Shown here piece after piece: positions 1-64,000 of a stretch of 64,000 bases of DNA (its first letter is position 1; every line of letters begins with the position of its first letter). This stretch comes from Nitrospinota bacterium (GTDB lineage Bacteria; Nitrospinota; Nitrospinia; Nitrospinales; VA-1). Below the pieces are notes generated by a model. The model was not told where the DNA came from. It made no database searches and saw nothing but the letters and a program-made list of their open reading frames with translations. The DNA lies in NCBI GenBank assembly GCA_027619975.1, contig JAQCGX010000015.1:1-64000 (forward strand). The letters are read 5' to 3'. The position numbers were made by a program, and so were the translations under genes.

Positions 1-67
1 CCACTAAAACAAAACCATCTCCTTAAATTGACGATTAGGAGCATTTAGTCAATTTTTAGAGGTGCCC
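1..67. mobile_element. Partial copy of a MITE (right end)
   Basis: These bases match the last 67 bases of the 176-bp element found complete at 13670-13845 and 59406-59581, with a handful of substitutions. The end reads GAGGTGCCC here and GAGATACCC in the complete copies. The left part lies outside the window. The element interrupts the TfoX-like reading frame that begins at 207 on the minus strand, so it is a genuine insertion. This copy is more diverged than the other two and so probably older. Confidence 0.85.
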
Positions 68-207
68 TACAGTCTGCCACCGGCGATGATGCCAAAGAAA
101 GCACCTGCCTGATAAAGACCGAACCCGCCGAACATCGCCTTACAATCCACCCGCTCCAACAGGTGCAATTGGTCGAGAACGAATTCTTCAAAAGAATCGT
201 TTTCCAT
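68..207 (-). pseudogene. TfoX N-terminal domain protein, 5' fragment cut by a MITE
   Basis: From an ATG at 207 the minus strand encodes 46 residues and then meets a TAG formed at the MITE junction. The peptide contains [20 protein letters not shown], which fits the start of the TfoX N-terminal domain (pattern MFGGxGLYxxGxxFGxI). The domain is normally about 90-110 residues, so roughly the first half is present. The remainder may lie beyond the MITE outside the window. TfoX-N proteins stand alone in many bacteria and their role there is poorly defined; the competence link is known for the gammaproteobacterial TfoX/Sxy. It is probably non-functional here. Confidence 0.7.
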
Positions 208-527
208 TTACAACCACCCTCACCTAACCTCTCCCATGAGGGAGAGGAATTTTATTAAACCTTCTCTATCTGTGTTCATCGATGGTTTCATCCATCCCCT
301 CACCCAGCCCTTGTGATATTTCACCTTTGCCTTCATGCCCGGTACGGGTACTCACCTTGAAGGGGCGAGGAAATTTTGTACTAAATCCCCCTAACCCCCT
401 TTTGTAAAGGGGGAATAATTGCCCCCCCTTCCGTGAAGGGGGCCGGGGGGATTTTTTTATCCTGTTTGTCCCGTTAAAATAGTTTTGTTTTGGTTTTCTC
501 TGCGTCCTCTGCGTCTTTGCGGTAAAT
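208..527. repeat. Cluster of several short intergenic repeat families
   Basis: This gene-free stretch is a patchwork of short repeats. There is a CCTCACC-type repeat with the palindrome CTCTCCCATGAGGGAGAG at 229-246. A segment near 265-290 reads like a TCTGTGTTCATC repeat. A second CCTCACCC-like piece begins near 297. Two CCCCCT/AGGGGG palindromes lie at about 384-450, beginning AATCCCCCTAACCCCC; the same motif follows the DUF559 gene near 59925. A CTCTGCGTCCTCTGCGTC repeat abuts the stop codon of the next gene at 500-525. Such repeats are familiar from intergenic regions of unrelated bacteria; that is recollection, not a search result. The palindromes could act as transcription terminators. 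Confidence 0.7.
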
Positions 528-1457
528 TTATTTTCTTATTTCAGCTCCGATCACCTGGTTGACCTCATTTAAGATGAGATCGGGGTCGACGTTGTGCATG
601 TGTGCGGTCTCCTGCACCTGCTCGAACGCCTGACCGGGACAGGAGAAACAGCCTTCGCCGTAATGCTTTTCAAACACCGGCTTGGTTGCCGGGTAAATTT
701 TTATCAGGCTTCCCACCAAGGTATCGGCCTGACACATTTCGCCGCGATGAATTTCTTTCCCTGAGGGAAGGTTGTCGTTTTTTTTGGATTCCTGCTTAGT
801 GGGTGGAGATGCAGGTGCCTGCTGTTTTCCAGAGATGACAGCGTTTAATTTATTTACAAATTCGGCGCAATCCACATCGTGTTTCTTGCAGGCTTTTTCG
901 ATGCTGACGACTTTGGCGAAGGTCTTTCTCGCAGTGGGGTTGGCGAGCGATGTAAACCCGGCTTGCATGAACACCGGCATGGCTTGCGGAAACTGATCGA
1001 GGACCGTTCCCACTTTCATGTCCCCGGTGATTTCACTGGGTTTGTCGTCTTCCGTCTTCGCAGGTGACAGGACAAAATAGAGGTTATAGAACATGAATAA
1101 AAAGGCCACTCCCGCTGAAACCGCAAACAGGATAAATAGCGCGCGGAATACACCTCCTTGAAACACTGCTCCTGACGCATAAAGCGTCACCATCCCGATC
1201 AACCCGGTATTTTGCAGATAAAACTAGTATTTGACGCCTTCAGGCCACGGAACCGGACGGGCATTGAAGCGCGGCAGAACGTGAAAAGCCACTCCGGCGA
1301 TGAACATCGTCATGAACCCCAGCAGGTTGAGATGAATGTGGACAAATCGTATCCGCCCCGCTAGGGAAGGTTCTACGGCCATCGCCACACCCAATACCGC
1401 TCCGATGAGGGCATAGATCAGGCTGGCTTTAATAAATAAACGTGGGTAGTTTTCCAT
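528..1457 (-). pseudogene. Haem-copper oxidase subunit I-like membrane protein fused to two DUF1858 domains, split by an in-frame TAG
   Basis: Two open frames on the minus strand, 1457-1224 (77 aa) and 1223-528, are in the same phase and separated only by the TAG at 1226-1224. The first half has a transmembrane helix and then FVHIHLNLLGFMTMFIAGVAFHVLPRF, which resembles the His-containing helices of cbb3-type subunit I. The second half continues with more membrane helices, then a DUF1858 domain of the NP-type (GFTSLANPTARKTFAKV). A second DUF1858 domain follows, with the redox-type motif GEGCFSCPGQA. The join across the stop (GVKY-stop-FYLQNTGLIGM) reads smoothly if the stop were a CAG glutamine codon. 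The glycosyltransferase gene lies 9 bases upstream, so they form an operon. Known short relatives are annotated as cbb3-like subunit I proteins; their function is unclear. It is either a decaying gene or a sequencing error; amber readthrough is less likely. Confidence 0.7.
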
Positions 1458-1466
1458 AGAATGGGT

Positions 1467-2600
1467 TCAGGCCGGGTATTTTCTTCCCCGCCATTCGGTT
1501 TGCCTTTTGATGAGGGTTTGAAACATGGAGTTCAGCATGATCGCCGCCATTATAAACGCGCCGATGGGAAAAAGAAACGCGTTCCGGCGGTTGAGCCGGA
1601 TTTCGTCACACAGGTGGATGGAAGCGCTCAACGTCAACAGCAATGCAACAAGAGCCACTCCCGTCAACAAGATCCCGGTTCCACTTAAAATATTCCCTAA
1701 TAAAACCAGATAGGGGGTGACGAGAAAACCAAATATCACACAGATATAATACAAGGTACGAAGAACCGATTTTTTCATGGCGATGAAAATATTTTTTCTC
1801 CACCCCGTCCAGATTTCCTTAAGAGAATGATACATGCGGATCGAAAAAATGGATTTGGCATCAGCGGCCAGCAGTTTGAACCCTGCCCTTTTGGCGCGTT
1901 TCGCCAGCATGACATCTTCCAGGACTTCATCCTTTATGCTTTCATGGCCTCCGAGACTTTCATAAACTTCCTTTTTGACCATGATGAACGCACCAAACCC
2001 CATGGCGCTGGTGGAATCGGGGCTGTTTATTTTTTTGAAACGACTGAGCGCGGCGATAAAACCAAAAACCACCGGCTGCACCGCCCGCTCCCAAAACGAA
2101 ACAAATTCTGTTCCCGGCATCAACGTCATCATATCCAGATCGTTCGTGGTCATATGGTATACGGCACTGGTCAGGACCCACGGCTGAAAAACGGGATCGG
2201 CATCGGTGAAAATTAAATATTCCCCTCTGGCTTTTTGCACCGCCTGATGCAGAGCGAAGGGTTTTCCCAGCCATCCACTAGGAAGCACCTGGCCTTTAAG
2301 GTGAAGCAGATTGGGGAACTCGGCGGCAAGGGACTGGATAATTTCTCCCGTGGCATCGGTCGAATGGTCGTCCACGGCGATCACTTCAAAATTTGGATAG
2401 TCCTGATGCAACAGGGACGTCAGGCAAGCCTTGATGTCACGCGCTTCATTGCGGGCCGGGACGCAGACGGAAATAAAAGGCGAGGATCGCAAGGAACCCT
2501 TCACCGGCTCCACCCGGACCAGATGGATGAGGTTCAACGCCAGATACACAACGACCGAAAAAACTAAAATAAATTGAAGAAATGTGATTAGTAATATCAA
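1467..2600 (-). CDS. Membrane glycosyltransferase, family 2 (HpnB/CrtQ-like)
   Basis: A 377-residue GT2 enzyme. An N-terminal membrane helix (residues 1-25) is followed by a GT-A domain with PARNEA near 48-53, the DDHS motif near 77 and the metal-binding DAD near 133-135. A conserved ED pair lies near 229 (DEVLEDVMLAKRAKRAG), then TGWRKN. Two or three C-terminal helices follow (about 280-365). This architecture is shared with hopanoid-associated HpnB and carotenoid glycosyltransferases, which move a sugar from a nucleotide donor to a lipid at the inner membrane. No hopanoid or carotenoid gene is nearby, so the acceptor is unknown. It is the first gene of a two-gene minus-strand unit with the oxidase-like/DUF1858 gene. 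Confidence 0.8.
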   Translation of the reverse strand: MILLITFLQFILVFSVVVYLALNLIHLVRVEPVKGSLRSSPFISVCVPARNEARDIKACLTSLLHQDYPNFEVIAVDDHSTDATGEIIQSLAAEFPNLLHLKGQVLPSGWLGKPFALHQAVQKARGEYLIFTDADPVFQPWVLTSAVYHMTTNDLDMMTLMPGTEFVSFWERAVQPVVFGFIAALSRFKKINSPDSTSAMGFGAFIMVKKEVYESLGGHESIKDEVLEDVMLAKRAKRAGFKLLAADAKSIFSIRMYHSLKEIWTGWRKNIFIAMKKSVLRTLYYICVIFGFLVTPYLVLLGNILSGTGILLTGVALVALLLTLSASIHLCDEIRLNRRNAFLFPIGAFIMAAIMLNSMFQTLIKRQTEWRGRKYPA

Positions 2601-2929
2601 GATACAGGCCGCCTAAGCATTATATTTCTATCTCAAAAATACCCAGCATGACTTCACTATACCTTCATCTTATTGAAAAAAAATATCAAATTTAACCTTG
2701 AGAGAAAAAGAAAGGACGATTTTTCAGTTAATATTTGTTATCATCAAAGCAACAGAATTTTCTCAAGTTTTACTTTTACTTTGCGAACAAATGATCGCGA
2801 AATAAAATCTGTCACTTTCCTCGGTTTATATCTTCAAAATATCATTGAGTAATCCGGTCAGTTCCTGTGACTTGTTGAGGAAGTTTTAGTAAAAAAAATC
2901 ATATCTGCAACCTTTATCCCCAAAACCTG
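2601..2929. other. A+T-rich divergent intergenic region
   Basis: This gap separates the minus-strand glycosyltransferase from the plus-strand SH3b gene, so promoters for both must lie here. It is clearly richer in A and T than its neighbours. I could not identify a convincing -35/-10 pair, operator or structured RNA. Confidence 0.5.
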
Positions 2930-3394
2930 ATGCAAAAAATAATCAAACCGTTTTTCATTATTCTTTTCATGTTATTTTCGGGCCTCGAGCTTTTTCCGAA
3001 ATCAAATGCGGAAGCCCTGTGTATCATTAACGATAAAGCCAACCTCCGGCAAGGGCCGGGCACACACTATGAAAAACTGTGGCAGGTTTTCAAATACATG
3101 CCCTTAAAGGAACTAAAGAAAAAAGGCGACTGGTATCGGGTGCAGGACCTCGATGGGGATATCTACTGGGTGCACAAAAAGCTGGTCACCACAAAGTACA
3201 AATGTGCGGTTATCAAGGAAAACAAAACCAACTTGCGCAAGGGCCCAGGGGCCAATCACGAACAACTCTCATGGAGTCCCGTGGATAAATATTTTTCCAT
3301 GAAAGTTCTGGAAACCAAAGGGGAATGGGTCCGGGTGGAAGATAGCGCCGGAGACAAAGGCTGGGTTTACCAGCCTCTCATATGGGTTCAGTAA
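2930..3394 (+). CDS. Exported protein with two bacterial SH3 domains
   Basis: A 154-residue protein. The N-terminus (MQKIIKPFFIILFMLFSG) is a signal peptide or signal anchor with likely cleavage near NAEA. Two bacterial SH3 (SH3b/DUF1058-type) repeats follow. The first has KANLRQGPGTHYEKLW (about 36-85) and the second KTNLRKGPGANHEQL (about 99-150); both end in a GDxYWVHK or GDKGWVYQ strand. SH3b domains in exported proteins usually bind peptidoglycan or cell-wall peptides. There is no catalytic domain, so the role is probably envelope binding. It is monocistronic, convergent with the histidine kinase gene downstream. Confidence 0.8.
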   Translation: MQKIIKPFFIILFMLFSGLELFPKSNAEALCIINDKANLRQGPGTHYEKLWQVFKYMPLKELKKKGDWYRVQDLDGDIYWVHKKLVTTKYKCAVIKENKTNLRKGPGANHEQLSWSPVDKYFSMKVLETKGEWVRVEDSAGDKGWVYQPLIWVQ

Positions 3395-3512
3395 TTTTCC
3401 ATACAGGTCACGAACTGAAAGTTTGATTGATTGAAGTGACCTTTTCGAGAATGTGAAACAAAAACGGGATGGCGTGTAGTGGGAAGTTGATTAGCAGGGT
3501 TGACTACAGCAT

Positions 3513-4949
3513 TCAGGTTTTCTGAGATTTCAACGTTGAAATTTTTGGCAGTCGGATTTTGAATTTGGTGCCGACACCCACCTCACTTTCTACCTCAATC
3601 TGCCCCTTGTGGGCTGCCACGATGTGCTTGCAGATGCTCAACCCCAGTCCGCTCCCACCCTCCTGACGTGATCGGGCTTTGTCGACCCGGAAAAACCGAT
3701 TGAAGATGTTGGGGAGGTCTTCTTCGGGAATTCCAATGCCGCTATCCTGAACGGTGAAAAGAGCGGAATCCCCCTGATCCTCAAGGGAAATCTTTATCTG
3801 CCCTCCCGGCTGTGTGTATTTGATCGCATTGTGAAGAATATTCCAGACCATCTGCCGTAATCGTACCGGGTCGCCGTTGATTTCAACCGGCTCCAGAAAA
3901 GCAACGGTGATCCTGATATTTTTTTCATCCGCCAGGGCTTCCGCATGTTTAAAAATTTCGTCTATCACCTCTCTCAGGTTCATGGGTTTGCATTCCAGCT
4001 GAACCTGATTCTCATCGGACCTGGACAGGATGAACAGGTCTTCCAGAACTTTTGACATGTAGTTGATTTCCTCCAGATTGCTGGAGATGACTTCCTGATA
4101 CTCTTTAACATCCCGCTCTTTATTGAGGGCCAATTCGTTCTGACCCTGAAGTACGGTGAGAGGTGTCCTGAGCTCGTGGGAGGCGTCACTACTGAACTGC
4201 CGGATTTGGGAAAATGAGCTTTCCAGACGATCCATCATATCGTTGAAGGTAGTGGCCAACTGGCCGATTTCATCTTTCACTTCCGGCACAGGAATGCGTT
4301 TACTGAGATCGACCCCGCCGCCAACTTCACGGGCCGTCTGGTTGATTTTAGATAGCGGTTTCAGAGCTCTGCGAGCCATGAGTCGACCAAACAGCGCCGC
4401 CGCCAACAGCACAAGCGGTACAGCCGTGAACAGAAAAATTTTTAGATTTTTGAGAGTTTCCTGAACCGAATCCAGAGAGGTGCCGACCTGCACCAGGTTC
4501 ACCAGATCCTTGTTTCGCAATACGGGAAGGGTGATCACCCGGATCGGATGAATGCCATCGATATTGAATGTTTCGTAGGTGGTTTGGCCTTTCAGGGCTT
4601 CTGAATAGGCGACCTGGGTGAGGGGGAATTTCGAGGCATCCACATTTCTGGAACGGGAACCTACGTTGCCGGAGCCATCGTAAATCCGGTAAAACTTGTT
4701 CAGATTTGCATAACCCAGAAATTGATCAAAGAACTGTTCCAGACCAGGCAAAGGCGACTGGTTGAATTTCATCGTCGCGGAACGAGCAACCACCGTGGCG
4801 GATACTTTGAGCGAGTTATCTACACTCTCGTAAAGGCGTTTCGAGAGGAAGACATAAAGAAAAACGCTGAACAAAATCAGAACGATTCCCAGCAACACCA
4901 CATACCATGCGGTCAATCGAGTCTGGATTGAATTCAACGCCATATTCAT
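3513..4949 (-). CDS. Sensor histidine kinase, HAMP/HisKA/HATPase type
   Basis: A 478-residue membrane kinase. A first helix at about 15-35 and a second at about 170-190 enclose a periplasmic sensor of about 135 residues. A HAMP linker follows (about 190-245). The HisKA motif [10 protein letters not shown] carries the phospho-acceptor His near residue 258. The HATPase domain shows the N box NILHNAIKY, the G1 box [10 protein letters not shown] and the G2 box GGSGLGL. The layout matches the CusS/heavy-metal-responsive group, but the sensor region gives no clue to the ligand. The start codon overlaps the end of the response regulator gene by 4 bases, so the pair is translationally coupled. No obvious target gene lies next to it. 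Confidence 0.9.
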
Positions 4950-5614
4950 TCTTTCATGATATACCCAACACCTCGGAGGGTGTGCAGGAGCTTGTCGGGA
5001 TAACTTTTATCAATCTTTTTACGCAAGTGATTGACATACACGTCTATCACATTGGTAAACGTGTCGAAGTTATAATCCCAGACATGCTCCGCGATCATGG
5101 TTCTCGTCAAGACCTTGCCCTGATTGCGCATAAAATATTCCAACACGCTGTACTCTTTTCCCGTCAGTTCAATCTCTTCCCCATTGCGGTTCACCTTGTG
5201 GCTCACCAGATCCAGGGTCAGTCCGTCGACTTGCAAAACTGTTTTGGTTTCCGCCTTGCCGCGGCGCAGTAAAACCCGGATGCGAGCAAGCAATTCCGAA
5301 AATGCAAACGGCTTTGTCAGATAATCGTCGGCGCCGGTATTCAACCCGGTCACTTTATCCTCAACTGAATCTTTTGCGGTGAGCAGAAGAATGGGGGTAT
5401 CCACCTTATTTCCCCGTAACCGGGAGAGCACCTCCAAACCATCAATCACCGGAAGCATCAGGTCCAGAATAATAAGGTCATACTGGTTCTCCATGCCTAA
5501 ATACAGCCCTTCTTCTCCGTCATAGGCCACATCGACAGCATAAGTTTCCTCCTCCAACCCCTTTTTAATAAAAGCGGCTACTTTTTTTTCATCTTCAACG
5601 ATCAAAATACGCAT
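4946..5614 (-). CDS. OmpR/PhoB-family response regulator
   Basis: A 222-residue regulator. The receiver domain (1-115) has the acidic pair EDE near 7-9, the phospho-acceptor Asp near 51 (IILDLMLP), the conserved Thr in LLLTAKD and the Lys in TKPF. A winged-helix DNA-binding domain (about 125-220) ends with VIDVYVNHLRKKID and the LRGVGYIMK signature. It belongs to the CusR-like subgroup and is the partner of the downstream kinase. It sits directly behind a small helical protein gene: that gene's TGA is at 5617-5615 and this ATG is at 5614-5612. The three probably form one operon. Confidence 0.92.
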   Translation of the reverse strand: MRILIVEDEKKVAAFIKKGLEEETYAVDVAYDGEEGLYLGMENQYDLIILDLMLPVIDGLEVLSRLRGNKVDTPILLLTAKDSVEDKVTGLNTGADDYLTKPFAFSELLARIRVLLRRGKAETKTVLQVDGLTLDLVSHKVNRNGEEIELTGKEYSVLEYFMRNQGKVLTRTMIAEHVWDYNFDTFTNVIDVYVNHLRKKIDKSYPDKLLHTLRGVGYIMKE

Positions 5615-5821
5615 TCAGGAGTCCCACTTTTTTTGAACCTTATGCAGTTCCATTTCCCCTTTAAGCATTTCGACGTGTTTTTCGCAATCTTTGAGAATAG
5701 CCTGATACATGGCCCGGCAACTATCGTCATTGGCATCGACCATCGCCTGCTTGCAGATTTTAACAGCGTCATGCGTAGCCGCCATCGCCTTGACTAGATT
5801 TTCGTTAAACTTTTTCGCCAT
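5615..5821 (-). CDS. Small helical protein at the head of the two-component operon
   Basis: About 68 residues if translation starts at the ATG at 5821 (MAKKFNENLVKAM). A longer frame reaches 5866. The sequence is soluble and mostly helical, with three cysteines (ICKQAMVD, DSCRAMYQ, KDCEKHVEMLKGEMELHK) and a terminal His/Lys-rich stretch. The spacing of Cys and His could bind metal, but no family was recognised. Its stop codon abuts the start of the response regulator, which implies co-translation and a possible accessory role in signalling. That role is inference. Confidence 0.6.
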   Translation of the reverse strand: MAKKFNENLVKAMAATHDAVKICKQAMVDANDDSCRAMYQAILKDCEKHVEMLKGEMELHKVQKKWDS

Positions 5822-6064
5822 TCTGAATGTTCCAGATAAATTATGAAGACAATACTTGACTGTCATTCTACCACATACCCCTCCTACCCCTCCGGGGCAT
5901 GAGAGTTAATGAAGAGGATATCACAGGGGCATGAAGGCTATGGTGAAATTTCACAAATGCCTGCTAAGGCCTGTTCCTCTTTCTATTATTTCCACCACTC
6001 ACTGCAAAAATTTGAGAACAACTTTCAACCCATAAAAAAATAAATATTCAGTGAGAGTTATTTT

Positions 6065-6319
6065 TCATGATCTCTTACTATCCAGTTCTTTACCGAATAA
6101 AAGCTGGACGATGATGATTCCCAGTGCAACTCCAAATAACGGAAGGTAATTGACCATTTCCAAAAGGAATTTACCAAAGGCCCCGTAATTTTTTACCAGG
6201 TTCTCAGCAAATTTAACCCCGGACTCATCCAGCCAATAAAATATAATGTTGATGATAGTCCCGCAAACAAAACCAATAAAAGCCCCAAAAATATAATAAA
6301 CAATTTTTAGTATATTCAT
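6065..6319 (-). CDS. Small membrane protein, unknown
   Basis: 84 residues with two hydrophobic segments: residues about 5-28 (IVYYIFGAFIGFVCGTIINII) and about 57-77 (LPLFGVALGIIIVQLLFG). An amphipathic linker separates them, and the tail is charged (KELDSKRS). I do not recognise a family. Coding is supported by the sensible topology and an isolated position between two gene-free gaps. It is divergent from the SDR gene. Confidence 0.5.
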   Translation of the reverse strand: MNILKIVYYIFGAFIGFVCGTIINIIFYWLDESGVKFAENLVKNYGAFGKFLLEMVNYLPLFGVALGIIIVQLLFGKELDSKRS

Positions 6320-6481
6320 AACCCAACCCCTTGATTAAATGAAAGAAAATCCACCTGTTTTCTTTCGGAAGGACGGATTATCATGTTATATTCGGCTTTC
6401 TGGGTTCGAGGAACTTTCATTTACTTTATCTAACCATTATACATACGTTCCGGCAGAGATCAAAAACTAAGGAGAGTGCGG

Positions 6482-7222
6482 ATGCGGCTGAAAAATAAAA
6501 TTGCCATCATCACCGGCGGCGGCACGGGAATCGGCCTCAGCTGTGCCAAGCTTTTCTGCCAGGAAGGTGCGCGAGTGGTGATTTTTGGTCGCAGAAAGGA
6601 CCGTTTGCAGGAAGCCGTTGCTGAAATTGGCGACCCCGCCCTGGCTGTATCAGGGGATATTACCTGCAATGAGGATATCAAGCGGCTGGTGGAAACCACT
6701 GTCAGCACCTATGGCCGGGTCGATATCCTGGTCAACAATGCCGGGATTTTTACCGGCTCCCCCGTTCACGAGATGCAAGACAGCGACTGGGACGCTATCC
6801 TCAATGTAAATTTGACCGGGGTTTTTAAATTGACTCGGGAAGTGCTTCCTCACATGATGCGTCAAAAGTCAGGAAGTCTCATCCATATCAGTTCAATCCT
6901 GGGTCTGGTAACCACTCCGAACGTGGCGGCCTATAACACGTCCAAAGGCGCCCTGAACCAGTTCAGCCGCTCCCTTGCCGTAGAGTATGGTTCTTCGGGA
7001 ATCCGGTCCAATGCGGTTTGCCCCGGCCTGATCGCTACGGAAATGACCAAAGATCTTATGAACGATAAAGAATTGATGCAGGAATGGAGCAAAAATTACC
7101 CGATTGGCCGGTTCGGCCAGCCGGAAGACATCGCCTGGGCATGCCTCTTTCTGGCGAGCGATGAGTCCTCCTTTGTGACAGGAACCCTTCTTCCTGTCGA
7201 TGGAGGTTACACGGCTTTATAA
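6482..7222 (+). CDS. Short-chain dehydrogenase/reductase (SDR)
   Basis: A 246-residue classical SDR. It has the Rossmann cofactor motif TGGGTGIG (TGxxxGxG) near the N-terminus, NNAG near residue 85, and a catalytic Ser-Tyr-Lys set (ISSILG...YNTSK). The PG motif (VCPGLIATEM) and the C-terminal VDGGYTAL are typical of the FabG-like branch. An Arg in the GRRKDR segment after beta-2 suggests NADP(H). The start was set at the ATG at 6482 because an AAGGAG Shine-Dalgarno lies 7 bases before it; a GTG at 6476 would overlap that site too closely. The substrate cannot be told. It is followed by gatB about 140 bases downstream. Confidence 0.85.
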   Translation: MRLKNKIAIITGGGTGIGLSCAKLFCQEGARVVIFGRRKDRLQEAVAEIGDPALAVSGDITCNEDIKRLVETTVSTYGRVDILVNNAGIFTGSPVHEMQDSDWDAILNVNLTGVFKLTREVLPHMMRQKSGSLIHISSILGLVTTPNVAAYNTSKGALNQFSRSLAVEYGSSGIRSNAVCPGLIATEMTKDLMNDKELMQEWSKNYPIGRFGQPEDIAWACLFLASDESSFVTGTLLPVDGGYTAL

Positions 7223-7362
7223 TTTAAGGGGGTTGACTGCTTTTAAGACGGCAATTACAATACCTAAACGCACATTAACCCCCTCTATATAATGGGAATT
7301 TCCGTGCTCTCCGGAATCACAGACCACCGGTCGCTCGTAAAATTTTTAGAAATTACTATCAA

Positions 7363-8802
7363 ATGAAGTACGAAATCGTGATTGGGCTGGAAGTACATGC
7401 CCAATTGAAGACCCAGACAAAAATTTTCTGCTCCTGCTCGACCGAATTTGGCCGCCCGGCTAACGAAAATACCTGCCCAATCTGTCTGGGCATGCCAGGT
7501 GTTTTGCCGGTGTTGAACAAACAGGCCGTCGATTTCGCTATAAAAGCCTGTCTGGCGACTTGCTGCCAGGTCAACTCGCACAACCAGTTCGACCGAAAAA
7601 ATTATTTCTACCCGGATCTCCCCAAGGGGTATCAAATCACTCAGCTCGATCTTCCCATTGGCGAGCACGGCCACATCAATATCGAAGTGGATGGCAAGAA
7701 AAAGTGCGTTGGCGTGACACGCATCCATATGGAGGAAGATGCGGGAAAATTGATTCATGGGGAAAATATGGATTCTCCGGGGAAAAGTTACGTGGATTTA
7801 AACCGCACCGGGACCCCGCTCATAGAAATCGTCAGCGAACCGGATCTCCGTTCCCCTGAAGAAGCCAGGGAATATTTGACGCAGTTGAAGGCGATTCTCG
7901 AATACACCGAGGTGAGCGATTGCAATATGGAGGAAGGCAGTCTACGCTGTGACGCCAATATCTCTCTGCGGCCTGTAGGGCAAAAAGAATTTGGAACCCG
8001 GACGGAGCTTAAAAATCTGAACTCCTTCCGGTTCGTGCAAAAAGCCATCGAATATGAGGTGGAACGGCAAACCCAGATCCTGGAGCAGGGGGACAAGGTG
8101 ATCCAGGAAACCCGGCTCTACGATTCCGATAAGGGCGTGACCCGCTCCATGCGAAGCAAGGAGGAGGCGCACGATTACCGTTATTTTCCGGAACCGGACC
8201 TGGTACGGCTAATGATAGCCCCGGAGGAAATTGAAAAGATCCGGAAAACGATTCCCGAACTGCCGGAACAAAAACGGCAACGGTTTGTTACGGAGCATGA
8301 AATCCCCGAATACGACGCGGGTGTTCTGACATCTTCGCTTGCTTTAGCTAACTATTATGAGGAATGTATTGCTCTTTTGGCGCAACCCAAAATCATCAGC
8401 AACTGGGTCATGGGAGATCTGTTACGCGAATTAAAAAATGACGATCGGGAAATCGAAAATTGCCCGCTGACCCCTGAGGCGTTGACCGATCTTCTGAAAT
8501 TGATCGAAAAAGGCACCATCAGCGGAAAGATGGCAAAAACAGTTTTTGAAGAAATGTATCAATCCGGCAGGCCGGCGGACGAAATCGTCAAACAAAAAGG
8601 AATGACGCAAATTTCAGACAGTGGCGCGATTGAAAAGATGATCGACGACGTTATAAGCGCCAATCCGCAACAACTGGAAGGTTATCGCAACGGGAAAGAA
8701 ACACTTTTGGGATACTTTGTCGGTCAGGTCATGAAAGCCAGTAAAGGTCAGGCCAACCCGGCTCTGGTCAACCAGCTGTTAAAGGATAAACTCGCGCCAT
8801 AA
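7363..8802 (+). CDS. gatB: Aspartyl/glutamyl-tRNA amidotransferase subunit B
   Basis: 479 residues, the usual length for GatB. The N-terminus [20 protein letters not shown] and the motif [15 protein letters not shown] are diagnostic. The C-terminal GatB/YqeY helical domain, which touches the tRNA, occupies about 330-479. GatB with GatA and GatC converts Glu-tRNA(Gln) and/or Asp-tRNA(Asn) to the correctly charged tRNA: it holds the misacylated end and performs ATP-dependent activation. The zinc-binding cysteines are visible (CSCSTEFG and CPICLG). GatA and GatC are not in this window. Confidence 0.97.
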
Positions 8803-8835
8803 TGAATTCACCCTCAATTAAGATTTGATCGAACC

Positions 8836-9387
8836 ATGTTATCACCGGCATTCACAAAAAATTTAAAACTTCCTTGGGCCGCCTTCTTTTTTTTCATGGC
8901 TCTGGCTGTCATCTTAACGGGAAGCGTTTCTGGTGAATCCCAGGACATTAAATATTCCGAGGACAAACGCTTCATCGATAACGACGACAAAACCGTCACC
9001 GACACGCAAACCGGGCTCCTGTGGATGCAGGAAGACTCCTACCAGTATAAAGGCCACTGGTTGAACTGGTTTCAGGCTTTTGATTACATTAAAGAACTCA
9101 ACGAGGAAAGATTTGCAGATTACCTGGACTGGAGACTCCCGACGATCAAGGAATTGACCACACTCTATGAAGCGGAAAAATTTAATGGCAAGCAGGTAGG
9201 TTCCGAAATGAATCTGCGCATGGACCCCATTTTCGCCAAGGAAGGAAGCGGCACCCTTTGGACCTCCGAAAACAATGGCAACTACAATGCCTTCGGCGTG
9301 GTTTTTAATACCGGACAAAAGTTCAACAGTTCTAAAAGAAAAAAAGCGCGCCGGGCAATCAGAGCCGTCCGGCATTTAAACCCTTAG
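8836..9387 (+). CDS. Exported DUF1566 (Lcl C-terminal type) protein
   Basis: 183 residues. An N-terminal hydrophobic stretch (about 12-31, WAAFFFFMALAVILTGSVSG) is a signal peptide. The remainder is one DUF1566 domain: TVTDTQTGLLWMQED, then DYLDWRLPTIKEL, TLWTSEN and a final KARRAIRAVRH. Domains of this sort occur on bacterial surfaces and in some fimbrial or lectin-like proteins, and the biochemical role is unclear. It begins 33 bases after gatB and is followed 35 bases later by a TPR protein, so it could be co-transcribed with either. Confidence 0.8.
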   Translation: MLSPAFTKNLKLPWAAFFFFMALAVILTGSVSGESQDIKYSEDKRFIDNDDKTVTDTQTGLLWMQEDSYQYKGHWLNWFQAFDYIKELNEERFADYLDWRLPTIKELTTLYEAEKFNGKQVGSEMNLRMDPIFAKEGSGTLWTSENNGNYNAFGVVFNTGQKFNSSKRKKARRAIRAVRHLNP

Positions 9388-9422
9388 GGAAAACCTGTTT
9401 ATTTAGAAAGTCCTATTTTATT

Positions 9423-11039
9423 ATGAAACGCACCTGTCTGTTTGTACTATTTGCCCTGTTCAGCTTTGTTTATTTGTCGCCGGTGGCAGAAGCCACATTT
9501 CCTGGCAAAGCCATCTCTCATTGGTATCTGGCGGAAACCACAGATCATAAAGACCCCGATTATGAAAAAGTGCGCGAATTGGTGCGGGAGAAAAAACTCA
9601 AGGAGGCAATGGCTGTTCTCGATGAAAAAATAAAAAATTCCCCAAAGGAAACAACGGCTATTATGTTGAAGGGCCTGCTGCACAATGAAATGGGTGAATA
9701 CGGGAAAGCTTTGAATGTGATCATGGCAGAAAGCCGGAGAGAACAAAAACATCCGGCGGTCCACTTTGCGTATTGTCAGATTTACCGCAACCTGGGAAAT
9801 ATTGAGCTGTCACAGCGAGCCTGCATCATCTCCGCTGACCAACACTATCAGGTGCCCGAGGCCCACTACGAATATGCCCAGACGTTGGCCATTCAGGGGG
9901 AAATGTCACCTGCCCTCAAGGAACTGCAAACAGCCGCCAAGCTGGACCCAAAAAACGTTCAGTACCCCATTGAAATGGGGATGATCGCTCTATATCTGGA
10001 TCAAAATGATGAAGCGGAAAAATACTTTCTGCAAGCCTTGTCTCTGGACCCGGAGAATCTCGACGCGGCTTATGAGATCGCCTATTTATACGCAACACAG
10101 AAGAAATCGGAACTGGCAAAAAAATATATCTATCAAATCCTGGAAACCCGGCGGATCGACCCAAAACTCGATTCGGCAAAACTTCTCCTAGGTTACATTA
10201 GCAAAAATAACGAGGACAAACTCAACCGCAAAATCATCCCGCATATATATCATTTGAGCCGATCCCAGTCTTACTACCAGGCGGGCAAGTACGGGCTGTC
10301 CCTGATTGAAGTGCAAACCGCCGCCCGTCTCAAACCCGATGATTTGAAAATTCAGGAAATCCTGATCGGAATGTGCAGTGTCCTGTTCCGCCTTGACCTC
10401 GAAGAAAAAACGATCCACAACTTTATTGAGCTGGTTAAGGGTAAGGATGATTTGCAAGGAAAAGCTTATCAGGAATTAGGAGACATCCGCGTCACTCAAG
10501 GAAAATTAGCTGAAGCGCGTCAGTTTTATGAAAAAGCACTCTCTTTAGGAGATCCTGGCAACTTTGCAAAAATCACCCTGGCGCAATTTCCCGAGGCTTC
10601 GGCTGGCGATCCCTCTCTCCACAATCCCAACGAGCTATTTATAAAGCCCACCCATGCCCTCAACCGCAAGGGTGAGATCTTTGCTCATTACAAAATGTAT
10701 GACCGGGCGATCGCCATCTATTCCATGGTGACCCGAATGGACCCGCAGCATCTGGATAGTGTCCTGAACACGGCCACAGCTTATTATCAATCCGAAAAAT
10801 ATGACCGCGCCATTTCAATTTTGGAGCGGTTACTGGTCACCCACCCGTCGCACGACCATATCCTGACCCATCGTTTTCTTCTCGCTCAGGCTTATGTCAA
10901 AAAAGGTGACCTGGAGGGTGGTTTAAAAAATATCCGGTGGGTCCTCAAACGGAACCCCGAAATGAAAAATACGGTCAAAGCCAGCCCGGTTTTTCAGCCT
11001 CTTCAAGGGAATACGGATTTCATGGAACTGGTTAAGTAG
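9423..11039 (+). CDS. Exported tetratricopeptide-repeat protein
   Basis: 538 residues with a signal peptide (MKRTCLFVLFALFSFVYLSP). A long array of TPR-like helix pairs follows from about residue 45 to the end, for example PEAHYEYAQTLAIQGEMSPA, NLDAAYEIAYLYATQKKSEL and LDSVLNTATAYYQSEKYDRA. No enzymatic domain is visible. Exported TPR proteins scaffold envelope assemblies. The partner is unknown, although the DUF1566 gene just upstream is an obvious candidate. Confidence 0.8.
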   Translation: MKRTCLFVLFALFSFVYLSPVAEATFPGKAISHWYLAETTDHKDPDYEKVRELVREKKLKEAMAVLDEKIKNSPKETTAIMLKGLLHNEMGEYGKALNVIMAESRREQKHPAVHFAYCQIYRNLGNIELSQRACIISADQHYQVPEAHYEYAQTLAIQGEMSPALKELQTAAKLDPKNVQYPIEMGMIALYLDQNDEAEKYFLQALSLDPENLDAAYEIAYLYATQKKSELAKKYIYQILETRRIDPKLDSAKLLLGYISKNNEDKLNRKIIPHIYHLSRSQSYYQAGKYGLSLIEVQTAARLKPDDLKIQEILIGMCSVLFRLDLEEKTIHNFIELVKGKDDLQGKAYQELGDIRVTQGKLAEARQFYEKALSLGDPGNFAKITLAQFPEASAGDPSLHNPNELFIKPTHALNRKGEIFAHYKMYDRAIAIYSMVTRMDPQHLDSVLNTATAYYQSEKYDRAISILERLLVTHPSHDHILTHRFLLAQAYVKKGDLEGGLKNIRWVLKRNPEMKNTVKASPVFQPLQGNTDFMELVK

Positions 11040-11234
11040 AGTCACCCGGAAACGTTCCTATCGAACCTCCGAATTTTATTAGACAGGAAAGCCGATTTCC
11101 CAGGCCAGGCGTGGACAACATAAAGTTTGACTTTATTTTTCCTTTCCTGTTAGTCTTGACTTTACATTGACTTTTCCATGACCCTAAAACCCCTCGTAAG
11201 CAAAAGGGGATTTTCAGCCCGAGGAGTGCCTAAT

Positions 11235-11696
11235 ATGTCCTTGAACAACATATCCCGCCAATTTTTTGATGTACCAGTAAAGTCACTTTTTACTATCTTC
11301 ATGCTCTCCTTTTTTTCAATCAGCGGACTTGCAACCGCTTCAGCGGCTGATATTTGCAAAGAGGGAAAGAGGGATTTAGTCAAAAGTTTTGATGTCATTC
11401 AGGAAAAAGGTGGAATGTGGGGATTCATGGAAAAAGTTTCCGGTTTGAAGGAAAAGTCCGTTATTGGGTTGCAAGCCGATGGCAAAGTGAGGCGCACCGT
11501 CGGTATTTTTGAAGAAATGTGTGAGGATGGGAAAATACCAACTCCCGCGCTGTACGATGAAATCCAGAGTCTGATAGGGGATGGGCGGATGGTGTTTAAC
11601 ATGAACCCGGACCGGACGGCCCCGAAACTAATTATGGAACGCATCAACGCGGTGAACGAGAAAGCCACAGCCCTTTTAACAAAATTGGGCGAATGA
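11235..11696 (+). CDS. Small exported protein of unknown function
   Basis: 153 residues from the ATG at 11235, chosen because GAGGAG at 11221-11226 gives a good ribosome site. A longer frame opens at 11178. A hydrophobic signal segment (SLFTIFMLSFFSISGLATAS) is followed by a probable cleavage site at ASAADIC. The mature part is a small soluble domain with two cysteines (DICKEGKRD and FEEMCEDGK), suggestive of a periplasmic disulfide. No family was recognised. The gene is followed 32 bases later by bcp. Confidence 0.65.
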   Translation: MSLNNISRQFFDVPVKSLFTIFMLSFFSISGLATASAADICKEGKRDLVKSFDVIQEKGGMWGFMEKVSGLKEKSVIGLQADGKVRRTVGIFEEMCEDGKIPTPALYDEIQSLIGDGRMVFNMNPDRTAPKLIMERINAVNEKATALLTKLGE

Positions 11697-11728
11697 ACCC
11701 AGGCGAGATTTAAGAGGAATATTGCTTT

Positions 11729-12187
11729 ATGCTTAAAGAAGGAAATAAGGCGCCCGACTTCACCGCCATCGACCAAAACGAAAACAAAGTAAAGCTCAGT
11801 TCCTTCAAGGGTAAAAAAAATGTGGTCCTGTATTTTTACCCGAAAGACATGACTCCCGGATGCACCACCGAAGCCTGTGACTTTAAAGACAATTTCAAAA
11901 ATTTTAAAGATACGGTTGTCCTGGGTGTCAGTATCGACTCGCCCGAGAGACATCAAAAATTCATCGCCAAGCACGACCTCCCCTTTGATTTGATTTCAGA
12001 CGTGGATCAAAAAGTCGTCAACAAATACGGCGTCTGGCAGGAAAAAAGCATGTATGGGAAAAAGTTCATGGGGATCGTTCGCAGTACTTTCATCATCGAC
12101 AAAGAAGGCGTGCTCCGGAAAATTTACCCTAAGGTGAAAGTAAAAGGACACGTGGATGAGGTGATGGAGGTTCTTAAAGGAATTTGA
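11729..12187 (+). CDS. bcp: Thioredoxin-dependent peroxiredoxin, BCP/PrxQ type
   Basis: 152 residues, the normal length. The motif DMTPGCTTEACDFKD holds the peroxidatic Cys (PGCTTE) and the resolving Cys five residues later, the hallmark of BCP/PrxQ enzymes. It reduces hydrogen peroxide and lipid hydroperoxides in the cytoplasm using thioredoxin. Conserved GVSIDSPERHQKF and GIVRSTFIID follow. It is convergent with the M24 peptidase gene, with only 28 bases between the stop codons. Confidence 0.95.
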   Translation: MLKEGNKAPDFTAIDQNENKVKLSSFKGKKNVVLYFYPKDMTPGCTTEACDFKDNFKNFKDTVVLGVSIDSPERHQKFIAKHDLPFDLISDVDQKVVNKYGVWQEKSMYGKKFMGIVRSTFIIDKEGVLRKIYPKVKVKGHVDEVMEVLKGI

Positions 12188-12215
12188 TTGCAAGGATCGC
12201 CCGGCAATCCCTCCC

Positions 12216-13619
12216 CTACTTTTTCGCCATCAATCGTTCGATCTCCGCAACCGTCTTGGGGATTTTCCGCGACATGTTGCGACAACCCGTTTCGTGGATA
12301 AGCAGGTTGTCTTCAATGCGGATACCGATTTCTTCATCATAGGTCCTGCCGTTCAGCTTGATCTTGAACTCCCCATACAACCCCGGCTCGTTGCTGATCA
12401 GCCACCCCGTTTTCATAGGCTCCGATAAGTAATTTCGGAAGGGATCGCCGTCGTGCTCCTGTTCGCCCATCAGGTGACTGACGCCATGCGGCCTGTTGTT
12501 GTATTTAAGTTTGCATTTACCCCCGGCCTTCTGAAACACGTTTTCCAGATCCGCATTGACAGAACCCCAGCAACAGTCATTCAGTTCGTCTATCGTCACC
12601 CCCGTTTTGGCTTTCTTCTCGACGGCCTTTTGCGCCCTCAATACAATTTCATAGAGCATTTTCTGCAACGGATTGAACTTGCCGGAGGCAGGAACGGTGC
12701 GGGAAATATCCGCATGCATCGTCATCCAACGGACGCCAAAGTCGATCAGCACCAGTTCGTTACGGGAAAAGTCATCGTCGTTTTTCATGTAATGCAACAC
12801 CGTGGCATTATGACCTGACGCCACGATGGAAGGAAAACTGAGACCATACGGAGAATGCATCAGCATCTGCCCTTCCAGAAAACCCTGAACCTGATACTCG
12901 TTACTAAAACTTCTGAAATTTTTAAGGGTGGTTTTGAAGGCGTTTCCAGTAATATCACTGGCCTTTTGCGTGCTCTCTATATCATATTCATCCAATGGCA
13001 GTCGCAGAGCAAAATGGCCTTTCATGATATTGACCAATCCATTTCCAGAAGATTTCCAGGAGCGCATCCAGCGGGACAACCGGGATTTGAAGTTCCAGTT
13101 ATGATCGGTGGTGATTTCCACCTTTTTACCGTTTTTGGTGCCTTCGATCCACAAAGTTCCCAGCTGTTTGTTCTTCTGCTTTAAAAACCTTTCTTTAAGG
13201 ACTTTCTGTAAATCCCGGATGTCGCGCACATCTTTAATACCCGTCACTTTCTGAGCTTCGCGAACACTTTTTTCATCGCCCACGCCAAACCGAATCCCGT
13301 TCCAGAATTCAAGTTTCAAATCTTTCTCAGCCACAAAAAGAATTTCATCCGATTCTTTGGAATCCGGGTCCAGAAGCAACACCACGTCGGATTGGTTGAT
13401 GCCGGTCAAATACATCATGGAGGGTTCCTGATAGGTTGCGCAGTAGGCGTAGGACCATACGGTTTGTCCTTCCGGCCCGTAAGGGACGCCGGTGATCACC
13501 ATCAATTTTTGCTCCCGATCCATTAATTTTTTTCTCCGCTCGCGAAAGCGGCGTTTGGCGAACTTTCCCGCCCCGCCATCTCTGAAGATTCCTGTATAAG
13601 TTTTCTTTATATTTTTCAT
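12216..13619 (-). CDS. M24B metallopeptidase (Xaa-Pro aminopeptidase-like)
   Basis: 467 residues. An N-terminal creatinase/aminopeptidase-P-like domain (about 1-190) precedes the pita-bread catalytic domain. The five metal ligands of the family can be placed: Asp in VLIDFGVRW, Asp in MHADISRTVP, His in HGVSHLMGEQEHD, Glu in SNEPGLYG and Glu in EEIGIRIEDNLL. Two divalent metals at this site remove an N-terminal residue next to proline. The basic N-terminus (AKRRFRERRKKLM) resembles the opening helix of PepP-type enzymes. Expression appears monocistronic. Confidence 0.88.
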   Translation of the reverse strand: MKNIKKTYTGIFRDGGAGKFAKRRFRERRKKLMDREQKLMVITGVPYGPEGQTVWSYAYCATYQEPSMMYLTGINQSDVVLLLDPDSKESDEILFVAEKDLKLEFWNGIRFGVGDEKSVREAQKVTGIKDVRDIRDLQKVLKERFLKQKNKQLGTLWIEGTKNGKKVEITTDHNWNFKSRLSRWMRSWKSSGNGLVNIMKGHFALRLPLDEYDIESTQKASDITGNAFKTTLKNFRSFSNEYQVQGFLEGQMLMHSPYGLSFPSIVASGHNATVLHYMKNDDDFSRNELVLIDFGVRWMTMHADISRTVPASGKFNPLQKMLYEIVLRAQKAVEKKAKTGVTIDELNDCCWGSVNADLENVFQKAGGKCKLKYNNRPHGVSHLMGEQEHDGDPFRNYLSEPMKTGWLISNEPGLYGEFKIKLNGRTYDEEIGIRIEDNLLIHETGCRNMSRKIPKTVAEIERLMAKK

Positions 13620-13669
13620 ATCGCAGAATTAAAAATTGATAAGGTTTTCTTTAATAACCTATTATTATA

Positions 13670-13845
13670 GGGCATCTCTAAAAATTAGTTTATTACAGGA
13701 AATCGAACACTGTACAAGGATTTCTTATATTGGTGGCACGGGCGACCTATCCTTAAATTTAAGGGCAGGTCGCCTGTTCCACTAAAACAAAGCCATCTCC
13801 TTAAGTTGACGATTAGGAACATTTAGTCAATTTTTAGAGATACCC
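13670..13845. mobile_element. Complete MITE, 176 bp
   Basis: The element begins GGGCATCTCTAAAAATT and ends AATTTTTAGAGATACCC, so its ends are imperfect inverted repeats of about 17 bp. It is flanked by a TATA direct repeat (13666-13669 and 13846-13849), consistent with a 4-bp target duplication. The interior holds a long hairpin at 13741-13774, with arms GGCGACCT/AGGTCGCC and inner arms CCTTAAA/TTTAAGG. It encodes no protein. It differs from the copy at 59406-59581 at only one base, so both moved recently, presumably using a transposase encoded elsewhere. Confidence 0.88.
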
Positions 13846-13904
13846 TATATTCATATTATCGGGTTTGCGCGATTTTTCCAATACAACCAACCTCTTTTTA
13901 GATT

Positions 13905-14600
13905 ATGTGCGGACGCTACACCCTGACCAAACCAGCCAAATCGATTCAATCTCATTTTGGGCAAATCGAATTTAATTTTGAGCACCGGGAACGCTATAAC
14001 ATCGCGCCCACCCAGGAATGTCCGGTGATCGCTGTCCAGCAAGGAAATCGGCAGTTGCTGGCCATGCGTTGGGGGTTGGTTCCGCCGTGGGCCAGGGACG
14101 AAACAATGGCGGCAAAAATGATCAACGCCCGAGCGGAAACCGTTCAGGAAAAACCCAGTTTCAAACAGTCTTTTAAAACCAAACGTTGTCTGGTCCCCGC
14201 TGATGGATTTATAGAATGGAAAAAAACCGCCTCTGGAAAACAACCGCACTACTTCACCCGGAAAGGCAAGGGGCTTTTCGCCTTTGCCGGCATCTGGTCG
14301 GAATGGGAAAAAGACGGCGTCCTTCTATGGACGTTTTCACTAATCACCACGGCCTGCAATGCCCTGGTACAACCCATTCATCATCGGATGCCTGTTATCC
14401 TGGCTCCTGATGATTATGAAACCTGGCTCAACGCCGCCTTCGACGCAAAGACCCTGCAATCGCTACTCACGCCCTTTCCCGCGAACCTGATGGAGATGAT
14501 TGCCGTTTCGCAGGAAATCAACTCCGCAAAAAATGACCGGATGGAATGTCTGCAACGTACGGTTCCTCAAGAAACGCAACCCTTACTTTTTCCTGAGTAA
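13905..14600 (+). CDS. SOS-response-associated peptidase (SRAP/HMCES family)
   Basis: 231 residues starting MCGRYTLTKPAKS. Cys2 becomes the catalytic N-terminal cysteine after removal of Met. Other family marks are the N-rich segment MINARAETVQEKPSFK, FIEWKK (active-site Glu) and IHHRMPVIL (active-site His). The E. coli homologue YedK forms a stable thiazolidine crosslink with abasic sites in single-stranded DNA and so shields them. It overlaps the methyltransferase gene tail to tail by 18 bases. No LexA box was evident upstream. Confidence 0.93.
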   Translation: MCGRYTLTKPAKSIQSHFGQIEFNFEHRERYNIAPTQECPVIAVQQGNRQLLAMRWGLVPPWARDETMAAKMINARAETVQEKPSFKQSFKTKRCLVPADGFIEWKKTASGKQPHYFTRKGKGLFAFAGIWSEWEKDGVLLWTFSLITTACNALVQPIHHRMPVILAPDDYETWLNAAFDAKTLQSLLTPFPANLMEMIAVSQEINSAKNDRMECLQRTVPQETQPLLFPE

Positions 14601-15197
14601 CCCCAGCAACTCTTTATCTTTTCTTTTCTCGACCGAGTGAGGCGTTCTCTCGAGAGTTTCAATATCAAACTCGTCGGAAAAGTGTTCGAGGATATCCGCA
14701 GGCGTGGTGTTGAAAGGCGGCCCGCCTTTTTCGTTGGTTTCATAAAAAAGACCCGCCAGCAAACCACCTTTCTTTATAATCCGCGCCGCCGTTTCGACAT
14801 AGGCAGAACGTCTGGACGGATGAATGGCGCAAAAAAACGCCTGCTCCAGCATGAGATCGTAACGCGAGATATGATTGTCACCCAACTCGAAAAAATCCTG
14901 ATGCAGGATGTCGGCCTGCACACCTTTTTCCTGCAGTGATCGGGAAAGCAATTCCACAGCTCCGGGGGCATAATCTAATCCTGTAACCTGAAACCCATTC
15001 CCCGCCAGAAACAAGACCTCGTGCCCCCGCCCGCAACCGGGAATGATCACCCTCCCCTGTCCCAATTTCCCCTCTTCCCACAGCCGGACGAAAGGCGGAG
15101 CGACCTGGCCTAAATCCCAGCGCAGATCATCTTCGGCATAATGTTTCTGCCAGTCGTCTCTGCCGTATCCATCATTTGAGTTTTGCGAGCTATCCAT
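14583..15197 (-). CDS. SAM-dependent methyltransferase, TPMT family
   Basis: 204 residues of the thiopurine methyltransferase type. The N-terminal RWDLGQVAPPFVRLW and the SAM-binding GRVIIPGCGRGHEVLFLAG match the family, followed by VTGLDYAPGAVELL and the EQAFFCAIHPSRR segment. Bacterial members methylate small thiol, selenium, tellurium or halide acceptors, so the natural substrate cannot be named. The start is the ATG at 15197. The 3' end overlaps the convergent SRAP gene by 18 bases. Confidence 0.85.
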   Translation of the reverse strand: MDSSQNSNDGYGRDDWQKHYAEDDLRWDLGQVAPPFVRLWEEGKLGQGRVIIPGCGRGHEVLFLAGNGFQVTGLDYAPGAVELLSRSLQEKGVQADILHQDFFELGDNHISRYDLMLEQAFFCAIHPSRRSAYVETAARIIKKGGLLAGLFYETNEKGGPPFNTTPADILEHFSDEFDIETLERTPHSVEKRKDKELLGLLRKK

Positions 15198-15530
15198 AGT
15201 TAGAAAATATCAGGAGTTCGAGGCGCACCGAAAGCCGCCGTTAATATAGCGGGTCTCCGGCTCATAACTCTCCCGATAGGTGTGGCGAAGAATGTGGCTT
15301 TGACTGAAAACTTCATAAAACCCTTTAAGAACTGTGGCTATTCTAATAATTTTACATGGAAATTATTAAAGAATAAACCTTTGATATATTCAGAGTTTTG
15401 CCCAAAAGAAAAAGGGCAATGAAGACATTGCCCTTTTTCCAATAAGAATTGTTTTAATGAGACCCCCGCCTCAATCAGATCAAGGGGCCCTCTTTTTACT
15501 AGAATATTTTTAAATTTTTCCTAACATCTT
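15198..15530. other. Gap between methyltransferase and chemoreceptor genes
   Basis: Apart from the strong hairpin at 15409-15440, listed as a terminator, no gene or repeat is visible. The left part should hold the promoter for the minus-strand methyltransferase gene. Confidence 0.5.
15409..15440 (-). terminator. Rho-independent terminator of the chemoreceptor-globin gene
   Basis: On the minus strand an AAAAAGGGCAATG arm and a CATTGCCCTTTTT arm enclose a short loop and run into a T-rich tail (15409-15440). The stem is long and nearly perfect. It lies about 90 bases past the globin-frame stop codon at 15531. Finding the terminator here, beyond the globin frame, supports the globin part belonging to this transcript. 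Confidence 0.75.
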
Positions 15531-17947
15531 TTATCGGTTCAGCACATCGTCCTTGACCGAACGAGCGATCTGAGCCGCTTCCCGAATCAGGTCGTTGGGA
15601 ACGTTCAATTCCGTTAAAGTAGCGCCCAGGTGTTGCATCACGGCATCGAAGTGAGTCGAATTCATCCCCTTCGCAACCAAATCCTTATGTGCATCGCGCA
15701 TATTTTTTCCCGAATAGTTCGGCGCGCCGCCAAAGGCATAGGTTAAAAAGGCTTTTTTTACTTGTTTCGTTGCCGGTTCATATCGACCCCGTCAAAGAAC
15801 GGTTTTAATTTGCGGTCGGCTATGACCTTTTCATAAAAAATATCAACCGCGGCGTTGACTGCTTCTTTGCCGCCGATTTTTTCAAATAAAGTTTTATTTA
15901 AAGTTTTTTTTTTACCGCCGCTGGAATCACCGGTATCGGCTCCGTTGACAAGCGCCTGCAGTTCCGTAGCCAACTTGGACAGCTCCGTTGCCGCCGTCTG
16001 GGAATCAATCGCTCCCTGGGTGGTGCTTGCGGCGGCTTGCGCCACTCCAGCAATATTTTCAGATATTTCCCCGGACCCTTTGGCGGCTTCGGAAACATTT
16101 CGCGCCATTTCATTGGTCGTCGCCGTTTGTTCCTCCACGGCGCTGGCAATGGTGTTGGAGATATCGTTGATCTCGTTGATTACCTTGGTGATCTCTCTAA
16201 TTGCCTCCACCGAACTCTTGGTATCTATCTGAATGGCCTGTATTTTGCTGCTGATTTCTTCCGTAGCCTTGGCCGTCTGATTTGCCAGCGCCTTGACTTC
16301 GCTGGCAACCACGGCAAACCCTTTACCGGCCTCACCGGCCCGGGCCGCCTCAATGGTCGCGTTAAGTGCCAGAAGGTTGGTTTGTTCGGCGATGGAGGTG
16401 ATGACTTTGATCACCTGCCCAATTTCTATCGAACTTTCTCCAAGCTTGGTTACCGTAGCGTTGGTTTTCTCAGCAAGATTGACCGCCGACTGGGCGGTTT
16501 TGGCCGCATGACCGGCACTTTGTGAAATCTCCTTGATACTTGCGCTCATCTCTTCGGTTCCGGACGCCACAGTTTGAATATTTGTACTGACTTGTTCTGC
16601 AGCGGCGGCAACCACTGTAACCTGGGCAGAGGTCTCTTCCGCATTGGCGGCCATCTGCTGACTCACGGCGGTCAATTCTTCCGAGGAGCTTGCCAGAATC
16701 TGAGCTTTCTCGGTCACCCCATCCAGAATCCTCTTCATTTTCTCGCTGGTCTCTTTCTCATTACGTTCCATTTCCAGTCTTTTGGTGATCACTGACCAAC
16801 TGACCATGGCGCCCATATAGTTACGATTTGGATCGTAGATGGCGCTGACTAAAAGATCCAGAACTTCGGGCCCCACTTGAATCTCGGCTTGATGCGGGAG
16901 ATTTTTGGGGTCGGAAAGTATCTTGCGCTGATGCGCGGGGTTCTTGTGAAAGATATCGATCGACTGCCCCACCAGGTTGTCCACCTTGTCTGGAAGGTGT
17001 TGCTCCAAAGTCTTTAAGGTTTTAGAAGATGCCGGATTCATAAACTGAAGAATGAGGTCGGTGTCCGCGTACATGATGTTGATCGGAGCGTTTTCCATCA
17101 TCGATGTCACCTGGGCGGCTTTAGTTTCCAATTCCAGCTTTTTAGTTATTACTTCCCAACTGACCATGGCGCCCATATAGTTCTTGTCTTTATCGTAGAT
17201 GGGGCTGACCAGAAGATCCAGAACTTCGGGTCCCACTTGAATATTGGCTTGATGTGGGAGATTTTTGGGGTCGGAAAGTATTTTCCTCTGATGTGCAGGG
17301 TTTTTATGAAAGATGTCGATCGACTGGCCAATCAGGTTGTCTACCCGGTCCGGCAGATATTGCTCCAAGGTTTTTAAAGTTTTTGTCGAGATAGGATTCA
17401 TATAGCGAAGAATGAGATCTGTGTCTGCGTACATGATGTTGATCGGAGCATTTTCCATCATCGATGTCACCTGGGAGACCTGAAGATCGGTCTTTTTCTT
17501 TTCAGTGATGTCGTCCCAACTCACAACATACCCGGCCAGCTGGCCATTTTGGCCATGAACGCCATTGATTTTTGCCGCTAGTGTAACAGTGCCAAAGGAA
17601 AACTCCGCCGTATGGGGTAAAGACCTGGGGTCCCGCAAAATCCTCTCGATCTTATCGGGATTGCGGTGAAACCGGTGGATCGACCCGCCAACCAGATCTT
17701 CTAAGGCTACGCCAAACTCTTTTCTTATGTCATCCCTGATCAGGGACAAAGTATCTTTGGCTTTTTCATTGGCATAGATAAGATTAAATTGAGGATCTGC
17801 AAAAAGCAGGTTCACTTGCATACTTTCCAAACTGGCAAGTAAATTTTCAGAAGATTTCAACAATGCCGACTTGCCTTTTCCCCCGTTCTTAAAAATACGA
17901 AAAATAAAAGGAACTTGAGATCCAGTTTTTTCCATTACATGCGCCAT
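15531..17947 (-). pseudogene. Soluble chemoreceptor with three PAS domains and a C-terminal truncated globin, frameshifted
   Basis: The main frame (17947-15758, 729 aa) has no membrane helix. PAS-like domains lie at about 35-150, 155-270 and 275-390, then a chemoreceptor signalling domain (about 400-680) with the conserved tip [20 protein letters not shown]. After a linker the frame enters a group I truncated globin ([33 protein letters not shown]) and stops. Reading continues one base back from the next codon as [18 protein letters not shown], then NMRDAHKDLV with the proximal-type His, ending VKDDVLNR and TAA at 15533-15531. So a one-base loss near 15760 breaks a chemoreceptor-globin fusion. 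A haem-bound globin would sense O2 or NO. PAS 2 and 3 are near-identical duplicates. AGGAGA precedes the ATG. The lesion may be real, an assembly error or a -1 frameshift site; the coding status is uncertain. Confidence 0.82.
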
Positions 17948-18265
17948 ATGCCAACTCTCCTAAAAAGGATGTAGTGATTTTCTATAAATAATATCGCTAG
18001 CAGGATAATTGAAAACAACCCTAGCGAGTATAAACTAACAAAAATACTATAAATTTACATATAAATTACTGAAAAGTAAATAAATTACTATCGGATAAGC
18101 CTAAATTTAGCAATATTTACCTTTGGTTTTCCGAAAAAAATATAGAGGAGAGCCTATTTTATACTTAAAAAATTCAAGGAATGGGAAAGGAAGAGGCAGG
18201 TCAGGTTTGGCGGGTTGAAATGATAACAATGAAGAATTAATTTGGTTCCGGGATATCGGTTTTTA
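17948..18265. other. A+T-rich gap upstream of the chemoreceptor gene
   Basis: No coding frame or repeat was found. The part nearest 17948 must contain the chemoreceptor promoter, read on the minus strand. I did not find a convincing sigma-28 or sigma-54 motif. Confidence 0.45.
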
Positions 18266-19198
18266 TCATCCAAAAAAAGACTTGAGATGCGAAATGGCGG
18301 CCCGCCCCATCGCCTCCACCGCTTCAAGGGTGTTGCCGCCTATATGGGGGGTTGCCATCAGGTTGGGGAGAGCCAGAAACTCCGAATCCTCAGGCGGTTC
18401 CTGAGAAAACACATCCAGCGCCGCCCCGGCGATGCCTCCATTTTTCAGGCTCGCATTCAATGCATTCTGATCAACAACCTCCCCACGGCTGGTATTGATC
18501 AAATAGGCTGTTGATTTCATTCGTATTAGAACCTTTTCATCGATCATATTGCAAGTACTCTCGGTTAACGGCACATGCAGGGTGAGGAGTTCCGACTGTT
18601 CGATGACTTCATCGAGGCTGGCGATGGTGGCTCCGTGTTGCCGGCAAAATTCTGTTTTATCGATGACATCCTGCACCAGAACTCGGCATTTAAACGGGGC
18701 CAACAGGCGCACGACTTCGGACCCCACATGGCCGCAACCGATCACTCCCACCGTTCTCCCGGTCAATTGGATGCCCCCGTCCTTCTGCCAATCGTTCTGC
18801 TTTAAAGCAAATCCTCTGGAAAAGGTGTTGTGACAGAGGCCGATCATGAAGCCTAAAGTCAATTCCGCCACGGAAAGCCTGTTGACCCCGGCGGTCCAGC
18901 CGAATTTTACCTGATGACGGCGCAGGGCCTCCTGATCGATCGTGTCCAGGCCGACGCCGTATTTGGCGATGATTTTCAACTTGGGCAAAGCCTGCAACAC
19001 ATTCTCGTTGATGGGGTCCCTGCCGATGATGGCCCCCTCGGAATTTGACAGGAAGGCGATCAGCTCGGATTCGGAAAGATAACGACCTTTATCATTAAAT
19101 GTGGTATTTGGAAACGATTTGCAAAGCTCGTCCCGAAGAATTGCAGATTTGCAAAAGGCTGGCGGGGTGACGGCAATTTTTATAGAGGCGGTTTGCAT
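18266..19198 (-). CDS. D-isomer-specific 2-hydroxyacid dehydrogenase (phosphoglycerate dehydrogenase-like)
   Basis: 310 residues from the ATG at 19198 (MQTASIKIAVTPPAF). The open frame runs 63 codons further upstream, but that part is only translated repeat DNA. The NAD-binding motif GVIGCGHVGSEVVRLL lies near the middle. The catalytic Arg is in NTSRGEVVD, the Glu in the ALDVFSQEPPED segment and the His in ATPHIGGNT. The domain order and the YGVGLDTID segment match the SerA/GyaR group. It lacks the C-terminal ACT domain of full SerA, so phosphoglycerate, glyoxylate or another 2-hydroxyacid are all possible substrates. A DUF559 nuclease cassette sits directly upstream. Confidence 0.85.
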   Translation of the reverse strand: MQTASIKIAVTPPAFCKSAILRDELCKSFPNTTFNDKGRYLSESELIAFLSNSEGAIIGRDPINENVLQALPKLKIIAKYGVGLDTIDQEALRRHQVKFGWTAGVNRLSVAELTLGFMIGLCHNTFSRGFALKQNDWQKDGGIQLTGRTVGVIGCGHVGSEVVRLLAPFKCRVLVQDVIDKTEFCRQHGATIASLDEVIEQSELLTLHVPLTESTCNMIDEKVLIRMKSTAYLINTSRGEVVDQNALNASLKNGGIAGAALDVFSQEPPEDSEFLALPNLMATPHIGGNTLEAVEAMGRAAISHLKSFFG

Positions 19199-19257
19199 AA
19201 GTCCGATGGTTCGGGTTTTACAATGTTTTAGAAACCCAAGCTTTCCAGCTATGAAAA

Positions 19258-19310
19258 AGGGTTTCCTCCTCTCCTCCATTGGAGGAGAGGACTGAGGTGA
19301 GGAGGAATAA
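19258..19310. repeat. CCTCACC-type palindromic repeat, left flank of the DUF559 gene
   Basis: It contains the palindrome CTCTCCTCCATTGGAGGAGAG followed by ACTGAGGTGAGGAGG. A near-identical copy lies at about 19770-19815, and related ones at 229-246 and 27455-27500. Here it follows the stop codon of the DUF559 gene (minus strand) and faces the repeat at 19658-19690 on the gene's other side. The hairpin could also terminate transcription. Confidence 0.75.
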
Positions 19311-19314
19311 AAAT

Positions 19315-19656
19315 TTATTTTTCCTCTAGCGCTTTTAGTATAACTTCCAGGATCGCTTCTGTTTCTTTTAGAACCTGATCGTTCCAAAACCTAAGAACTC
19401 GATAACCCTGAGTTTCCAAAAATTGAGTGCGTTCGTCATCTGCCTTTTTTCTTTCCACATGCTGACCGCCATCCACTTCTATGGCCAATAGCTTTTCAGG
19501 GCAGGCAAAATCAACGATAAATTTTTTGATAGGATGTTGTCGACGGAATTTGTATCCTACAAGTTGACGATTTCGGAGCAATGACCACATTCTTTTTTCT
19601 GCATCGGTTGAGTTTTTACGAAGGTTTCTGGATTTAGATTTGGACTTGGGTTTCAT
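19315..19656 (-). CDS. DUF559 endonuclease-like protein (PD-(D/E)XK fold)
   Basis: 113 residues from the ATG at 19656 (MKPKSKSKSRNLRKN). A start four codons earlier is possible. The family pattern is complete: STDAEKRMWSLLRNRQL, GYKFRRQHPIKKFIVDF, then CPEKLLAIEVDGGQH, with the Asp of VDF and the Glu-x-Asp of AIEVDG as the likely metal site, and GYRVLRFWNDQVL near the end. This is the very-short-patch-repair-like nuclease fold. The biological job of DUF559 proteins is not established. The gene lies between two inverted palindromic repeats, which suggests a small mobile cassette. Confidence 0.85.
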   Translation of the reverse strand: MKPKSKSKSRNLRKNSTDAEKRMWSLLRNRQLVGYKFRRQHPIKKFIVDFACPEKLLAIEVDGGQHVERKKADDERTQFLETQGYRVLRFWNDQVLKETEAILEVILKALEEK

Positions 19657-19657
19657 T

Positions 19658-19692
19658 GTTCCCCTCACCCAACCCTCGCCCCTTTGGGGCGA
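19658..19692. repeat. CCTCACC-type palindromic repeat, right flank of the DUF559 gene
   Basis: It reads CCCCTCACCCAACC and then the palindrome CTCGCCCCTTTGGGGCGAG. It sits just before the nuclease start codon (minus strand), in inverted orientation to the repeat at 19258-19310. It could supply the leader and ribosome site, since GGTGAGGGG lies next to the ATG on the coding strand. Confidence 0.75.
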
Positions 19693-19767
19693 GGGATTAT
19701 TTTAATAAAACCCAACCAACCTCACACCTGGTCTCTCACCCTATGGGCACTCCCACAAAATGGGCAA

Positions 19768-19816
19768 AGAGGTTTCCCCCTCTCCTCCATTGGAGGAGAG
19801 GGCTGAGGTGAGGAGA
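19768..19816. repeat. Second nearby copy of the CCTCACC-type palindromic repeat
   Basis: CTCTCCTCCATTGGAGGAGAG followed by GGCTGAGGTGAGGAG, almost the same as the copy at 19258-19310. No nuclease gene lies between this copy and the one at 19658-19692. It ends close to the stop codon of the traB-like gene (19833). Confidence 0.75.
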
Positions 19817-19832
19817 AATCGGTCATGTCTCG

Positions 19833-21023
19833 TCACCCAAAAATCTGGCTCACAATCGACGCTCCGGCCACATACGTCCCGATCGCCGACCCCATATTGG
19901 CAAGGAAAAAAATCATCAAAACCCGCACCACCCGGTTTTTCCACCACATCTTCATGGACCCCATGTCCTCGCGCAGGGCTTCAAAGTCACTCACCTTGGG
20001 CTTGCGCAGGTAGGATTCCACCAGACCGACCACCATTCCAGCGCCGACGGTCGGGTTCAGCGAGGTGAGTGGCGCGGCCACAAAAGCCGTCAGGATGGAC
20101 AACGGATGCGCCAACCCAATCGCGGCGCCCAGGGCGCTAAAACCTCCGTTCACCACCACCCAGGTGATAACAAGTTGCATTCCCAGTTCCGGCGATTTGC
20201 TGTAACCCACATAAAACATGCTGAGGATCAATATGCAGATACCCCAGCCGATATAATATCCAACCTTGCCGGGGACGGGCTTTTCGTCCAATTCCTGCAA
20301 GCGCTTGTCATCCGGCGGATTGGAAAACGCCGGGACCATGCCGATGAGATGCCCTGCCCCAACGACCGCGAGGATATTTTTCGGCCCCTCTGGCAACTTG
20401 GCCAGACGGATCAAATTGCCCGTCATGTACTCATCCCGCTCATCGATAAGAACCTGTTTGAATTCCGGCAGGGCTTCTCCAAACTCCTCCACCACCGTCT
20501 GCAACATATCGCCATTTTTGAGTTCTTCAATCTGTTTCTCGCTCACTTCCTCGCCCACAAAAATACCCGCCACCAGTCCCGAGAAGATCTTCAGTTTTTG
20601 CCAGAAGGAAACACGGGTGACCATGCGTTGCAGGGTGATGGTGATATTGCGGTCGATCACTTCCAGCCGAATATCCTTTTCCTTGGAGAGCTGGATGGCC
20701 CGGACCATTTCCTGACCGGCTTCGACCCCCACCTTCTGGGCCAACCGCTTCTGATAGGCCGAAAGCGCCAGATTGACCAGTAAAAGTGTGGCTTTTTTCT
20801 GCCGGAAGACCTGGTAGATATCCATGTTTTTCCACCACGACCGGTTGACCAGATTTTCAAACCGGGGCTGGCAAAGCTCCACAGCAATGCAGTCGTATTT
20901 TCCGCTTTCAATGTGTTCTTCCACCAACTCGACACTTTGTTTGGACACATGCGCGGTGCCAACCAACGTAATGGTTGCATCGCCCACCTGAATGGTTTTC
21001 ACTACTTCCTGATTGGATGCCAC
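19833..21023 (-). CDS. TraB/PrgY family membrane protein
   Basis: 396 residues. The N-terminal TraB domain carries the Tiki/TraB marks LVGTAHVSKQSVELV and AVELCQPRFENL, with a later VVGAGHLIGM. Four or five membrane helices occupy about 255-390 (YYIGWGICILILSMFYVGY, LVITWVVVNGGFSALGAAIG and the last segment before IFG). The family includes enterococcal PrgY/TraB, which dampen peptide-pheromone signalling, and is related to Tiki proteases. In chromosomes like this one its role is unknown. It is divergent from uvrB. Confidence 0.85.
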   Translation of the reverse strand: MASNQEVVKTIQVGDATITLVGTAHVSKQSVELVEEHIESGKYDCIAVELCQPRFENLVNRSWWKNMDIYQVFRQKKATLLLVNLALSAYQKRLAQKVGVEAGQEMVRAIQLSKEKDIRLEVIDRNITITLQRMVTRVSFWQKLKIFSGLVAGIFVGEEVSEKQIEELKNGDMLQTVVEEFGEALPEFKQVLIDERDEYMTGNLIRLAKLPEGPKNILAVVGAGHLIGMVPAFSNPPDDKRLQELDEKPVPGKVGYYIGWGICILILSMFYVGYSKSPELGMQLVITWVVVNGGFSALGAAIGLAHPLSILTAFVAAPLTSLNPTVGAGMVVGLVESYLRKPKVSDFEALREDMGSMKMWWKNRVVRVLMIFFLANMGSAIGTYVAGASIVSQIFG

Positions 21024-21253
21024 AAAATGCCTTTCTTTAATGAGCGCTACAAAAATTACAATCGAATGTAACTATTGGGTCCAGCGGTGTGCTTGCCTGG
21101 AAGAATGTTTCGCGTCGTGAGCAAGCTCGCCCTCCGCGAAGGAGTTGAGGAGAGAAACAGCGGATTGTGCTGATTCGCATAGCTCCAGTTTCCTTAATTT
21201 ACCATAAAAATTATGCTATTTTAAATTCACTATTCCATGAACAGAGATTTAGC

Positions 21254-23245
21254 ATGATTCCGTTTAAATTACAGGCCGAATTTCAACCCGCAGGCGACCA
21301 GCCCGAAGCGATCGCACAGCTGATTGCCAACTGCAGTTCCGAGACGCCCCGGCAAACACTGCTCGGAGTTACCGGTTCTGGAAAAACCTACACCATCGCC
21401 AATGTCATCCAGAAACTGCAAAAACCGACGTTGGTGCTGGCCCACAATAAAACCCTGGCGGCGCAACTTTACAGCGAATTCAAGGCTTTTTTTCCGGAAA
21501 ACGCAGTCGGCTATTTTGTCAGCTATTACGACTATTATCAACCCGAAGCCTATCTCGCCAGCACCGACACGTTTATCGAAAAAGACGCGTCCATCAACGA
21601 CGAGATCGACAAAATGCGACACGCCGCCACGCATTCGTTATTTGAACGCCGGGACGTGGTGATCGTCGCCAGCGTTTCCTGCATCTACGGGCTGGGTTCG
21701 CCGGAAGCCTACCACGGCATGCTGCTTTTTGCGGAAACCGGGATGCATATCGACCGCGAGCAGGTCCTGAAAAAACTGGTGGACATCCAGTACAAACGCA
21801 ACGACATTGACTTTCAACGCGGCACTTTTCGGGTGCGCGGCGATGTGGTGGAAGTTCTGCCGGTTTACGAACGCAATGAAGCCGTGCGCATCGAATTTTT
21901 CGGCGACCAGATCGACCGCATCCAGGCCTTCGATCCGCTGACGCGGGAAAGTATACGGGATCTGGACCGGATCGCCATTTACCCCGCCAGCCATTATGCG
22001 ACTCCCAAAAAACTTATAGCAAAGGCGACCGCCGCCATTCGGGAAGAGCTGATAGAACGCATCCACTATTTCGAAAGCCAGAATCTGCTGATCGAGGCGC
22101 AACGCATCGAACAACGAACCATGTTCGACCTGGAAATGATCAAGGAAGTGGGCTATTGCCAGGGCATCGAAAATTACTCCCGTCATCTCATGGACCGCCC
22201 GGCGGGGGAGCCTCCCCCTACCCTGCTCGATTATTTCCCGGACGACTCCCTGTTCATAATGGATGAAAGCCACGTCACCCTGCCGCAACTCAACGGCATG
22301 TACAAGGGCGACCGCGCACGCAAGGAAAACCTCATCCGCTACGGGTTTCGCCTGCCTTCGGCGTTCGACAACCGGCCTCTGCAATTTCATGAATTCCAGG
22401 AACACGTCAAACAGATCATCTACGTCACCGCCACGCCGGGTCCTTACGAAATCGAACAATCCGAAGGCAAGGTGGTGGAGTTGATCGTGCGCCCGACCGG
22501 GCTTGTCGATCCCGAGATTGAAATCAAGCCGGTCGGGGAGCAAGTGGACGATCTTTACCATGAGGTGTTGAAGCGGGCGCAAAAAAACGAGCGCACCTTG
22601 ATCACCACACTCACCAAGCGGTTTTCAGAAGATCTTGCAGAGCACTATACGGAAATGGGCCTCAGGGTAAAATACCTGCATTCAGACATCATCACTCTGG
22701 AACGCACACAGATCATCCGTGAGTTGCGTCTCGGGGAATTCGACGCGTTGATCGGAATCAATTTGCTGCGCGAGGGGCTGGACATCCCGGAGGTTTCTCT
22801 GGTCGCCATTCTCGATGCGGACAAGGAAGGTTTTTTGCGGTCCACCACATCATTGATCCAAACGTCGGGACGGGCGGCGCGTCATGTTGAAGGGAAAGTC
22901 ATCATGTATGCGGACCGTGTCACCAAGTCCATGCAGGCGGCGATCAGCGAGATGGGTCGCCGGAGAACCATTCAACAGGAATACAACGAGGAGCACGGCA
23001 TCACCCCGACCTCGATCAAAAAGGCCATTGGCGAAGCCATGAGCAATGCAGAGAAATTTGCGCTCGTGCCGCTGGTGGAAGAAGAGGAAGTGGAATACAA
23101 CAAAGCCGGGAGCGCCAGTCAATTTATTTCCCGGCTGGAAAAACAAATGTTCGCCGCCGCCAAAAATCTGGAATTTGAAAAAGCCGCCGAACTCCGCGAC
23201 AAAATCAAACGCCTGCGCGAAAAAGAACTGATGATCCCGGCTTGA
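21254..23245 (+). CDS. uvrB: Excinuclease ABC subunit B
   Basis: 663 residues from the ATG at 21254 ([19 protein letters not shown]). The open frame extends upstream without homology. The Walker A motif [10 protein letters not shown], the beta-hairpin region with [10 protein letters not shown], helicase motifs ([41 protein letters not shown]) and the C-terminal UVR motif ([19 protein letters not shown]) are all in order. UvrB verifies damage handed over by UvrA and positions UvrC for dual incision. No SOS box could be confirmed upstream. The G+C-rich coding of this gene contrasts sharply with the A+T-rich insert right after it. Confidence 0.98.
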
Positions 23246-23345
23246 GGGGAGAGCTGGCATCCTGCCTTTTTTTAAATTGCGGTCTAAGTAATGCCGCATT
23301 TTAGTATCAGTTTGGGACTTTAACTTAATTCTTGTTACGAAATTT

Positions 23346-25103
23346 GTGATTAGGGATAGTAATTGCCCGATGGTCGAATCAATTCAACAATTATTAATGA
23401 CAGGAGCTCTGTTCTTGCAAAATTTTGTTACATTTGTCGAACCGATTTTGCGAAATCTTGACCCATCACTTTTTAAAAGTATAACTTTGGGTATTTTGGC
23501 AATCTTTATTCCATTTGCGATTGTCTTTTTTGCAGATATTTTAAATTCAAAAAACCAAAAAAAGAGAAGCGAATTTGAGAAAATGGTTTTAAGTGATGAA
23601 GTTTTAGGGGCAAAAAAAGTTTTTTGGCTTGCAATAGGCAGCATAGGATTCTTTGCATTTTTTTAAGAACCTGATATTTCAATATCTAAAAAAATTATAT
23701 CTGTTTTTGCAGTTATTGTTTTCACCTCCTTTTTTTGGTCAACGTTTAAGAGAATATTAAGATTTTCAGAGGGGAATAAGCTTGAATTTGAAATTCCCTT
23801 TTTGAAAAAATTGAGCTTTTCAAAAATACAAAGATATAAAAAGAACGCAAAAGCTGAAAAAATGATGCGGGCGTGGCATTCTTTTTGGTCTGAAAAATCA
23901 GAATTCAACGAAAGAGAATTTACGAAAATTGCTATATCTCATATTGATGACGCTATAAAATTTAGAAAGTTTGAATTTGCAATTCAGCTTTCACAAGCTT
24001 ATTTGGAAAATATAGAAAAACGAGATTCTTTTTCAATTGGCAATGAGATTTTGCCAAAAGTTTTTGAGTGGAATGAAATGTTTTGGAACGAGGAACGACT
24101 TTGGCTAACAAGCTATGGCACAGAAAAAGGAATTAAAAATTTCTTTTCACAAAAACATCTTCTGTCTTTTATAAAATGGACTTTGGATATATTTAAGAAA
24201 AAGAACCCAAATAGAATTCCTTTTTGGAATTGGCATTATTTTGGTCGAGAGTTTTTTCAAGCAGTTATCAAGTCTTTACTAAAAGACAATCATGGACCAT
24301 ATCAACTTTTTACTTGCTTTAAGAAACATATTGAAGAATGTGAGAAATTGTTAAACAAAATTGAAGATGAAAATGAGAAAGAAAAATATTTCGACTTTAT
24401 AAAAGGACTCTTTGCAAGTTTCTGCCCAACCTTATTTAATGAGATAGATAATTCGCCATCAAAATATGATATTTGGGAACATTATTTTCCAAAAGAGTGG
24501 AAAATATCAATGAAAAACATTGATGATAGAAACTCGCGCATTATTTTGGTTGAATTTTTACACTGGTCGCGAGAACGAATATTTAAAAAAGATGATAATG
24601 CTGTTTTTGACAAAGATTTAACAGAAGTAATTAATGGTATTTTCCCGAATGTTCAATCATCTTTATTTACAGTATTCCTGATGGCTTTTCCCTCAACAGA
24701 AATAAAATATGCTTTAGAAAAAGAACCTAATTTTTATATTTCAAACTTTAGTATGTTTCAGTCGGGTTCTGATGATGAGCTTGCTGAAATGATGAGAGAA
24801 AAAGAAAACTCTCGAAAAGAAGAAACAATTCAGATTATTGTTAACTTTTTTAAATTTTGGTCAATTCTCAAAATTTACACAGAAGATTTAACTGAAGAAG
24901 AGTCTCAAAATTGGAAAAGTTTTACAGAGGAAGAGAGCAAATCAATAGTTAAAAAAGTTAGAAAAGAAAAATTAGGAAAAATGAGAACTGAAGTTGAGAG
25001 CACGGAGATTAAAGAAATTTGCAAAGATTCCGAGAAAAAAGAGCGATACAGAAAAGATTTTTTGGAGTTAGTCGGACTACTACTTTTGGAAATAGAAAAA
25101 TAG
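23346..25103 (+). pseudogene. A+T-rich foreign gene for a membrane-anchored protein, split by an in-frame TAA
   Basis: Two open frames, 23346-23666 and 23667-25103, share one phase and are parted only by the TAA at 23664-23666. The second frame's first ATG is at 23802, but coding continues back to the stop. Read through, it gives about 585 residues. Two helices near 38-60 and 90-105 precede the stop and a third (IISVFAVIVFTSFFW) lies just after. A long charged cytosolic helical region follows, rich in Lys, Glu and Phe. No family was recognised. By eye the G+C is near 30%, far below the flanking genes, so it is probably horizontally acquired. Candidate roles such as defence are only a guess from its isolation and composition. 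Confidence 0.6.
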
Positions 25104-25627
25104 AACAAAGTGGATTAAAAGTAACGGCCCAACCAGCTTTAACGCACCTTGTAATTCAAAATCAGGACATTAAAGGCATTATAAGGTTCGCAATGCAAAT
25201 GTAAATACCCTGAACCCCTTTAAATGGTTCTGGTAAGGGAATTTGAGGTTCGTCATTGCGAGCAGAGCGAAGCAATCCAGAGGCTTAGGGTTTAAACCCA
25301 CCGAGGACGAAGGAGCAAATCTAGAAAACCAAAAAAGACTCTGGATCTACCCCTGCGGGGCACGAGAGCTAAGGAATAATATAACGGCCACGCCGCCTAT
25401 TGCGGCTCGCAATGACGGGATGGACAATTCTTAAAGGTTTAATTAAAACATCCGCATTTGTAAATTTAACAACAAGCCAAAATTAAGACTAAAAACCCTG
25501 CGGCAACCCCTCCCCTTCAGTTTCCGGCGCTGAACAGAATCAAGCGCCTGCGGAACATTGACAGAGTGATTGGAAGATGGCAAAATCCGAGTCCTGTTTA
25601 TCAACAAACTCGAGGGCGGCCCCTGAC
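25104..25627. other. Gap after the foreign gene, holding one repeat element
   Basis: Besides the element at 25251-25417, listed separately, no gene is supported. The G+C content returns to the local norm within this gap, so the right edge of the A+T-rich insert lies near 25110-25130. Confidence 0.5.
25251..25417. repeat. CATTGCGAGC-type repeat element with perfect 13-bp ends
   Basis: CGTCATTGCGAGC at 25251-25263 is exactly inverted as GCTCGCAATGACG at 25405-25417. The left end continues AGAGCGAAGCAATCC, the usual continuation of this widespread intergenic repeat (recollection). The interior is non-coding. It may be a non-autonomous mobile element, although no clear target duplication was seen. 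Confidence 0.75.
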
Positions 25628-26773
25628 ATGACGGAAGCAAATAAATTTCCCCCTCATTGGGATAAAATTGTAATTACTCAGGGGATGACTCACCTCTATT
25701 ACGCTTTTGACGTGGGGTTTTCCATAAACCTGGAAGAAGCCGACCGACGTATTCTGACCCCGAAACAACACCGTGGGTTCAAACTCAAAAAAGCTTCGAA
25801 CAAATATTTCAAGCTCACTCCGCCTCCCCTCAATATTTTCCAGTCCTGCCCTGAACTGGAGGTCACTCCGTTTCATAAAACTCTTAATGTTTCTGAAGCC
25901 ATGATATGTGAGTTTGGGGCGATATCCATCTGCATACGGGTTCCTTTTTCAGGCAAGCTTGAGAACCTTCTCAAGTTGAGCCAGACTCTTTATGACAACC
26001 CGGACCTGATTCAACTGGCCCGGAACCAGCTTCAAAACCTTCTCAATGAGATCGGCCCCGCTGTCAGCAAATTGAAGGTCAACGAACATATTGAAGACTA
26101 TTATGTTTTTCAATTGGAAAAACTGGACCCTGCGGTTTCCGTGGACACGCTTTTAAGCGAGTATCCCGACGCCCTGTCCTGCCTGCTACGCGCCGGCCCC
26201 ATCCTGCTTTCTGAAGAAGAGATCAACGACATCATTTCTCATCGGGTCTCCTATGGGCAGGATGATGTCACTCTGGTGGATTGGGACACCACCCTGATTT
26301 ATGGCAAGGAAATGGAAGATGTTTGCACCGTTCTGGAATATGCCAATGTGTTCCTGATGGAATTTTTATTCCTTGAAGGGGAAATCAATATCGCCCTGAA
26401 TGAGTTTTACGACTATTTTTCCGCAAGCCGTCGTTTGTCCTGGATGCCTAACAAATCCCGGCACACTCAGCTCAGAAAAATCAGCCAGTTTCAACTGGAC
26501 AGCGAAATCCTCTTTGAAAGCGTGACAAATGCCATGAAACTGTTTGAGGATGTATTCCTGGCCCGTCTCTATAAGTTGTCCTACGAAAGACTGAAGCTGA
26601 AAACATGGGAAAACAGCATCGCCAGGAAACTGCAAACCATCGAAAGCATTTATCAAAAATTTTCGGATGCCGAGTCAACCCGGCGGTTGGAAATTCTGGA
26701 ATGGATCATCATCATTTTGCTCGCCGTATCCATACTCATGCCCTTCATACCTGGCATGGGAGATAAGCATTGA
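25628..26773 (+). CDS. DUF155/RMD1-like protein with a C-terminal membrane helix
   Basis: 381 residues from the ATG at 25628 (MTEANKFPPHWDK); an ATG at 25577 would add 17. The N-terminal part has YYAFDVGFSINLEEADRRIL and later CEFGAISICIRVPF, like the opening of DUF155 proteins. The last part has a helical segment ending STRRLEILEWIIIILLAVSI, a tail anchor typical of that family. In yeast, RMD1-type proteins affect meiotic division and mitochondrial translation; bacterial members are uncharacterised. The assignment comes from pattern memory only. It forms a possible pair with the small unknown gene at 26960. Confidence 0.6.
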   Translation: MTEANKFPPHWDKIVITQGMTHLYYAFDVGFSINLEEADRRILTPKQHRGFKLKKASNKYFKLTPPPLNIFQSCPELEVTPFHKTLNVSEAMICEFGAISICIRVPFSGKLENLLKLSQTLYDNPDLIQLARNQLQNLLNEIGPAVSKLKVNEHIEDYYVFQLEKLDPAVSVDTLLSEYPDALSCLLRAGPILLSEEEINDIISHRVSYGQDDVTLVDWDTTLIYGKEMEDVCTVLEYANVFLMEFLFLEGEINIALNEFYDYFSASRRLSWMPNKSRHTQLRKISQFQLDSEILFESVTNAMKLFEDVFLARLYKLSYERLKLKTWENSIARKLQTIESIYQKFSDAESTRRLEILEWIIIILLAVSILMPFIPGMGDKH

Positions 26774-26959
26774 AAAATCCCCCCTCAACCCCGCACCAGA
26801 CCTACTGATCAAGAGTCAAAACTCTCCGGCAACCCGGTATCCCCAGACACACAACTATAAGAATTTTCCTACACAAAATCAGGAATACCGCTGATTGCAG
26901 ATCGAAACCGATGATCCTAGCATAGGGAGTGCCTGATAAAATTCAGAAGAAGGTTTAAC

Positions 26960-27382
26960 ATGAATCGGCTGGCCCCTAACTTCGACCCTAAATTTAATCG
27001 CGAACCGCTGGCGCCATTCATCAATGGCAGGTTTGTCAATTACCGCTACTGGCAACACCCCATTAGCGATGGAAGTCACCTGGAAGATACCTGTGGATTC
27101 AATTCCATTACGGTTTACATCAAACACGCAAGCCGCCTTGCCCTTCCTGTTACCATCGCCGGGAAAACTTCAGTCAATTTGAAAAACGACCATGAAGGCT
27201 CCATCCACGATATTTCCTTATCAGCGGTCGAGATGGACAAGGAGGTTTTTTCTCTGGAAAAACTTTCACAGGCTGAAAGCATTCGATTGGAGTTTATCCG
27301 CAAGGGTCGTTACCGTTTGCGCTATGGGTTGATCGAATCGGGCAACAGGAAAGAAGCGAGCGTCGATATTGTCGTCCGTTAA
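26960..27382 (+). CDS. Small soluble protein of unknown function
   Basis: 140 residues. There is no signal peptide or membrane helix. The sequence has a beta-rich look (CGFNSITVYIKHASRLALPV, VNLKNDHEGSIHDISLSAVE) and a basic segment (FIRKGRYRLRYGLIESGNRK). One stretch loosely recalls PilZ-like domains (HDISLSAVEMD compared with the DxSxxG motif), but the preceding RxxxR box is not clear, so I do not assign it. It follows the DUF155-like gene by about 190 bases. Confidence 0.5.
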   Translation: MNRLAPNFDPKFNREPLAPFINGRFVNYRYWQHPISDGSHLEDTCGFNSITVYIKHASRLALPVTIAGKTSVNLKNDHEGSIHDISLSAVEMDKEVFSLEKLSQAESIRLEFIRKGRYRLRYGLIESGNRKEASVDIVVR

Positions 27383-27408
27383 TTGGGCGAAGGGGTATTT
27401 TAAAAAGG

Positions 27409-27505
27409 TTAATATCCCCTCATCCCAGCCTTCTCCCCAAAGGGGAGAAGGGGTAGTTTCCTCCTCTCCTCCATTAGAGGAGAGGATTGAGGTGAGGAGG
27501 GATTT
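27409..27505. repeat. Tail-to-tail pair of CCTCACC-type palindromic repeats
   Basis: The first half reads CCCCTCATCCCAGCC with the palindrome CTTCTCCCCAAAGGGGAGAAG. The second half is CTCTCCTCCATTAGAGGAGAG followed by GATTGAGGTGAGGAGG. Both halves resemble the two repeats that flank the DUF559 gene at 19.3 kb, but here no gene lies between them and they face the opposite way. Positioned after the mrdA stop codon, the hairpins could also end transcription of the mre operon. Confidence 0.75.
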
Positions 27506-27550
27506 AGACCTTTTCCAGGTTATTCAAATTTCTCTTATGCAAGGCACTCA

Positions 27551-29464
27551 TTAACGCGGGGACTGCTCTTCCTTTTCCACCACTGCCTCACCCTCGACAA
27601 CCGATTCAGCTTTTTCCAGTGATTCAAAAGGCGGGTAATATTTGAAGTAAGCTTCCATCACTTTCTTTGCCACCGGGGCCGCGCTGGCGCCTCCGTGGCC
27701 ACCATGCTCGACCAGAACCGATACCGCGATTTCCGGTTTTTCATAGGGCGCGAATGCCACAAACCAGGCATGGTCGCGAAACTGGTAGGGAATTACATCA
27801 TCCTTATCAATGTCCTCGGTTGCTTTCAACTTCACCACCTGGGCGGTTCCGGTTTTCCCTGATACCAAAATGTCTTTCAGGCGCGAGTGGCGGCCTGTTC
27901 CGTGCGGCTCGTTCACCACCCCCAAAAGCGCCTTTCGCACCAGCTCAAGATATTCCGGCTGAATATCAATTTTACTTTCCACTTTGGGATGAAATTCCTT
28001 GATCACTTTGCCATCCGGATCGATGATTTTTTTCACCAGATACGGCTTCAGCAACACGCCTCCATTGGCGACCGTGGTCATCATTTTCGCCTGCTGCAGA
28101 GGAGTGACTAAATTATAGCCTTGACCAATGGATGCGGAGATCGTCTCGCCCAACAACCAGGCCTCATTTCTGTTGGCAAGTTTCCATTGCGTGCTGGGGA
28201 TGATTCCTTTTTTTTCCCCCAGCAACTTGATTCCCGTATATTCTCCCAACCCGAGAAGTTTGGCGTACTCAGATAATTTATCGATGCCCAGCCGGTTTCC
28301 CACCGTATAGAAATAGACATCGCAGGATTGCACCAGGGCTTTATGAAGGTCTACGTTTCCATGCCCTCCACGTTTCCAGCAGCGGTACCTCCCCCGTCCC
28401 AACTGGAAATGCCCCGGACAATAAACGGTCGTCTCGGGGGTGATAATTTTTTCTTGCAATCCCGCAAGTGCGGTCACGATTTTGTAAGTTGAACCTGGGG
28501 GGTATTGGCCGGTGATGGTTCTGTGTTGCAAGGGACGCAGTTCATCGTCCATCAGATGATTCCAGTCACTTTGGGAAATTCCTGCGGCGAAAAGGTTGGA
28601 GTCAAAAGAGGGTTTACTGGCGATCGCTATGATCTCCCCCGTATGAACTTTCATCACCACGACGGAGCCTGAAACGGGTTCTTCAGGAGTACCCGTCATC
28701 GCTTCTTCCAAAACTTTTTGAACGCGAAGATCCAACGTCAGGATCAGGGTGTTACCGCTTTTTGGCGGAAGCTTTCTTAGAGTTTTCAGTTCCCTGCCGG
28801 AAACATCGACCTCCACTTCCTTGTAACCCTTTTTCCCCCGCAACATGGTTTCATAAATTATCTCCAACCCGTTCTTGCCAATGAAATCTCCCTGTTCATA
28901 ACTCGGATCATTCAGGCTTTCCAGTTTAGTCTTGGATATCTCTCCAAGATAACCCAGGACATGCGTCCCCAGGTCGCCGTGCACATAGCTTCTAAGCGGC
29001 TCCACCTTGATCTCGATGCCGGGGAGTCGCATCTTGCTCTCCTCCACAATCGCAACTTCCTCGCGGCGAATATCCCGCTTGATCAACACTTGTTTGAAAG
29101 ATCGCGTTTCCTTGATCTTTTGAAAAACCTGCTCCTTGTCAAAGTCGATGATTCCCTCCAACCACGTCAGGTTTTCGGATAAATTTTTGGCGTCTTCAGG
29201 GGTCACATAAAGATTAAAGGAAGGGCGAATACTGACGAGGGTCTCTTGATTTCGATCTTTTATAGTTCCCCGATAGGCAGGCAGGGGGGTCAATCGAACG
29301 CGGTTGTTTTCCGACTTTTCCTGGAAATGCTGTCCTTTTAAAATCTGTAAATACCAAACCCTCATCCACAGACATAAAAAAGAAAAAATCACCAGGACGA
29401 CAAAAAATTTTATTTTTCTGCGGACAGTTTCCGAAACATCCGAGCTGTAACGAAATACACTCAT
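27551..29464 (-). CDS. mrdA: Penicillin-binding protein 2 (elongasome transpeptidase)
   Basis: 637 residues. One N-terminal membrane helix (about 18-38) precedes the PBP dimerisation domain and the transpeptidase domain. The active-site motifs are GSTYK (SxxK) near the middle, SCDVYFY for SxN and SGKTGTAQ for KTG. PBP2 crosslinks peptidoglycan during rod elongation in the periplasm. The start codon overlaps the end of mreD by 4 bases. It is the last gene of mreB-mreC-mreD-mrdA; the usual partner rodA does not follow. A C-terminal acidic tail (about 20 residues rich in Glu) lies after the catalytic domain. Confidence 0.96.
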   Translation of the reverse strand: MSVFRYSSDVSETVRRKIKFFVVLVIFSFLCLWMRVWYLQILKGQHFQEKSENNRVRLTPLPAYRGTIKDRNQETLVSIRPSFNLYVTPEDAKNLSENLTWLEGIIDFDKEQVFQKIKETRSFKQVLIKRDIRREEVAIVEESKMRLPGIEIKVEPLRSYVHGDLGTHVLGYLGEISKTKLESLNDPSYEQGDFIGKNGLEIIYETMLRGKKGYKEVEVDVSGRELKTLRKLPPKSGNTLILTLDLRVQKVLEEAMTGTPEEPVSGSVVVMKVHTGEIIAIASKPSFDSNLFAAGISQSDWNHLMDDELRPLQHRTITGQYPPGSTYKIVTALAGLQEKIITPETTVYCPGHFQLGRGRYRCWKRGGHGNVDLHKALVQSCDVYFYTVGNRLGIDKLSEYAKLLGLGEYTGIKLLGEKKGIIPSTQWKLANRNEAWLLGETISASIGQGYNLVTPLQQAKMMTTVANGGVLLKPYLVKKIIDPDGKVIKEFHPKVESKIDIQPEYLELVRKALLGVVNEPHGTGRHSRLKDILVSGKTGTAQVVKLKATEDIDKDDVIPYQFRDHAWFVAFAPYEKPEIAVSVLVEHGGHGGASAAPVAKKVMEAYFKYYPPFESLEKAESVVEGEAVVEKEEQSPR

Positions 29465-29976
29465 GATTGCCGCAAATAAGAGTTAGAAAATTTACGGAGA
29501 ACCCATTTTCTGTTCAGGTCCAGAAAGTAAAATAAAATGGGGCCGACACAACCATTATATAGGGCATAGACGGGTAATGATGAAAACAAAAAACTTCCTG
29601 GAACCTCCCCCTTGAACAAAGTAATTAAAACCAAATAATAAATTATTCCATCCAGTAGAGAAGCGGTGATGATGAATAAAAAGATGGGAAGAAGCCCTTC
29701 GACCATTATTTTGTCTTTCAGGGCTGAAAAGAATACCGCTACCAGACTTTTCGAAAGAGTGTTGACTCCCAGGAGGCCGCCCGAAAGACAATCCTGGATG
29801 AAACCGACGGCAAAACCCATTCCAATGCCCCGGCTTCCACGCAAATTGATTCCGCAAAAAACCACAAAGATCAAAATCAGGTCCGGGGTGACCCCGGCGA
29901 TGGCAAAATTTTCAAGAAATGTGGTTTGAGTGGAAAATAAAACCAATAAAATGATGAACTGAATCAGAAAAACCAT
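29461..29976 (-). CDS. mreD: Rod shape-determining protein MreD
   Basis: 171 residues with about five membrane helices, beginning MVFLIQFIILLVLFSTQTTF and containing the family-typical TPDLILIFVVFCGINLRGSRG segment. MreD bridges MreC and the PBP2/RodA complex in the inner membrane. It sits 13 bases after mreC and overlaps mrdA by 4 bases, so the four genes are one operon. Confidence 0.92.
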   Translation of the reverse strand: MVFLIQFIILLVLFSTQTTFLENFAIAGVTPDLILIFVVFCGINLRGSRGIGMGFAVGFIQDCLSGGLLGVNTLSKSLVAVFFSALKDKIMVEGLLPIFLFIITASLLDGIIYYLVLITLFKGEVPGSFLFSSLPVYALYNGCVGPILFYFLDLNRKWVLRKFSNSYLRQS

Positions 29977-29989
29977 TGGATAAAATAGT

Positions 29990-30805
29990 TTAAGGCATTA
30001 AAACCATAACTTCTTCCAAGCGGGAAAAATCGGCGCTGGGGACGACCTGAATTTCCTGAAATAATCCTTGTTTTTTTTTGATGGCCTGGCTCACGGTGCC
30101 AATTTTCAGCCCTTTGGGAAACGTTCCCCCCAGTCCGGAAGAAAGGACCGCATCGCCCACCTCCACATCAGCATTCATCGGCACATATTTCATATGTGTC
30201 TCGTTTTCTCCGGTTCCCACGATCACCCCTGTAAAGCGGGAGCCTTGAAACAGGGAGTCCACCGCACTGCGGCTGTCGGTGATTAACAAAACTTTTGATG
30301 TGCTTCCCGAAGATTGAATTATGTGGCCGATGACCCCGGCGTTGGTCACCACCGCAAGGTTTCCCTGAACGCCATCATTCGATCCCTTATCGACAAAAAT
30401 CACGTTAGACCATTGCGTGGCGTCCCGGCCAATGACCTTCGCAACCAGTAACTTTTTTTCCTGGGGTTCTTCATGCTGGATTAGTTTTGCGACTCTTTCA
30501 TGTTCCTTGATCCGCTCGACCAATTCATTTTTTTCCCTGGAAAGCTGATCGATTTCGGCCCGCAACAACTCGTTTTCCTGAGACGCATTCACAACAAAAA
30601 AATAATGCTCGAATACATTGGAGATGGAGGAAACGGTTTGGGTAAAAACCGCTTGAAAAGGGGCTGCAACCCAAATGACAAGGGATTCAAAAAAAAGGGG
30701 TTCCTTCTCCCGCTTGATGTTGATGGTCATTAAGGCCAGGGAAAACATGAGAAGCAAGGAAAGAAGCGTGATTAACCGTTTGCCTTTGATTCCCTTTTTG
30801 AACAC
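29990..30805 (-). CDS. mreC: Rod shape-determining protein MreC
   Basis: 271 residues. A membrane helix at about 10-28 is followed by a coiled coil (about 75-110, ENELLRAEIDQLSREKNELV). The periplasmic double beta-barrel has the marks AKVIGRDATQWSNVIFVDKG, VVTNAGVIGHI and DAVLSSGLGGTFPKGLKIG. MreC activates PBP2 and links it to cytoplasmic MreB. It begins 2 bases after the mreB stop codon. Confidence 0.95.
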   Translation of the reverse strand: MFKKGIKGKRLITLLSLLLMFSLALMTINIKREKEPLFFESLVIWVAAPFQAVFTQTVSSISNVFEHYFFVVNASQENELLRAEIDQLSREKNELVERIKEHERVAKLIQHEEPQEKKLLVAKVIGRDATQWSNVIFVDKGSNDGVQGNLAVVTNAGVIGHIIQSSGSTSKVLLITDSRSAVDSLFQGSRFTGVIVGTGENETHMKYVPMNADVEVGDAVLSSGLGGTFPKGLKIGTVSQAIKKKQGLFQEIQVVPSADFSRLEEVMVLMP

Positions 30806-30807
30806 AG

Positions 30808-31848
<1,041 letters not shown>

Positions 31849-32035
31849 TCATCATCACTTCCATAACCTGTTGTTTTTTATAATCTTTTCCTTATATCAG
31901 TATGGCGAAAAAATTGCAAGCCAATAAAAGGCCATCTTGGTCACAATTTTATTAAAATCATGCCTGCTGTCATTCATAATCCTGCCACTTCTGGGTGATA
32001 AAACGGCCTTCATTTTTTTCGGGAATAATAAACGG

Positions 32036-32065
32036 TTGCGATTCATCTCATTGTTTTATTATAGT
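32036..32065 (+). promoter_or_regulatory. Candidate sigma-70-type promoter for the PpiD gene
   Basis: TTGCGA (32036-32041) and TATAGT (32060-32065) are spaced by 18 bases, each close to the -35 and -10 consensus. The start codon follows 45 bases later. It lies in the gap shared with the divergent mreB gene. Confidence 0.4.
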
Positions 32066-32110
32066 AGGTGGTTTGAATAAACGATTGTCATCTTTGAGGG
32101 AGAGTTCTGA

Positions 32111-34042
32111 ATGCTGAATTTTGTCCGGCAACACGCTGAATCCTGGTTGGTAAAGTCCATAATATGGATGATAGTGTTTGCTTTTGTGGGTACCATTTTT
32201 TACTCATGGGGTATGGGAGGTTCTACCGGGTCTCGTGGAGGAGTTGTCGCCACAGTGGAAGGTGTCGATATCGAATACAGTGAATACGATAAAACCTTCA
32301 ACAATATGGTCAATTTTTACCGGGAACAATTCAAAAGCCAGTTTTCGGAGGATTTGATCCAACGACTGGATTTGAAAACCCAGGCACTCGATGCTCTCAT
32401 CCAAAGAAAACTCCTGCTTTTAGAATCGGGAAACCTCAACATCAAGATAAGTGATGAAGAAGTGATCGATCATATTCAAAGTTTCCCCGCCTTCCAAAAG
32501 GATAAAATATTCAATAAATCTTTTTACACCAACTATCTTAAGTTTAATCGATTGTCCCCACTGGATTTTGAAGAGAGCCAGCGGGAAGCATTAATGATTC
32601 AAAAGTTGGAAAGATTGATCACGGGCAATACCCTGGTTTCTAAAAGTGAAGTTCTTGACGCGTTTAACAATGAGGAAGAAACCACAAAACTCGACTACAT
32701 TGCTTTCTCAGAGGACCAGTTTAAAGACCTTCAAGCCGTCACCGATGAAAATTTAAAAAAATTCTTTGAAGAGAATAAATCTCAATTTGAAGTTCCCGAC
32801 CAAATCCAAGTTGAATACATCAAAGTGAGCCCTAAAGACTTCGAAAGTGACATTGAACTCAGCAAGGAAGATATTCAAGACTTTTATGAAACAAACGTCG
32901 CTGACTTCCGCGTGAAAAAGCAATACACGGCCAGCCATATTCTTTTCCAGTTGGAACCATCAAAGATTGATGAAAAAGCCAGTGTTGAGGAAAAGCAAGA
33001 AGCCTCTGAAGATGCGGCTAAAACCGAAGCCGAACAGGCGTTGAAAAAAATTAAGGACGGAGCGGATTTTGCCAAGACAGCCGAACAATTATCCGATGAT
33101 CCTTCTTCGGCCAGCAAGAGCGGCAGTTTGGGCGATTTCGTTGACGGAACCATGGTCCCCGAGTTTGAAGAGGCGTTGAACAAACTGAAGGTCGGTGAAA
33201 TCAGTGAACCTGTAAAGTCCCCCTTTGGTTACCATATCATCCGACTCGATGGCAAACAGGAAGCCAGAGTCAAACCGCTTTCAGAGGTGAAGGACACTGT
33301 GGTCGCAAAGGCCAAGGAAACCAAATCCCGGCAGAAAGCACGCCGCATCGTCAAACAAATTTATAAAGCCGCGGGAAAGGGAAGTGATTTTTCGCAAGCG
33401 GCGGCGGAGCAGAAGATCGTGATTAAAACTTCTGATTTTTTCAGTCGGCGAAATCACAACATCCCGGATGTGGGTGCGGCTCCCGAATTCTTCAATACCG
33501 CCTTTATCCTGGCAGACGGTCAAATCAGCGAGCCGATCAATACGCTTGAGGCATCATTCGTGTTGAAAGTAAAAGAACGAAAACCCGCAGCGATTCCCGA
33601 ACTGGACAGTATTCGCGAAAAGGTGAAAGAAGCGGCCCAAAAGAAAGCCGATAAAGACTTCACTGAGAAGAGGTTTAAAGAGCTGGCGGCCAAGCTCATA
33701 AGCGGGAACGATCTGGATAAAATAGCCCAGGAAGTGAAACTGGAAATCCGGCACACACCGTTTTTCAGCCGGGTGGATTCCATTCCCGGAATCGGTGATT
33801 TTCAAAATATCAAGGATGCGGTTTTCCCTCTGGAAAAGGGTCAAGTCGCATCTGCCTCGGCGTTCAGAAAACATTATCTGCTCAGGGTCCAGGATCGAAA
33901 AATGCCCGACGCACCCACCGAGGATCAAATCGAAACCATCACAGCTCGCCTGAAAAGGCAAAAATCTACCACGGTCTTCAATGACTGGCTCAAGAACCTG
34001 AGGGAAAAATCCAACATCCTGATCGATAAAACCCTGCTGTAG
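32111..34042 (+). CDS. SurA/PpiD-like periplasmic peptidyl-prolyl isomerase
   Basis: 643 residues. One N-terminal membrane helix (about 15-36, SIIWMIVFAFVGTIFYSWGM) anchors a periplasmic chain. A SurA-N-like chaperone region (about 45-260) is followed by a parvulin domain (about 270-380) with YTASHILFQLE, DGADFAKTAEQLSDDPSSA and PFGYHIIRLDG. A second, more diverged rotamase-like region follows. This is the PpiD layout: it helps newly exported proteins fold at the translocon exit. The ribosome site GAGGGAGAG precedes the ATG, and the stop codon lies inside a terminator hairpin. Confidence 0.92.
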   Translation: MLNFVRQHAESWLVKSIIWMIVFAFVGTIFYSWGMGGSTGSRGGVVATVEGVDIEYSEYDKTFNNMVNFYREQFKSQFSEDLIQRLDLKTQALDALIQRKLLLLESGNLNIKISDEEVIDHIQSFPAFQKDKIFNKSFYTNYLKFNRLSPLDFEESQREALMIQKLERLITGNTLVSKSEVLDAFNNEEETTKLDYIAFSEDQFKDLQAVTDENLKKFFEENKSQFEVPDQIQVEYIKVSPKDFESDIELSKEDIQDFYETNVADFRVKKQYTASHILFQLEPSKIDEKASVEEKQEASEDAAKTEAEQALKKIKDGADFAKTAEQLSDDPSSASKSGSLGDFVDGTMVPEFEEALNKLKVGEISEPVKSPFGYHIIRLDGKQEARVKPLSEVKDTVVAKAKETKSRQKARRIVKQIYKAAGKGSDFSQAAAEQKIVIKTSDFFSRRNHNIPDVGAAPEFFNTAFILADGQISEPINTLEASFVLKVKERKPAAIPELDSIREKVKEAAQKKADKDFTEKRFKELAAKLISGNDLDKIAQEVKLEIRHTPFFSRVDSIPGIGDFQNIKDAVFPLEKGQVASASAFRKHYLLRVQDRKMPDAPTEDQIETITARLKRQKSTTVFNDWLKNLREKSNILIDKTLL

Positions 34043-34055
34043 AACCAGGGTTTTT
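34028..34055 (+). terminator. Rho-independent terminator at the end of the PpiD gene
   Basis: AAACCCTG and CAGGGTTT form an 8-bp stem around a 9-base loop that contains the stop codon, followed by T residues. The gene end and the terminator therefore overlap. It may also work for the convergent thiDN gene, whose stop lies at 34068. Confidence 0.7.
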
Positions 34056-34067
34056 GCGTATAAAAAA

Positions 34068-35414
34068 TTACTTGCACGCGCGATGGATTTTTAAAACTTT
34101 GTCGATCAGAGATTCCACATCCTCGCTGATAACACGGATCATTTCTTCCTTTCCCATTCCCCCGATATCGTAAATGATATCGGGGACAAGCCCGCATTGG
34201 CGAATCGCATGATCGGTTCCCCATTCGAGGGAGGACCCTTCTTTTTGCCTCACCTTGCTCGGCTCGTCCGCACGGTTAAAGGTGGCGGTCTTGAACTTGA
34301 GTCGCCTGCATATGTCCATGAGTTCGGGAGTGTATTTGATATTCATTACCGCGCGCTTGGACGGATCGTGGCTCATCGCCGTCAAAACGATATTGGCGAC
34401 ATGCCTGGAACCCGCGTATTGTGGCGGGGAAAGGGTGACGATGTTTTCTCCGTACTTCACGATCCGCCCAGGGAACCCGATCACATCCTGATGGGTCCGG
34501 GCATCCGCAAGCCCCACGCCCAGATTGGACTGGACTTCCGGGATGAGGTGGCCAATTTTCGCATCTTTCAATACATCCACGGCGCGGGAGACGCGCTGGA
34601 AAATATCCCACCGTTCTGCATTTTGATGTAGAGGCGCCAGGGGTTCGACACTGCCCTGCCCTGTCCCAGATCGAACCCCGCCGAGAATTGCTTTTCCAAT
34701 GAACTCTTTCGCATCCGCTACCGCTGACTCCAGGGATTTTCCCAGCGCCAAATTGGCGGTGATCGCCGCAGAAAGCACACAGCCGGTGCCGTGCAGGTCT
34801 TCGCTTATCAGTCGTTCGGCATCCAGCTTTACAGGACTTCCGCCGTCATAAAAAAAGTCTTCTGGATTGCCCTTCAAATGCCCGCCGGTGATCAAAACGC
34901 TTTTGACCCCGGTTTTTAAAATGATACGGGCGGCCTTCAAACGATCGGCGGGCTTGATGATCCGCATGTCGGCAAGGATTTCAGCTTCCTTTATATTTGG
35001 AGTGACCATCTGCGCCAACGGCAGCAGGGTTTCTTTCAACGCCTGGACTCCCCGTTTGGACAAAAGCGTCTTGCCGCTGGAAGACCGAATGACCGGATCA
35101 ACCACCAGTTTTTTGATTTTACCCCGCTTGAGCTGACGGGCGACGCATTCGACGATGGCTTCGTTTGCCAACATCCCCGTTTTCACAGCAAGGGGGTTTT
35201 TATCTTCCAGCAAAGCGCACAACTGTTGCTCCACCGTATCGACGGGAATATCAAAAGCGCCTTTGACGCCCAATGTATTTTGAACGGTGATGGCAGTAAT
35301 AACCGATTGCCCGAAAACTCCGAATGCAGAAAAGGTTTTCAAATCGGCCTGAATTCCGGCCCCGCCACTTGGGTCGGACCCGGCAATAGTCAAAGCAGTA
35401 TTAACTGTTTTCAT
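34068..35414 (-). CDS. ThiD-ThiN fusion: HMP(-P) kinase plus thiamine-phosphate synthase
   Basis: 448 residues. The N-terminal ThiD domain (about 1-260) has ALTIAGSDPSGGAGIQADLK and the catalytic HGTGCVLSAAI. The C-terminal ThiN domain (about 275-445) has VGLADARTHQDVIGFPGRIV and GTDHAIRQCGLVPDIIYDIGGMGKEE in two adjoining stretches. ThiD phosphorylates hydroxymethylpyrimidine (phosphate). ThiN joins the pyrimidine and thiazole moieties and replaces ThiE, chiefly in archaea and some bacteria. The fused form makes a separate thiE unnecessary. No thiamine riboswitch was recognised in the short leader and no other thi gene is nearby. Confidence 0.93.
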   Translation of the reverse strand: MKTVNTALTIAGSDPSGGAGIQADLKTFSAFGVFGQSVITAITVQNTLGVKGAFDIPVDTVEQQLCALLEDKNPLAVKTGMLANEAIVECVARQLKRGKIKKLVVDPVIRSSSGKTLLSKRGVQALKETLLPLAQMVTPNIKEAEILADMRIIKPADRLKAARIILKTGVKSVLITGGHLKGNPEDFFYDGGSPVKLDAERLISEDLHGTGCVLSAAITANLALGKSLESAVADAKEFIGKAILGGVRSGTGQGSVEPLAPLHQNAERWDIFQRVSRAVDVLKDAKIGHLIPEVQSNLGVGLADARTHQDVIGFPGRIVKYGENIVTLSPPQYAGSRHVANIVLTAMSHDPSKRAVMNIKYTPELMDICRRLKFKTATFNRADEPSKVRQKEGSSLEWGTDHAIRQCGLVPDIIYDIGGMGKEEMIRVISEDVESLIDKVLKIHRACK

Positions 35415-35542
35415 AATTTTATTTTCTTTTGATGATGGATTACAGGAAAGAAGAACTCTAACAGACGGGGATTATCGTTAGCAACAATTTATTGGAAAGC
35501 TTCCGACGACGGGTCGTAGCGGGAGGAAGAACCGGTCACTCT

Positions 35543-37363
35543 TCAGCCAACCGTAACCGATTTTGCCAGAGACCGGGGCTTGTCCACATTACGTTTGAGG
35601 CTGGTGGCGGTGAAATAAGAAAACAACTGCCCGATCACCATTTGAATGAGCGGTGCGATCAGCGGAGGAACACTGGGTAGAATCAATTCTTCACTGAAGA
35701 GGTCTTTATTCTTGCCGCGTTCGTCGAAATGGATTCCCAGAACAAAGCCTGATCGGGCCCGTATTTCATCAACACAATGAATAGATGCTTCATAGAGAGC
35801 TTTATCTTCCCTGGGGGGTATGAAGACAATCGACAGGATGTCCTTATCAATCATCGCCAACGTGCCGTGTTTGAGAAATCCACCCGGCATCCCCTCGGCA
35901 TGAACATAAGCCACTTCTTTCATTTTCAAGGCGGACTCTAAAGCGATCGGGTAATAAATACCGCGTCCCAGATACAGCCAGTGCCTGGTTTTGCAATAAT
36001 TGTGGGCAATGCGGTGGATGAACCCGGACCGTTCGTTCAATATACTCTGGATGATTCCAGGAAGCTCGCCCAGGGCCGCCATGGACTTTGCGTATGCCTT
36101 TTGGGTCAGGACTTTTTTCTTCACCCCCACCCGTAAGGCAATCATGGTCAAAATCAGCATCTGGGACAACGCCGCCTTGGTACTGATCACGCAAATTTCA
36201 GGACCGGACCCTTGCAGAATTACCTTGTCGACAAAACAGGAAATGGAAGACCCCATCGCGTTGACAATGGCCGCCGTCCTGGCTCCCTTCGACTTGGCAT
36301 ACTTGAGAGCGCTCAGCGTATCGTAAGTTTCTCCCGATTGGGAGAGGGCAATCACTAAACTATTCTTATCCACATTCGCAAGCGACGTGAATTCATCCGA
36401 GCTGATGGGCGGGCAAAACTCTCCCGCTAATGAGGAAAATATATAGTTGCCATAGGAGGCGACGTAAAAGGTGGTTCCGACACCCACGAGCAGCGTTTGA
36501 TCACTCTTAAAAATCATCTCCGCGACTTCATCCAATGCATCGGAATCCTGCTCCAAAGCATTGGTCACCACCTGCGGTTGCTCATAGATTTCCTTGAGCA
36601 TATAATGGGGATACCCACCTTTTTTAGAGGTTTCGCTGTCCCAGTCGATCTTGGTGATGCTTTTCTGGATCTCCTGTCCTGTTACGGAATCCTTTACAAC
36701 GTAACTGTCCCTGGTGAGGATCGCATATTCGCCGTCATCGATGATGACTGCATTTTTTGTATAGTCGATGAAGGCGTTGAAATCGGAGCCGACATACTTG
36801 GCTTCGTCCCCGATTCCCAGCATGAGGGGCGATTCCCGTTTGGCGCAAAATATCTGCCCCGGAGCTTTTGGAGTTATGAACGCCAGCGCAAAGGTGCCTT
36901 CCAGAACATTGAGGACTTTTAAAAGGGCTTTCTCAATATTCTTCGTCTGCTTGTAATATTTTTCCAATAAGTGGGGGATCACCTCCGTATCGGTCTCGGA
37001 GTCAAATTTGTGGCCCTCACGGATCAGATTGTCTTTAAGGGGTCGAAAATTGGAGATGATGCCATTGTGCACCACCGCGAAATTGCCGTCGCAAGAGGTG
37101 AATGGATGCGTGTTGTTTTTGGTGACCGTTCCATGCGTGGCCCAGCGGGTATGGGCAATTCCGATTTTGCTGGATACGGATAAAACATTTTCTTTACGAA
37201 AAACTTCCTCCACGCCACCAATATTTTTCTTGATGACCAGGGAAGTTTTGTTCATCAAGGCCACACCACAGGAGTCGTAACCACGGTACTCCAGATTGCG
37301 GATGCCCTGGTACAATTCCTCTGAAATGTTATTTAAACCAACAACTCCGCTTATTCCGCACAT
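35543..37363 (-). CDS. glmS: Glutamine-fructose-6-phosphate aminotransferase (isomerizing)
   Basis: 606 residues from the ATG at 37363, so that Cys2 of MCGISGVVG becomes the N-terminal nucleophile; the frame also has a GTG 3 codons earlier. The glutaminase domain (1-235) has HTRWATHG and the catalytic region GNFAVVHNGIISN. Two SIS sugar-isomerase domains follow (about 285-425 and 455-595), with SQSGETYDT in the first. It makes glucosamine-6-phosphate, the entry to UDP-GlcNAc. No glmS ribozyme structure was seen. It sits behind two nucleotidyltransferase genes, which fits one pathway operon. Confidence 0.96.
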   Translation of the reverse strand: MCGISGVVGLNNISEELYQGIRNLEYRGYDSCGVALMNKTSLVIKKNIGGVEEVFRKENVLSVSSKIGIAHTRWATHGTVTKNNTHPFTSCDGNFAVVHNGIISNFRPLKDNLIREGHKFDSETDTEVIPHLLEKYYKQTKNIEKALLKVLNVLEGTFALAFITPKAPGQIFCAKRESPLMLGIGDEAKYVGSDFNAFIDYTKNAVIIDDGEYAILTRDSYVVKDSVTGQEIQKSITKIDWDSETSKKGGYPHYMLKEIYEQPQVVTNALEQDSDALDEVAEMIFKSDQTLLVGVGTTFYVASYGNYIFSSLAGEFCPPISSDEFTSLANVDKNSLVIALSQSGETYDTLSALKYAKSKGARTAAIVNAMGSSISCFVDKVILQGSGPEICVISTKAALSQMLILTMIALRVGVKKKVLTQKAYAKSMAALGELPGIIQSILNERSGFIHRIAHNYCKTRHWLYLGRGIYYPIALESALKMKEVAYVHAEGMPGGFLKHGTLAMIDKDILSIVFIPPREDKALYEASIHCVDEIRARSGFVLGIHFDERGKNKDLFSEELILPSVPPLIAPLIQMVIGQLFSYFTATSLKRNVDKPRSLAKSVTVG

Positions 37364-37467
37364 TTCCGGCACCCAATAATATTTTTAAGATAATTTCAAT
37401 AGTCACTATTTTCTACGACCACCAATGCCCTGTTTTCCGGGATTGGCTCTCAGCTCAAAAGACGACC

Positions 37468-38673
37468 TTATTCACTTTTAATTGAATAGCAGGCGGGCAG
37501 TGTTTTACCATGCGGAATCACCGTTCCCGGTTGAATGGTATTGCCAGCGCCGATCACCACATTGTCGCCAATGAAAGCTCCGAGCTTGGTTCTCCCCGTG
37601 TCGATTTTTTTATTATCGCTTTTAACAGAAATAGATTCCCAATCGATGGCGCGGTTCACGGTCATGACACCCGCCCCCACATCCACATTTTCTCCCAGCA
37701 CACTATCACCGATAAAAGACAACCGCCCGATGTGGGTGCTATCCAGAACCACGCAGTTTTTCAGTTCCACGCCATAACCGACGGAACAGTTCTGCCCTAA
37801 AGAGGTGTAACTTCTTATGAGGGAATTGTTGCCGATATAGCTTCCCTTGCCAATGGTACACGGTCCTTCCAAAATAGCTCCGGCCTTGATCACCACATCG
37901 TCCTCAATCATCACAGTGCCCTGGATGGTCACATTGGACTCCAAAACCGCCGATTTGGCGATGGAAGAATTCTCCCAGGAATCCATCAATATCTTATTGG
38001 CCGTCAAAATCTCCCAGGGATAAACGATATCCAGCCATTCGTCTTCCCACATCGAAGCCATCAAGCCCTCTCCTTCCACTAATTTCTTGAGGGCTTTTTC
38101 CATAGAGCCTTTGGTGGACTCAAGGGTCTTGAATATGGATTCCGGAAGGATGTAGGCGCCGGAAAGAACGTAATTGCCAAGATCGTTTCCCTTGGGTTTT
38201 TCGATGATCTTGGTGATTTTCATGTGCGCGTTCAAAAACACGTTGCCGAACATCTCGTTCGAGGTTGGCAGGCAGATGGAAGCCACCGGGCACTTGAAGG
38301 AATGAAACGATTGCTGAATTTTACTGAAAATATTCGCCGCAGTGACGGTATCTCCGTAAATCAGAAGAAAATACTCCCCGGGGGAGATTTTGTTTTTCAC
38401 CTTCAAGATGGCGTTACCGATTCCATGGCTCTTGCCCTGCTCGACATAATGCAGATTCAACCCATTGTTGCGGTGTTCGCCAATGCGCTCGATCACTTTT
38501 TCTTTCTGGTGCTCGACCACCACAAAAATATCGCTGACACCGGATTTCTGTAAAAGATCAATCGAATTATCGAACAACGTCCTGCCGGCAAGCCGTAGCA
38601 TCGGGATGGGACGGGTAGATGCAAAGGGAACCAGTTTGGAAGCTTTGCCTCCGGCGAGAATAACCGCTTTCAT
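37468..38673 (-). CDS. Sugar-1-phosphate nucleotidyltransferase with left-handed beta-helix domain (GlmU-like)
   Basis: 401 residues. The N-terminal nucleotidyltransferase domain (1-235) starts MKAVILAGGKASKLVPFAST. The C-terminal left-handed beta-helix (about 245-395) shows hexapeptide repeats such as VTIQGTVMIEDDVVIKAGAI and IGDNVVIGAGNTI. The usual signature GxGTRL...PKPM is altered to GKASKL...PIPM, so the catalytic Arg and Lys positions differ. It may act mainly as the acetyltransferase half of a GlmU-like pair, since the next gene upstream is a GlmU N-domain alone. That division of labour is inference. It lies in the glmS operon. Confidence 0.8.
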   Translation of the reverse strand: MKAVILAGGKASKLVPFASTRPIPMLRLAGRTLFDNSIDLLQKSGVSDIFVVVEHQKEKVIERIGEHRNNGLNLHYVEQGKSHGIGNAILKVKNKISPGEYFLLIYGDTVTAANIFSKIQQSFHSFKCPVASICLPTSNEMFGNVFLNAHMKITKIIEKPKGNDLGNYVLSGAYILPESIFKTLESTKGSMEKALKKLVEGEGLMASMWEDEWLDIVYPWEILTANKILMDSWENSSIAKSAVLESNVTIQGTVMIEDDVVIKAGAILEGPCTIGKGSYIGNNSLIRSYTSLGQNCSVGYGVELKNCVVLDSTHIGRLSFIGDSVLGENVDVGAGVMTVNRAIDWESISVKSDNKKIDTGRTKLGAFIGDNVVIGAGNTIQPGTVIPHGKTLPACYSIKSE

Positions 38674-38711
38674 AAGGGTGTCATCCTGGAATTAAGGTAG
38701 ATCAAAAATAA

Positions 38712-39470
38712 CTAAAGGGAAGAATTATCTTCCCTTAGTAGATGTTCCGCTTTTTTCAGATCTTCTGGAGAATTGATCCCAAAAATCTCATCCGAATCTT
38801 CGGTTTGCACCGACTGGACGGAGTGCCTGTTCTGGACAAAAAACTGTACCGTATCCGTCAGATAATATTCGTTCTGGGAATTACTATTGTCGATTTCAAC
38901 CAATGCCTTATAAAACAAAGCCTTATCAAAAAAATAAACGCCGGAATTGTATTCGTCAACCTTTTTCTCAGCAGGCGTGGCGTCCTTGTTTTCCACAATG
39001 CGGACGATCGTATGATCTTCGTCTCGAAGGATGCGGCCAAAATCCTTGATTTCCCCATTTTTAGGCTTCAACGTCAGTATGGTGCAGGAGGCTTGGCTGT
39101 CCCGATGCTTTTTTATCAGATTTTTTAAGGTGGCGGGTTTGATCAAAGGCATGTCTCCGCACAAAACGAGAACGTCGCCGGCAAAATCCGCCAAACAGGA
39201 TTCCGTTTGCTGGGCCGCATGGCCCGTTCCCAGTTGTTCCTTTTGCTCGACAAACTCGATGCGCGGGTCGGGAAATGCGGCCTTCACTTCATCCGCTTGA
39301 AATCCAACCACCACGCTCACACGGTCGGCATTCAGTTCTTTCACCGTCTCCAGAACATAATATAACAGCGGATGCCCCGATAACAGCTGCAACACTTTCG
39401 CAAGCGGAGATTGCATCCGGGTCCCCTTACCGGCGGCCAGAATGATGACGGCTAGACTTTTTTCGGGCAT
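38712..39470 (-). CDS. Stand-alone UDP-GlcNAc pyrophosphorylase domain (GlmU N-terminal half)
   Basis: 252 residues. The signature LAAGKGTRMQSPLAKVL and the segments GTGHAAQQTE and VLVLCGDMPLI place it with the pyrophosphorylase half of GlmU. YNSGVYFF and the NSQNEYYLTD segment are also as in GlmU. The C-terminal acetyltransferase helix found in full GlmU (about 450 aa) is missing. The neighbour downstream carries a beta-helix domain and may supply it. The gene start overlaps the fis-like gene by 19 bases, so the two are translationally linked. Confidence 0.88.
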   Translation of the reverse strand: MPEKSLAVIILAAGKGTRMQSPLAKVLQLLSGHPLLYYVLETVKELNADRVSVVVGFQADEVKAAFPDPRIEFVEQKEQLGTGHAAQQTESCLADFAGDVLVLCGDMPLIKPATLKNLIKKHRDSQASCTILTLKPKNGEIKDFGRILRDEDHTIVRIVENKDATPAEKKVDEYNSGVYFFDKALFYKALVEIDNSNSQNEYYLTDTVQFFVQNRHSVQSVQTEDSDEIFGINSPEDLKKAEHLLREDNSSL

Positions 39471-39718
39471 TGGATTTGATACTCGGTGATCTTTTTGCGC
39501 AGGGTATTGCGGTTGATTCCTAAAATATTGGCGGCCTGTGTCTGGTTGCCGTTTGTCTCCTTTAAGACGATATCCAATAATGGCTTTTCCACACCTCCAA
39601 CGATGAGGTCATACAAGTCGCCATCCTTTTCCTGGCGCATGTACTTGACATAATCTTTCACCGTAATGTCGAGCCATTTTTCCAGGAAGGTTCTTGTTTT
39701 GTGACTGACGTTTTGCAT
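39452..39718 (-). CDS. Fis-family helix-turn-helix protein
   Basis: 88 residues. The C-terminal DNA-binding motif LKETNGNQTQAANILGINRNTLRKKI is the Fis/NtrC type helix-turn-helix (within the last 45 residues). It is a stand-alone protein without AAA+ or receiver domains. Family members bend DNA and act as nucleoid proteins or local regulators. It heads the operon with the glmU N-domain gene, so it may regulate UDP-GlcNAc synthesis; that is inference. A long inverted repeat lies in its leader (39745-39811). Confidence 0.88.
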   Translation of the reverse strand: MQNVSHKTRTFLEKWLDITVKDYVKYMRQEKDGDLYDLIVGGVEKPLLDIVLKETNGNQTQAANILGINRNTLRKKITEYQIQCPKKV

Positions 39719-39744
39719 GCTTTTGCAGATCCAGGAATGGGGAA

Positions 39745-39811
39745 ATATCCGACCCCAAGAGGGATCGAACTGGAGTATTCAAGCGTTCAACTATTTTCGT
39801 GGGGCCGATAT
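39745..39811 (-). promoter_or_regulatory. Inverted repeat in the leader of the fis-like gene
   Basis: ATATCCGACCCCA (39745-39757) pairs with TGGGGCCGATAT (39800-39811) with one bulge and leaves a loop of about 42 bases. It lies some 30 bases upstream of the start codon on the minus strand. It could be a structured mRNA leader or a regulatory site. A tRNA was considered and rejected. Confidence 0.35.
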
Positions 39812-39987
39812 TACCAAACCGCAGTGAGAGGGTCAAGACCTTTACTTAAAAAGGAATTAACGCATTGAAGTTGCTTTATCTCCACCCTCAGGGAAATTCG
39901 GGTTGATTCTTAAGAAATGCTTGTTCTAAGATGAAATCCGTTATACTCAACATATTTTCTAATCACAAACCACTGGACAATGAAATC

Positions 39988-41313
39988 ATGAAAGTCGCTT
40001 TTGCCACTCTCGGATGCCGCACCAATCAGCACGATACGGCTGAGATGCAAACCCTCATGGAACAGGAAGGGTTTGCCATCGTCAATTCCAGAGAAGTGGC
40101 GGATGTTTACGTGATCAACACCTGCTCGGTGACGCAACGAAGCGACTACAGCTCACGTCTGGCGGTGAAAAATTCTCTCACCATCAACGACAAGGCCCTG
40201 GTGGTTTTCACCGGCTGTTACGCGCAACTGGCTCCTGATGAAGCCGCCGAAATTGAAGGCCTCGACATCGTTCTCGGCAACGCCGACAAACTAGATATCG
40301 CCAGGGTCATCAAGAAAAAACTCGCGGGAGAATCGCGGTGGATTAAAGAAGATAAAACGGAAATCTTCATGTCGGACATTCACAAAAAAAGGGTGTTCCG
40401 CACCATCCCGGTTTCCGGGTTTCAGGGAAAAACCAAAGCCTTCATCAAGGTGCAAACCGGGTGCGACGAAAAATGCGCCTTTTGCACTGTCGTCCGGGCG
40501 CGGGGCAAGTCGATCAGCGACGAGAGGCAGAACATCTTCGATAACGTCACGGAAGCGATCGACTCCGGGTACAAGGAAATCACCCTCACCGGCATCAACC
40601 TGGGCACTTACGGCATGGACAAAGAAACTCCGGAAACCTTTTCCTCTTTGGTTCGAGACATAGTTCGCCTACCAGGAGACTTCCGCATCCGCCTGAGTTC
40701 TATCAACCCCATGGAAATCGACGACGATCTGCTACAACTGATCGCCGATGAAGAGAAAATCTGTCCGCATCTGCATATCCCCCTGCAAAGTGGAGACGAT
40801 GCCATTCTCGCCAAAATGCGGCGCAACTACAACTCCGGGCAATATCTCGACACCGTGCATCGGGCGCTGGATAAAATCCCGCGGCTGGGCCTGGGAGCGG
40901 ACGTCATCATCGGCTTTCCCGGCGAAACCGATCAAGGTTTTGAGAACACCCGCAAGCTTATCGAAAGCCTGCCCTTCACCTACCTGCATGCGTTCGCCTA
41001 TTCGCCGCGCAAAGGCACCGAAGCCTATGGCTTCAAGAACAATCTCCCAAAAACCGTCAAAAAAGAGCGTATTAAAATTCTAACCGCTCTGGCGCATGAA
41101 AAATCCCTCCAGTTTCAACGACAGTTCATTGGCAAGACCGTCACCGTTCTGCTGGAGAACCATAGAGACTCCGTCACGGGAAATCTTCGCGGCTACAGCG
41201 AGCACTATATCCCCGTCACCGTCCCAGGGGATGACCGCTTTAAAAACCAACTGGTGTCAGTAACAATCGAAGACGTCAGCGAACAAGGGGTTTCCGGATG
41301 CCTGCCATCATAA
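39988..41313 (+). CDS. mtaB: tRNA t6A37 methylthiotransferase MtaB-like
   Basis: 441 residues from the ATG at 39988 (MKVAFATLGCRTNQHD); a start at 39931 would add 19 without homology. The N-terminal cluster domain has Cys in TLGCRTN, INTCSVT and TGCYAQ. The radical SAM motif is GCDEKCAFC, followed by GINLGTYG, and a TRAM-like end occurs at about 370-440. The enzyme adds a methylthio group to t6A at position 37 of tRNAs decoding ANN codons, with two [4Fe-4S] clusters. The assignment to MtaB rather than MiaB or RimO rests on the LGCRTNQ start. It overlaps the next gene by 16 bases. Confidence 0.9.
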   Translation: MKVAFATLGCRTNQHDTAEMQTLMEQEGFAIVNSREVADVYVINTCSVTQRSDYSSRLAVKNSLTINDKALVVFTGCYAQLAPDEAAEIEGLDIVLGNADKLDIARVIKKKLAGESRWIKEDKTEIFMSDIHKKRVFRTIPVSGFQGKTKAFIKVQTGCDEKCAFCTVVRARGKSISDERQNIFDNVTEAIDSGYKEITLTGINLGTYGMDKETPETFSSLVRDIVRLPGDFRIRLSSINPMEIDDDLLQLIADEEKICPHLHIPLQSGDDAILAKMRRNYNSGQYLDTVHRALDKIPRLGLGADVIIGFPGETDQGFENTRKLIESLPFTYLHAFAYSPRKGTEAYGFKNNLPKTVKKERIKILTALAHEKSLQFQRQFIGKTVTVLLENHRDSVTGNLRGYSEHYIPVTVPGDDRFKNQLVSVTIEDVSEQGVSGCLPS

Positions 41314-42083
41314 CTCTGACAACCGATTTCGGCCTGGAGGACCCCTTTGTCGGGATCATGAAAGGGGTGATCCTGACCATCGCTCCAACCACACGGATCG
41401 TTGATATCACCCACGGGATCGAGCCGCAAAATATCACGCAGGCCGCTCTGGCGCTGGAGGCCGCCCATTCCTATTTCCCGAAAAATAGCGTGCATCTGGT
41501 CGTCGTGGACCCTGGGGTTGGCAGTGAACGCAGGACCATCGCCGTGAAGAATAAATCCGCCACCTTCGTGGGACCGGACAATGGGGTGCTGACACCTGCG
41601 ATCAACCCGGCTTCCCGCATTTATGAACTGTCCAGCAAAAAATATTTTTTACCGGAAATTTCCTTCACTTTCCACGGGCGTGACGTGTTTGCTCCCGCCG
41701 CAGCCTGGATCGCCAAGGGAACGCCGCTATCGAAAATGGGAAGAAAAATCAACGATCCCCAGCTTCTGGAACTGCCGCAACCGGAAGTGAAGAAAAATGC
41801 AATCACCGGCGAGATCATCCACATCGATCACTTCGGAAATTGCATCTCCAACATATCGTCGGAGCTTTTGAACGCCACCTTCCAGCTCAATGTCGCCTTG
41901 ACTCTTAAAATCGGTAAAACCCGCATCCATGATTTTTCTTCGCATTACTCGCAATGCAAAAAGGGAGACATCGGTTGCCTGATCAACAGTTGCGGGAAAG
42001 TCGAAATCTTTTGCCGGGACGGCAACGCCGCAAGCAAGCTGAAATTCCGTCTGGGAACCCGACTCACGATAAAAAAAGATTAG
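41298..42083 (+). CDS. SAM hydrolase (SAM hydroxide adenosyltransferase, DUF62)
   Basis: 261 residues, the size of the family. The N-terminus ITLTTDFGLEDPFVGIMKGV and the segments DITHGIEPQNI, VDPGVGS, GPDNGVLTPA and FHGRDVFAPAAAWIA are typical of SAM-dependent chlorinase/fluorinase relatives. The common non-halogenating form splits S-adenosylmethionine to adenosine and methionine with water. A fluorinase-type insert is not evident, so hydrolysis is the likely activity. It is translated from within the 3' end of mtaB. Confidence 0.88.
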   Translation: MPAIITLTTDFGLEDPFVGIMKGVILTIAPTTRIVDITHGIEPQNITQAALALEAAHSYFPKNSVHLVVVDPGVGSERRTIAVKNKSATFVGPDNGVLTPAINPASRIYELSSKKYFLPEISFTFHGRDVFAPAAAWIAKGTPLSKMGRKINDPQLLELPQPEVKKNAITGEIIHIDHFGNCISNISSELLNATFQLNVALTLKIGKTRIHDFSSHYSQCKKGDIGCLINSCGKVEIFCRDGNAASKLKFRLGTRLTIKKD

Positions 42084-42112
42084 ACAGGATTAACAGGATC
42101 GACAGGATTTTT
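42078..42112. repeat. ACAGGAT-unit repeat, left inverted arm of the GxxExxY cassette
   Basis: Three 8-9-base units, each containing ACAGGAT, form a 26-base arm that matches the arm at 42534-42564 in inverted orientation with one mismatch. It begins at the stop codon of the SAM hydrolase gene. Confidence 0.8.
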
Positions 42113-42141
42113 AATTCTTACAACCAAATTAAATTTAGACA

Positions 42142-42524
42142 ATGGAATATAGGGAACTGACTGAAAAAATAATTGGCTGTGCTTATAAGGTTTACAATAC
42201 TTTGGGATTTGGTTTTCTGGAAAGCGTTTACGAGAATTGTATGGCCATCGAATTGGAAAAATCTGGTTTAAGGTTTGCAACTCAAAAACCTATAAAAGTG
42301 CTTTATGAAAATAAAGTTGTAGGAAATTTTATATCGGATATCGTGGTTGATGACATTATTATTGTAGAACTAAAATCTGTAAAAAATGTTTCACAGCTCA
42401 TGAAGTTCAATTGGTTAATTATTTGGTGGCAACGGGAAAGCCTGTTGGGTTATTAATAAACTTCGGAGAGGATAAAGTCGAAGTAAAAAGAAAATTAAAG
42501 GATATAAAAATTAGTAAGAAATAA
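42142..42524 (+). pseudogene. GxxExxY protein (PD-(D/E)XK nuclease-like), frameshifted
   Basis: The first frame gives MEYRELTEKIIGCAYKVYNT, then GFGFLESVYENC (the GxxExxY motif: G-F-L-E-S-V-Y), SDIVVDDIIIVELKSV and VKNVSQ. It then runs out of frame. Shifting by one base at about 42395 continues AHEVQLVNYLVATGKPVGLL and INFGEDKVEVKRKLK to the TAA at 42522-42524. Family members carry the Asp and the E-L-K of a PD-(D/E)XK site, present here in DIVVDD and VELKSV. One base seems lost between TCACA and GCTCAT. The gene lies between inverted ACAGGAT-unit repeats. Its function is not established; here it looks recently broken, or there is one base of sequencing error. Confidence 0.82.
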
Positions 42525-42533
42525 GGGTTTGAT

Positions 42534-42564
42534 CCATCCTGTCAATCCTGTTAATCCTGTCAAA
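42534..42564. repeat. ACAGGAT-unit repeat, right inverted arm of the GxxExxY cassette
   Basis: CATCCTGTCAATCCTGTTAA and ATCCTGTC form the reverse complement of the arm at 42078-42112, with 25 of 26 bases matching. The arm ends 19 bases before the smpB start codon. An open frame through this repeat joins smpB in phase, but that part is repeat DNA, not protein. Confidence 0.82.
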
Positions 42565-42582
42565 AAAAATCAAAGAAAAATC

Positions 42583-43044
42583 ATGGACGGTATCAAAATC
42601 ATCTGCCAAAACAAAAAGGCGCGGCACAATTACTTCGTCGAAGACTCGATGGAAGCCGGTATCGTGCTACGCGGCCCCGAGGTGAAATCCCTGCGCGAGG
42701 GCAAGGCCAATCTGGTGGACAGCTACGCCTCGGTCGAGGGGGGTGAAGTCTGGCTCAATAATTTTCATATCAACCCCTACGCCCCGGCCCTCAGCCAGTT
42801 CAGCCTCCATCCCATGCGGAAACGAAAACTGCTTCTCAACAAGCGGGAAATCGAAAAACTGATCGGCAAGACCAAGGAAAAGGGATACAACCTCATCCCT
42901 CTCAAAGTTTATTTCAAGGGCGGTAAAGTCAAGATAGAGCTGTCTCTTGCCAAAGCCAAAAAACTGCACGACAAACGCGAGTCGATCAAAAAACGCGACG
43001 CCGACCGGGAAATCGATAAAGCCATGAAATCCCGCAGCCAATAA
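42583..43044 (+). CDS. smpB: SsrA-binding protein
   Basis: 153 residues from the ATG at 42583 (MDGIKIICQNKKARHNYFVE). The conserved GIVLRGPEVKSLREGKANL, YAPALSQFSLHPMRKRKLLL, LSLAKAKKLHDKRES and the basic C-terminal tail are standard. SmpB binds tmRNA and enters stalled ribosomes with it to release them and tag the product. The tmRNA gene itself was not found in this window. The upstream leader is now formed by the nuclease-cassette repeat, so the native promoter may have been displaced. Confidence 0.97.
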   Translation: MDGIKIICQNKKARHNYFVEDSMEAGIVLRGPEVKSLREGKANLVDSYASVEGGEVWLNNFHINPYAPALSQFSLHPMRKRKLLLNKREIEKLIGKTKEKGYNLIPLKVYFKGGKVKIELSLAKAKKLHDKRESIKKRDADREIDKAMKSRSQ

Positions 43045-43138
43045 ACGATCCTCCTCTATTGTCGATTTTCCAGAGTCCTCCCAATACGCGGTTTTTCAAC
43101 ATTACTCCAATTAAATCAATAATTTATTAAAAATAAAT

Positions 43139-43166
43139 TTTGTTTTTTCTCGTAAAGTATTATAAT
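43139..43166 (+). promoter_or_regulatory. Candidate sigma-70-type promoter before the CBS-CheX gene
   Basis: A perfect TATAAT (43161-43166) follows TTTGTT (43139-43144) with a 16-base spacer. The start codon lies 41 bases further on. The -35 match is weak. Confidence 0.4.
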
Positions 43167-43207
43167 ATTTACATATACTGAAAATTAACACTACTGATCC
43201 GAGGCCT

Positions 43208-44137
43208 ATGAAAACTGTATTTAAAGAAGGAACTACAGAGAATATTGGCACTTACATGAAATCTCCCATCATAACGATTCAATCCAACTCGACACTTCGG
43301 GAATTTTTAAAGCAGTTGAATGAAAACAAAATAAGCTCACTTATTGTGAGTGAAAATAATGAAAATGTAGGGATAGTTACCAAAAGGGACTTTATACGAA
43401 AGGCCATCAGTCAACGAATGGACCCTGACACCACCGAAGTTTCAAAAATCATGAATGCCCCGCTGCTCACATTGGAACGCTCCACGCCCGTTGAAGATGC
43501 AAAAAAGTTCATGATAGATAATAAAATCAGGCATGTTCCGGTGATGGATAAAAGCCAAATCGTCGGCATGCTTTCTATAAAAGATACTATTAGAAAAAGT
43601 GTGGATCAAAAATTAATCGATGCCTTTTCAAAATCCACCCTCGAAGCCGTTCAAAATTTCATGCTGGAAGCCTCCCCTCTTGCCCCCACAGAGACAGAAG
43701 ATTTACCGGGGGAAATCAGCGCCATAATCAAGCTCACGGATGAAGCGAAGAACGTTGAAATCATGATCATCCTCAATTTTTCCGAGGAAGTCGCTAGAAA
43801 AGTTTATCAGGGATTGTTTGGCGAGGATGCCAGCAGCATGAAGGATATTTGTAATGTTGTTACTGAAATTTCAAATATCATCGCTGGAAACGTCAAAGTT
43901 GAAATTTCACATTTGGCAAAAGAAATTATAAATTTAACACATTCAGAAAAATCCAATAGTACGGTCAATGGAAACTTTCATTTTGACGTCGGCCTGCCCA
44001 CCACCATTGTCGGAAGCGGACACAGCGTGTTTGGAGTGGAAAAACTAAGCTCCGCAAAAACCTTCATTCCTTTTGAAAATGAAGGGAATCATATATTTTT
44101 GTTGGGGCTCATATTCCAAAAGAAAGAAGAGAACTGA
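43208..44137 (+). CDS. Two CBS domains fused to a CheX-like phosphatase domain
   Basis: 309 residues. The N-terminal pair of CBS motifs lies at about 12-140: the first has MKSPIITIQSNSTLREFLKQ, the second MNAPLLTLERSTPVEDAKKF with IRHVPVMDKSQIVGMLSIKD. A CheX/CheC-like domain covers about 165-305, including GEISAIIKLTDEAKNVEIMI and the helix VVTEISNIIAGNVK, whose E-x-x-N matches the catalytic Glu and Asn of CheX phosphatases. CBS pairs bind adenine nucleotides; CheX removes phosphate from CheY-like regulators. Together they could couple energy state to a phospho-signal. The fusion is unusual in my memory. A cytosolic chemoreceptor lies elsewhere in the window. Confidence 0.8.
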   Translation: MKTVFKEGTTENIGTYMKSPIITIQSNSTLREFLKQLNENKISSLIVSENNENVGIVTKRDFIRKAISQRMDPDTTEVSKIMNAPLLTLERSTPVEDAKKFMIDNKIRHVPVMDKSQIVGMLSIKDTIRKSVDQKLIDAFSKSTLEAVQNFMLEASPLAPTETEDLPGEISAIIKLTDEAKNVEIMIILNFSEEVARKVYQGLFGEDASSMKDICNVVTEISNIIAGNVKVEISHLAKEIINLTHSEKSNSTVNGNFHFDVGLPTTIVGSGHSVFGVEKLSSAKTFIPFENEGNHIFLLGLIFQKKEEN

Positions 44138-44583
44138 TAGAGTACAGGTCTTATATCTATTTCCAGCGTTTATAAGTAGCGTGAGGGAGAATTTGCTCCC
44201 TCTGACCTCCACCAGAGTCACCCAATCAATCTTTCGCATTTTCCATAACTGAAGCTACCCACCGAATTCCAGTTCCGGTAAATACCCGCTTCTTCCAAAA
44301 TTCCACCCCTCCCAAAAACAAAGACAAAATTTAGGGCATCTCTAAAAATGGTTCCGGGCCATGAGCGGGCCTTATGAAATAAAGGTCCGCGAGTTGCCAG
44401 ACATAAAAATATCGAATTATTAGAGACACCCTTTAATAATTCTCCCGACTCTCTTTTGCTTAGAGTGGGCCTTTTCTTTGTCATTTTTCGTTATCCCCAT
44501 GCAGATTTAAAGTGAAATATTAAATACTGCATCTGTTAAAATCGTGTCCAACCACCCTCAACTCTTTTTTGGAACAGAATAAA
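44138..44583. other. Gap with a short MITE and an uncertain small open frame
   Basis: It holds the 98-bp MITE at 44334-44431, listed separately. A minus-strand open frame at 44218-44484 starts MTKKRPTLSKRESGELL, runs through the MITE in phase and ends at 44218. Before insertion this frame would have encoded about 54 residues ending YGKCERLIG. I do not count it as a confirmed gene. Confidence 0.45.
44334..44431. mobile_element. Short MITE, 98 bp, with related termini
   Basis: Ends are GGGCATCTCTAA and TTAGAGACACCC, matching the termini of the 176-bp MITE at most positions, but the interior is unrelated. TTTA flanks both sides (44330-44333 and 44432-44435), a 4-bp target duplication. It probably uses the same transposase as the 176-bp family. 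Confidence 0.75.
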
Positions 44584-45573
44584 ATGGAAATTGATAAAGA
44601 AATTGGGAAATTACTGAGTGCTTACCAACCGGCCTGTGTGCTCATGACGGCGAACAAGCTCAAGGTGTTTGATGAATTGAAATCCCCCGTTACGGCAAAA
44701 GATGTGGCCCGCAAGTTGAGCCTTTCCCTGAAGGGTACGGAGCGACTGCTCAACGGACTCACTGCCATGGGAATCGTGATCAAGAAGAACCATGCCTTCC
44801 ACTTGCCCGGAGAGTGGCAGAACTACCTGACCAAAGACGGTGACCACTCGATGCAACAGTGGATCAAACTCTCAGCCGATCTATTACCCGTATGGCTGGA
44901 GCTGCCTGAATTCATCCGGTCGGGAAAGATGGTAAAAAACATCATGGAGGTTCTTGGCAATCAACCGGAAGAAATGCGTGCCTTCATCGACGCCATGCAC
45001 GCCAAGGGACTAAAAGCCACCTGGATGCTGGCCCGTGAACTTCCCATTGGCGAGGCCCGCAAAATGCTGGATATCGGTGGCGGACCAGGAACCTATTCGC
45101 TGGAGTGGGCCAAGCTTCACAATCACCTGCATGCCACGGTTTTCGACATCCCACCCGTCATTGCCGTGGCTCAGGATTATATTCACCGCTATAGACTTGA
45201 AGACCGGGTGAACACCCAGCCCGGAGATTTCAACAAGGACGATTTTGGCGAAGGGTATGACTTGATTCTATTCGCCAATGTCATTCACATGTACGGCGAG
45301 GACGTGGGTAAAAACCTGATCCGCAAAGCTCAACGTGCCCTGGAACCTGGCGGCAGAATCGTGATCCACGGATTCTGTACTGATAAAGAGGAAACGGCGC
45401 CGGTAGAGGATGCCCTGTTCAACCTGAATATGGGGATGTTGACAGAAAGCGGGAAAGCCCATCCTGTGAAAGAAAAAATTAAATGGATGGAGGAGGAGGG
45501 GTTCGCCGAGATCCGGCATTTTCGGGTACAGGCCGTCCCCACAGGAGTCATCACCGGGGTCAAGCCGGAATAA
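44584..45573 (+). CDS. SAM-dependent O-methyltransferase-like protein
   Basis: 329 residues from the ATG at 44584; GGAACAG is 6 bases upstream. The N-terminal part (about 1-90) is a winged-helix dimerisation domain (VTAKDVARKLSLSLKGTERL). The methyltransferase domain (about 145-329) has LDIGGGPGTYSLEWAK, the acidic VFDIPPV, then PGDFNKDDFG and LFANVIHMYG. This is the layout of plant-type and acetylserotonin-type O-methyltransferases, common in bacterial natural-product and carotenoid steps. The substrate is not known and no biosynthetic genes adjoin it. It is convergent with the DMT transporter gene. Confidence 0.82.
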   Translation: MEIDKEIGKLLSAYQPACVLMTANKLKVFDELKSPVTAKDVARKLSLSLKGTERLLNGLTAMGIVIKKNHAFHLPGEWQNYLTKDGDHSMQQWIKLSADLLPVWLELPEFIRSGKMVKNIMEVLGNQPEEMRAFIDAMHAKGLKATWMLARELPIGEARKMLDIGGGPGTYSLEWAKLHNHLHATVFDIPPVIAVAQDYIHRYRLEDRVNTQPGDFNKDDFGEGYDLILFANVIHMYGEDVGKNLIRKAQRALEPGGRIVIHGFCTDKEETAPVEDALFNLNMGMLTESGKAHPVKEKIKWMEEEGFAEIRHFRVQAVPTGVITGVKPE

Positions 45574-45605
45574 CTCTTCCGCCGTCCAGGGCTAAGTAAA
45601 GAACA

Positions 45606-46520
45606 CTATTTCTTGACGACCACCAGAACCACGCCAACGATCGCGATTGCGGCGCCCATATATCCCCCCGTCCCAATGGTTTCCGCGATAAGGGCGCCGG
45701 AACTGAACTGCGGCAGGACAAGCATGGCTGTCAGGGTGATCATGGGGTTCATGGTGATGACGGGGCTGATGATGGTCAGTGGAATATATTTCACCGCTTC
45801 CGCCAATGCTCCGTAAGCCAGCAGGGTGTTTATCCCCAGCACCACCAGCAACAGCCAATCCATCCAGCCGATCCCCAGAAATTCCGACCATTCTACCTTG
45901 GCAACCAGAACCAGAGCCGCCACTCCGTATACTAATAAATTCAACGATTGAGCGCCGTAGGAACGGCTGAGGATTTTCTGGCAGGAAATGTACAGGACCC
46001 AAATCCCCGCCGCAAAAACAATGTAGACGGTGGCGGAGGAATATATTTCCATATCCTTTACGTTGGCCAGTTGATCTAGATAAAACAGGTAAAACCCCAC
46101 CGACGCAATGCCGAATCCGGCTAACTGCTGCCAGTTCACCCGCTCCTTGAAAAACATCACCCCGACCACAACCATGATTACCGGAGCCAGTTGAATGAGA
46201 ATCGCCGCGTTGGAGGGACTGCTGAGGTTGACGCTCTGGGTCATTGCGAAATAATTTGCCGCCAGCGCCGCTCCGGCCAAAATTCCCAGCAAAGGGGGTC
46301 TTCGTAAAAAACGGTGTGGCTTGGAGCCGTTAAAGAAAAGAATGAGATAAAGAATCACAAATGCAAAAATGAAACGAAAACAGGCGATGGTTCCCGCAGA
46401 AAAAGAGTTCAGGGCGATTTTCAAAAGGACCGGCAAAAACCCCCACAGCAGGGTCGTCACCAGGGCCATCAATATTCCTCGCAGGTAATGCGGGTTCTGT
46501 TCGGGTAAGGTCTGTTTCAA
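45606..46520 (-). CDS. EamA/DMT-family transporter
   Basis: 304 residues with about ten membrane helices in two halves, each an EamA domain (about 12-145 and 165-300). Marks include GFLPVLLKIALNSFSAGTIA, PSNAAILIQLAPVIMVVVGV and AEAVKYIPLTIISPVITMNP. Members export amino acids, metabolites or drugs; the substrate cannot be inferred. The convergent methyltransferase gene ends 32 bases away. Confidence 0.88.
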   Translation of the reverse strand: MKQTLPEQNPHYLRGILMALVTTLLWGFLPVLLKIALNSFSAGTIACFRFIFAFVILYLILFFNGSKPHRFLRRPPLLGILAGAALAANYFAMTQSVNLSSPSNAAILIQLAPVIMVVVGVMFFKERVNWQQLAGFGIASVGFYLFYLDQLANVKDMEIYSSATVYIVFAAGIWVLYISCQKILSRSYGAQSLNLLVYGVAALVLVAKVEWSEFLGIGWMDWLLLVVLGINTLLAYGALAEAVKYIPLTIISPVITMNPMITLTAMLVLPQFSSGALIAETIGTGGYMGAAIAIVGVVLVVVKK

Positions 46521-46611
46521 TGGGGGATCAATCTTGAGTTTTTATAAGAGCAGGATACCACAGGGCAGATGATCTAACCATTGATCAGGGAAGCTGGTAG
46601 ATGACGAAAAT

Positions 46612-47241
46612 TTATTTTAGCTCGGAGAAATTTTTCAAAATCGTTAATCCCAGCTTTTGGCTCTTTTCAGGATGGAATTGAAAGGCATAAATATTCTCGT
46701 GATGAATGCTGGAAACGAACTCGATTCCATATTGAGTTGTCGTGGCGATGTCATCCGTTTGTTGAGGAACAACATAATAGGAATGCACAAAATAAAAATA
46801 GGACTCGTTGGGAATCGACTTAAAGAGAGGGTTATTTTTTTTTATCTGAACTGTGTTCCACCCCATGTGGGGCACTTTGAGGGAGGAACCATTCTCCGAA
46901 TCTGGAATTCTGCCAGCAAATCCCACCACATCTCCAGGAAGAATTTCCAGGCCGGAAACCTGTCCGAATTCTTCGCTTTGGTGGAATAGTAACTGCAATC
47001 CCAGACAGATTCCTAGAAAGGGTTTGCCACTTTGAATTGATTTGTGAACTGCATCGACCAGTTCCAGCTGTTGCAGATTGTCCATGCAATCCTTGTAAGC
47101 CCCTACTCCAGGCAAAACAACAGCCGATGCTGAGAGAATCTCCGATAGTTTCCGGGTCACTACAGCCTTGGCCCCCACGGCTTCAAAAGCTTTTTGAACC
47201 GACCGCAGGTTTCCCATGCCGTAGTCGATAACGGCAATCAC
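46612..47241 (-). CDS. hisH: Imidazole glycerol phosphate synthase, glutaminase subunit
   Basis: 209 residues. The class I glutamine amidotransferase triad is visible: Cys in GICLGLQLLF, and His and Glu in FQFHPEKSQ. The N-terminus IAVIDYGMGNLRSVQKAFE is diagnostic for HisH. It supplies ammonia to HisF in histidine synthesis; hisF is not in this window. The gene starts immediately after the hisB stop codon. Confidence 0.96.
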   Translation of the reverse strand: MIAVIDYGMGNLRSVQKAFEAVGAKAVVTRKLSEILSASAVVLPGVGAYKDCMDNLQQLELVDAVHKSIQSGKPFLGICLGLQLLFHQSEEFGQVSGLEILPGDVVGFAGRIPDSENGSSLKVPHMGWNTVQIKKNNPLFKSIPNESYFYFVHSYYVVPQQTDDIATTTQYGIEFVSSIHHENIYAFQFHPEKSQKLGLTILKNFSELK

Positions 47242-47829
47242 CTACAATTTTCCCTTGGTGGATGGGACCTCGCTGGATCGCGGGTCGAGAGAGCAGGCCT
47301 GGTCCATTGCTCGGGCGAAGGCCTTAAACATGGCTTCGATGATGTGATGCAGATTGGTCCACGAATCGGCATTAAAATGCAGGGTAACGCCACTATTCGC
47401 AGAAAATGCCTGAAAAAACTCCGGCACCAACTCCACGTCAAACTCGCCGATTTTGGACTTTGGCAGGTCGCAATTGAATACGAAAAAAGACCGACCCGAA
47501 ATATCGATGACGCAATGCGCTAACGCTTCATTCAAAGGAAGGGATGCCTGAGCGAAACGGCGGATGCCTTTTTTATCACCCAACGCCTCACGGAATGCCT
47601 GCCCCAGGGTGATTCCCATATCCTCCACCGTATGGTGGAAGTCGATTTCGATATCGCCTTTGGCGCGGACGTGCAGATCAAAATACCCGTGTCGAGCCAG
47701 CTGGGTGAGCATGTGATCGAGAAAGGGGATGGTGGTCTGGATATCGTGCTTTCCAGTTCCATCAATATTGAGTTCGACTTCAATTTCTGTTTCGCCGGTG
47801 ACGCGCCGGACTTTAGAAGTTCTAGCCAT
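47242..47829 (-). CDS. hisB: Imidazoleglycerol-phosphate dehydratase
   Basis: 195 residues, a single-domain dehydratase. The metal-binding motifs DFHHTVEDMGI and DSWTNLHHIIEAMFKAFARA, together with TIPFLDHMLTQLARHG, are diagnostic. It removes water from imidazole glycerol phosphate in histidine synthesis. It overlaps dxs by 8 bases and is followed with no gap by hisH, so histidine and isoprenoid genes share one transcription unit. Confidence 0.96.
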   Translation of the reverse strand: MARTSKVRRVTGETEIEVELNIDGTGKHDIQTTIPFLDHMLTQLARHGYFDLHVRAKGDIEIDFHHTVEDMGITLGQAFREALGDKKGIRRFAQASLPLNEALAHCVIDISGRSFFVFNCDLPKSKIGEFDVELVPEFFQAFSANSGVTLHFNADSWTNLHHIIEAMFKAFARAMDQACSLDPRSSEVPSTKGKL

Positions 47830-49828
47830 TCACTGAGTGCTTGATTTTTAGGTGCTTTTTTTCAGGCTTAATAAAGGCTTTTGTTCCGTTTCCTGACAAC
47901 AGCTTCTTATCCTCGCCACTGATAGCCGATCCCTTGCCCATCTCCCGGTAATGTTCGAGAACGGTTTCATAGACGCCATCCACGTCCAGCTTGAGATCCT
48001 TACGTTGAATGGTGGGAGATCCATGCTCTAAAACAATGTCTGGCATTCCGATGCATTTGACCTGAGTTGCTGTGGAAAATTTTTCTTCGTGCAGAGTTTC
48101 CAGAATCGCGGAACCGAAACCTCCTTTGAGAGCATGTTCCTCAAGGGTTACAAAACAATTGGTGATTCCGGCATATCTACCAACCAGATCTTTATCCACA
48201 GGCTTGGCAAACCGGGCATTGATCACGGCCGCGTTGATCCCGTCTTTTGCAAGCATCCGGGCGACCTCCTCCGCCGTTTCCACCATATGACCGTAGGCAA
48301 AAATAGCGATATCCCCGCCTTCTTTGATCACCTCGCCTTTACCAATTTCCAGCGTTTCGATTTCAGGGTCCAGAGGGACGCCAAGCCCGGCGCCGCGAGG
48401 ATATCTCATAGCGGCCGGCCCGTTGTGACAGATGCACGTTTTGAGCATTCTCCGCATTTCATTTTCATCTTTCGGAGCCATCAGCACCATATTAGGCAAG
48501 GCTCTCAGAAAGGAAATATCGTACAAGCCCTGATGCGTCGCACCATCTTCGCCGACAATCCCCGCCCGGTCCATGGCAAAGGTGACAGGAAGATTCATCA
48601 GACAGATATCATGCACCACCTGATCGTAGGCACGTTGCAGAAAAGTGGAATAAATGGCTACCACTGGCCTGAATCCCTCGATGGACAATGCACCGGCAAA
48701 AGCCACCGCATGTTGTTCCGCCATACCCACATCAAATGTGCGATCAGGAAATTCCTTCTCAAATATACTCATCCCGGTGCCATCGGGCATAGCTGCCGTG
48801 ATACCGATAATTTTTTCATCTTCCCTGGCAAGATCAATCAACGCATCAGCAAATACGTTGGTGTACCCCGGATTGGCTTTCTTTTTATGGAATTGTCCGG
48901 TGGCGATATCGAAAGGTTTGGCGCCATGCCACACATCGGCTTTTTCCTCAGCCAACTCATAACCTTTGCCTTTTCGGGTGACAACGTGCAGAAGAGTGGG
49001 ACCCTTCAAGTCGCGAATCGTCTCAAAGGTTTCTATCAGCGATTCGACATCATGACCGTCCACCGGGCCGACATAACGAAAACCCAGGTCTTCAAACAAT
49101 CTGCCGGGAATAAACAATCCCTTGATCGTTTCATCAATTTTATGCGCGTACCTGGAAATTTCTTTCCCAATTCCAGGAATGGCAAGCAGAAGCTCATCGA
49201 TTTCCGACTTGATTTTGAGCATGACCTGCCCTGTGAGAATCTTGCTCAAGTGGGCAGACATGCCTCCCACATTCTGGGAGATGGACATTTCATTGTCATT
49301 CAGAACAACAATCATGTCGCTCTTCAAATGCCCGGTATGGTTCAAACCCTCAAAAGCCATTCCGGCGGTGAGAGATCCGTCACCGATGACGGCAAGAACT
49401 TTACTTTTTTCATTTTTCAGATCCCGGGCCTTGGCAAAGGCAAGAGCCGCCGAAATTGAGGTCCCGCCATGGCCGCAGTTCCAATGGTCGTGAACACTCT
49501 CTTCCCTTTTTGTAAATCCACACAGGCCATCGTATTTACGCAGGGTATGGAACCGGTCAAGCCTGCCAGTCAGTAATTTATGAACATAGCTCTGGTGCCC
49601 GACATCCCAGATAAATTTATCTTTCGGACTATCAAACACGTAATGCATCGCCAGAGTCAGCTCCACCACTCCAAGGTTGGACGAAAGATGGCCTCCGCTC
49701 TGAGAAATAGTATGTAAAAGGGTATCCCTAATTTCCCTGGCAAGTTGAGGAAAGTCTTTCAATGGGACTTTCTTCAAATCATCAGGGCCCTCTATTTGGC
49801 TCAAAAGCTTGTTCATAAGCTTACCCAA
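47822..49828 (-). CDS. dxs: 1-deoxy-D-xylulose-5-phosphate synthase
   Basis: 668 residues (an ATG four codons in is also possible). The thiamine diphosphate site is marked by GDGSLTAGMAFEGLN and the following LNDNEMSISQNVG. The pyrimidine-binding domain has DVGMAEQHAVAFAGAL, and the C-terminal transketolase-like domain spans about 490-620. It makes deoxyxylulose phosphate for the MEP isoprenoid route. A tail of about 40 residues after the usual end (EDKKLLSGNGTKAFIKPEKK) is unusual and Lys-rich. The gene starts right after the ispA stop codon. Confidence 0.97.
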   Translation of the reverse strand: MGKLMNKLLSQIEGPDDLKKVPLKDFPQLAREIRDTLLHTISQSGGHLSSNLGVVELTLAMHYVFDSPKDKFIWDVGHQSYVHKLLTGRLDRFHTLRKYDGLCGFTKREESVHDHWNCGHGGTSISAALAFAKARDLKNEKSKVLAVIGDGSLTAGMAFEGLNHTGHLKSDMIVVLNDNEMSISQNVGGMSAHLSKILTGQVMLKIKSEIDELLLAIPGIGKEISRYAHKIDETIKGLFIPGRLFEDLGFRYVGPVDGHDVESLIETFETIRDLKGPTLLHVVTRKGKGYELAEEKADVWHGAKPFDIATGQFHKKKANPGYTNVFADALIDLAREDEKIIGITAAMPDGTGMSIFEKEFPDRTFDVGMAEQHAVAFAGALSIEGFRPVVAIYSTFLQRAYDQVVHDICLMNLPVTFAMDRAGIVGEDGATHQGLYDISFLRALPNMVLMAPKDENEMRRMLKTCICHNGPAAMRYPRGAGLGVPLDPEIETLEIGKGEVIKEGGDIAIFAYGHMVETAEEVARMLAKDGINAAVINARFAKPVDKDLVGRYAGITNCFVTLEEHALKGGFGSAILETLHEEKFSTATQVKCIGMPDIVLEHGSPTIQRKDLKLDVDGVYETVLEHYREMGKGSAISGEDKKLLSGNGTKAFIKPEKKHLKIKHSVNG

Positions 49829-50728
49829 TTAAAATGTTCGTTGGACAAAAAACCGGGCGATCTCACGCAGGGGATCAGCTCGACCATCAAATTGTTCCAG
49901 ACAAGCAATACTTTCCTTCACTAATTGATCGGCTTTATTTTTGGACTCCTGCAAACCATAAAGGGCCGGATACGTGGCTTTTTCCTTATCCAGGTCGCTC
50001 CCGACATCTTTTCCTAACATTTCCTGATCTGCAGTTATATCCAAAATATCATCGATAATTTGAAAGGCCAATCCAATATGCGCTCCATACCGAGACAAAT
50101 CCTTCAACTGAGAGGGGCTTGCCCCGCCCAACCTGGCCCCCACGCCAATGCAGGCCTGAATCAAATAGCCCGTCTTGTAAATGTGAATATATTCAAGAGA
50201 TTCCGAGGTTATCGGCTTACCCTCTGACTCCAAATCGACAACCTGTCCACCAATCATCCCCCCCGACCCCAAAGCCTGGGCCATTTCATGAGTGGCTTTC
50301 AAAATTTCCCGTTCCGGCACACCCTCCAGCAAAGCGGTGTTTGTCATCAAAATAAACGCCTGAGTCAACAAGGCGTCCCCTGCAAGAATGGCTATCGCCT
50401 CGCCAAACACTTTATGATTGGTTGGTTTTCCACGGCGAAAATCGTCATTATCCAAGGCAGGCAGATCATCGTGTATCAGGGTGTAGGTGTGGATCAATTC
50501 GGCCGCAACCGCAAAAGGCAGGACAGTCTTCCGGTCTCCCCCAACGGCTTCGGCTGCCGCAATCACCAATATGGGACGCAAACGTTTTCCGCCGGCTTGA
50601 ACGCTGTAATTCATCGCCGAGTGGATACTTTCGGGATAGCTACTTTCCTGGGGCAAAAACTCCTGGATAGCGTCCTCTACGAACCTCTTTCCTTCCGACA
50701 AATATTGAGTTAAATCAAATCCTGTCAA
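49829..50728 (-). CDS. ispA: Short-chain polyprenyl (farnesyl) diphosphate synthase
   Basis: 299 residues. The first Asp-rich motif LIHDDLPALDND and the second FQIIDDILDITAD bind magnesium and diphosphate. GGKRLRPILVIAAAEAVGG and GGMIGGQVVDLESEGK are also typical. It condenses isopentenyl and allylic diphosphates; the product may be farnesyl or geranylgeranyl diphosphate. It is upstream of dxs with zero spacing, so precursor supply and chain building are co-expressed. xseB, often upstream in other bacteria, is absent. Confidence 0.95.
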   Translation of the reverse strand: MTGFDLTQYLSEGKRFVEDAIQEFLPQESSYPESIHSAMNYSVQAGGKRLRPILVIAAAEAVGGDRKTVLPFAVAAELIHTYTLIHDDLPALDNDDFRRGKPTNHKVFGEAIAILAGDALLTQAFILMTNTALLEGVPEREILKATHEMAQALGSGGMIGGQVVDLESEGKPITSESLEYIHIYKTGYLIQACIGVGARLGGASPSQLKDLSRYGAHIGLAFQIIDDILDITADQEMLGKDVGSDLDKEKATYPALYGLQESKNKADQLVKESIACLEQFDGRADPLREIARFFVQRTF

Positions 50729-51401
50729 TTAACTAATAAATTTCTATGAGAATTTTGAGAGTATTTTAATATTTATCCTACTGACGATGGAGCAAATATT
50801 ATCATATATCCAACCACAGTCAACCTTATTCGTCATATCATGAAAATTATAAAAGTTATTATATTTTAGGACTTTAGAGCACTCAGTCTTTCCATTTAAA
50901 GCCCCCTTCGGCCACACCCTGAGGTACTTTCCTGTTGATTGAAACCCCCTCCTAACCGACTCATAATTTAACCCCTAAGCCCTGCAGACCGATGCCTTCT
51001 TCTGTGCGCTACGGATAAATCGGTGTCTCGAAAAATCTACTAGAGCAACGCCGTCAATCAGAAAGTAAAATAATTGCCACATAGATTTTAAAATCCCTAT
51101 AGCGCCCCCTTTACAGGCGAAACTTCAAAGATATTCCGCCTTCCAATATTCCCCACGGGAAAACAGAAAATCTGGCGGTTTTTCAATAAAATTAGATTTT
51201 TACTACGCCTTATTTTTTGCATAAAAGCACACTTTCAAAAATTTATTTCCACAAATTTCCTATTTTATTGTAATATAAGGAGATATGCGAATTATGTCAG
51301 ATCCGAAAATACACATATTCAAATTTCATTGAATAGAAATGTATAATTATAATTAAGCATCGAAGTAGATGCTTAAAATTGCCTTTTTTAAGGATTCCAC
51401 T
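50729..51401. other. Long gap between ispA and nhaD
   Basis: No coding frame is supported. The 50800-51060 part is mixed and contains the inverted pieces ACCGATGCC/ATCGGTGT near 50990-51025. From 51170 to 51400 it is A+T-rich and must hold the nhaD promoter. A structured leader is possible but I recognise no riboswitch class. Confidence 0.5.
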
Positions 51402-52727
51402 ATGGGAAATATGACTGTTACCTGGGCAGGATATATCTGCCTGATCTGCTTTATCCTTGCCTACACCCTGGTTATTTTCGAAGAAAAAATCCACATGCGA
51501 AAATCCAAGCCAGTCGTTTTCACCGGCTGTTTTATGTGGGCCCTGATCGGAATTTATGAAGCCCAGCATGGTGGAGAGGGACACGCCCACGATTATCTTA
51601 AGGAATTGATCGCCGAAATTGGGGAATTGTTTTTCTTTCTCCTTTCGGCCATGACCTATATCAACACGATGGACGAAAGAAACGTGTTCCAGGCCCTGCG
51701 GTCCTGGTTGCTAAGAAAAGGCCTGGGGTTCAAAAAGCTGTTCTGGGCCACCGGTTTGATCACTTTTCTCCTGTCCCCGTTAGCAGATAACCTGACCAGC
51801 GCTCTTCTGATGTCTACCGTCGCTCTGGCAGTCAGCGGCGGAAACGCCAAGTTCATCGTGCCTGCCTTTGTGAATATCATTGTGGCCGCTAATGCGGGCG
51901 GGGCCTGGAGTCCTTTTGGCGATATCACCACCCTGATGGTCTGGACATCGGGAAAAGTCCAAACCATGGAATTCGCTTATCTGATGATACCTGCCGTGAT
52001 CAACTGGATCATTCCAGCGCTCATCATGTACCCCTTTGTGCCCAATGAAAAACCTGAGGGCAACTCGGATGTCGTGCCGTTAAAACCCGGCGCCAGGGTT
52101 GTCATCGGCCTCGGAATCGCCACTGTCGCCACGGCAGTCTCCTTCCACCAGTTCCTGCATCTGCCTCCATTTCTGGGGATGATGTTTGGTTTGGGGGCCT
52201 TGATGCTATTTGGATTTTATCTGAAACGTTGGGGAGACGCGCCTTACCTCAAGGAGCTGGGTATTGAAGACCGCAGGCAAAAACCGCGGTTCGATATTTT
52301 CAAGAGGGTGGAAGTGGTCGAGTTTGACACTCTGCTTTTCTTTTTTGGGGTTCTCACCGCTGTAGGAGCTTTGCAATATATCGGTTATCTGGCATTGGCC
52401 AGCCAAAATTTATATGGAACCCTGGGGCCGACCGCCTCCAATATCATTGTGGGCCTTCTTTCCGCCATCGTCGATAATATCCCGGTCATGTACGCCGTCC
52501 TGAAGATGGACCCGGCCATGGGACTGGACCAATGGCTGTTAATCACCATGACCACGGGTGTAGGAGGAAGCCTGCTTTCCGTCGGTTCCGCCGCCGGAGT
52601 CGCGGTTATGGGTGTCGACCGGGAAAACTATACATTCATGAAACATCTCAAGTGGGCACCGGCGATTGCAGTGGGTTATTTCGCCAGCATTGGCTCCTGG
52701 TGGTTTATCACCACAAGTCTGCGGTAG
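51402..52727 (+). CDS. nhaD: NhaD-type sodium/proton antiporter
   Basis: 441 residues from the ATG at 51402, preceded by AAGGA; the open frame begins 11 codons earlier. About 11-12 membrane helices are present. The family marks are LITFLLSPLADNLTSALLMS, NAGGAWSPFGDITTLMVW and LLSAIVDNIPVMYAVLKM, with Asp in two of them, and GGSLLSVGSAAGVAVMG. It moves sodium or lithium out of the cell in exchange for protons. This suits a marine or alkaline setting. Confidence 0.92.
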   Translation: MGNMTVTWAGYICLICFILAYTLVIFEEKIHMRKSKPVVFTGCFMWALIGIYEAQHGGEGHAHDYLKELIAEIGELFFFLLSAMTYINTMDERNVFQALRSWLLRKGLGFKKLFWATGLITFLLSPLADNLTSALLMSTVALAVSGGNAKFIVPAFVNIIVAANAGGAWSPFGDITTLMVWTSGKVQTMEFAYLMIPAVINWIIPALIMYPFVPNEKPEGNSDVVPLKPGARVVIGLGIATVATAVSFHQFLHLPPFLGMMFGLGALMLFGFYLKRWGDAPYLKELGIEDRRQKPRFDIFKRVEVVEFDTLLFFFGVLTAVGALQYIGYLALASQNLYGTLGPTASNIIVGLLSAIVDNIPVMYAVLKMDPAMGLDQWLLITMTTGVGGSLLSVGSAAGVAVMGVDRENYTFMKHLKWAPAIAVGYFASIGSWWFITTSLR

Positions 52728-52739
52728 TCGTTGGGTTCT

Positions 52740-53531
52740 TCATGAAGACAGGGTTTCTATCGCATTGCCGTAGGGCAAGGCTCGGGCCAGGGTGAACACA
52801 TCAACGCGCCCGGCTCCGGCTCGCTTCAGCACTTTGGCCGCCTCATTGGCGGTCGCACCGGTGGTTAAAACATCATCCACCAGAAGAATGTCCAGTCCTG
52901 CGACCCGTTCGGGCCGGTTAACCTGAAAAGCGCCTTTGATATTTTTCGCCCGTTCGACCCTGGTTTTTTTGGCCTGGGACTCCGTATCCTTCACTCTTAG
53001 TAACAACCCGTTGGCCAGCGGCAAACTCAATGTCCTGGCGACTTCCCTGGCCAGCAAAAAGGATTGATCGAACGTCCTTGCCTTCATTCTTCTGAAATGC
53101 AAAGGAACGGGAGCCACATAAAAGCCTTCCCAGGATTCATCCTTTTTTTCAAAGTAACCGGCAAGAAGAGGAACGATGTCTTTCATAACTCCCGGCTGGT
53201 TGCAAAACTTTAAATGCAGAATCAATTGTTTCAAGACGGAATCATAGGGTCCCAACGACCGGGCCCGGTCAAAGGTATACAAATTTTTCCGGCACAACGC
53301 GCACTCAAAATTCTCTTTGGGAGTCTCGTAGGAAATATCGGCGGGAATACCGCAACCCCTACAAAACGGCGGGTCGATAAACGCGATTTCATTTTCGCAC
53401 AGGCCACATAAAAACTCCCCTCCCCGGTCCCGGCTTTTTTCACAAAAAATACAATTGCGGGGGAACAGTCCTTCCAAAAGGGCCGCAAGCGTCCCTCGTC
53501 CCAATCGTTTAATTTTTTCGAAAATTATCAT
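52740..53531 (-). CDS. ComF-family phosphoribosyltransferase-like protein
   Basis: 263 residues. The N-terminal zinc-finger region (about 20-85) has CIFCEKS, CGLCENE, CRGCGIP and CALCRKN. The phosphoribosyltransferase-like domain (about 100-245) has APVPLHFRRMKARTFDQSFL and the PRPP-type motif ILLVDDVLTTGATANEA. ComF/GntX proteins take part in DNA uptake or carbon use in model species. With a TfoX fragment in the window, competence might be relevant, but that link is weak. It is convergent with nhaD. Confidence 0.9.
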   Translation of the reverse strand: MIIFEKIKRLGRGTLAALLEGLFPRNCIFCEKSRDRGGEFLCGLCENEIAFIDPPFCRGCGIPADISYETPKENFECALCRKNLYTFDRARSLGPYDSVLKQLILHLKFCNQPGVMKDIVPLLAGYFEKKDESWEGFYVAPVPLHFRRMKARTFDQSFLLAREVARTLSLPLANGLLLRVKDTESQAKKTRVERAKNIKGAFQVNRPERVAGLDILLVDDVLTTGATANEAAKVLKRAGAGRVDVFTLARALPYGNAIETLSS

Positions 53532-53667
53532 GTCCCTGACCCTGACGGGGATTACCCATTCTAGATGCCCGAATTATGGGACCTTTTGCTATGTTCATCA
53601 ATAACAAATTATGCTAATGTTTCTGGTTTCAATAAATTAAGACTAAATTTACAAGGCTTGAAAATTC

Positions 53668-54870
53668 ATGAAAAACAATCAGGACATAGTGAAGCTGACT
53701 CAGCAGCATGTCGCCTCCACCTACGGCCGCTATCCCATTGCTCTGGTTCGGGGAAAAGGAACTCAGGTCTGGGACGCCTCAGGAAAACAATACACCGATT
53801 TTGTCTCTGGGATCGCCGTAGACAATTTAGGCCATTGCCACCCTGCGGTGGTTTCTGCCATTCGCAAACAAGCGGGTCAGTTGCTTCACGTATCGAACTT
53901 ATTCCACATCGAATCGCAATCTTTACTGGCCGCAGAATTGACCCGCCTTTCTTTCGCGGATAAAGTATTTTTTTGTAACAGTGGCACCGAAGCCAATGAA
54001 GGGGCCATCAAACTGGCACGCCGGTATTTTTTTGACAAGGGCGACAAAAACCGCCACGAGATTATCACCATGAATAACTCTTTTCATGGACGCACGACCG
54101 GCTCTCTTTCCGCAACGGGACAAAAAAAATTCCATACAGGGTTCGGCCCTCTGTTACCCGGTTTTAAATATGTTGCCTTCAATGATATTCCGGCGGTACA
54201 AAAAGCCCTGTCTTCCAAAACCTGCGCCGTGCTGGTCGAACCGGTTCAGGGAGAAGGGGGCGTCAACATTCCAGACAAAAAGTATCTCAAGGAACTAAGA
54301 AAGTTATCCACGAAAAACGGCTGCTTATTAATTCTGGACGAAGTGCAAACCGCATTCGGGAGAACGGGTCCACTTTTTGCCTATGAGAGATTCGGCATCA
54401 AACCCGACATCATGACGCTTGCGAAAGCTCTGGGCGCGGGTGTCGCCATTGGCGCATTGGCCGCGACCAACCGTGTGATGAAATCTTTCGTCCCTGGAAC
54501 CCATGCCGCCACTTTTGGAGGAAATCCCCTGGCCTGCTCCGCCGCGCTGGCGGCTCTTGAAATTTATACGAAACCGGGTTTTCTGGAAAAAGCGGAACAG
54601 ATCGGAAACTATTTTTTCTCGCGCCTTGAGGAACTGGCAGAAAACTTTTCAATCGTCAAAGAGGCTCGCGGCGTCGGGATGCTATTGGCGTTGGAGCTCA
54701 AGCAACCGGGCGCGAGTATCGTAGAGGATTGCATGCGCCAGGGATATCTGGTCAACTGCATCCAGCAAAATATACTTCGATTCACTCCTCCTTTGATCGT
54801 GACCAAAAAGGAAATCGATGGATTGATCAGTTGCTTGTCCAAAAGTTTGAAAACGGCTGAAGCGGAATAG
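53668..54870 (+). CDS. argD: Acetylornithine aminotransferase
   Basis: 400 residues of the class III PLP transaminases. FCNSGTEANEGAIKLARRYF, the PLP region LILDEVQTAFGRTGP and the catalytic Lys in TLAKALGAGVAIG all match ArgD. It converts N-acetylglutamate semialdehyde to acetylornithine and may also serve succinyldiaminopimelate. It is followed 54 bases later by argF, so they form an arginine pair. Confidence 0.95.
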   Translation: MKNNQDIVKLTQQHVASTYGRYPIALVRGKGTQVWDASGKQYTDFVSGIAVDNLGHCHPAVVSAIRKQAGQLLHVSNLFHIESQSLLAAELTRLSFADKVFFCNSGTEANEGAIKLARRYFFDKGDKNRHEIITMNNSFHGRTTGSLSATGQKKFHTGFGPLLPGFKYVAFNDIPAVQKALSSKTCAVLVEPVQGEGGVNIPDKKYLKELRKLSTKNGCLLILDEVQTAFGRTGPLFAYERFGIKPDIMTLAKALGAGVAIGALAATNRVMKSFVPGTHAATFGGNPLACSAALAALEIYTKPGFLEKAEQIGNYFFSRLEELAENFSIVKEARGVGMLLALELKQPGASIVEDCMRQGYLVNCIQQNILRFTPPLIVTKKEIDGLISCLSKSLKTAEAE

Positions 54871-54924
54871 CTCAGTTAGCCGGAATCAATTTTCTCCACT
54901 AACATGTAACTTATTGGATATCTT

Positions 54925-55836
54925 ATGAAAAAGGATTTGCTTGCAATCAACGACTTCAGCCGTGAGGAAATTTTAAAGCTTCTGGAAAAGTCCGCTCAAT
55001 TAAAACGGTTGCGCATCGACAACGTCCCCTATGAACCCTTGAAGGGAAAATCACTGGGGATGATTTTCAGCAAGCACTCCACCAGGACGCGGATTTCTTT
55101 TGAAGTCGGTATGTTTGAACTGGGAGGCCAGTCCTTGTTTTTAACCACGGATCAACTGCAAATGACCCGCGGCGAAACGGTGGAAGATTCGGCAAAGGTT
55201 CTTTCCAGGTATCTGCATGGGCTTGTTGTAAGAACCTACGACCACGAAGATGTGACCAACCTGGCCAAACACGCCACCATCCCCATAATCAATGGCCTCA
55301 CCGACCTGAATCATCCGGTGCAGATTTTATCCGATCTGTTCACCATTCATGAAAAGCTGGGGGACATCGAAAATATCAAAGTCGCCTATGTAGGCGATGG
55401 AAATAATGTCGTTTATTCCTGGATCGTGGGAGCTTCGGTCATGGGATTTGATCTTGCAGTCGCCAGTCCCAAAAATTTTCAACTCCCATGGCCCAAAGGG
55501 TTGCCCTCCCAGAAAAATATCGAGATCCTGGAAGACCCTATGGAAGCGGTTCGCAATGCGGATGTGATTTATACCGATGTCTGGGTCAGCATGGGCCAGG
55601 AGAACGAAGCGGAAGATAAAATCAAACAATTGCAACCTTATCAGATCAACCAGAAGCTGGTCGATGCCGCCAAAGACGGCGTGCTGGTCATGCACTGCCT
55701 GCCCGCCCATCGCGAAATGGAAATAACCTCGGAAGTCATGGATGGCAGCCATTCCATTGTTTTTGACCAGGCCGAAAATCGTCTCCATATGGAAAAAGCC
55801 ATCCTGGAAACATTGTTAACCCCGCCTCAACAATGA
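54925..55836 (+). CDS. argF: Ornithine carbamoyltransferase
   Basis: 303 residues. The carbamoyl phosphate site SKHSTRTRISFEVG, LNHPVQILSDLFT and HCLPAHREME are the standard family motifs. It makes citrulline from ornithine in arginine synthesis. It is the second gene of argD-argF. The segment VYTDVWVSMGQENEAEDK, read here as IYTDVWVSMGQ, precedes the HCLPAHR motif. Confidence 0.96.
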   Translation: MKKDLLAINDFSREEILKLLEKSAQLKRLRIDNVPYEPLKGKSLGMIFSKHSTRTRISFEVGMFELGGQSLFLTTDQLQMTRGETVEDSAKVLSRYLHGLVVRTYDHEDVTNLAKHATIPIINGLTDLNHPVQILSDLFTIHEKLGDIENIKVAYVGDGNNVVYSWIVGASVMGFDLAVASPKNFQLPWPKGLPSQKNIEILEDPMEAVRNADVIYTDVWVSMGQENEAEDKIKQLQPYQINQKLVDAAKDGVLVMHCLPAHREMEITSEVMDGSHSIVFDQAENRLHMEKAILETLLTPPQQ

Positions 55837-55898
55837 TATGATTCGAACTCAGGAACGTTCAATAAAAATACTTTCCGGGTTCTGACTCCATAAACATT

Positions 55899-58786
<2,888 letters not shown>

Positions 58787-58807
58787 TAATCGATAATTTG
58801 ACATTAG

Positions 58808-58969
58808 CAGGTTGCTGAAAAAGAGAAAAATCCGTCAGCGGGTTAAGTTTTACAGGTTTTTGCTTTTAAGTGGCACAGCCTTTCCAGGCTGTGCTACTGG
58901 TTTTCTTAAATTAACAGGAAACTTGAATTTAACATTTTAAGGTCCCAAAAGTAGTTTTTCAGCAACCTG
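58808..58969. mobile_element. MITE-like element with GTTGCTGAAAAA ends, 162 bp
   Basis: Ends are CAGGTTGCTGAAAAA and TTTTTCAGCAACCTG, a perfect 15-bp inverted pair. TTAG flanks both sides (58804-58807 and 58970-58973). The interior carries a second hairpin (GGCACAGCC/GGCTGTGC). It encodes nothing. Its right edge forms part of the stop codon of the next gene. Its sequence is unrelated to the GGGCATCTC elements. Confidence 0.75.
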
Positions 58970-59335
58970 TTAGATTTCCTTATCTTCTCCGATGATGCCG
59001 CGGATATGGAACTCGTTGACATCGTATCCTGAGCGTTTGGATAAGGCGGACTGCACCACAGCCTTCAAAATTTCCAGTTTTTCCCGGTCCAGCCACTCCA
59101 GCAGATGTTCAAAAATTTTCTCCGGAAAATAAAAGGTCAGGTCCAATTTGGCGCGTTGATATACATAGCGATATCCCGAACGCATGGGGTTGATTTGCTT
59201 GGGGCGGTATTCCACATGCCCTTCCCTTATAAACGCCGCAACCTCATTCCACTCCCCGCCCAGCGCCAGCAAGCCCGAGCGGGTATTGGACAACAGAATA
59301 TTCGGGTCCTGAAGTTCGTAGGTGTAACTGACCAT
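58970..59335 (-). CDS. Small soluble protein of unknown function
   Basis: 121 residues, probably all cytosolic. It has an aromatic-rich middle (MRSGYRYVYQRAKLDLTFYF) and a helical C-terminal region (EKLEILKAVVQSALSKR). No family was recognised. Its stop codon is created at the junction with the GTTGCTGAAAAA element, so its original end may have been changed by that insertion. Confidence 0.45.
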   Translation of the reverse strand: MVSYTYELQDPNILLSNTRSGLLALGGEWNEVAAFIREGHVEYRPKQINPMRSGYRYVYQRAKLDLTFYFPEKIFEHLLEWLDREKLEILKAVVQSALSKRSGYDVNEFHIRGIIGEDKEI

Positions 59336-59405
59336 AGGAAGGTAACCTGTAAATTATTAGGGCAATCCGTATTAGATTGGGATTATTGGCAAAAAGTTCT
59401 TTTAT

Positions 59406-59581
59406 GGGCATCTCTAAAAATTAGTTTATTACAGGAAATCGAACACTGTACAAGGATTTCTTATATTGGTGGCACGGGCGACCTATCCTTAAATTTAAGG
59501 GCAGGTCGCCTGTTCCACTAAAACAAAGCCATCTCCTTAAGTTGACGATTAGGAGCATTTAGTCAATTTTTAGAGATACCC
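59406..59581. mobile_element. Complete MITE, 176 bp
   Basis: Identical to the copy at 13670-13845 except for one base (AGGAGC here, AGGAAC there). The flanks are TTAT on the left and TTAA on the right, so the target duplication is imperfect. The element ends exactly where the DUF559-like reading frame begins. Part of the nuclease's 5' end is therefore lost or displaced. Confidence 0.88.
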
Positions 59582-59935
59582 TTAAAAGAAAAAGCACGAC
59601 AACTACGGAACAATCTCACACCAGCAGAGAAACATTTTTGGAACTCGCTCAGAAGAATGCCTTTTTATAAAGAAGTTTCTTTTAATCGGCAAAAGCCTAT
59701 TGGCAAATACATTGTGGACTTCTACAGCCACCGGTTAAAACTGGTCATTGAGATTGATGGTGACACGCATGGAGAGACCGCTCACATCTCCTATGATTTG
59801 AACCGCACTCAATATTTAAAATCAAAGGGTTTGAGAGTATTGCGTTTCACCAATTGTGAGGTTTTAGAGAACATCGCAGGGGTTCTCGGAAAAATTAAGG
59901 AATTGGTCGAACATCAGGACGGTAAATCCCCCTAA
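59582..59935 (+). pseudogene. DUF559 endonuclease-like gene, 5' end interrupted by a MITE
   Basis: From the MITE border the frame reads LKEKARQLRNNLTPAEKHFW, NRQKPIGKYIVDFYSHRLKL, VIEIDGDTHGETAH and KGLRVLRFTNCEVLENIAGV, the complete DUF559 core. The Asp of VDF and the Glu-x-Asp of VIEIDG are intact. No start codon is present before the MITE; the only in-frame ATG (59657) would omit the N-terminal helix. Translation could use the MITE as leader only with a non-standard start. It is followed by a CCCCCT/AGGGGG repeat. It is probably inactive, or its start is uncertain. Confidence 0.75.
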
Positions 59936-59956
59936 CCCCCTTCACAGAAGGGGGAA
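59922..59956. repeat. CCCCCT/AGGGGG palindromic repeat after the second DUF559 gene
   Basis: AAATCCCCCTAACCCCCTTC and then AGAAGGGGGAATTTT form a hairpin directly over the stop region of the nuclease gene. The same repeat type occurs at about 382-420, where no nuclease is found. It may terminate transcription. Confidence 0.7.
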
Positions 59957-60029
59957 TTTTATTCCCTTAAATCCTCTCCAATGTGTTGATCCGATTGCAG
60001 GTTTTGAGCAAACCTGCCATAATGGCCGC

Positions 60030-61460
60030 ATGAAAAAAATCATCATCATAGGGGGCGGCATTGCCGGGCTGGCGGCGGCCTATCGTCTGCAAGAAGAAAT
60101 TTCCGCCGGGGTGGATCTTGAATGCGTGGTTCTGGAAGCGGCGGACCGTTTTGGCGGCAAGATCGCCACCGAGCGATCGGATGGTTTCGTGATCGAACGG
60201 GGTCCGGATTCCTTCATTTCGCAGAAACCGGCGGCTATCGAGTTGTGCAAAAAGCTGGGGTTGGGCGACCGGCTGGTCGGCACCAACAAGGACCAGACCA
60301 AAACGTATGTGTACACCGGTAAAAAACTGGTGACCATGCCGGATGGTTTGAGCCTGATGATTCCCACTCAGTTTCTGCCGTTTGCGTTCACGCCTTTATT
60401 TAGCATTCCCGGTAAAATTCGCATGGGGCTGGATTTGTTGATTCCCAAAAAGCGCGGCACAGCCGATGAAAGCCTGGCTTCATTTGTGCGTCGGCGTATG
60501 GGCGAGGAAGCCCTGCAAAAAATGGCCGAGCCGATGCTGGCGGGCATCTATGCCAGCGACCCGGAAACCATGAGCATCCAGAGCACGTTCCCGATGTTCG
60601 TGCAGACCGAGCAGAAATATCGCTCTCTCATACTGGGCATGCTGGCGAGAAAACGGCAGATGCTCATGCACAAACCCAACGGCAATAATAAATCGTTTTC
60701 TCTGTTCATGACGTTAAAGAACGGTCTCGGTGAAATGGTGGATGCCGTGATCGAAAAATCGCCGGACGTTTCGTTTCGCGCCAACGCCAAAGTGCGGGAA
60801 GTGGTGAAGCATGAAGCGGGCTGGCAGGTTGTTTTAGAAGACGGGGAAACGCTGGCGGCGGATGGCGTCATCTTCGCCACCCCGGCCCGGTTGGCGGCGG
60901 AATTATTACAACCCATCGCGCCTAAAGTCTCGGAGTTATTAAAAGAGATCAAATACGTTTCCACGGCGACCGCGACCCTGGCTTATCGTAAAGAAGGATT
61001 TTCGCATCCCCTGAACGGATTCGGGTTTGTTGTCCCACGGACGGAAGGGCGGAAGATTCTCGCCTGCACGTGGACCTCGTCCAAATTCCCCCACCGCACG
61101 CCGGAAGGTTACGTGATGCTCCGCTGTTACGTGGGCGGGGCGAAGAATGAAAGCTTGGCGGAACAGGACGAAGCCGCCATCGCGGCGATGGTTAAAAAAG
61201 AGCTGGCGGACCTCATGGGAATCCACCAGGAGCCGGAAATCTGCAAGGTTTTTCACAATAAAAAATCCAATGTGCAATATCGGGTCGGTCATGCCGCGTT
61301 GATCGATTCGGTTGAGAAGGCGTTGAGTGCCTTTCCCGGATTGTTTCTCACCGGTAGCGCTTATACGGGAATCGGCATTCCAGATTGCATTCAAAACGGG
61401 TCCCGGGCGGCGGAGGCGGTGATTAATTGGTTCACGGATAAATCTCAGGCGGCGGGTTAG
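60030..61460 (+). CDS. hemY: Protoporphyrinogen oxidase, HemY/PPOX type
   Basis: 476 residues. The FAD-binding N-terminus is IIGGGIAGLAAAYRL. Further marks are FVIERGPDSFISQKP, LASFVRRRMGEEALQKMAEP, LAGIYASDPETMS and a C-terminal FLTGSAYTGIGIPDCI. This oxygen-using enzyme turns protoporphyrinogen (or coproporphyrinogen) into the porphyrin for haem. The neighbouring genes are not haem genes. A ribosome site was not obvious before the ATG at 60030. Confidence 0.92.
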   Translation: MKKIIIIGGGIAGLAAAYRLQEEISAGVDLECVVLEAADRFGGKIATERSDGFVIERGPDSFISQKPAAIELCKKLGLGDRLVGTNKDQTKTYVYTGKKLVTMPDGLSLMIPTQFLPFAFTPLFSIPGKIRMGLDLLIPKKRGTADESLASFVRRRMGEEALQKMAEPMLAGIYASDPETMSIQSTFPMFVQTEQKYRSLILGMLARKRQMLMHKPNGNNKSFSLFMTLKNGLGEMVDAVIEKSPDVSFRANAKVREVVKHEAGWQVVLEDGETLAADGVIFATPARLAAELLQPIAPKVSELLKEIKYVSTATATLAYRKEGFSHPLNGFGFVVPRTEGRKILACTWTSSKFPHRTPEGYVMLRCYVGGAKNESLAEQDEAAIAAMVKKELADLMGIHQEPEICKVFHNKKSNVQYRVGHAALIDSVEKALSAFPGLFLTGSAYTGIGIPDCIQNGSRAAEAVINWFTDKSQAAG

Positions 61461-61556
61461 CATCTTAGTCAGAGAATCGTCTTGTAAAATAAGGGACAGG
61501 CGATTGCAAAAGCCAAAAAATATCAATTTTTAATGGTCCCCCAAAAGGAGTTTCCC

Positions 61557-62753
61557 ATGAAATGGGCTTCAGCCATATCAACTCAGGACACTATAGAAGC
61601 CTGCATCGAAGAGGCCACTCAGAGTATAAAAACCCAATTGGCAGGGAAACCGGCGGATCTGACCGTTGTGTTTGTCTCCCCGCATTTCGCAGACCATTAT
61701 AATGAAATTCCTCCGATGATCCGCGAGCGGATGGAACCCGGATTGTTTTTCGGGTGCTCCGGCGGCGGCATCATTGGTGCCGGTCAGGAAGTCGAACAGC
61801 AACCCGCGTTCAGCATCACCGCCGCGCATTTGCCGGGGGTGCAAGTTCAGCCGGTACGAACCGGAACGATGGAACTGCCGGACCAGGACACAGGGCCGGG
61901 AGTGTGGCGGGATTGGCTGGGGGTCAAGGCCGAGACGCAACCGCATTTCATATTTCTTGCCGACCCGTTTTCGTTTCGTGGCGAGGAGTTTCTTGCCGGG
62001 ATGGACTTTGCGTATCCCAACAGCAAAAAAATCGGCGGGTTGGCCAGTGGCGCTCACACGCAAGGTGGAAACGCCCTTTACCTGGGCGACACGGTGTATG
62101 CGGAGGGTTTGATAGGGGTGGCTTTGAGTGGCGAAATTGTGGTCGATACCATTGTGGCGCAAGGGTGTCGACCGATTGGGCAACCTTTAAAAATCACCCA
62201 ATGCCAGCAAAATATGTTGCAGAAACTAGACAACGAACCTCCGATGGAAGTGCTTCAGGAAATCAACGAAACGCTGAATGAAAATGACCGCAACCTGATG
62301 AAAACCTCCCTGTTTCTGGGGATAGAAATGGACCCGTTGAAGGACGACCCGCAGCAGGGCGATTTTTTGATCCGCAACCTGATGGGAGTCGATCATCAAT
62401 CCGGGGCGCTGGCAATCGGAGCGATGCTGAGGGAAGGACAATTGGTGCAGTTTCACTTGCGAGATAAGGTCATGTCGGCGGAAGATCTGGATGTGATGTT
62501 GAGCCGTTATCATGCAGGCGGCAAGGCGGATGACGCATGCGGCGCCCTTTTGTTTTCCTGTCTGGGGCGAGGGCAGTATTTGTATGGCCGACCCAACCAC
62601 GACACCGACATGTTTAAAGATAAAATGGGCGCAATACCGCTTGGCGGGTTTTTCTGTAATGGCGAGATCGGTCCCGTGGGAAAGGCCACTTTTCTGCACG
62701 GGTACACCAGTTCCTTTGGAATCTTCCGGCCTCAATCGCAGAAGGCGGAGTAG
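61557..62753 (+). CDS. FIST-domain signal protein
   Basis: 398 residues from the ATG at 61557, with AAAAGGAG ending 6 bases before it. The FIST N-domain covers about 20-215 (FFGCSGGGIIGAGQEV, GLASGAHTQGGNALYLGD) and the FIST C-domain about 225-370 (FLIRNLMGVDHQSGALAIGA, CGALLFSCLGRGQYLYG). FIST domains are thought to bind small ligands such as amino acids and feed signalling. There is no kinase or output domain, so it may act with partners. It is preceded by hemY and followed by the NifU/Nfu-N-like gene. Confidence 0.85.
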   Translation: MKWASAISTQDTIEACIEEATQSIKTQLAGKPADLTVVFVSPHFADHYNEIPPMIRERMEPGLFFGCSGGGIIGAGQEVEQQPAFSITAAHLPGVQVQPVRTGTMELPDQDTGPGVWRDWLGVKAETQPHFIFLADPFSFRGEEFLAGMDFAYPNSKKIGGLASGAHTQGGNALYLGDTVYAEGLIGVALSGEIVVDTIVAQGCRPIGQPLKITQCQQNMLQKLDNEPPMEVLQEINETLNENDRNLMKTSLFLGIEMDPLKDDPQQGDFLIRNLMGVDHQSGALAIGAMLREGQLVQFHLRDKVMSAEDLDVMLSRYHAGGKADDACGALLFSCLGRGQYLYGRPNHDTDMFKDKMGAIPLGGFFCNGEIGPVGKATFLHGYTSSFGIFRPQSQKAE

Positions 62754-62824
62754 GGCAAGGGGGGATCTTTTGGAACCTGCTTGCGGTTTTTTTTTAATTC
62801 AAAATTTTAATCGGAGAAATTTTT

Positions 62825-63091
62825 ATGGCTGTTGACGTGACTGTTTCCACGACTCCTAATGAGCACGCAATGAAATACACTCTCAATTGCAACGCGATCG
62901 AATCCGGCTACAAAACCTATAAAAATGCGGGAGAAGCGGCGGATTGCCCGGTGGCGAAAGCCCTGTTTGCCATCGATGGCGTGGAGCAGGTGTTTCTGAT
63001 GACGGACTTCGTGACCGTCAACAAGAAGGCCGATGCGAAGTGGTCCGGCATGGAAGCGGCGGTTCTGGCGGCCATCAAAGCCTCCTATTAA
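62825..63091 (+). CDS. NifU/Nfu N-terminal-domain-like small protein
   Basis: 88 residues. The body resembles the Nfu N-terminal domain: TPNEHAMKYTLNCNAIESGY at the start, then PVAKALFAIDGVEQVFLMTD and FVTVNKKADAKWSGMEAAVL near the end. The Cys-containing C-terminal scaffold of full Nfu (CxxC) is absent. Nfu proteins carry Fe-S clusters to targets. This stand-alone domain may bind a target or partner, but it cannot hold the cluster by the usual CxxC. Confidence 0.75.
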   Translation: MAVDVTVSTTPNEHAMKYTLNCNAIESGYKTYKNAGEAADCPVAKALFAIDGVEQVFLMTDFVTVNKKADAKWSGMEAAVLAAIKASY

Positions 63092-63179
63092 CAATTCTCA
63101 TTTTTTGAACCTTGCGGCCAACGCTTCTTAGGGCCGCTTTGAACCCAGTGCAACTCTTCCTTTCACTATCGAGCGCGTT

Positions 63180-63932
63180 GTGAAAATCACCATCTTAGGC
63201 TCCGGCACGTCCGTGCCGTCTCTTACGCGTAACTCATCGGGAGTTTTAATCCAGAATGACGGCATCCATTCCCTCATCGATTGCGGCTATGGGACGTTGC
63301 ATCAATTATTGCGGTTGGGCGTTACCTACAAAGACCTTGACCGCATCTACTTCACCCACATTCATCCCGACCACATGTATGACCTGGTCCCTTTGTTGTT
63401 TGCCGGACGCCATCCCCCGGACCCCAGGGTAAAACCTCTGGAGATCGTCGCTGGACCGGGGTTTGGAGAGTTTTTTGCGGGGCTTCAAAAAGCTTACAAA
63501 GGCTGGCTGACGCCTAAGACCTATAAAATAAAAATCATCGAGCAGGATGAAGAGACAAGAGAGTACGACGGGTTGAGCGTCACCACCCGCAAGGTGAAAC
63601 ATATCCCCATCAGCCGCGGTTACCGCATGACCGATGCGCGAGGCAAAACAGCGGCATTTTCCGGAGACACCGACACCTGTGACGGGATGATCGAACTGGG
63701 GCGGGATGCCGACCTGATGGTCCTCGAATGCGCGTTACCGGACGATTTGAAAATAGACGGTCATTTGTCGCCCACCCCTGCCGCAAAACTTGCCCAAAAA
63801 GCCAATTGCAAAAAGCTGTGCCTCACCCATTTTTATCCCCCTTGTGATCTGACCGAGTTCAGGAAGATCGTTTCCCTAGAATACACGGGCGAGATTTTCT
63901 TTGCGGAAGATTTGATGGAGTTCGTTTTATAA
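63180..63932 (+). CDS. MBL-fold metallo-hydrolase (RNase Z-like)
   Basis: 250 residues starting with GTG. The metal motif THIHPDHMYDLVPLLF (HxHxDH) lies near residue 60, with FSGDTDTCDGM near the middle and THFYPP near the C-terminus. The N-terminus ITILGSGTSVPSLTRNSSGV is like that of RNase Z and arylsulfatase-type MBL enzymes. The long exosite arm of true RNase Z is not evident, so tRNA processing is uncertain. It is the last complete gene in the window. Confidence 0.85.
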   Translation: MKITILGSGTSVPSLTRNSSGVLIQNDGIHSLIDCGYGTLHQLLRLGVTYKDLDRIYFTHIHPDHMYDLVPLLFAGRHPPDPRVKPLEIVAGPGFGEFFAGLQKAYKGWLTPKTYKIKIIEQDEETREYDGLSVTTRKVKHIPISRGYRMTDARGKTAAFSGDTDTCDGMIELGRDADLMVLECALPDDLKIDGHLSPTPAAKLAQKANCKKLCLTHFYPPCDLTEFRKIVSLEYTGEIFFAEDLMEFVL

Positions 63933-64000
63933 AAAGCGTTCCTGGTTGAGCCAAGCTGAAGAAATCAGCTATTGTCTTCTGGGAGTTTATTCCTTCCCCG

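Follow-up and report, generated by a model that had tools for sequence, protein, structure and literature searches.

GxxExxY nuclease-like genes framed by inverted heptamer arrays: a putative nuclease-repeat partnership in bacteria and archaea

RAYTs are described as single-copy genes, each with its own REPs, with which they co-evolve (PMC3116915). Rpn nucleases, which stand alone, have been linked to RecA-independent DNA movement, and RpnA is reported to be nonspecific (PMC5350276). The locus described here has a nuclease-like gene of another family, GxxExxY, enclosed by two inverted arms built of a repeated heptamer.

The window analyzed is a stretch of 64,000 nucleotides from a Nitrospinota bacterium (contig JAQCGX010000015.1, assembly GCA_027619975.1; genome G000, 2.93 Mb). 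The cassette and its neighbors are arranged as follows:

41298-42083, plus strand: SAM hydroxide adenosyltransferase (SAM hydrolase), flanking host gene outside the cassette
42083-42108, plus strand: left arm, three ACAGGAT units, GACAGGATTAACAGGATCGACAGGAT, from the repeat analysis
42142-42456, plus strand: 5' part of the GxxExxY gene, predicted PD-(D/E)XK nuclease, frame lost near 42400; from the ORF and TIGR04256/PF13366
42417-42524, plus strand: 3' part of the GxxExxY gene in another frame, C-terminal 35 aa and stop
42536-42561, minus strand: right arm, three ACAGGAT units inverted, GACAGGATTAACAGGATTGACAGGAT, 25/26 identical to the left arm
42583-43044, plus strand: smpB, flanking host gene outside the cassette

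The first-pass annotation had described a GxxExxY gene between two 26-nt ACAGGAT arms, 25/26 matching in inverted orientation and fitting tightly between the SAM hydrolase stop codon and the smpB start, and this architecture is borne out: the first base of the left arm (42083) is the last base of the stop codon, and 21 nt separate the end of the right arm from the smpB ATG (42583). Counted with their margins, the arms amount to an inverted repeat of 29 nt that is 93% complementary, with a spacing of 427 nt. All four exact copies of ACAGGATNNACAGGAT in the window lie inside the two arms, and shuffled windows contain a mean of 0.45 matches to it when 2 mismatches are permitted. The only gene between the arms is GxxExxY, with PDDEXK_3 as the sole match and no known transposase. 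Its family was correctly named before (TIGR04256, 100.5 bits against a cut-off of 35; PF13366, 101.5 bits against a cut-off of 22), but a frameshift had been overlooked. The window copy lacks an intact reading frame: the family match is split, running up to about residue 85 of the family model in one frame and resuming in another with the C-terminus, NYLVATGKPVGLLINFGEDKVEVKRKLKDIKISKK and its stop codon (42417-42524). Because the frame is broken near 42400, this is probably a decaying copy, or a sequencing error is present. The intact form of the lineage is seen in G008, a member of another genus (L022/L049), and the window cassette most likely represents a decayed example of a general class of elements with a single gene.

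The generality of the arms was examined by scanning a single genome from each species, with an alignment of ten members as query. The scan gave 80 loci, and the addition of extra copies from the same genomes brought the set to 173 distinct GxxExxY genes, 170 of them with both flanks. Arms were sought by locally aligning the left flank with the inverted right flank, at a threshold score of 12 and at a stricter score of 18. Matching inverted arms were found at 81% of the 170 loci, in many phyla, as against 9% of flank pairs taken across loci; at the stricter score the figures are 51% and 1%. The first 89 loci gave 81%, compared with 7% for flanks paired across loci and with 5.5% of 255 other ORFs at the same loci. 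Chance or low-complexity matching is excluded by the cross-locus pairing, the control ORFs and shuffles. About 19% of loci have no clear inverted arms. The proposal that gene and inverted arms form one unit holds as a general rule for GxxExxY genes across bacteria and archaea; the outcome that had been set against it, genes without the repeat as frequent as genes with it, is absent from this sample. In the order to which the window belongs, the GxxExxY genes whose flanks are readable are, with few exceptions, framed likewise, with varied words.

The arms are arrays of about 7-nt units, two to four per arm with a period of about 9-10 nt, and have a median length of 32 nt; their median distance from the gene is 30 nt on the start side and 13.5 nt on the side of the stop codon. 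Unit words vary by locus (ACAGGAT, CGCAAAG, CACAGAG, CGCCAAG and others), with the same word on both arms of a locus, pointing inwards in 99/122. The named isolate Bacteroides finegoldii carries a GxxExxY gene (protein WP_032839887.1) with CACAGAG arms next to radA, and a Bernardetia record is likewise armed; two further named-isolate records have, respectively, an 11-nt arm only and a left array only. The arms are therefore not an artefact of metagenome assembly, though they are not universal. A genome in the sample may hold up to 13 GxxExxY matches.

G000 itself has one other GxxExxY gene (L014), whose inverted arms are made of another word, the left arm being ACCGCAAAGACGCAAAGGTCGCAAAG and the right arm CTTTGCGTTCTTTGCGTCTTTGCGGT. 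The rule is thus one of heptamer arms and not of ACAGGAT, which had been taken as the GxxExxY repeat and turns out to be only one among many unit types. A small ORF of unknown family (L014:1956-2354) lies between this second cassette and the neighbor gene and is missing in G001. At the same site, G003 and G004 have no cassette, and no clean junction that could mark an excision scar was readable there because their intergenic regions are rearranged by other repeats. Elsewhere in G000 there are about seven further ACAGGAT array sites (three units, <=3 mismatches), and none for the control pattern; these arrays are mostly intergenic and have no GxxExxY gene. One site in the window combines the unit types of both G000 cassettes:

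457-522, minus strand: gene-less composite arrays, with two ACAGGAT-like units (459-474) and three CGCAAAG/CGCAGAG units (498-521)

Composites of this kind recur in L001, L004 and L005.

The word of the arms varies with the protein. In 122 loci with clear arms, a Mantel comparison of protein identity with arm similarity over cross-phylum pairs gave r=0.31 (null sd 0.028, p<=0.001), and mean arm similarity is 0.18 at 25-30% protein identity and 0.43 above 60%. A deep split in the protein tree (support 98/95) separates GAT-ending from AG-ending units: one clade contains 20/20 CAGGAT-type and 19/22 other GAT-type loci, the other 46/47 AG-type loci. On this tree, unit type needs 14 changes and host phylum 57, and arms from copies in the same genome resemble each other no more closely than arms from different phyla do. 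The word is thus a property of the nuclease lineage and not of the host, and a repeat type set by the host can be discarded on the same two grounds. Host phyla were taken from record titles, so that misbinned contigs are possible. Two pairs of loci (L058/L072, L090/L097) have cassette genes that are about 82% identical in nucleotides in records of different phyla, reflecting either recent transfer or misbinning.

Arms and nuclease most likely evolve together, judging from these comparisons. The residues that separate GAT from AG readers lie in the loop 109-114, at about 15-25 and at 93-97, a distribution confounded by phylogeny. The earlier suggestion that the nuclease recognizes the repeat is favored, because the unit changes together with the nuclease, whatever the host; recognition by GxxExxY of its own arms is well supported by this inference, although the co-variation could alternatively reflect joint inheritance of arms and gene with no protein-DNA contact. 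A different reading puts the repeat first: the arrays would be older dispersed repeats of unrelated function, and the GxxExxY genes passengers or genes inserting nearby. Most arrays in G000 do lack a GxxExxY gene, and ACAGGAT arrays without a gene are present in each of the five species of the window's genus, whether or not the species has that nuclease type. Passengers, however, would carry the word of their host, yet copies in one genome differ; moreover, both arms share a word, mostly in inward orientation, and this word tracks the protein tree across phyla, which makes the repeat-first reading distinctly improbable.

The protein is under strong purifying selection (dN/dS 0.05-0.15 in six pairs). 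Invariant in 88 proteins are G22, G24, E27, D66, E76, K78, N107 and F108, with Q90 and Y94 nearly so; E27, D66, E76 and K78 are the catalytic residues of a PD-(D/E)XK enzyme and are accompanied by the nuclease fold. No solved structure with sequence similarity to GxxExxY was found. In Foldseek, the AlphaFold2 model (pLDDT 93.6) matches best SSO0001, a Cas4 protein (4ic1), followed by LHK-Exo and lambda exonuclease; the PADLOC matches to Cas4 are weak and of superfamily strength only. The invariant and nearly invariant columns include no cysteine, and there is thus no sign of an Fe-S cluster. GxxExxY is predicted to fold like a minimal Cas4/RecB-like PD-(D/E)XK nuclease.

An element that acts at the RNA level would use the arms differently, pairing them in the transcript as a long stem, with the protein acting on RNA or shielding the host mRNA, much as in the intervening sequences of 23S rRNA, which encode a four-helix-bundle protein. 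The cassettes are codirectional with the upstream gene in a ratio of 67:18 (89 loci), which suggests read-through transcription and hence frequent cotranscription. TIGR02436 four-helix-bundle genes from the genomes sampled here (L255-L284) are also framed by inverted iterated arms, in 19/28 at score >=12. Their words differ (AGTCAGG, TATCAGT, AGTATCA), matches reach 24 per genome, and these genes with their arms are possibly a second gene-repeat partnership. Against action on RNA, GxxExxY agrees in fold and in catalytic residues with DNA nucleases of the Cas4/lambda-exonuclease group, and a stem needs complementarity only, not one iterated heptamer or a word conserved within a clade. We regard the RNA-level reading as improbable.

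Arms also occur with no gene between them. Gene-less inverted pairs of cognate repeats are strongest in G083, where many ACAGGAT arrays form convergent pairs 80-200 bp apart (L301-L320), often with inner divergent CACGGAT arrays and sometimes chained; nested arrays are present in L004. When three gene-less elements were folded as single-stranded DNA and compared with shuffles, two gave strong hairpins (z -5.3 and -7.7) and the third a z of -1.6. CGCCAAG arrays reach their highest counts in G067 and G083, both of which have CGCCAAG-type nucleases; they are sparse in G060, which also has a nuclease of this type, and moderately numerous in some other genomes. In L316 (G083), a cluster of CGCCAAG arrays surrounds a GxxExxY gene.

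The reading that we consider somewhat probable is a nuclease-repeat partnership, in which GxxExxY binds its own heptamer arms, nicks or trims the DNA, and arm-bounded segments are copied or moved at a low rate. The nuclease would bind the heptamer array as a specific site, each subfamily reading its own word, and would nick or trim DNA at paired inverted arms, probably in a hairpin or single strand. Arm-bounded segments would then be copied or moved, if rarely; the targets would be the nuclease's own cassette and gene-less paired arms with the same word. Specific binding, cleavage at the arms and movement are what we infer beyond the observed architecture, generality, co-variation, selection, predicted fold, gene-less pairs and patchiness. 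Such a partnership would work like RAYT/REPIN with an unrelated enzyme.

The same sites in relatives bear on how the cassette may be gained and lost. At the SAM hydrolase-smpB site, G008 has an intact cassette with two-unit arms. A comparison with close relatives had been suggested in search of an empty site: four congeners indeed have no gene there, yet about 90 nt with degenerate ACAGG pieces in register persist on both sides, the best-kept in G004 (GACAGGCTGGACA on the left, GTTAATCCTGTCAAAA on the right). In a tree of the two host genes, G000 falls within the genus, adjacent to G003; the gene was thus either lost at this site in several lineages or regained by G000. The sites in the congeners and in G008 are compatible with loss and later re-invasion, or with homing into arms that had no gene. 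The window contains a second site of interest in this respect:

45574-45605, no strand: empty site, a 32-bp intergenic region between methyltransferase and EamA genes, where the congener G004 carries another GxxExxY cassette (about 0.57 kb)

In G004, a duplicated tail of smpB directly adjoins that cassette between the methyltransferase and EamA genes (L321:649-706, reverse complement). An interspersed repeat of about 100 bp (L050:36-132) is present in tens of copies in G004, with further copies in G000-G003, and has no visible relation to the heptamer arms.

A homing endonuclease would cut the gene-less arrays of an allele that has no cassette, after which repair templated by the cassette would copy the gene between the arms. 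This is consistent with the gene-less degenerate pieces of the four congeners among which the cassette-bearing G000 is nested, with the intact cassette of G008 at the same site in another genus, and with the different words of same-genome copies. Homing usually targets a non-inverted site that is destroyed by the insertion, whereas intact arms persist here on both sides of the cassette. In addition, cassette identity between G000 and G008 (74.6%) lies between the values of the two host genes (68.7 and 81.5%), so that old vertical descent with repeated loss fits equally well; homing appears unlikely as the explanation.

For the nuclease-repeat partnership, several observations are in accord with mobility. 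In the best-aligned cassette pairs at unrelated sites, nucleotide similarity ends at the outer arm ends; presence and absence vary within the window's genus, and a genome may hold several distinct copies. The best same-genome pair is 80% identical in nucleotides, with no near-identical copies; no target-site duplication was recognized by eye at the cassettes, and several cassettes occupy one site in different genera. Movement must therefore be rare. Transposition, excision and cleavage were not observed in the sequence comparisons. The cassette may be mobile, given its lateral spread, patchy presence and arm-end boundaries: of the small mobile homing-type cassette first proposed, the unit with inverted ends stands, while homing type, cleavage and movement are putative. 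Relatives of the L014 protein occur in 8 of 72,556 plasmid records, all typed non-mobilizable, and in no phage records. A defense or toxin-antitoxin gene with regulatory flanking repeats would account for a nuclease gene with patchy distribution and weak PADLOC Cas4 matches; such a role is very improbable, as no partner gene lies between the arms, plasmids and phages nearly lack the gene, and those matches are of superfamily strength only. A broader proposal can be offered tentatively, as a possibility: a minimal class of mobile elements across bacteria and archaea, with a Cas4-like nuclease as sole gene, which would recognize the heptamer word of its subfamily in the arrays at either end and would also drive dispersed gene-less arm pairs.

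Several known systems share parts of this organization. The STRRs, short tandemly repeated repetitive heptamers of cyanobacteria, form intergenic arrays and are alike by that description alone; we know of no link between them and a nuclease gene or inverted arms. No published account of GxxExxY/PF13366 with repeat arms, or of a link between heptamers or STRRs and a nuclease, was found in the literature; as far as found, the partnership is so far unrecognized, and the proteins are widespread and uncharacterized. Tying GxxExxY to a subfamily-specific DNA word would give it a directly testable function, and the dispersed heptamer arrays of many genomes would gain a probable owner. The family would also offer a natural series of nucleases of about 124 residues whose specificity appears to shift with a readable heptamer code. 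The mobile class, if true, would account for many of the heptamer arrays that are so far anonymous repeats in environmental genomes.

Insertion sequences with MITE derivatives likewise have one gene between inverted ends and gene-less derivatives with the same ends, but in the cassette there is no known transposase or recombinase, and no target duplication was seen, nor any fresh identical copies. Rpn/Transposase_31 (PF04754) proteins are also stand-alone PD-(D/E)XK nucleases; they belong to a different family, and no dedicated repeat arms are known to us for them. With Cas4, RecB-AddB and lambda exonuclease, GxxExxY shares the fold and the E...D...ExK...QxxxY pattern; in contrast to them, it has about 124 aa and no conserved cysteine, and its context in the window includes no CRISPR cas1/cas2, helicase or Red, the neighbors being SAM hydrolase and smpB. 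Of all these systems, RAYT/REPIN comes closest. In both, a low-copy chromosomal nuclease gene is flanked by a dispersed extragenic repeat that elsewhere forms gene-less inverted pairs, the repeat is particular to the nuclease subfamily, several distinct repeats are possible per genome, and the distribution points to lateral transfer. GxxExxY is nevertheless not a RAYT, because the enzyme is unrelated: RAYTs, relatives of IS200/IS605, are tyrosine transposases, and a HUH/Y1 tyrosine transposase is absent from the window cassette. The DNA partners differ as well, REPs being palindromic, whereas the arms of the Cas4/RecB-like PD-(D/E)XK genes are non-palindromic heptamer arrays that frame the gene on both sides.
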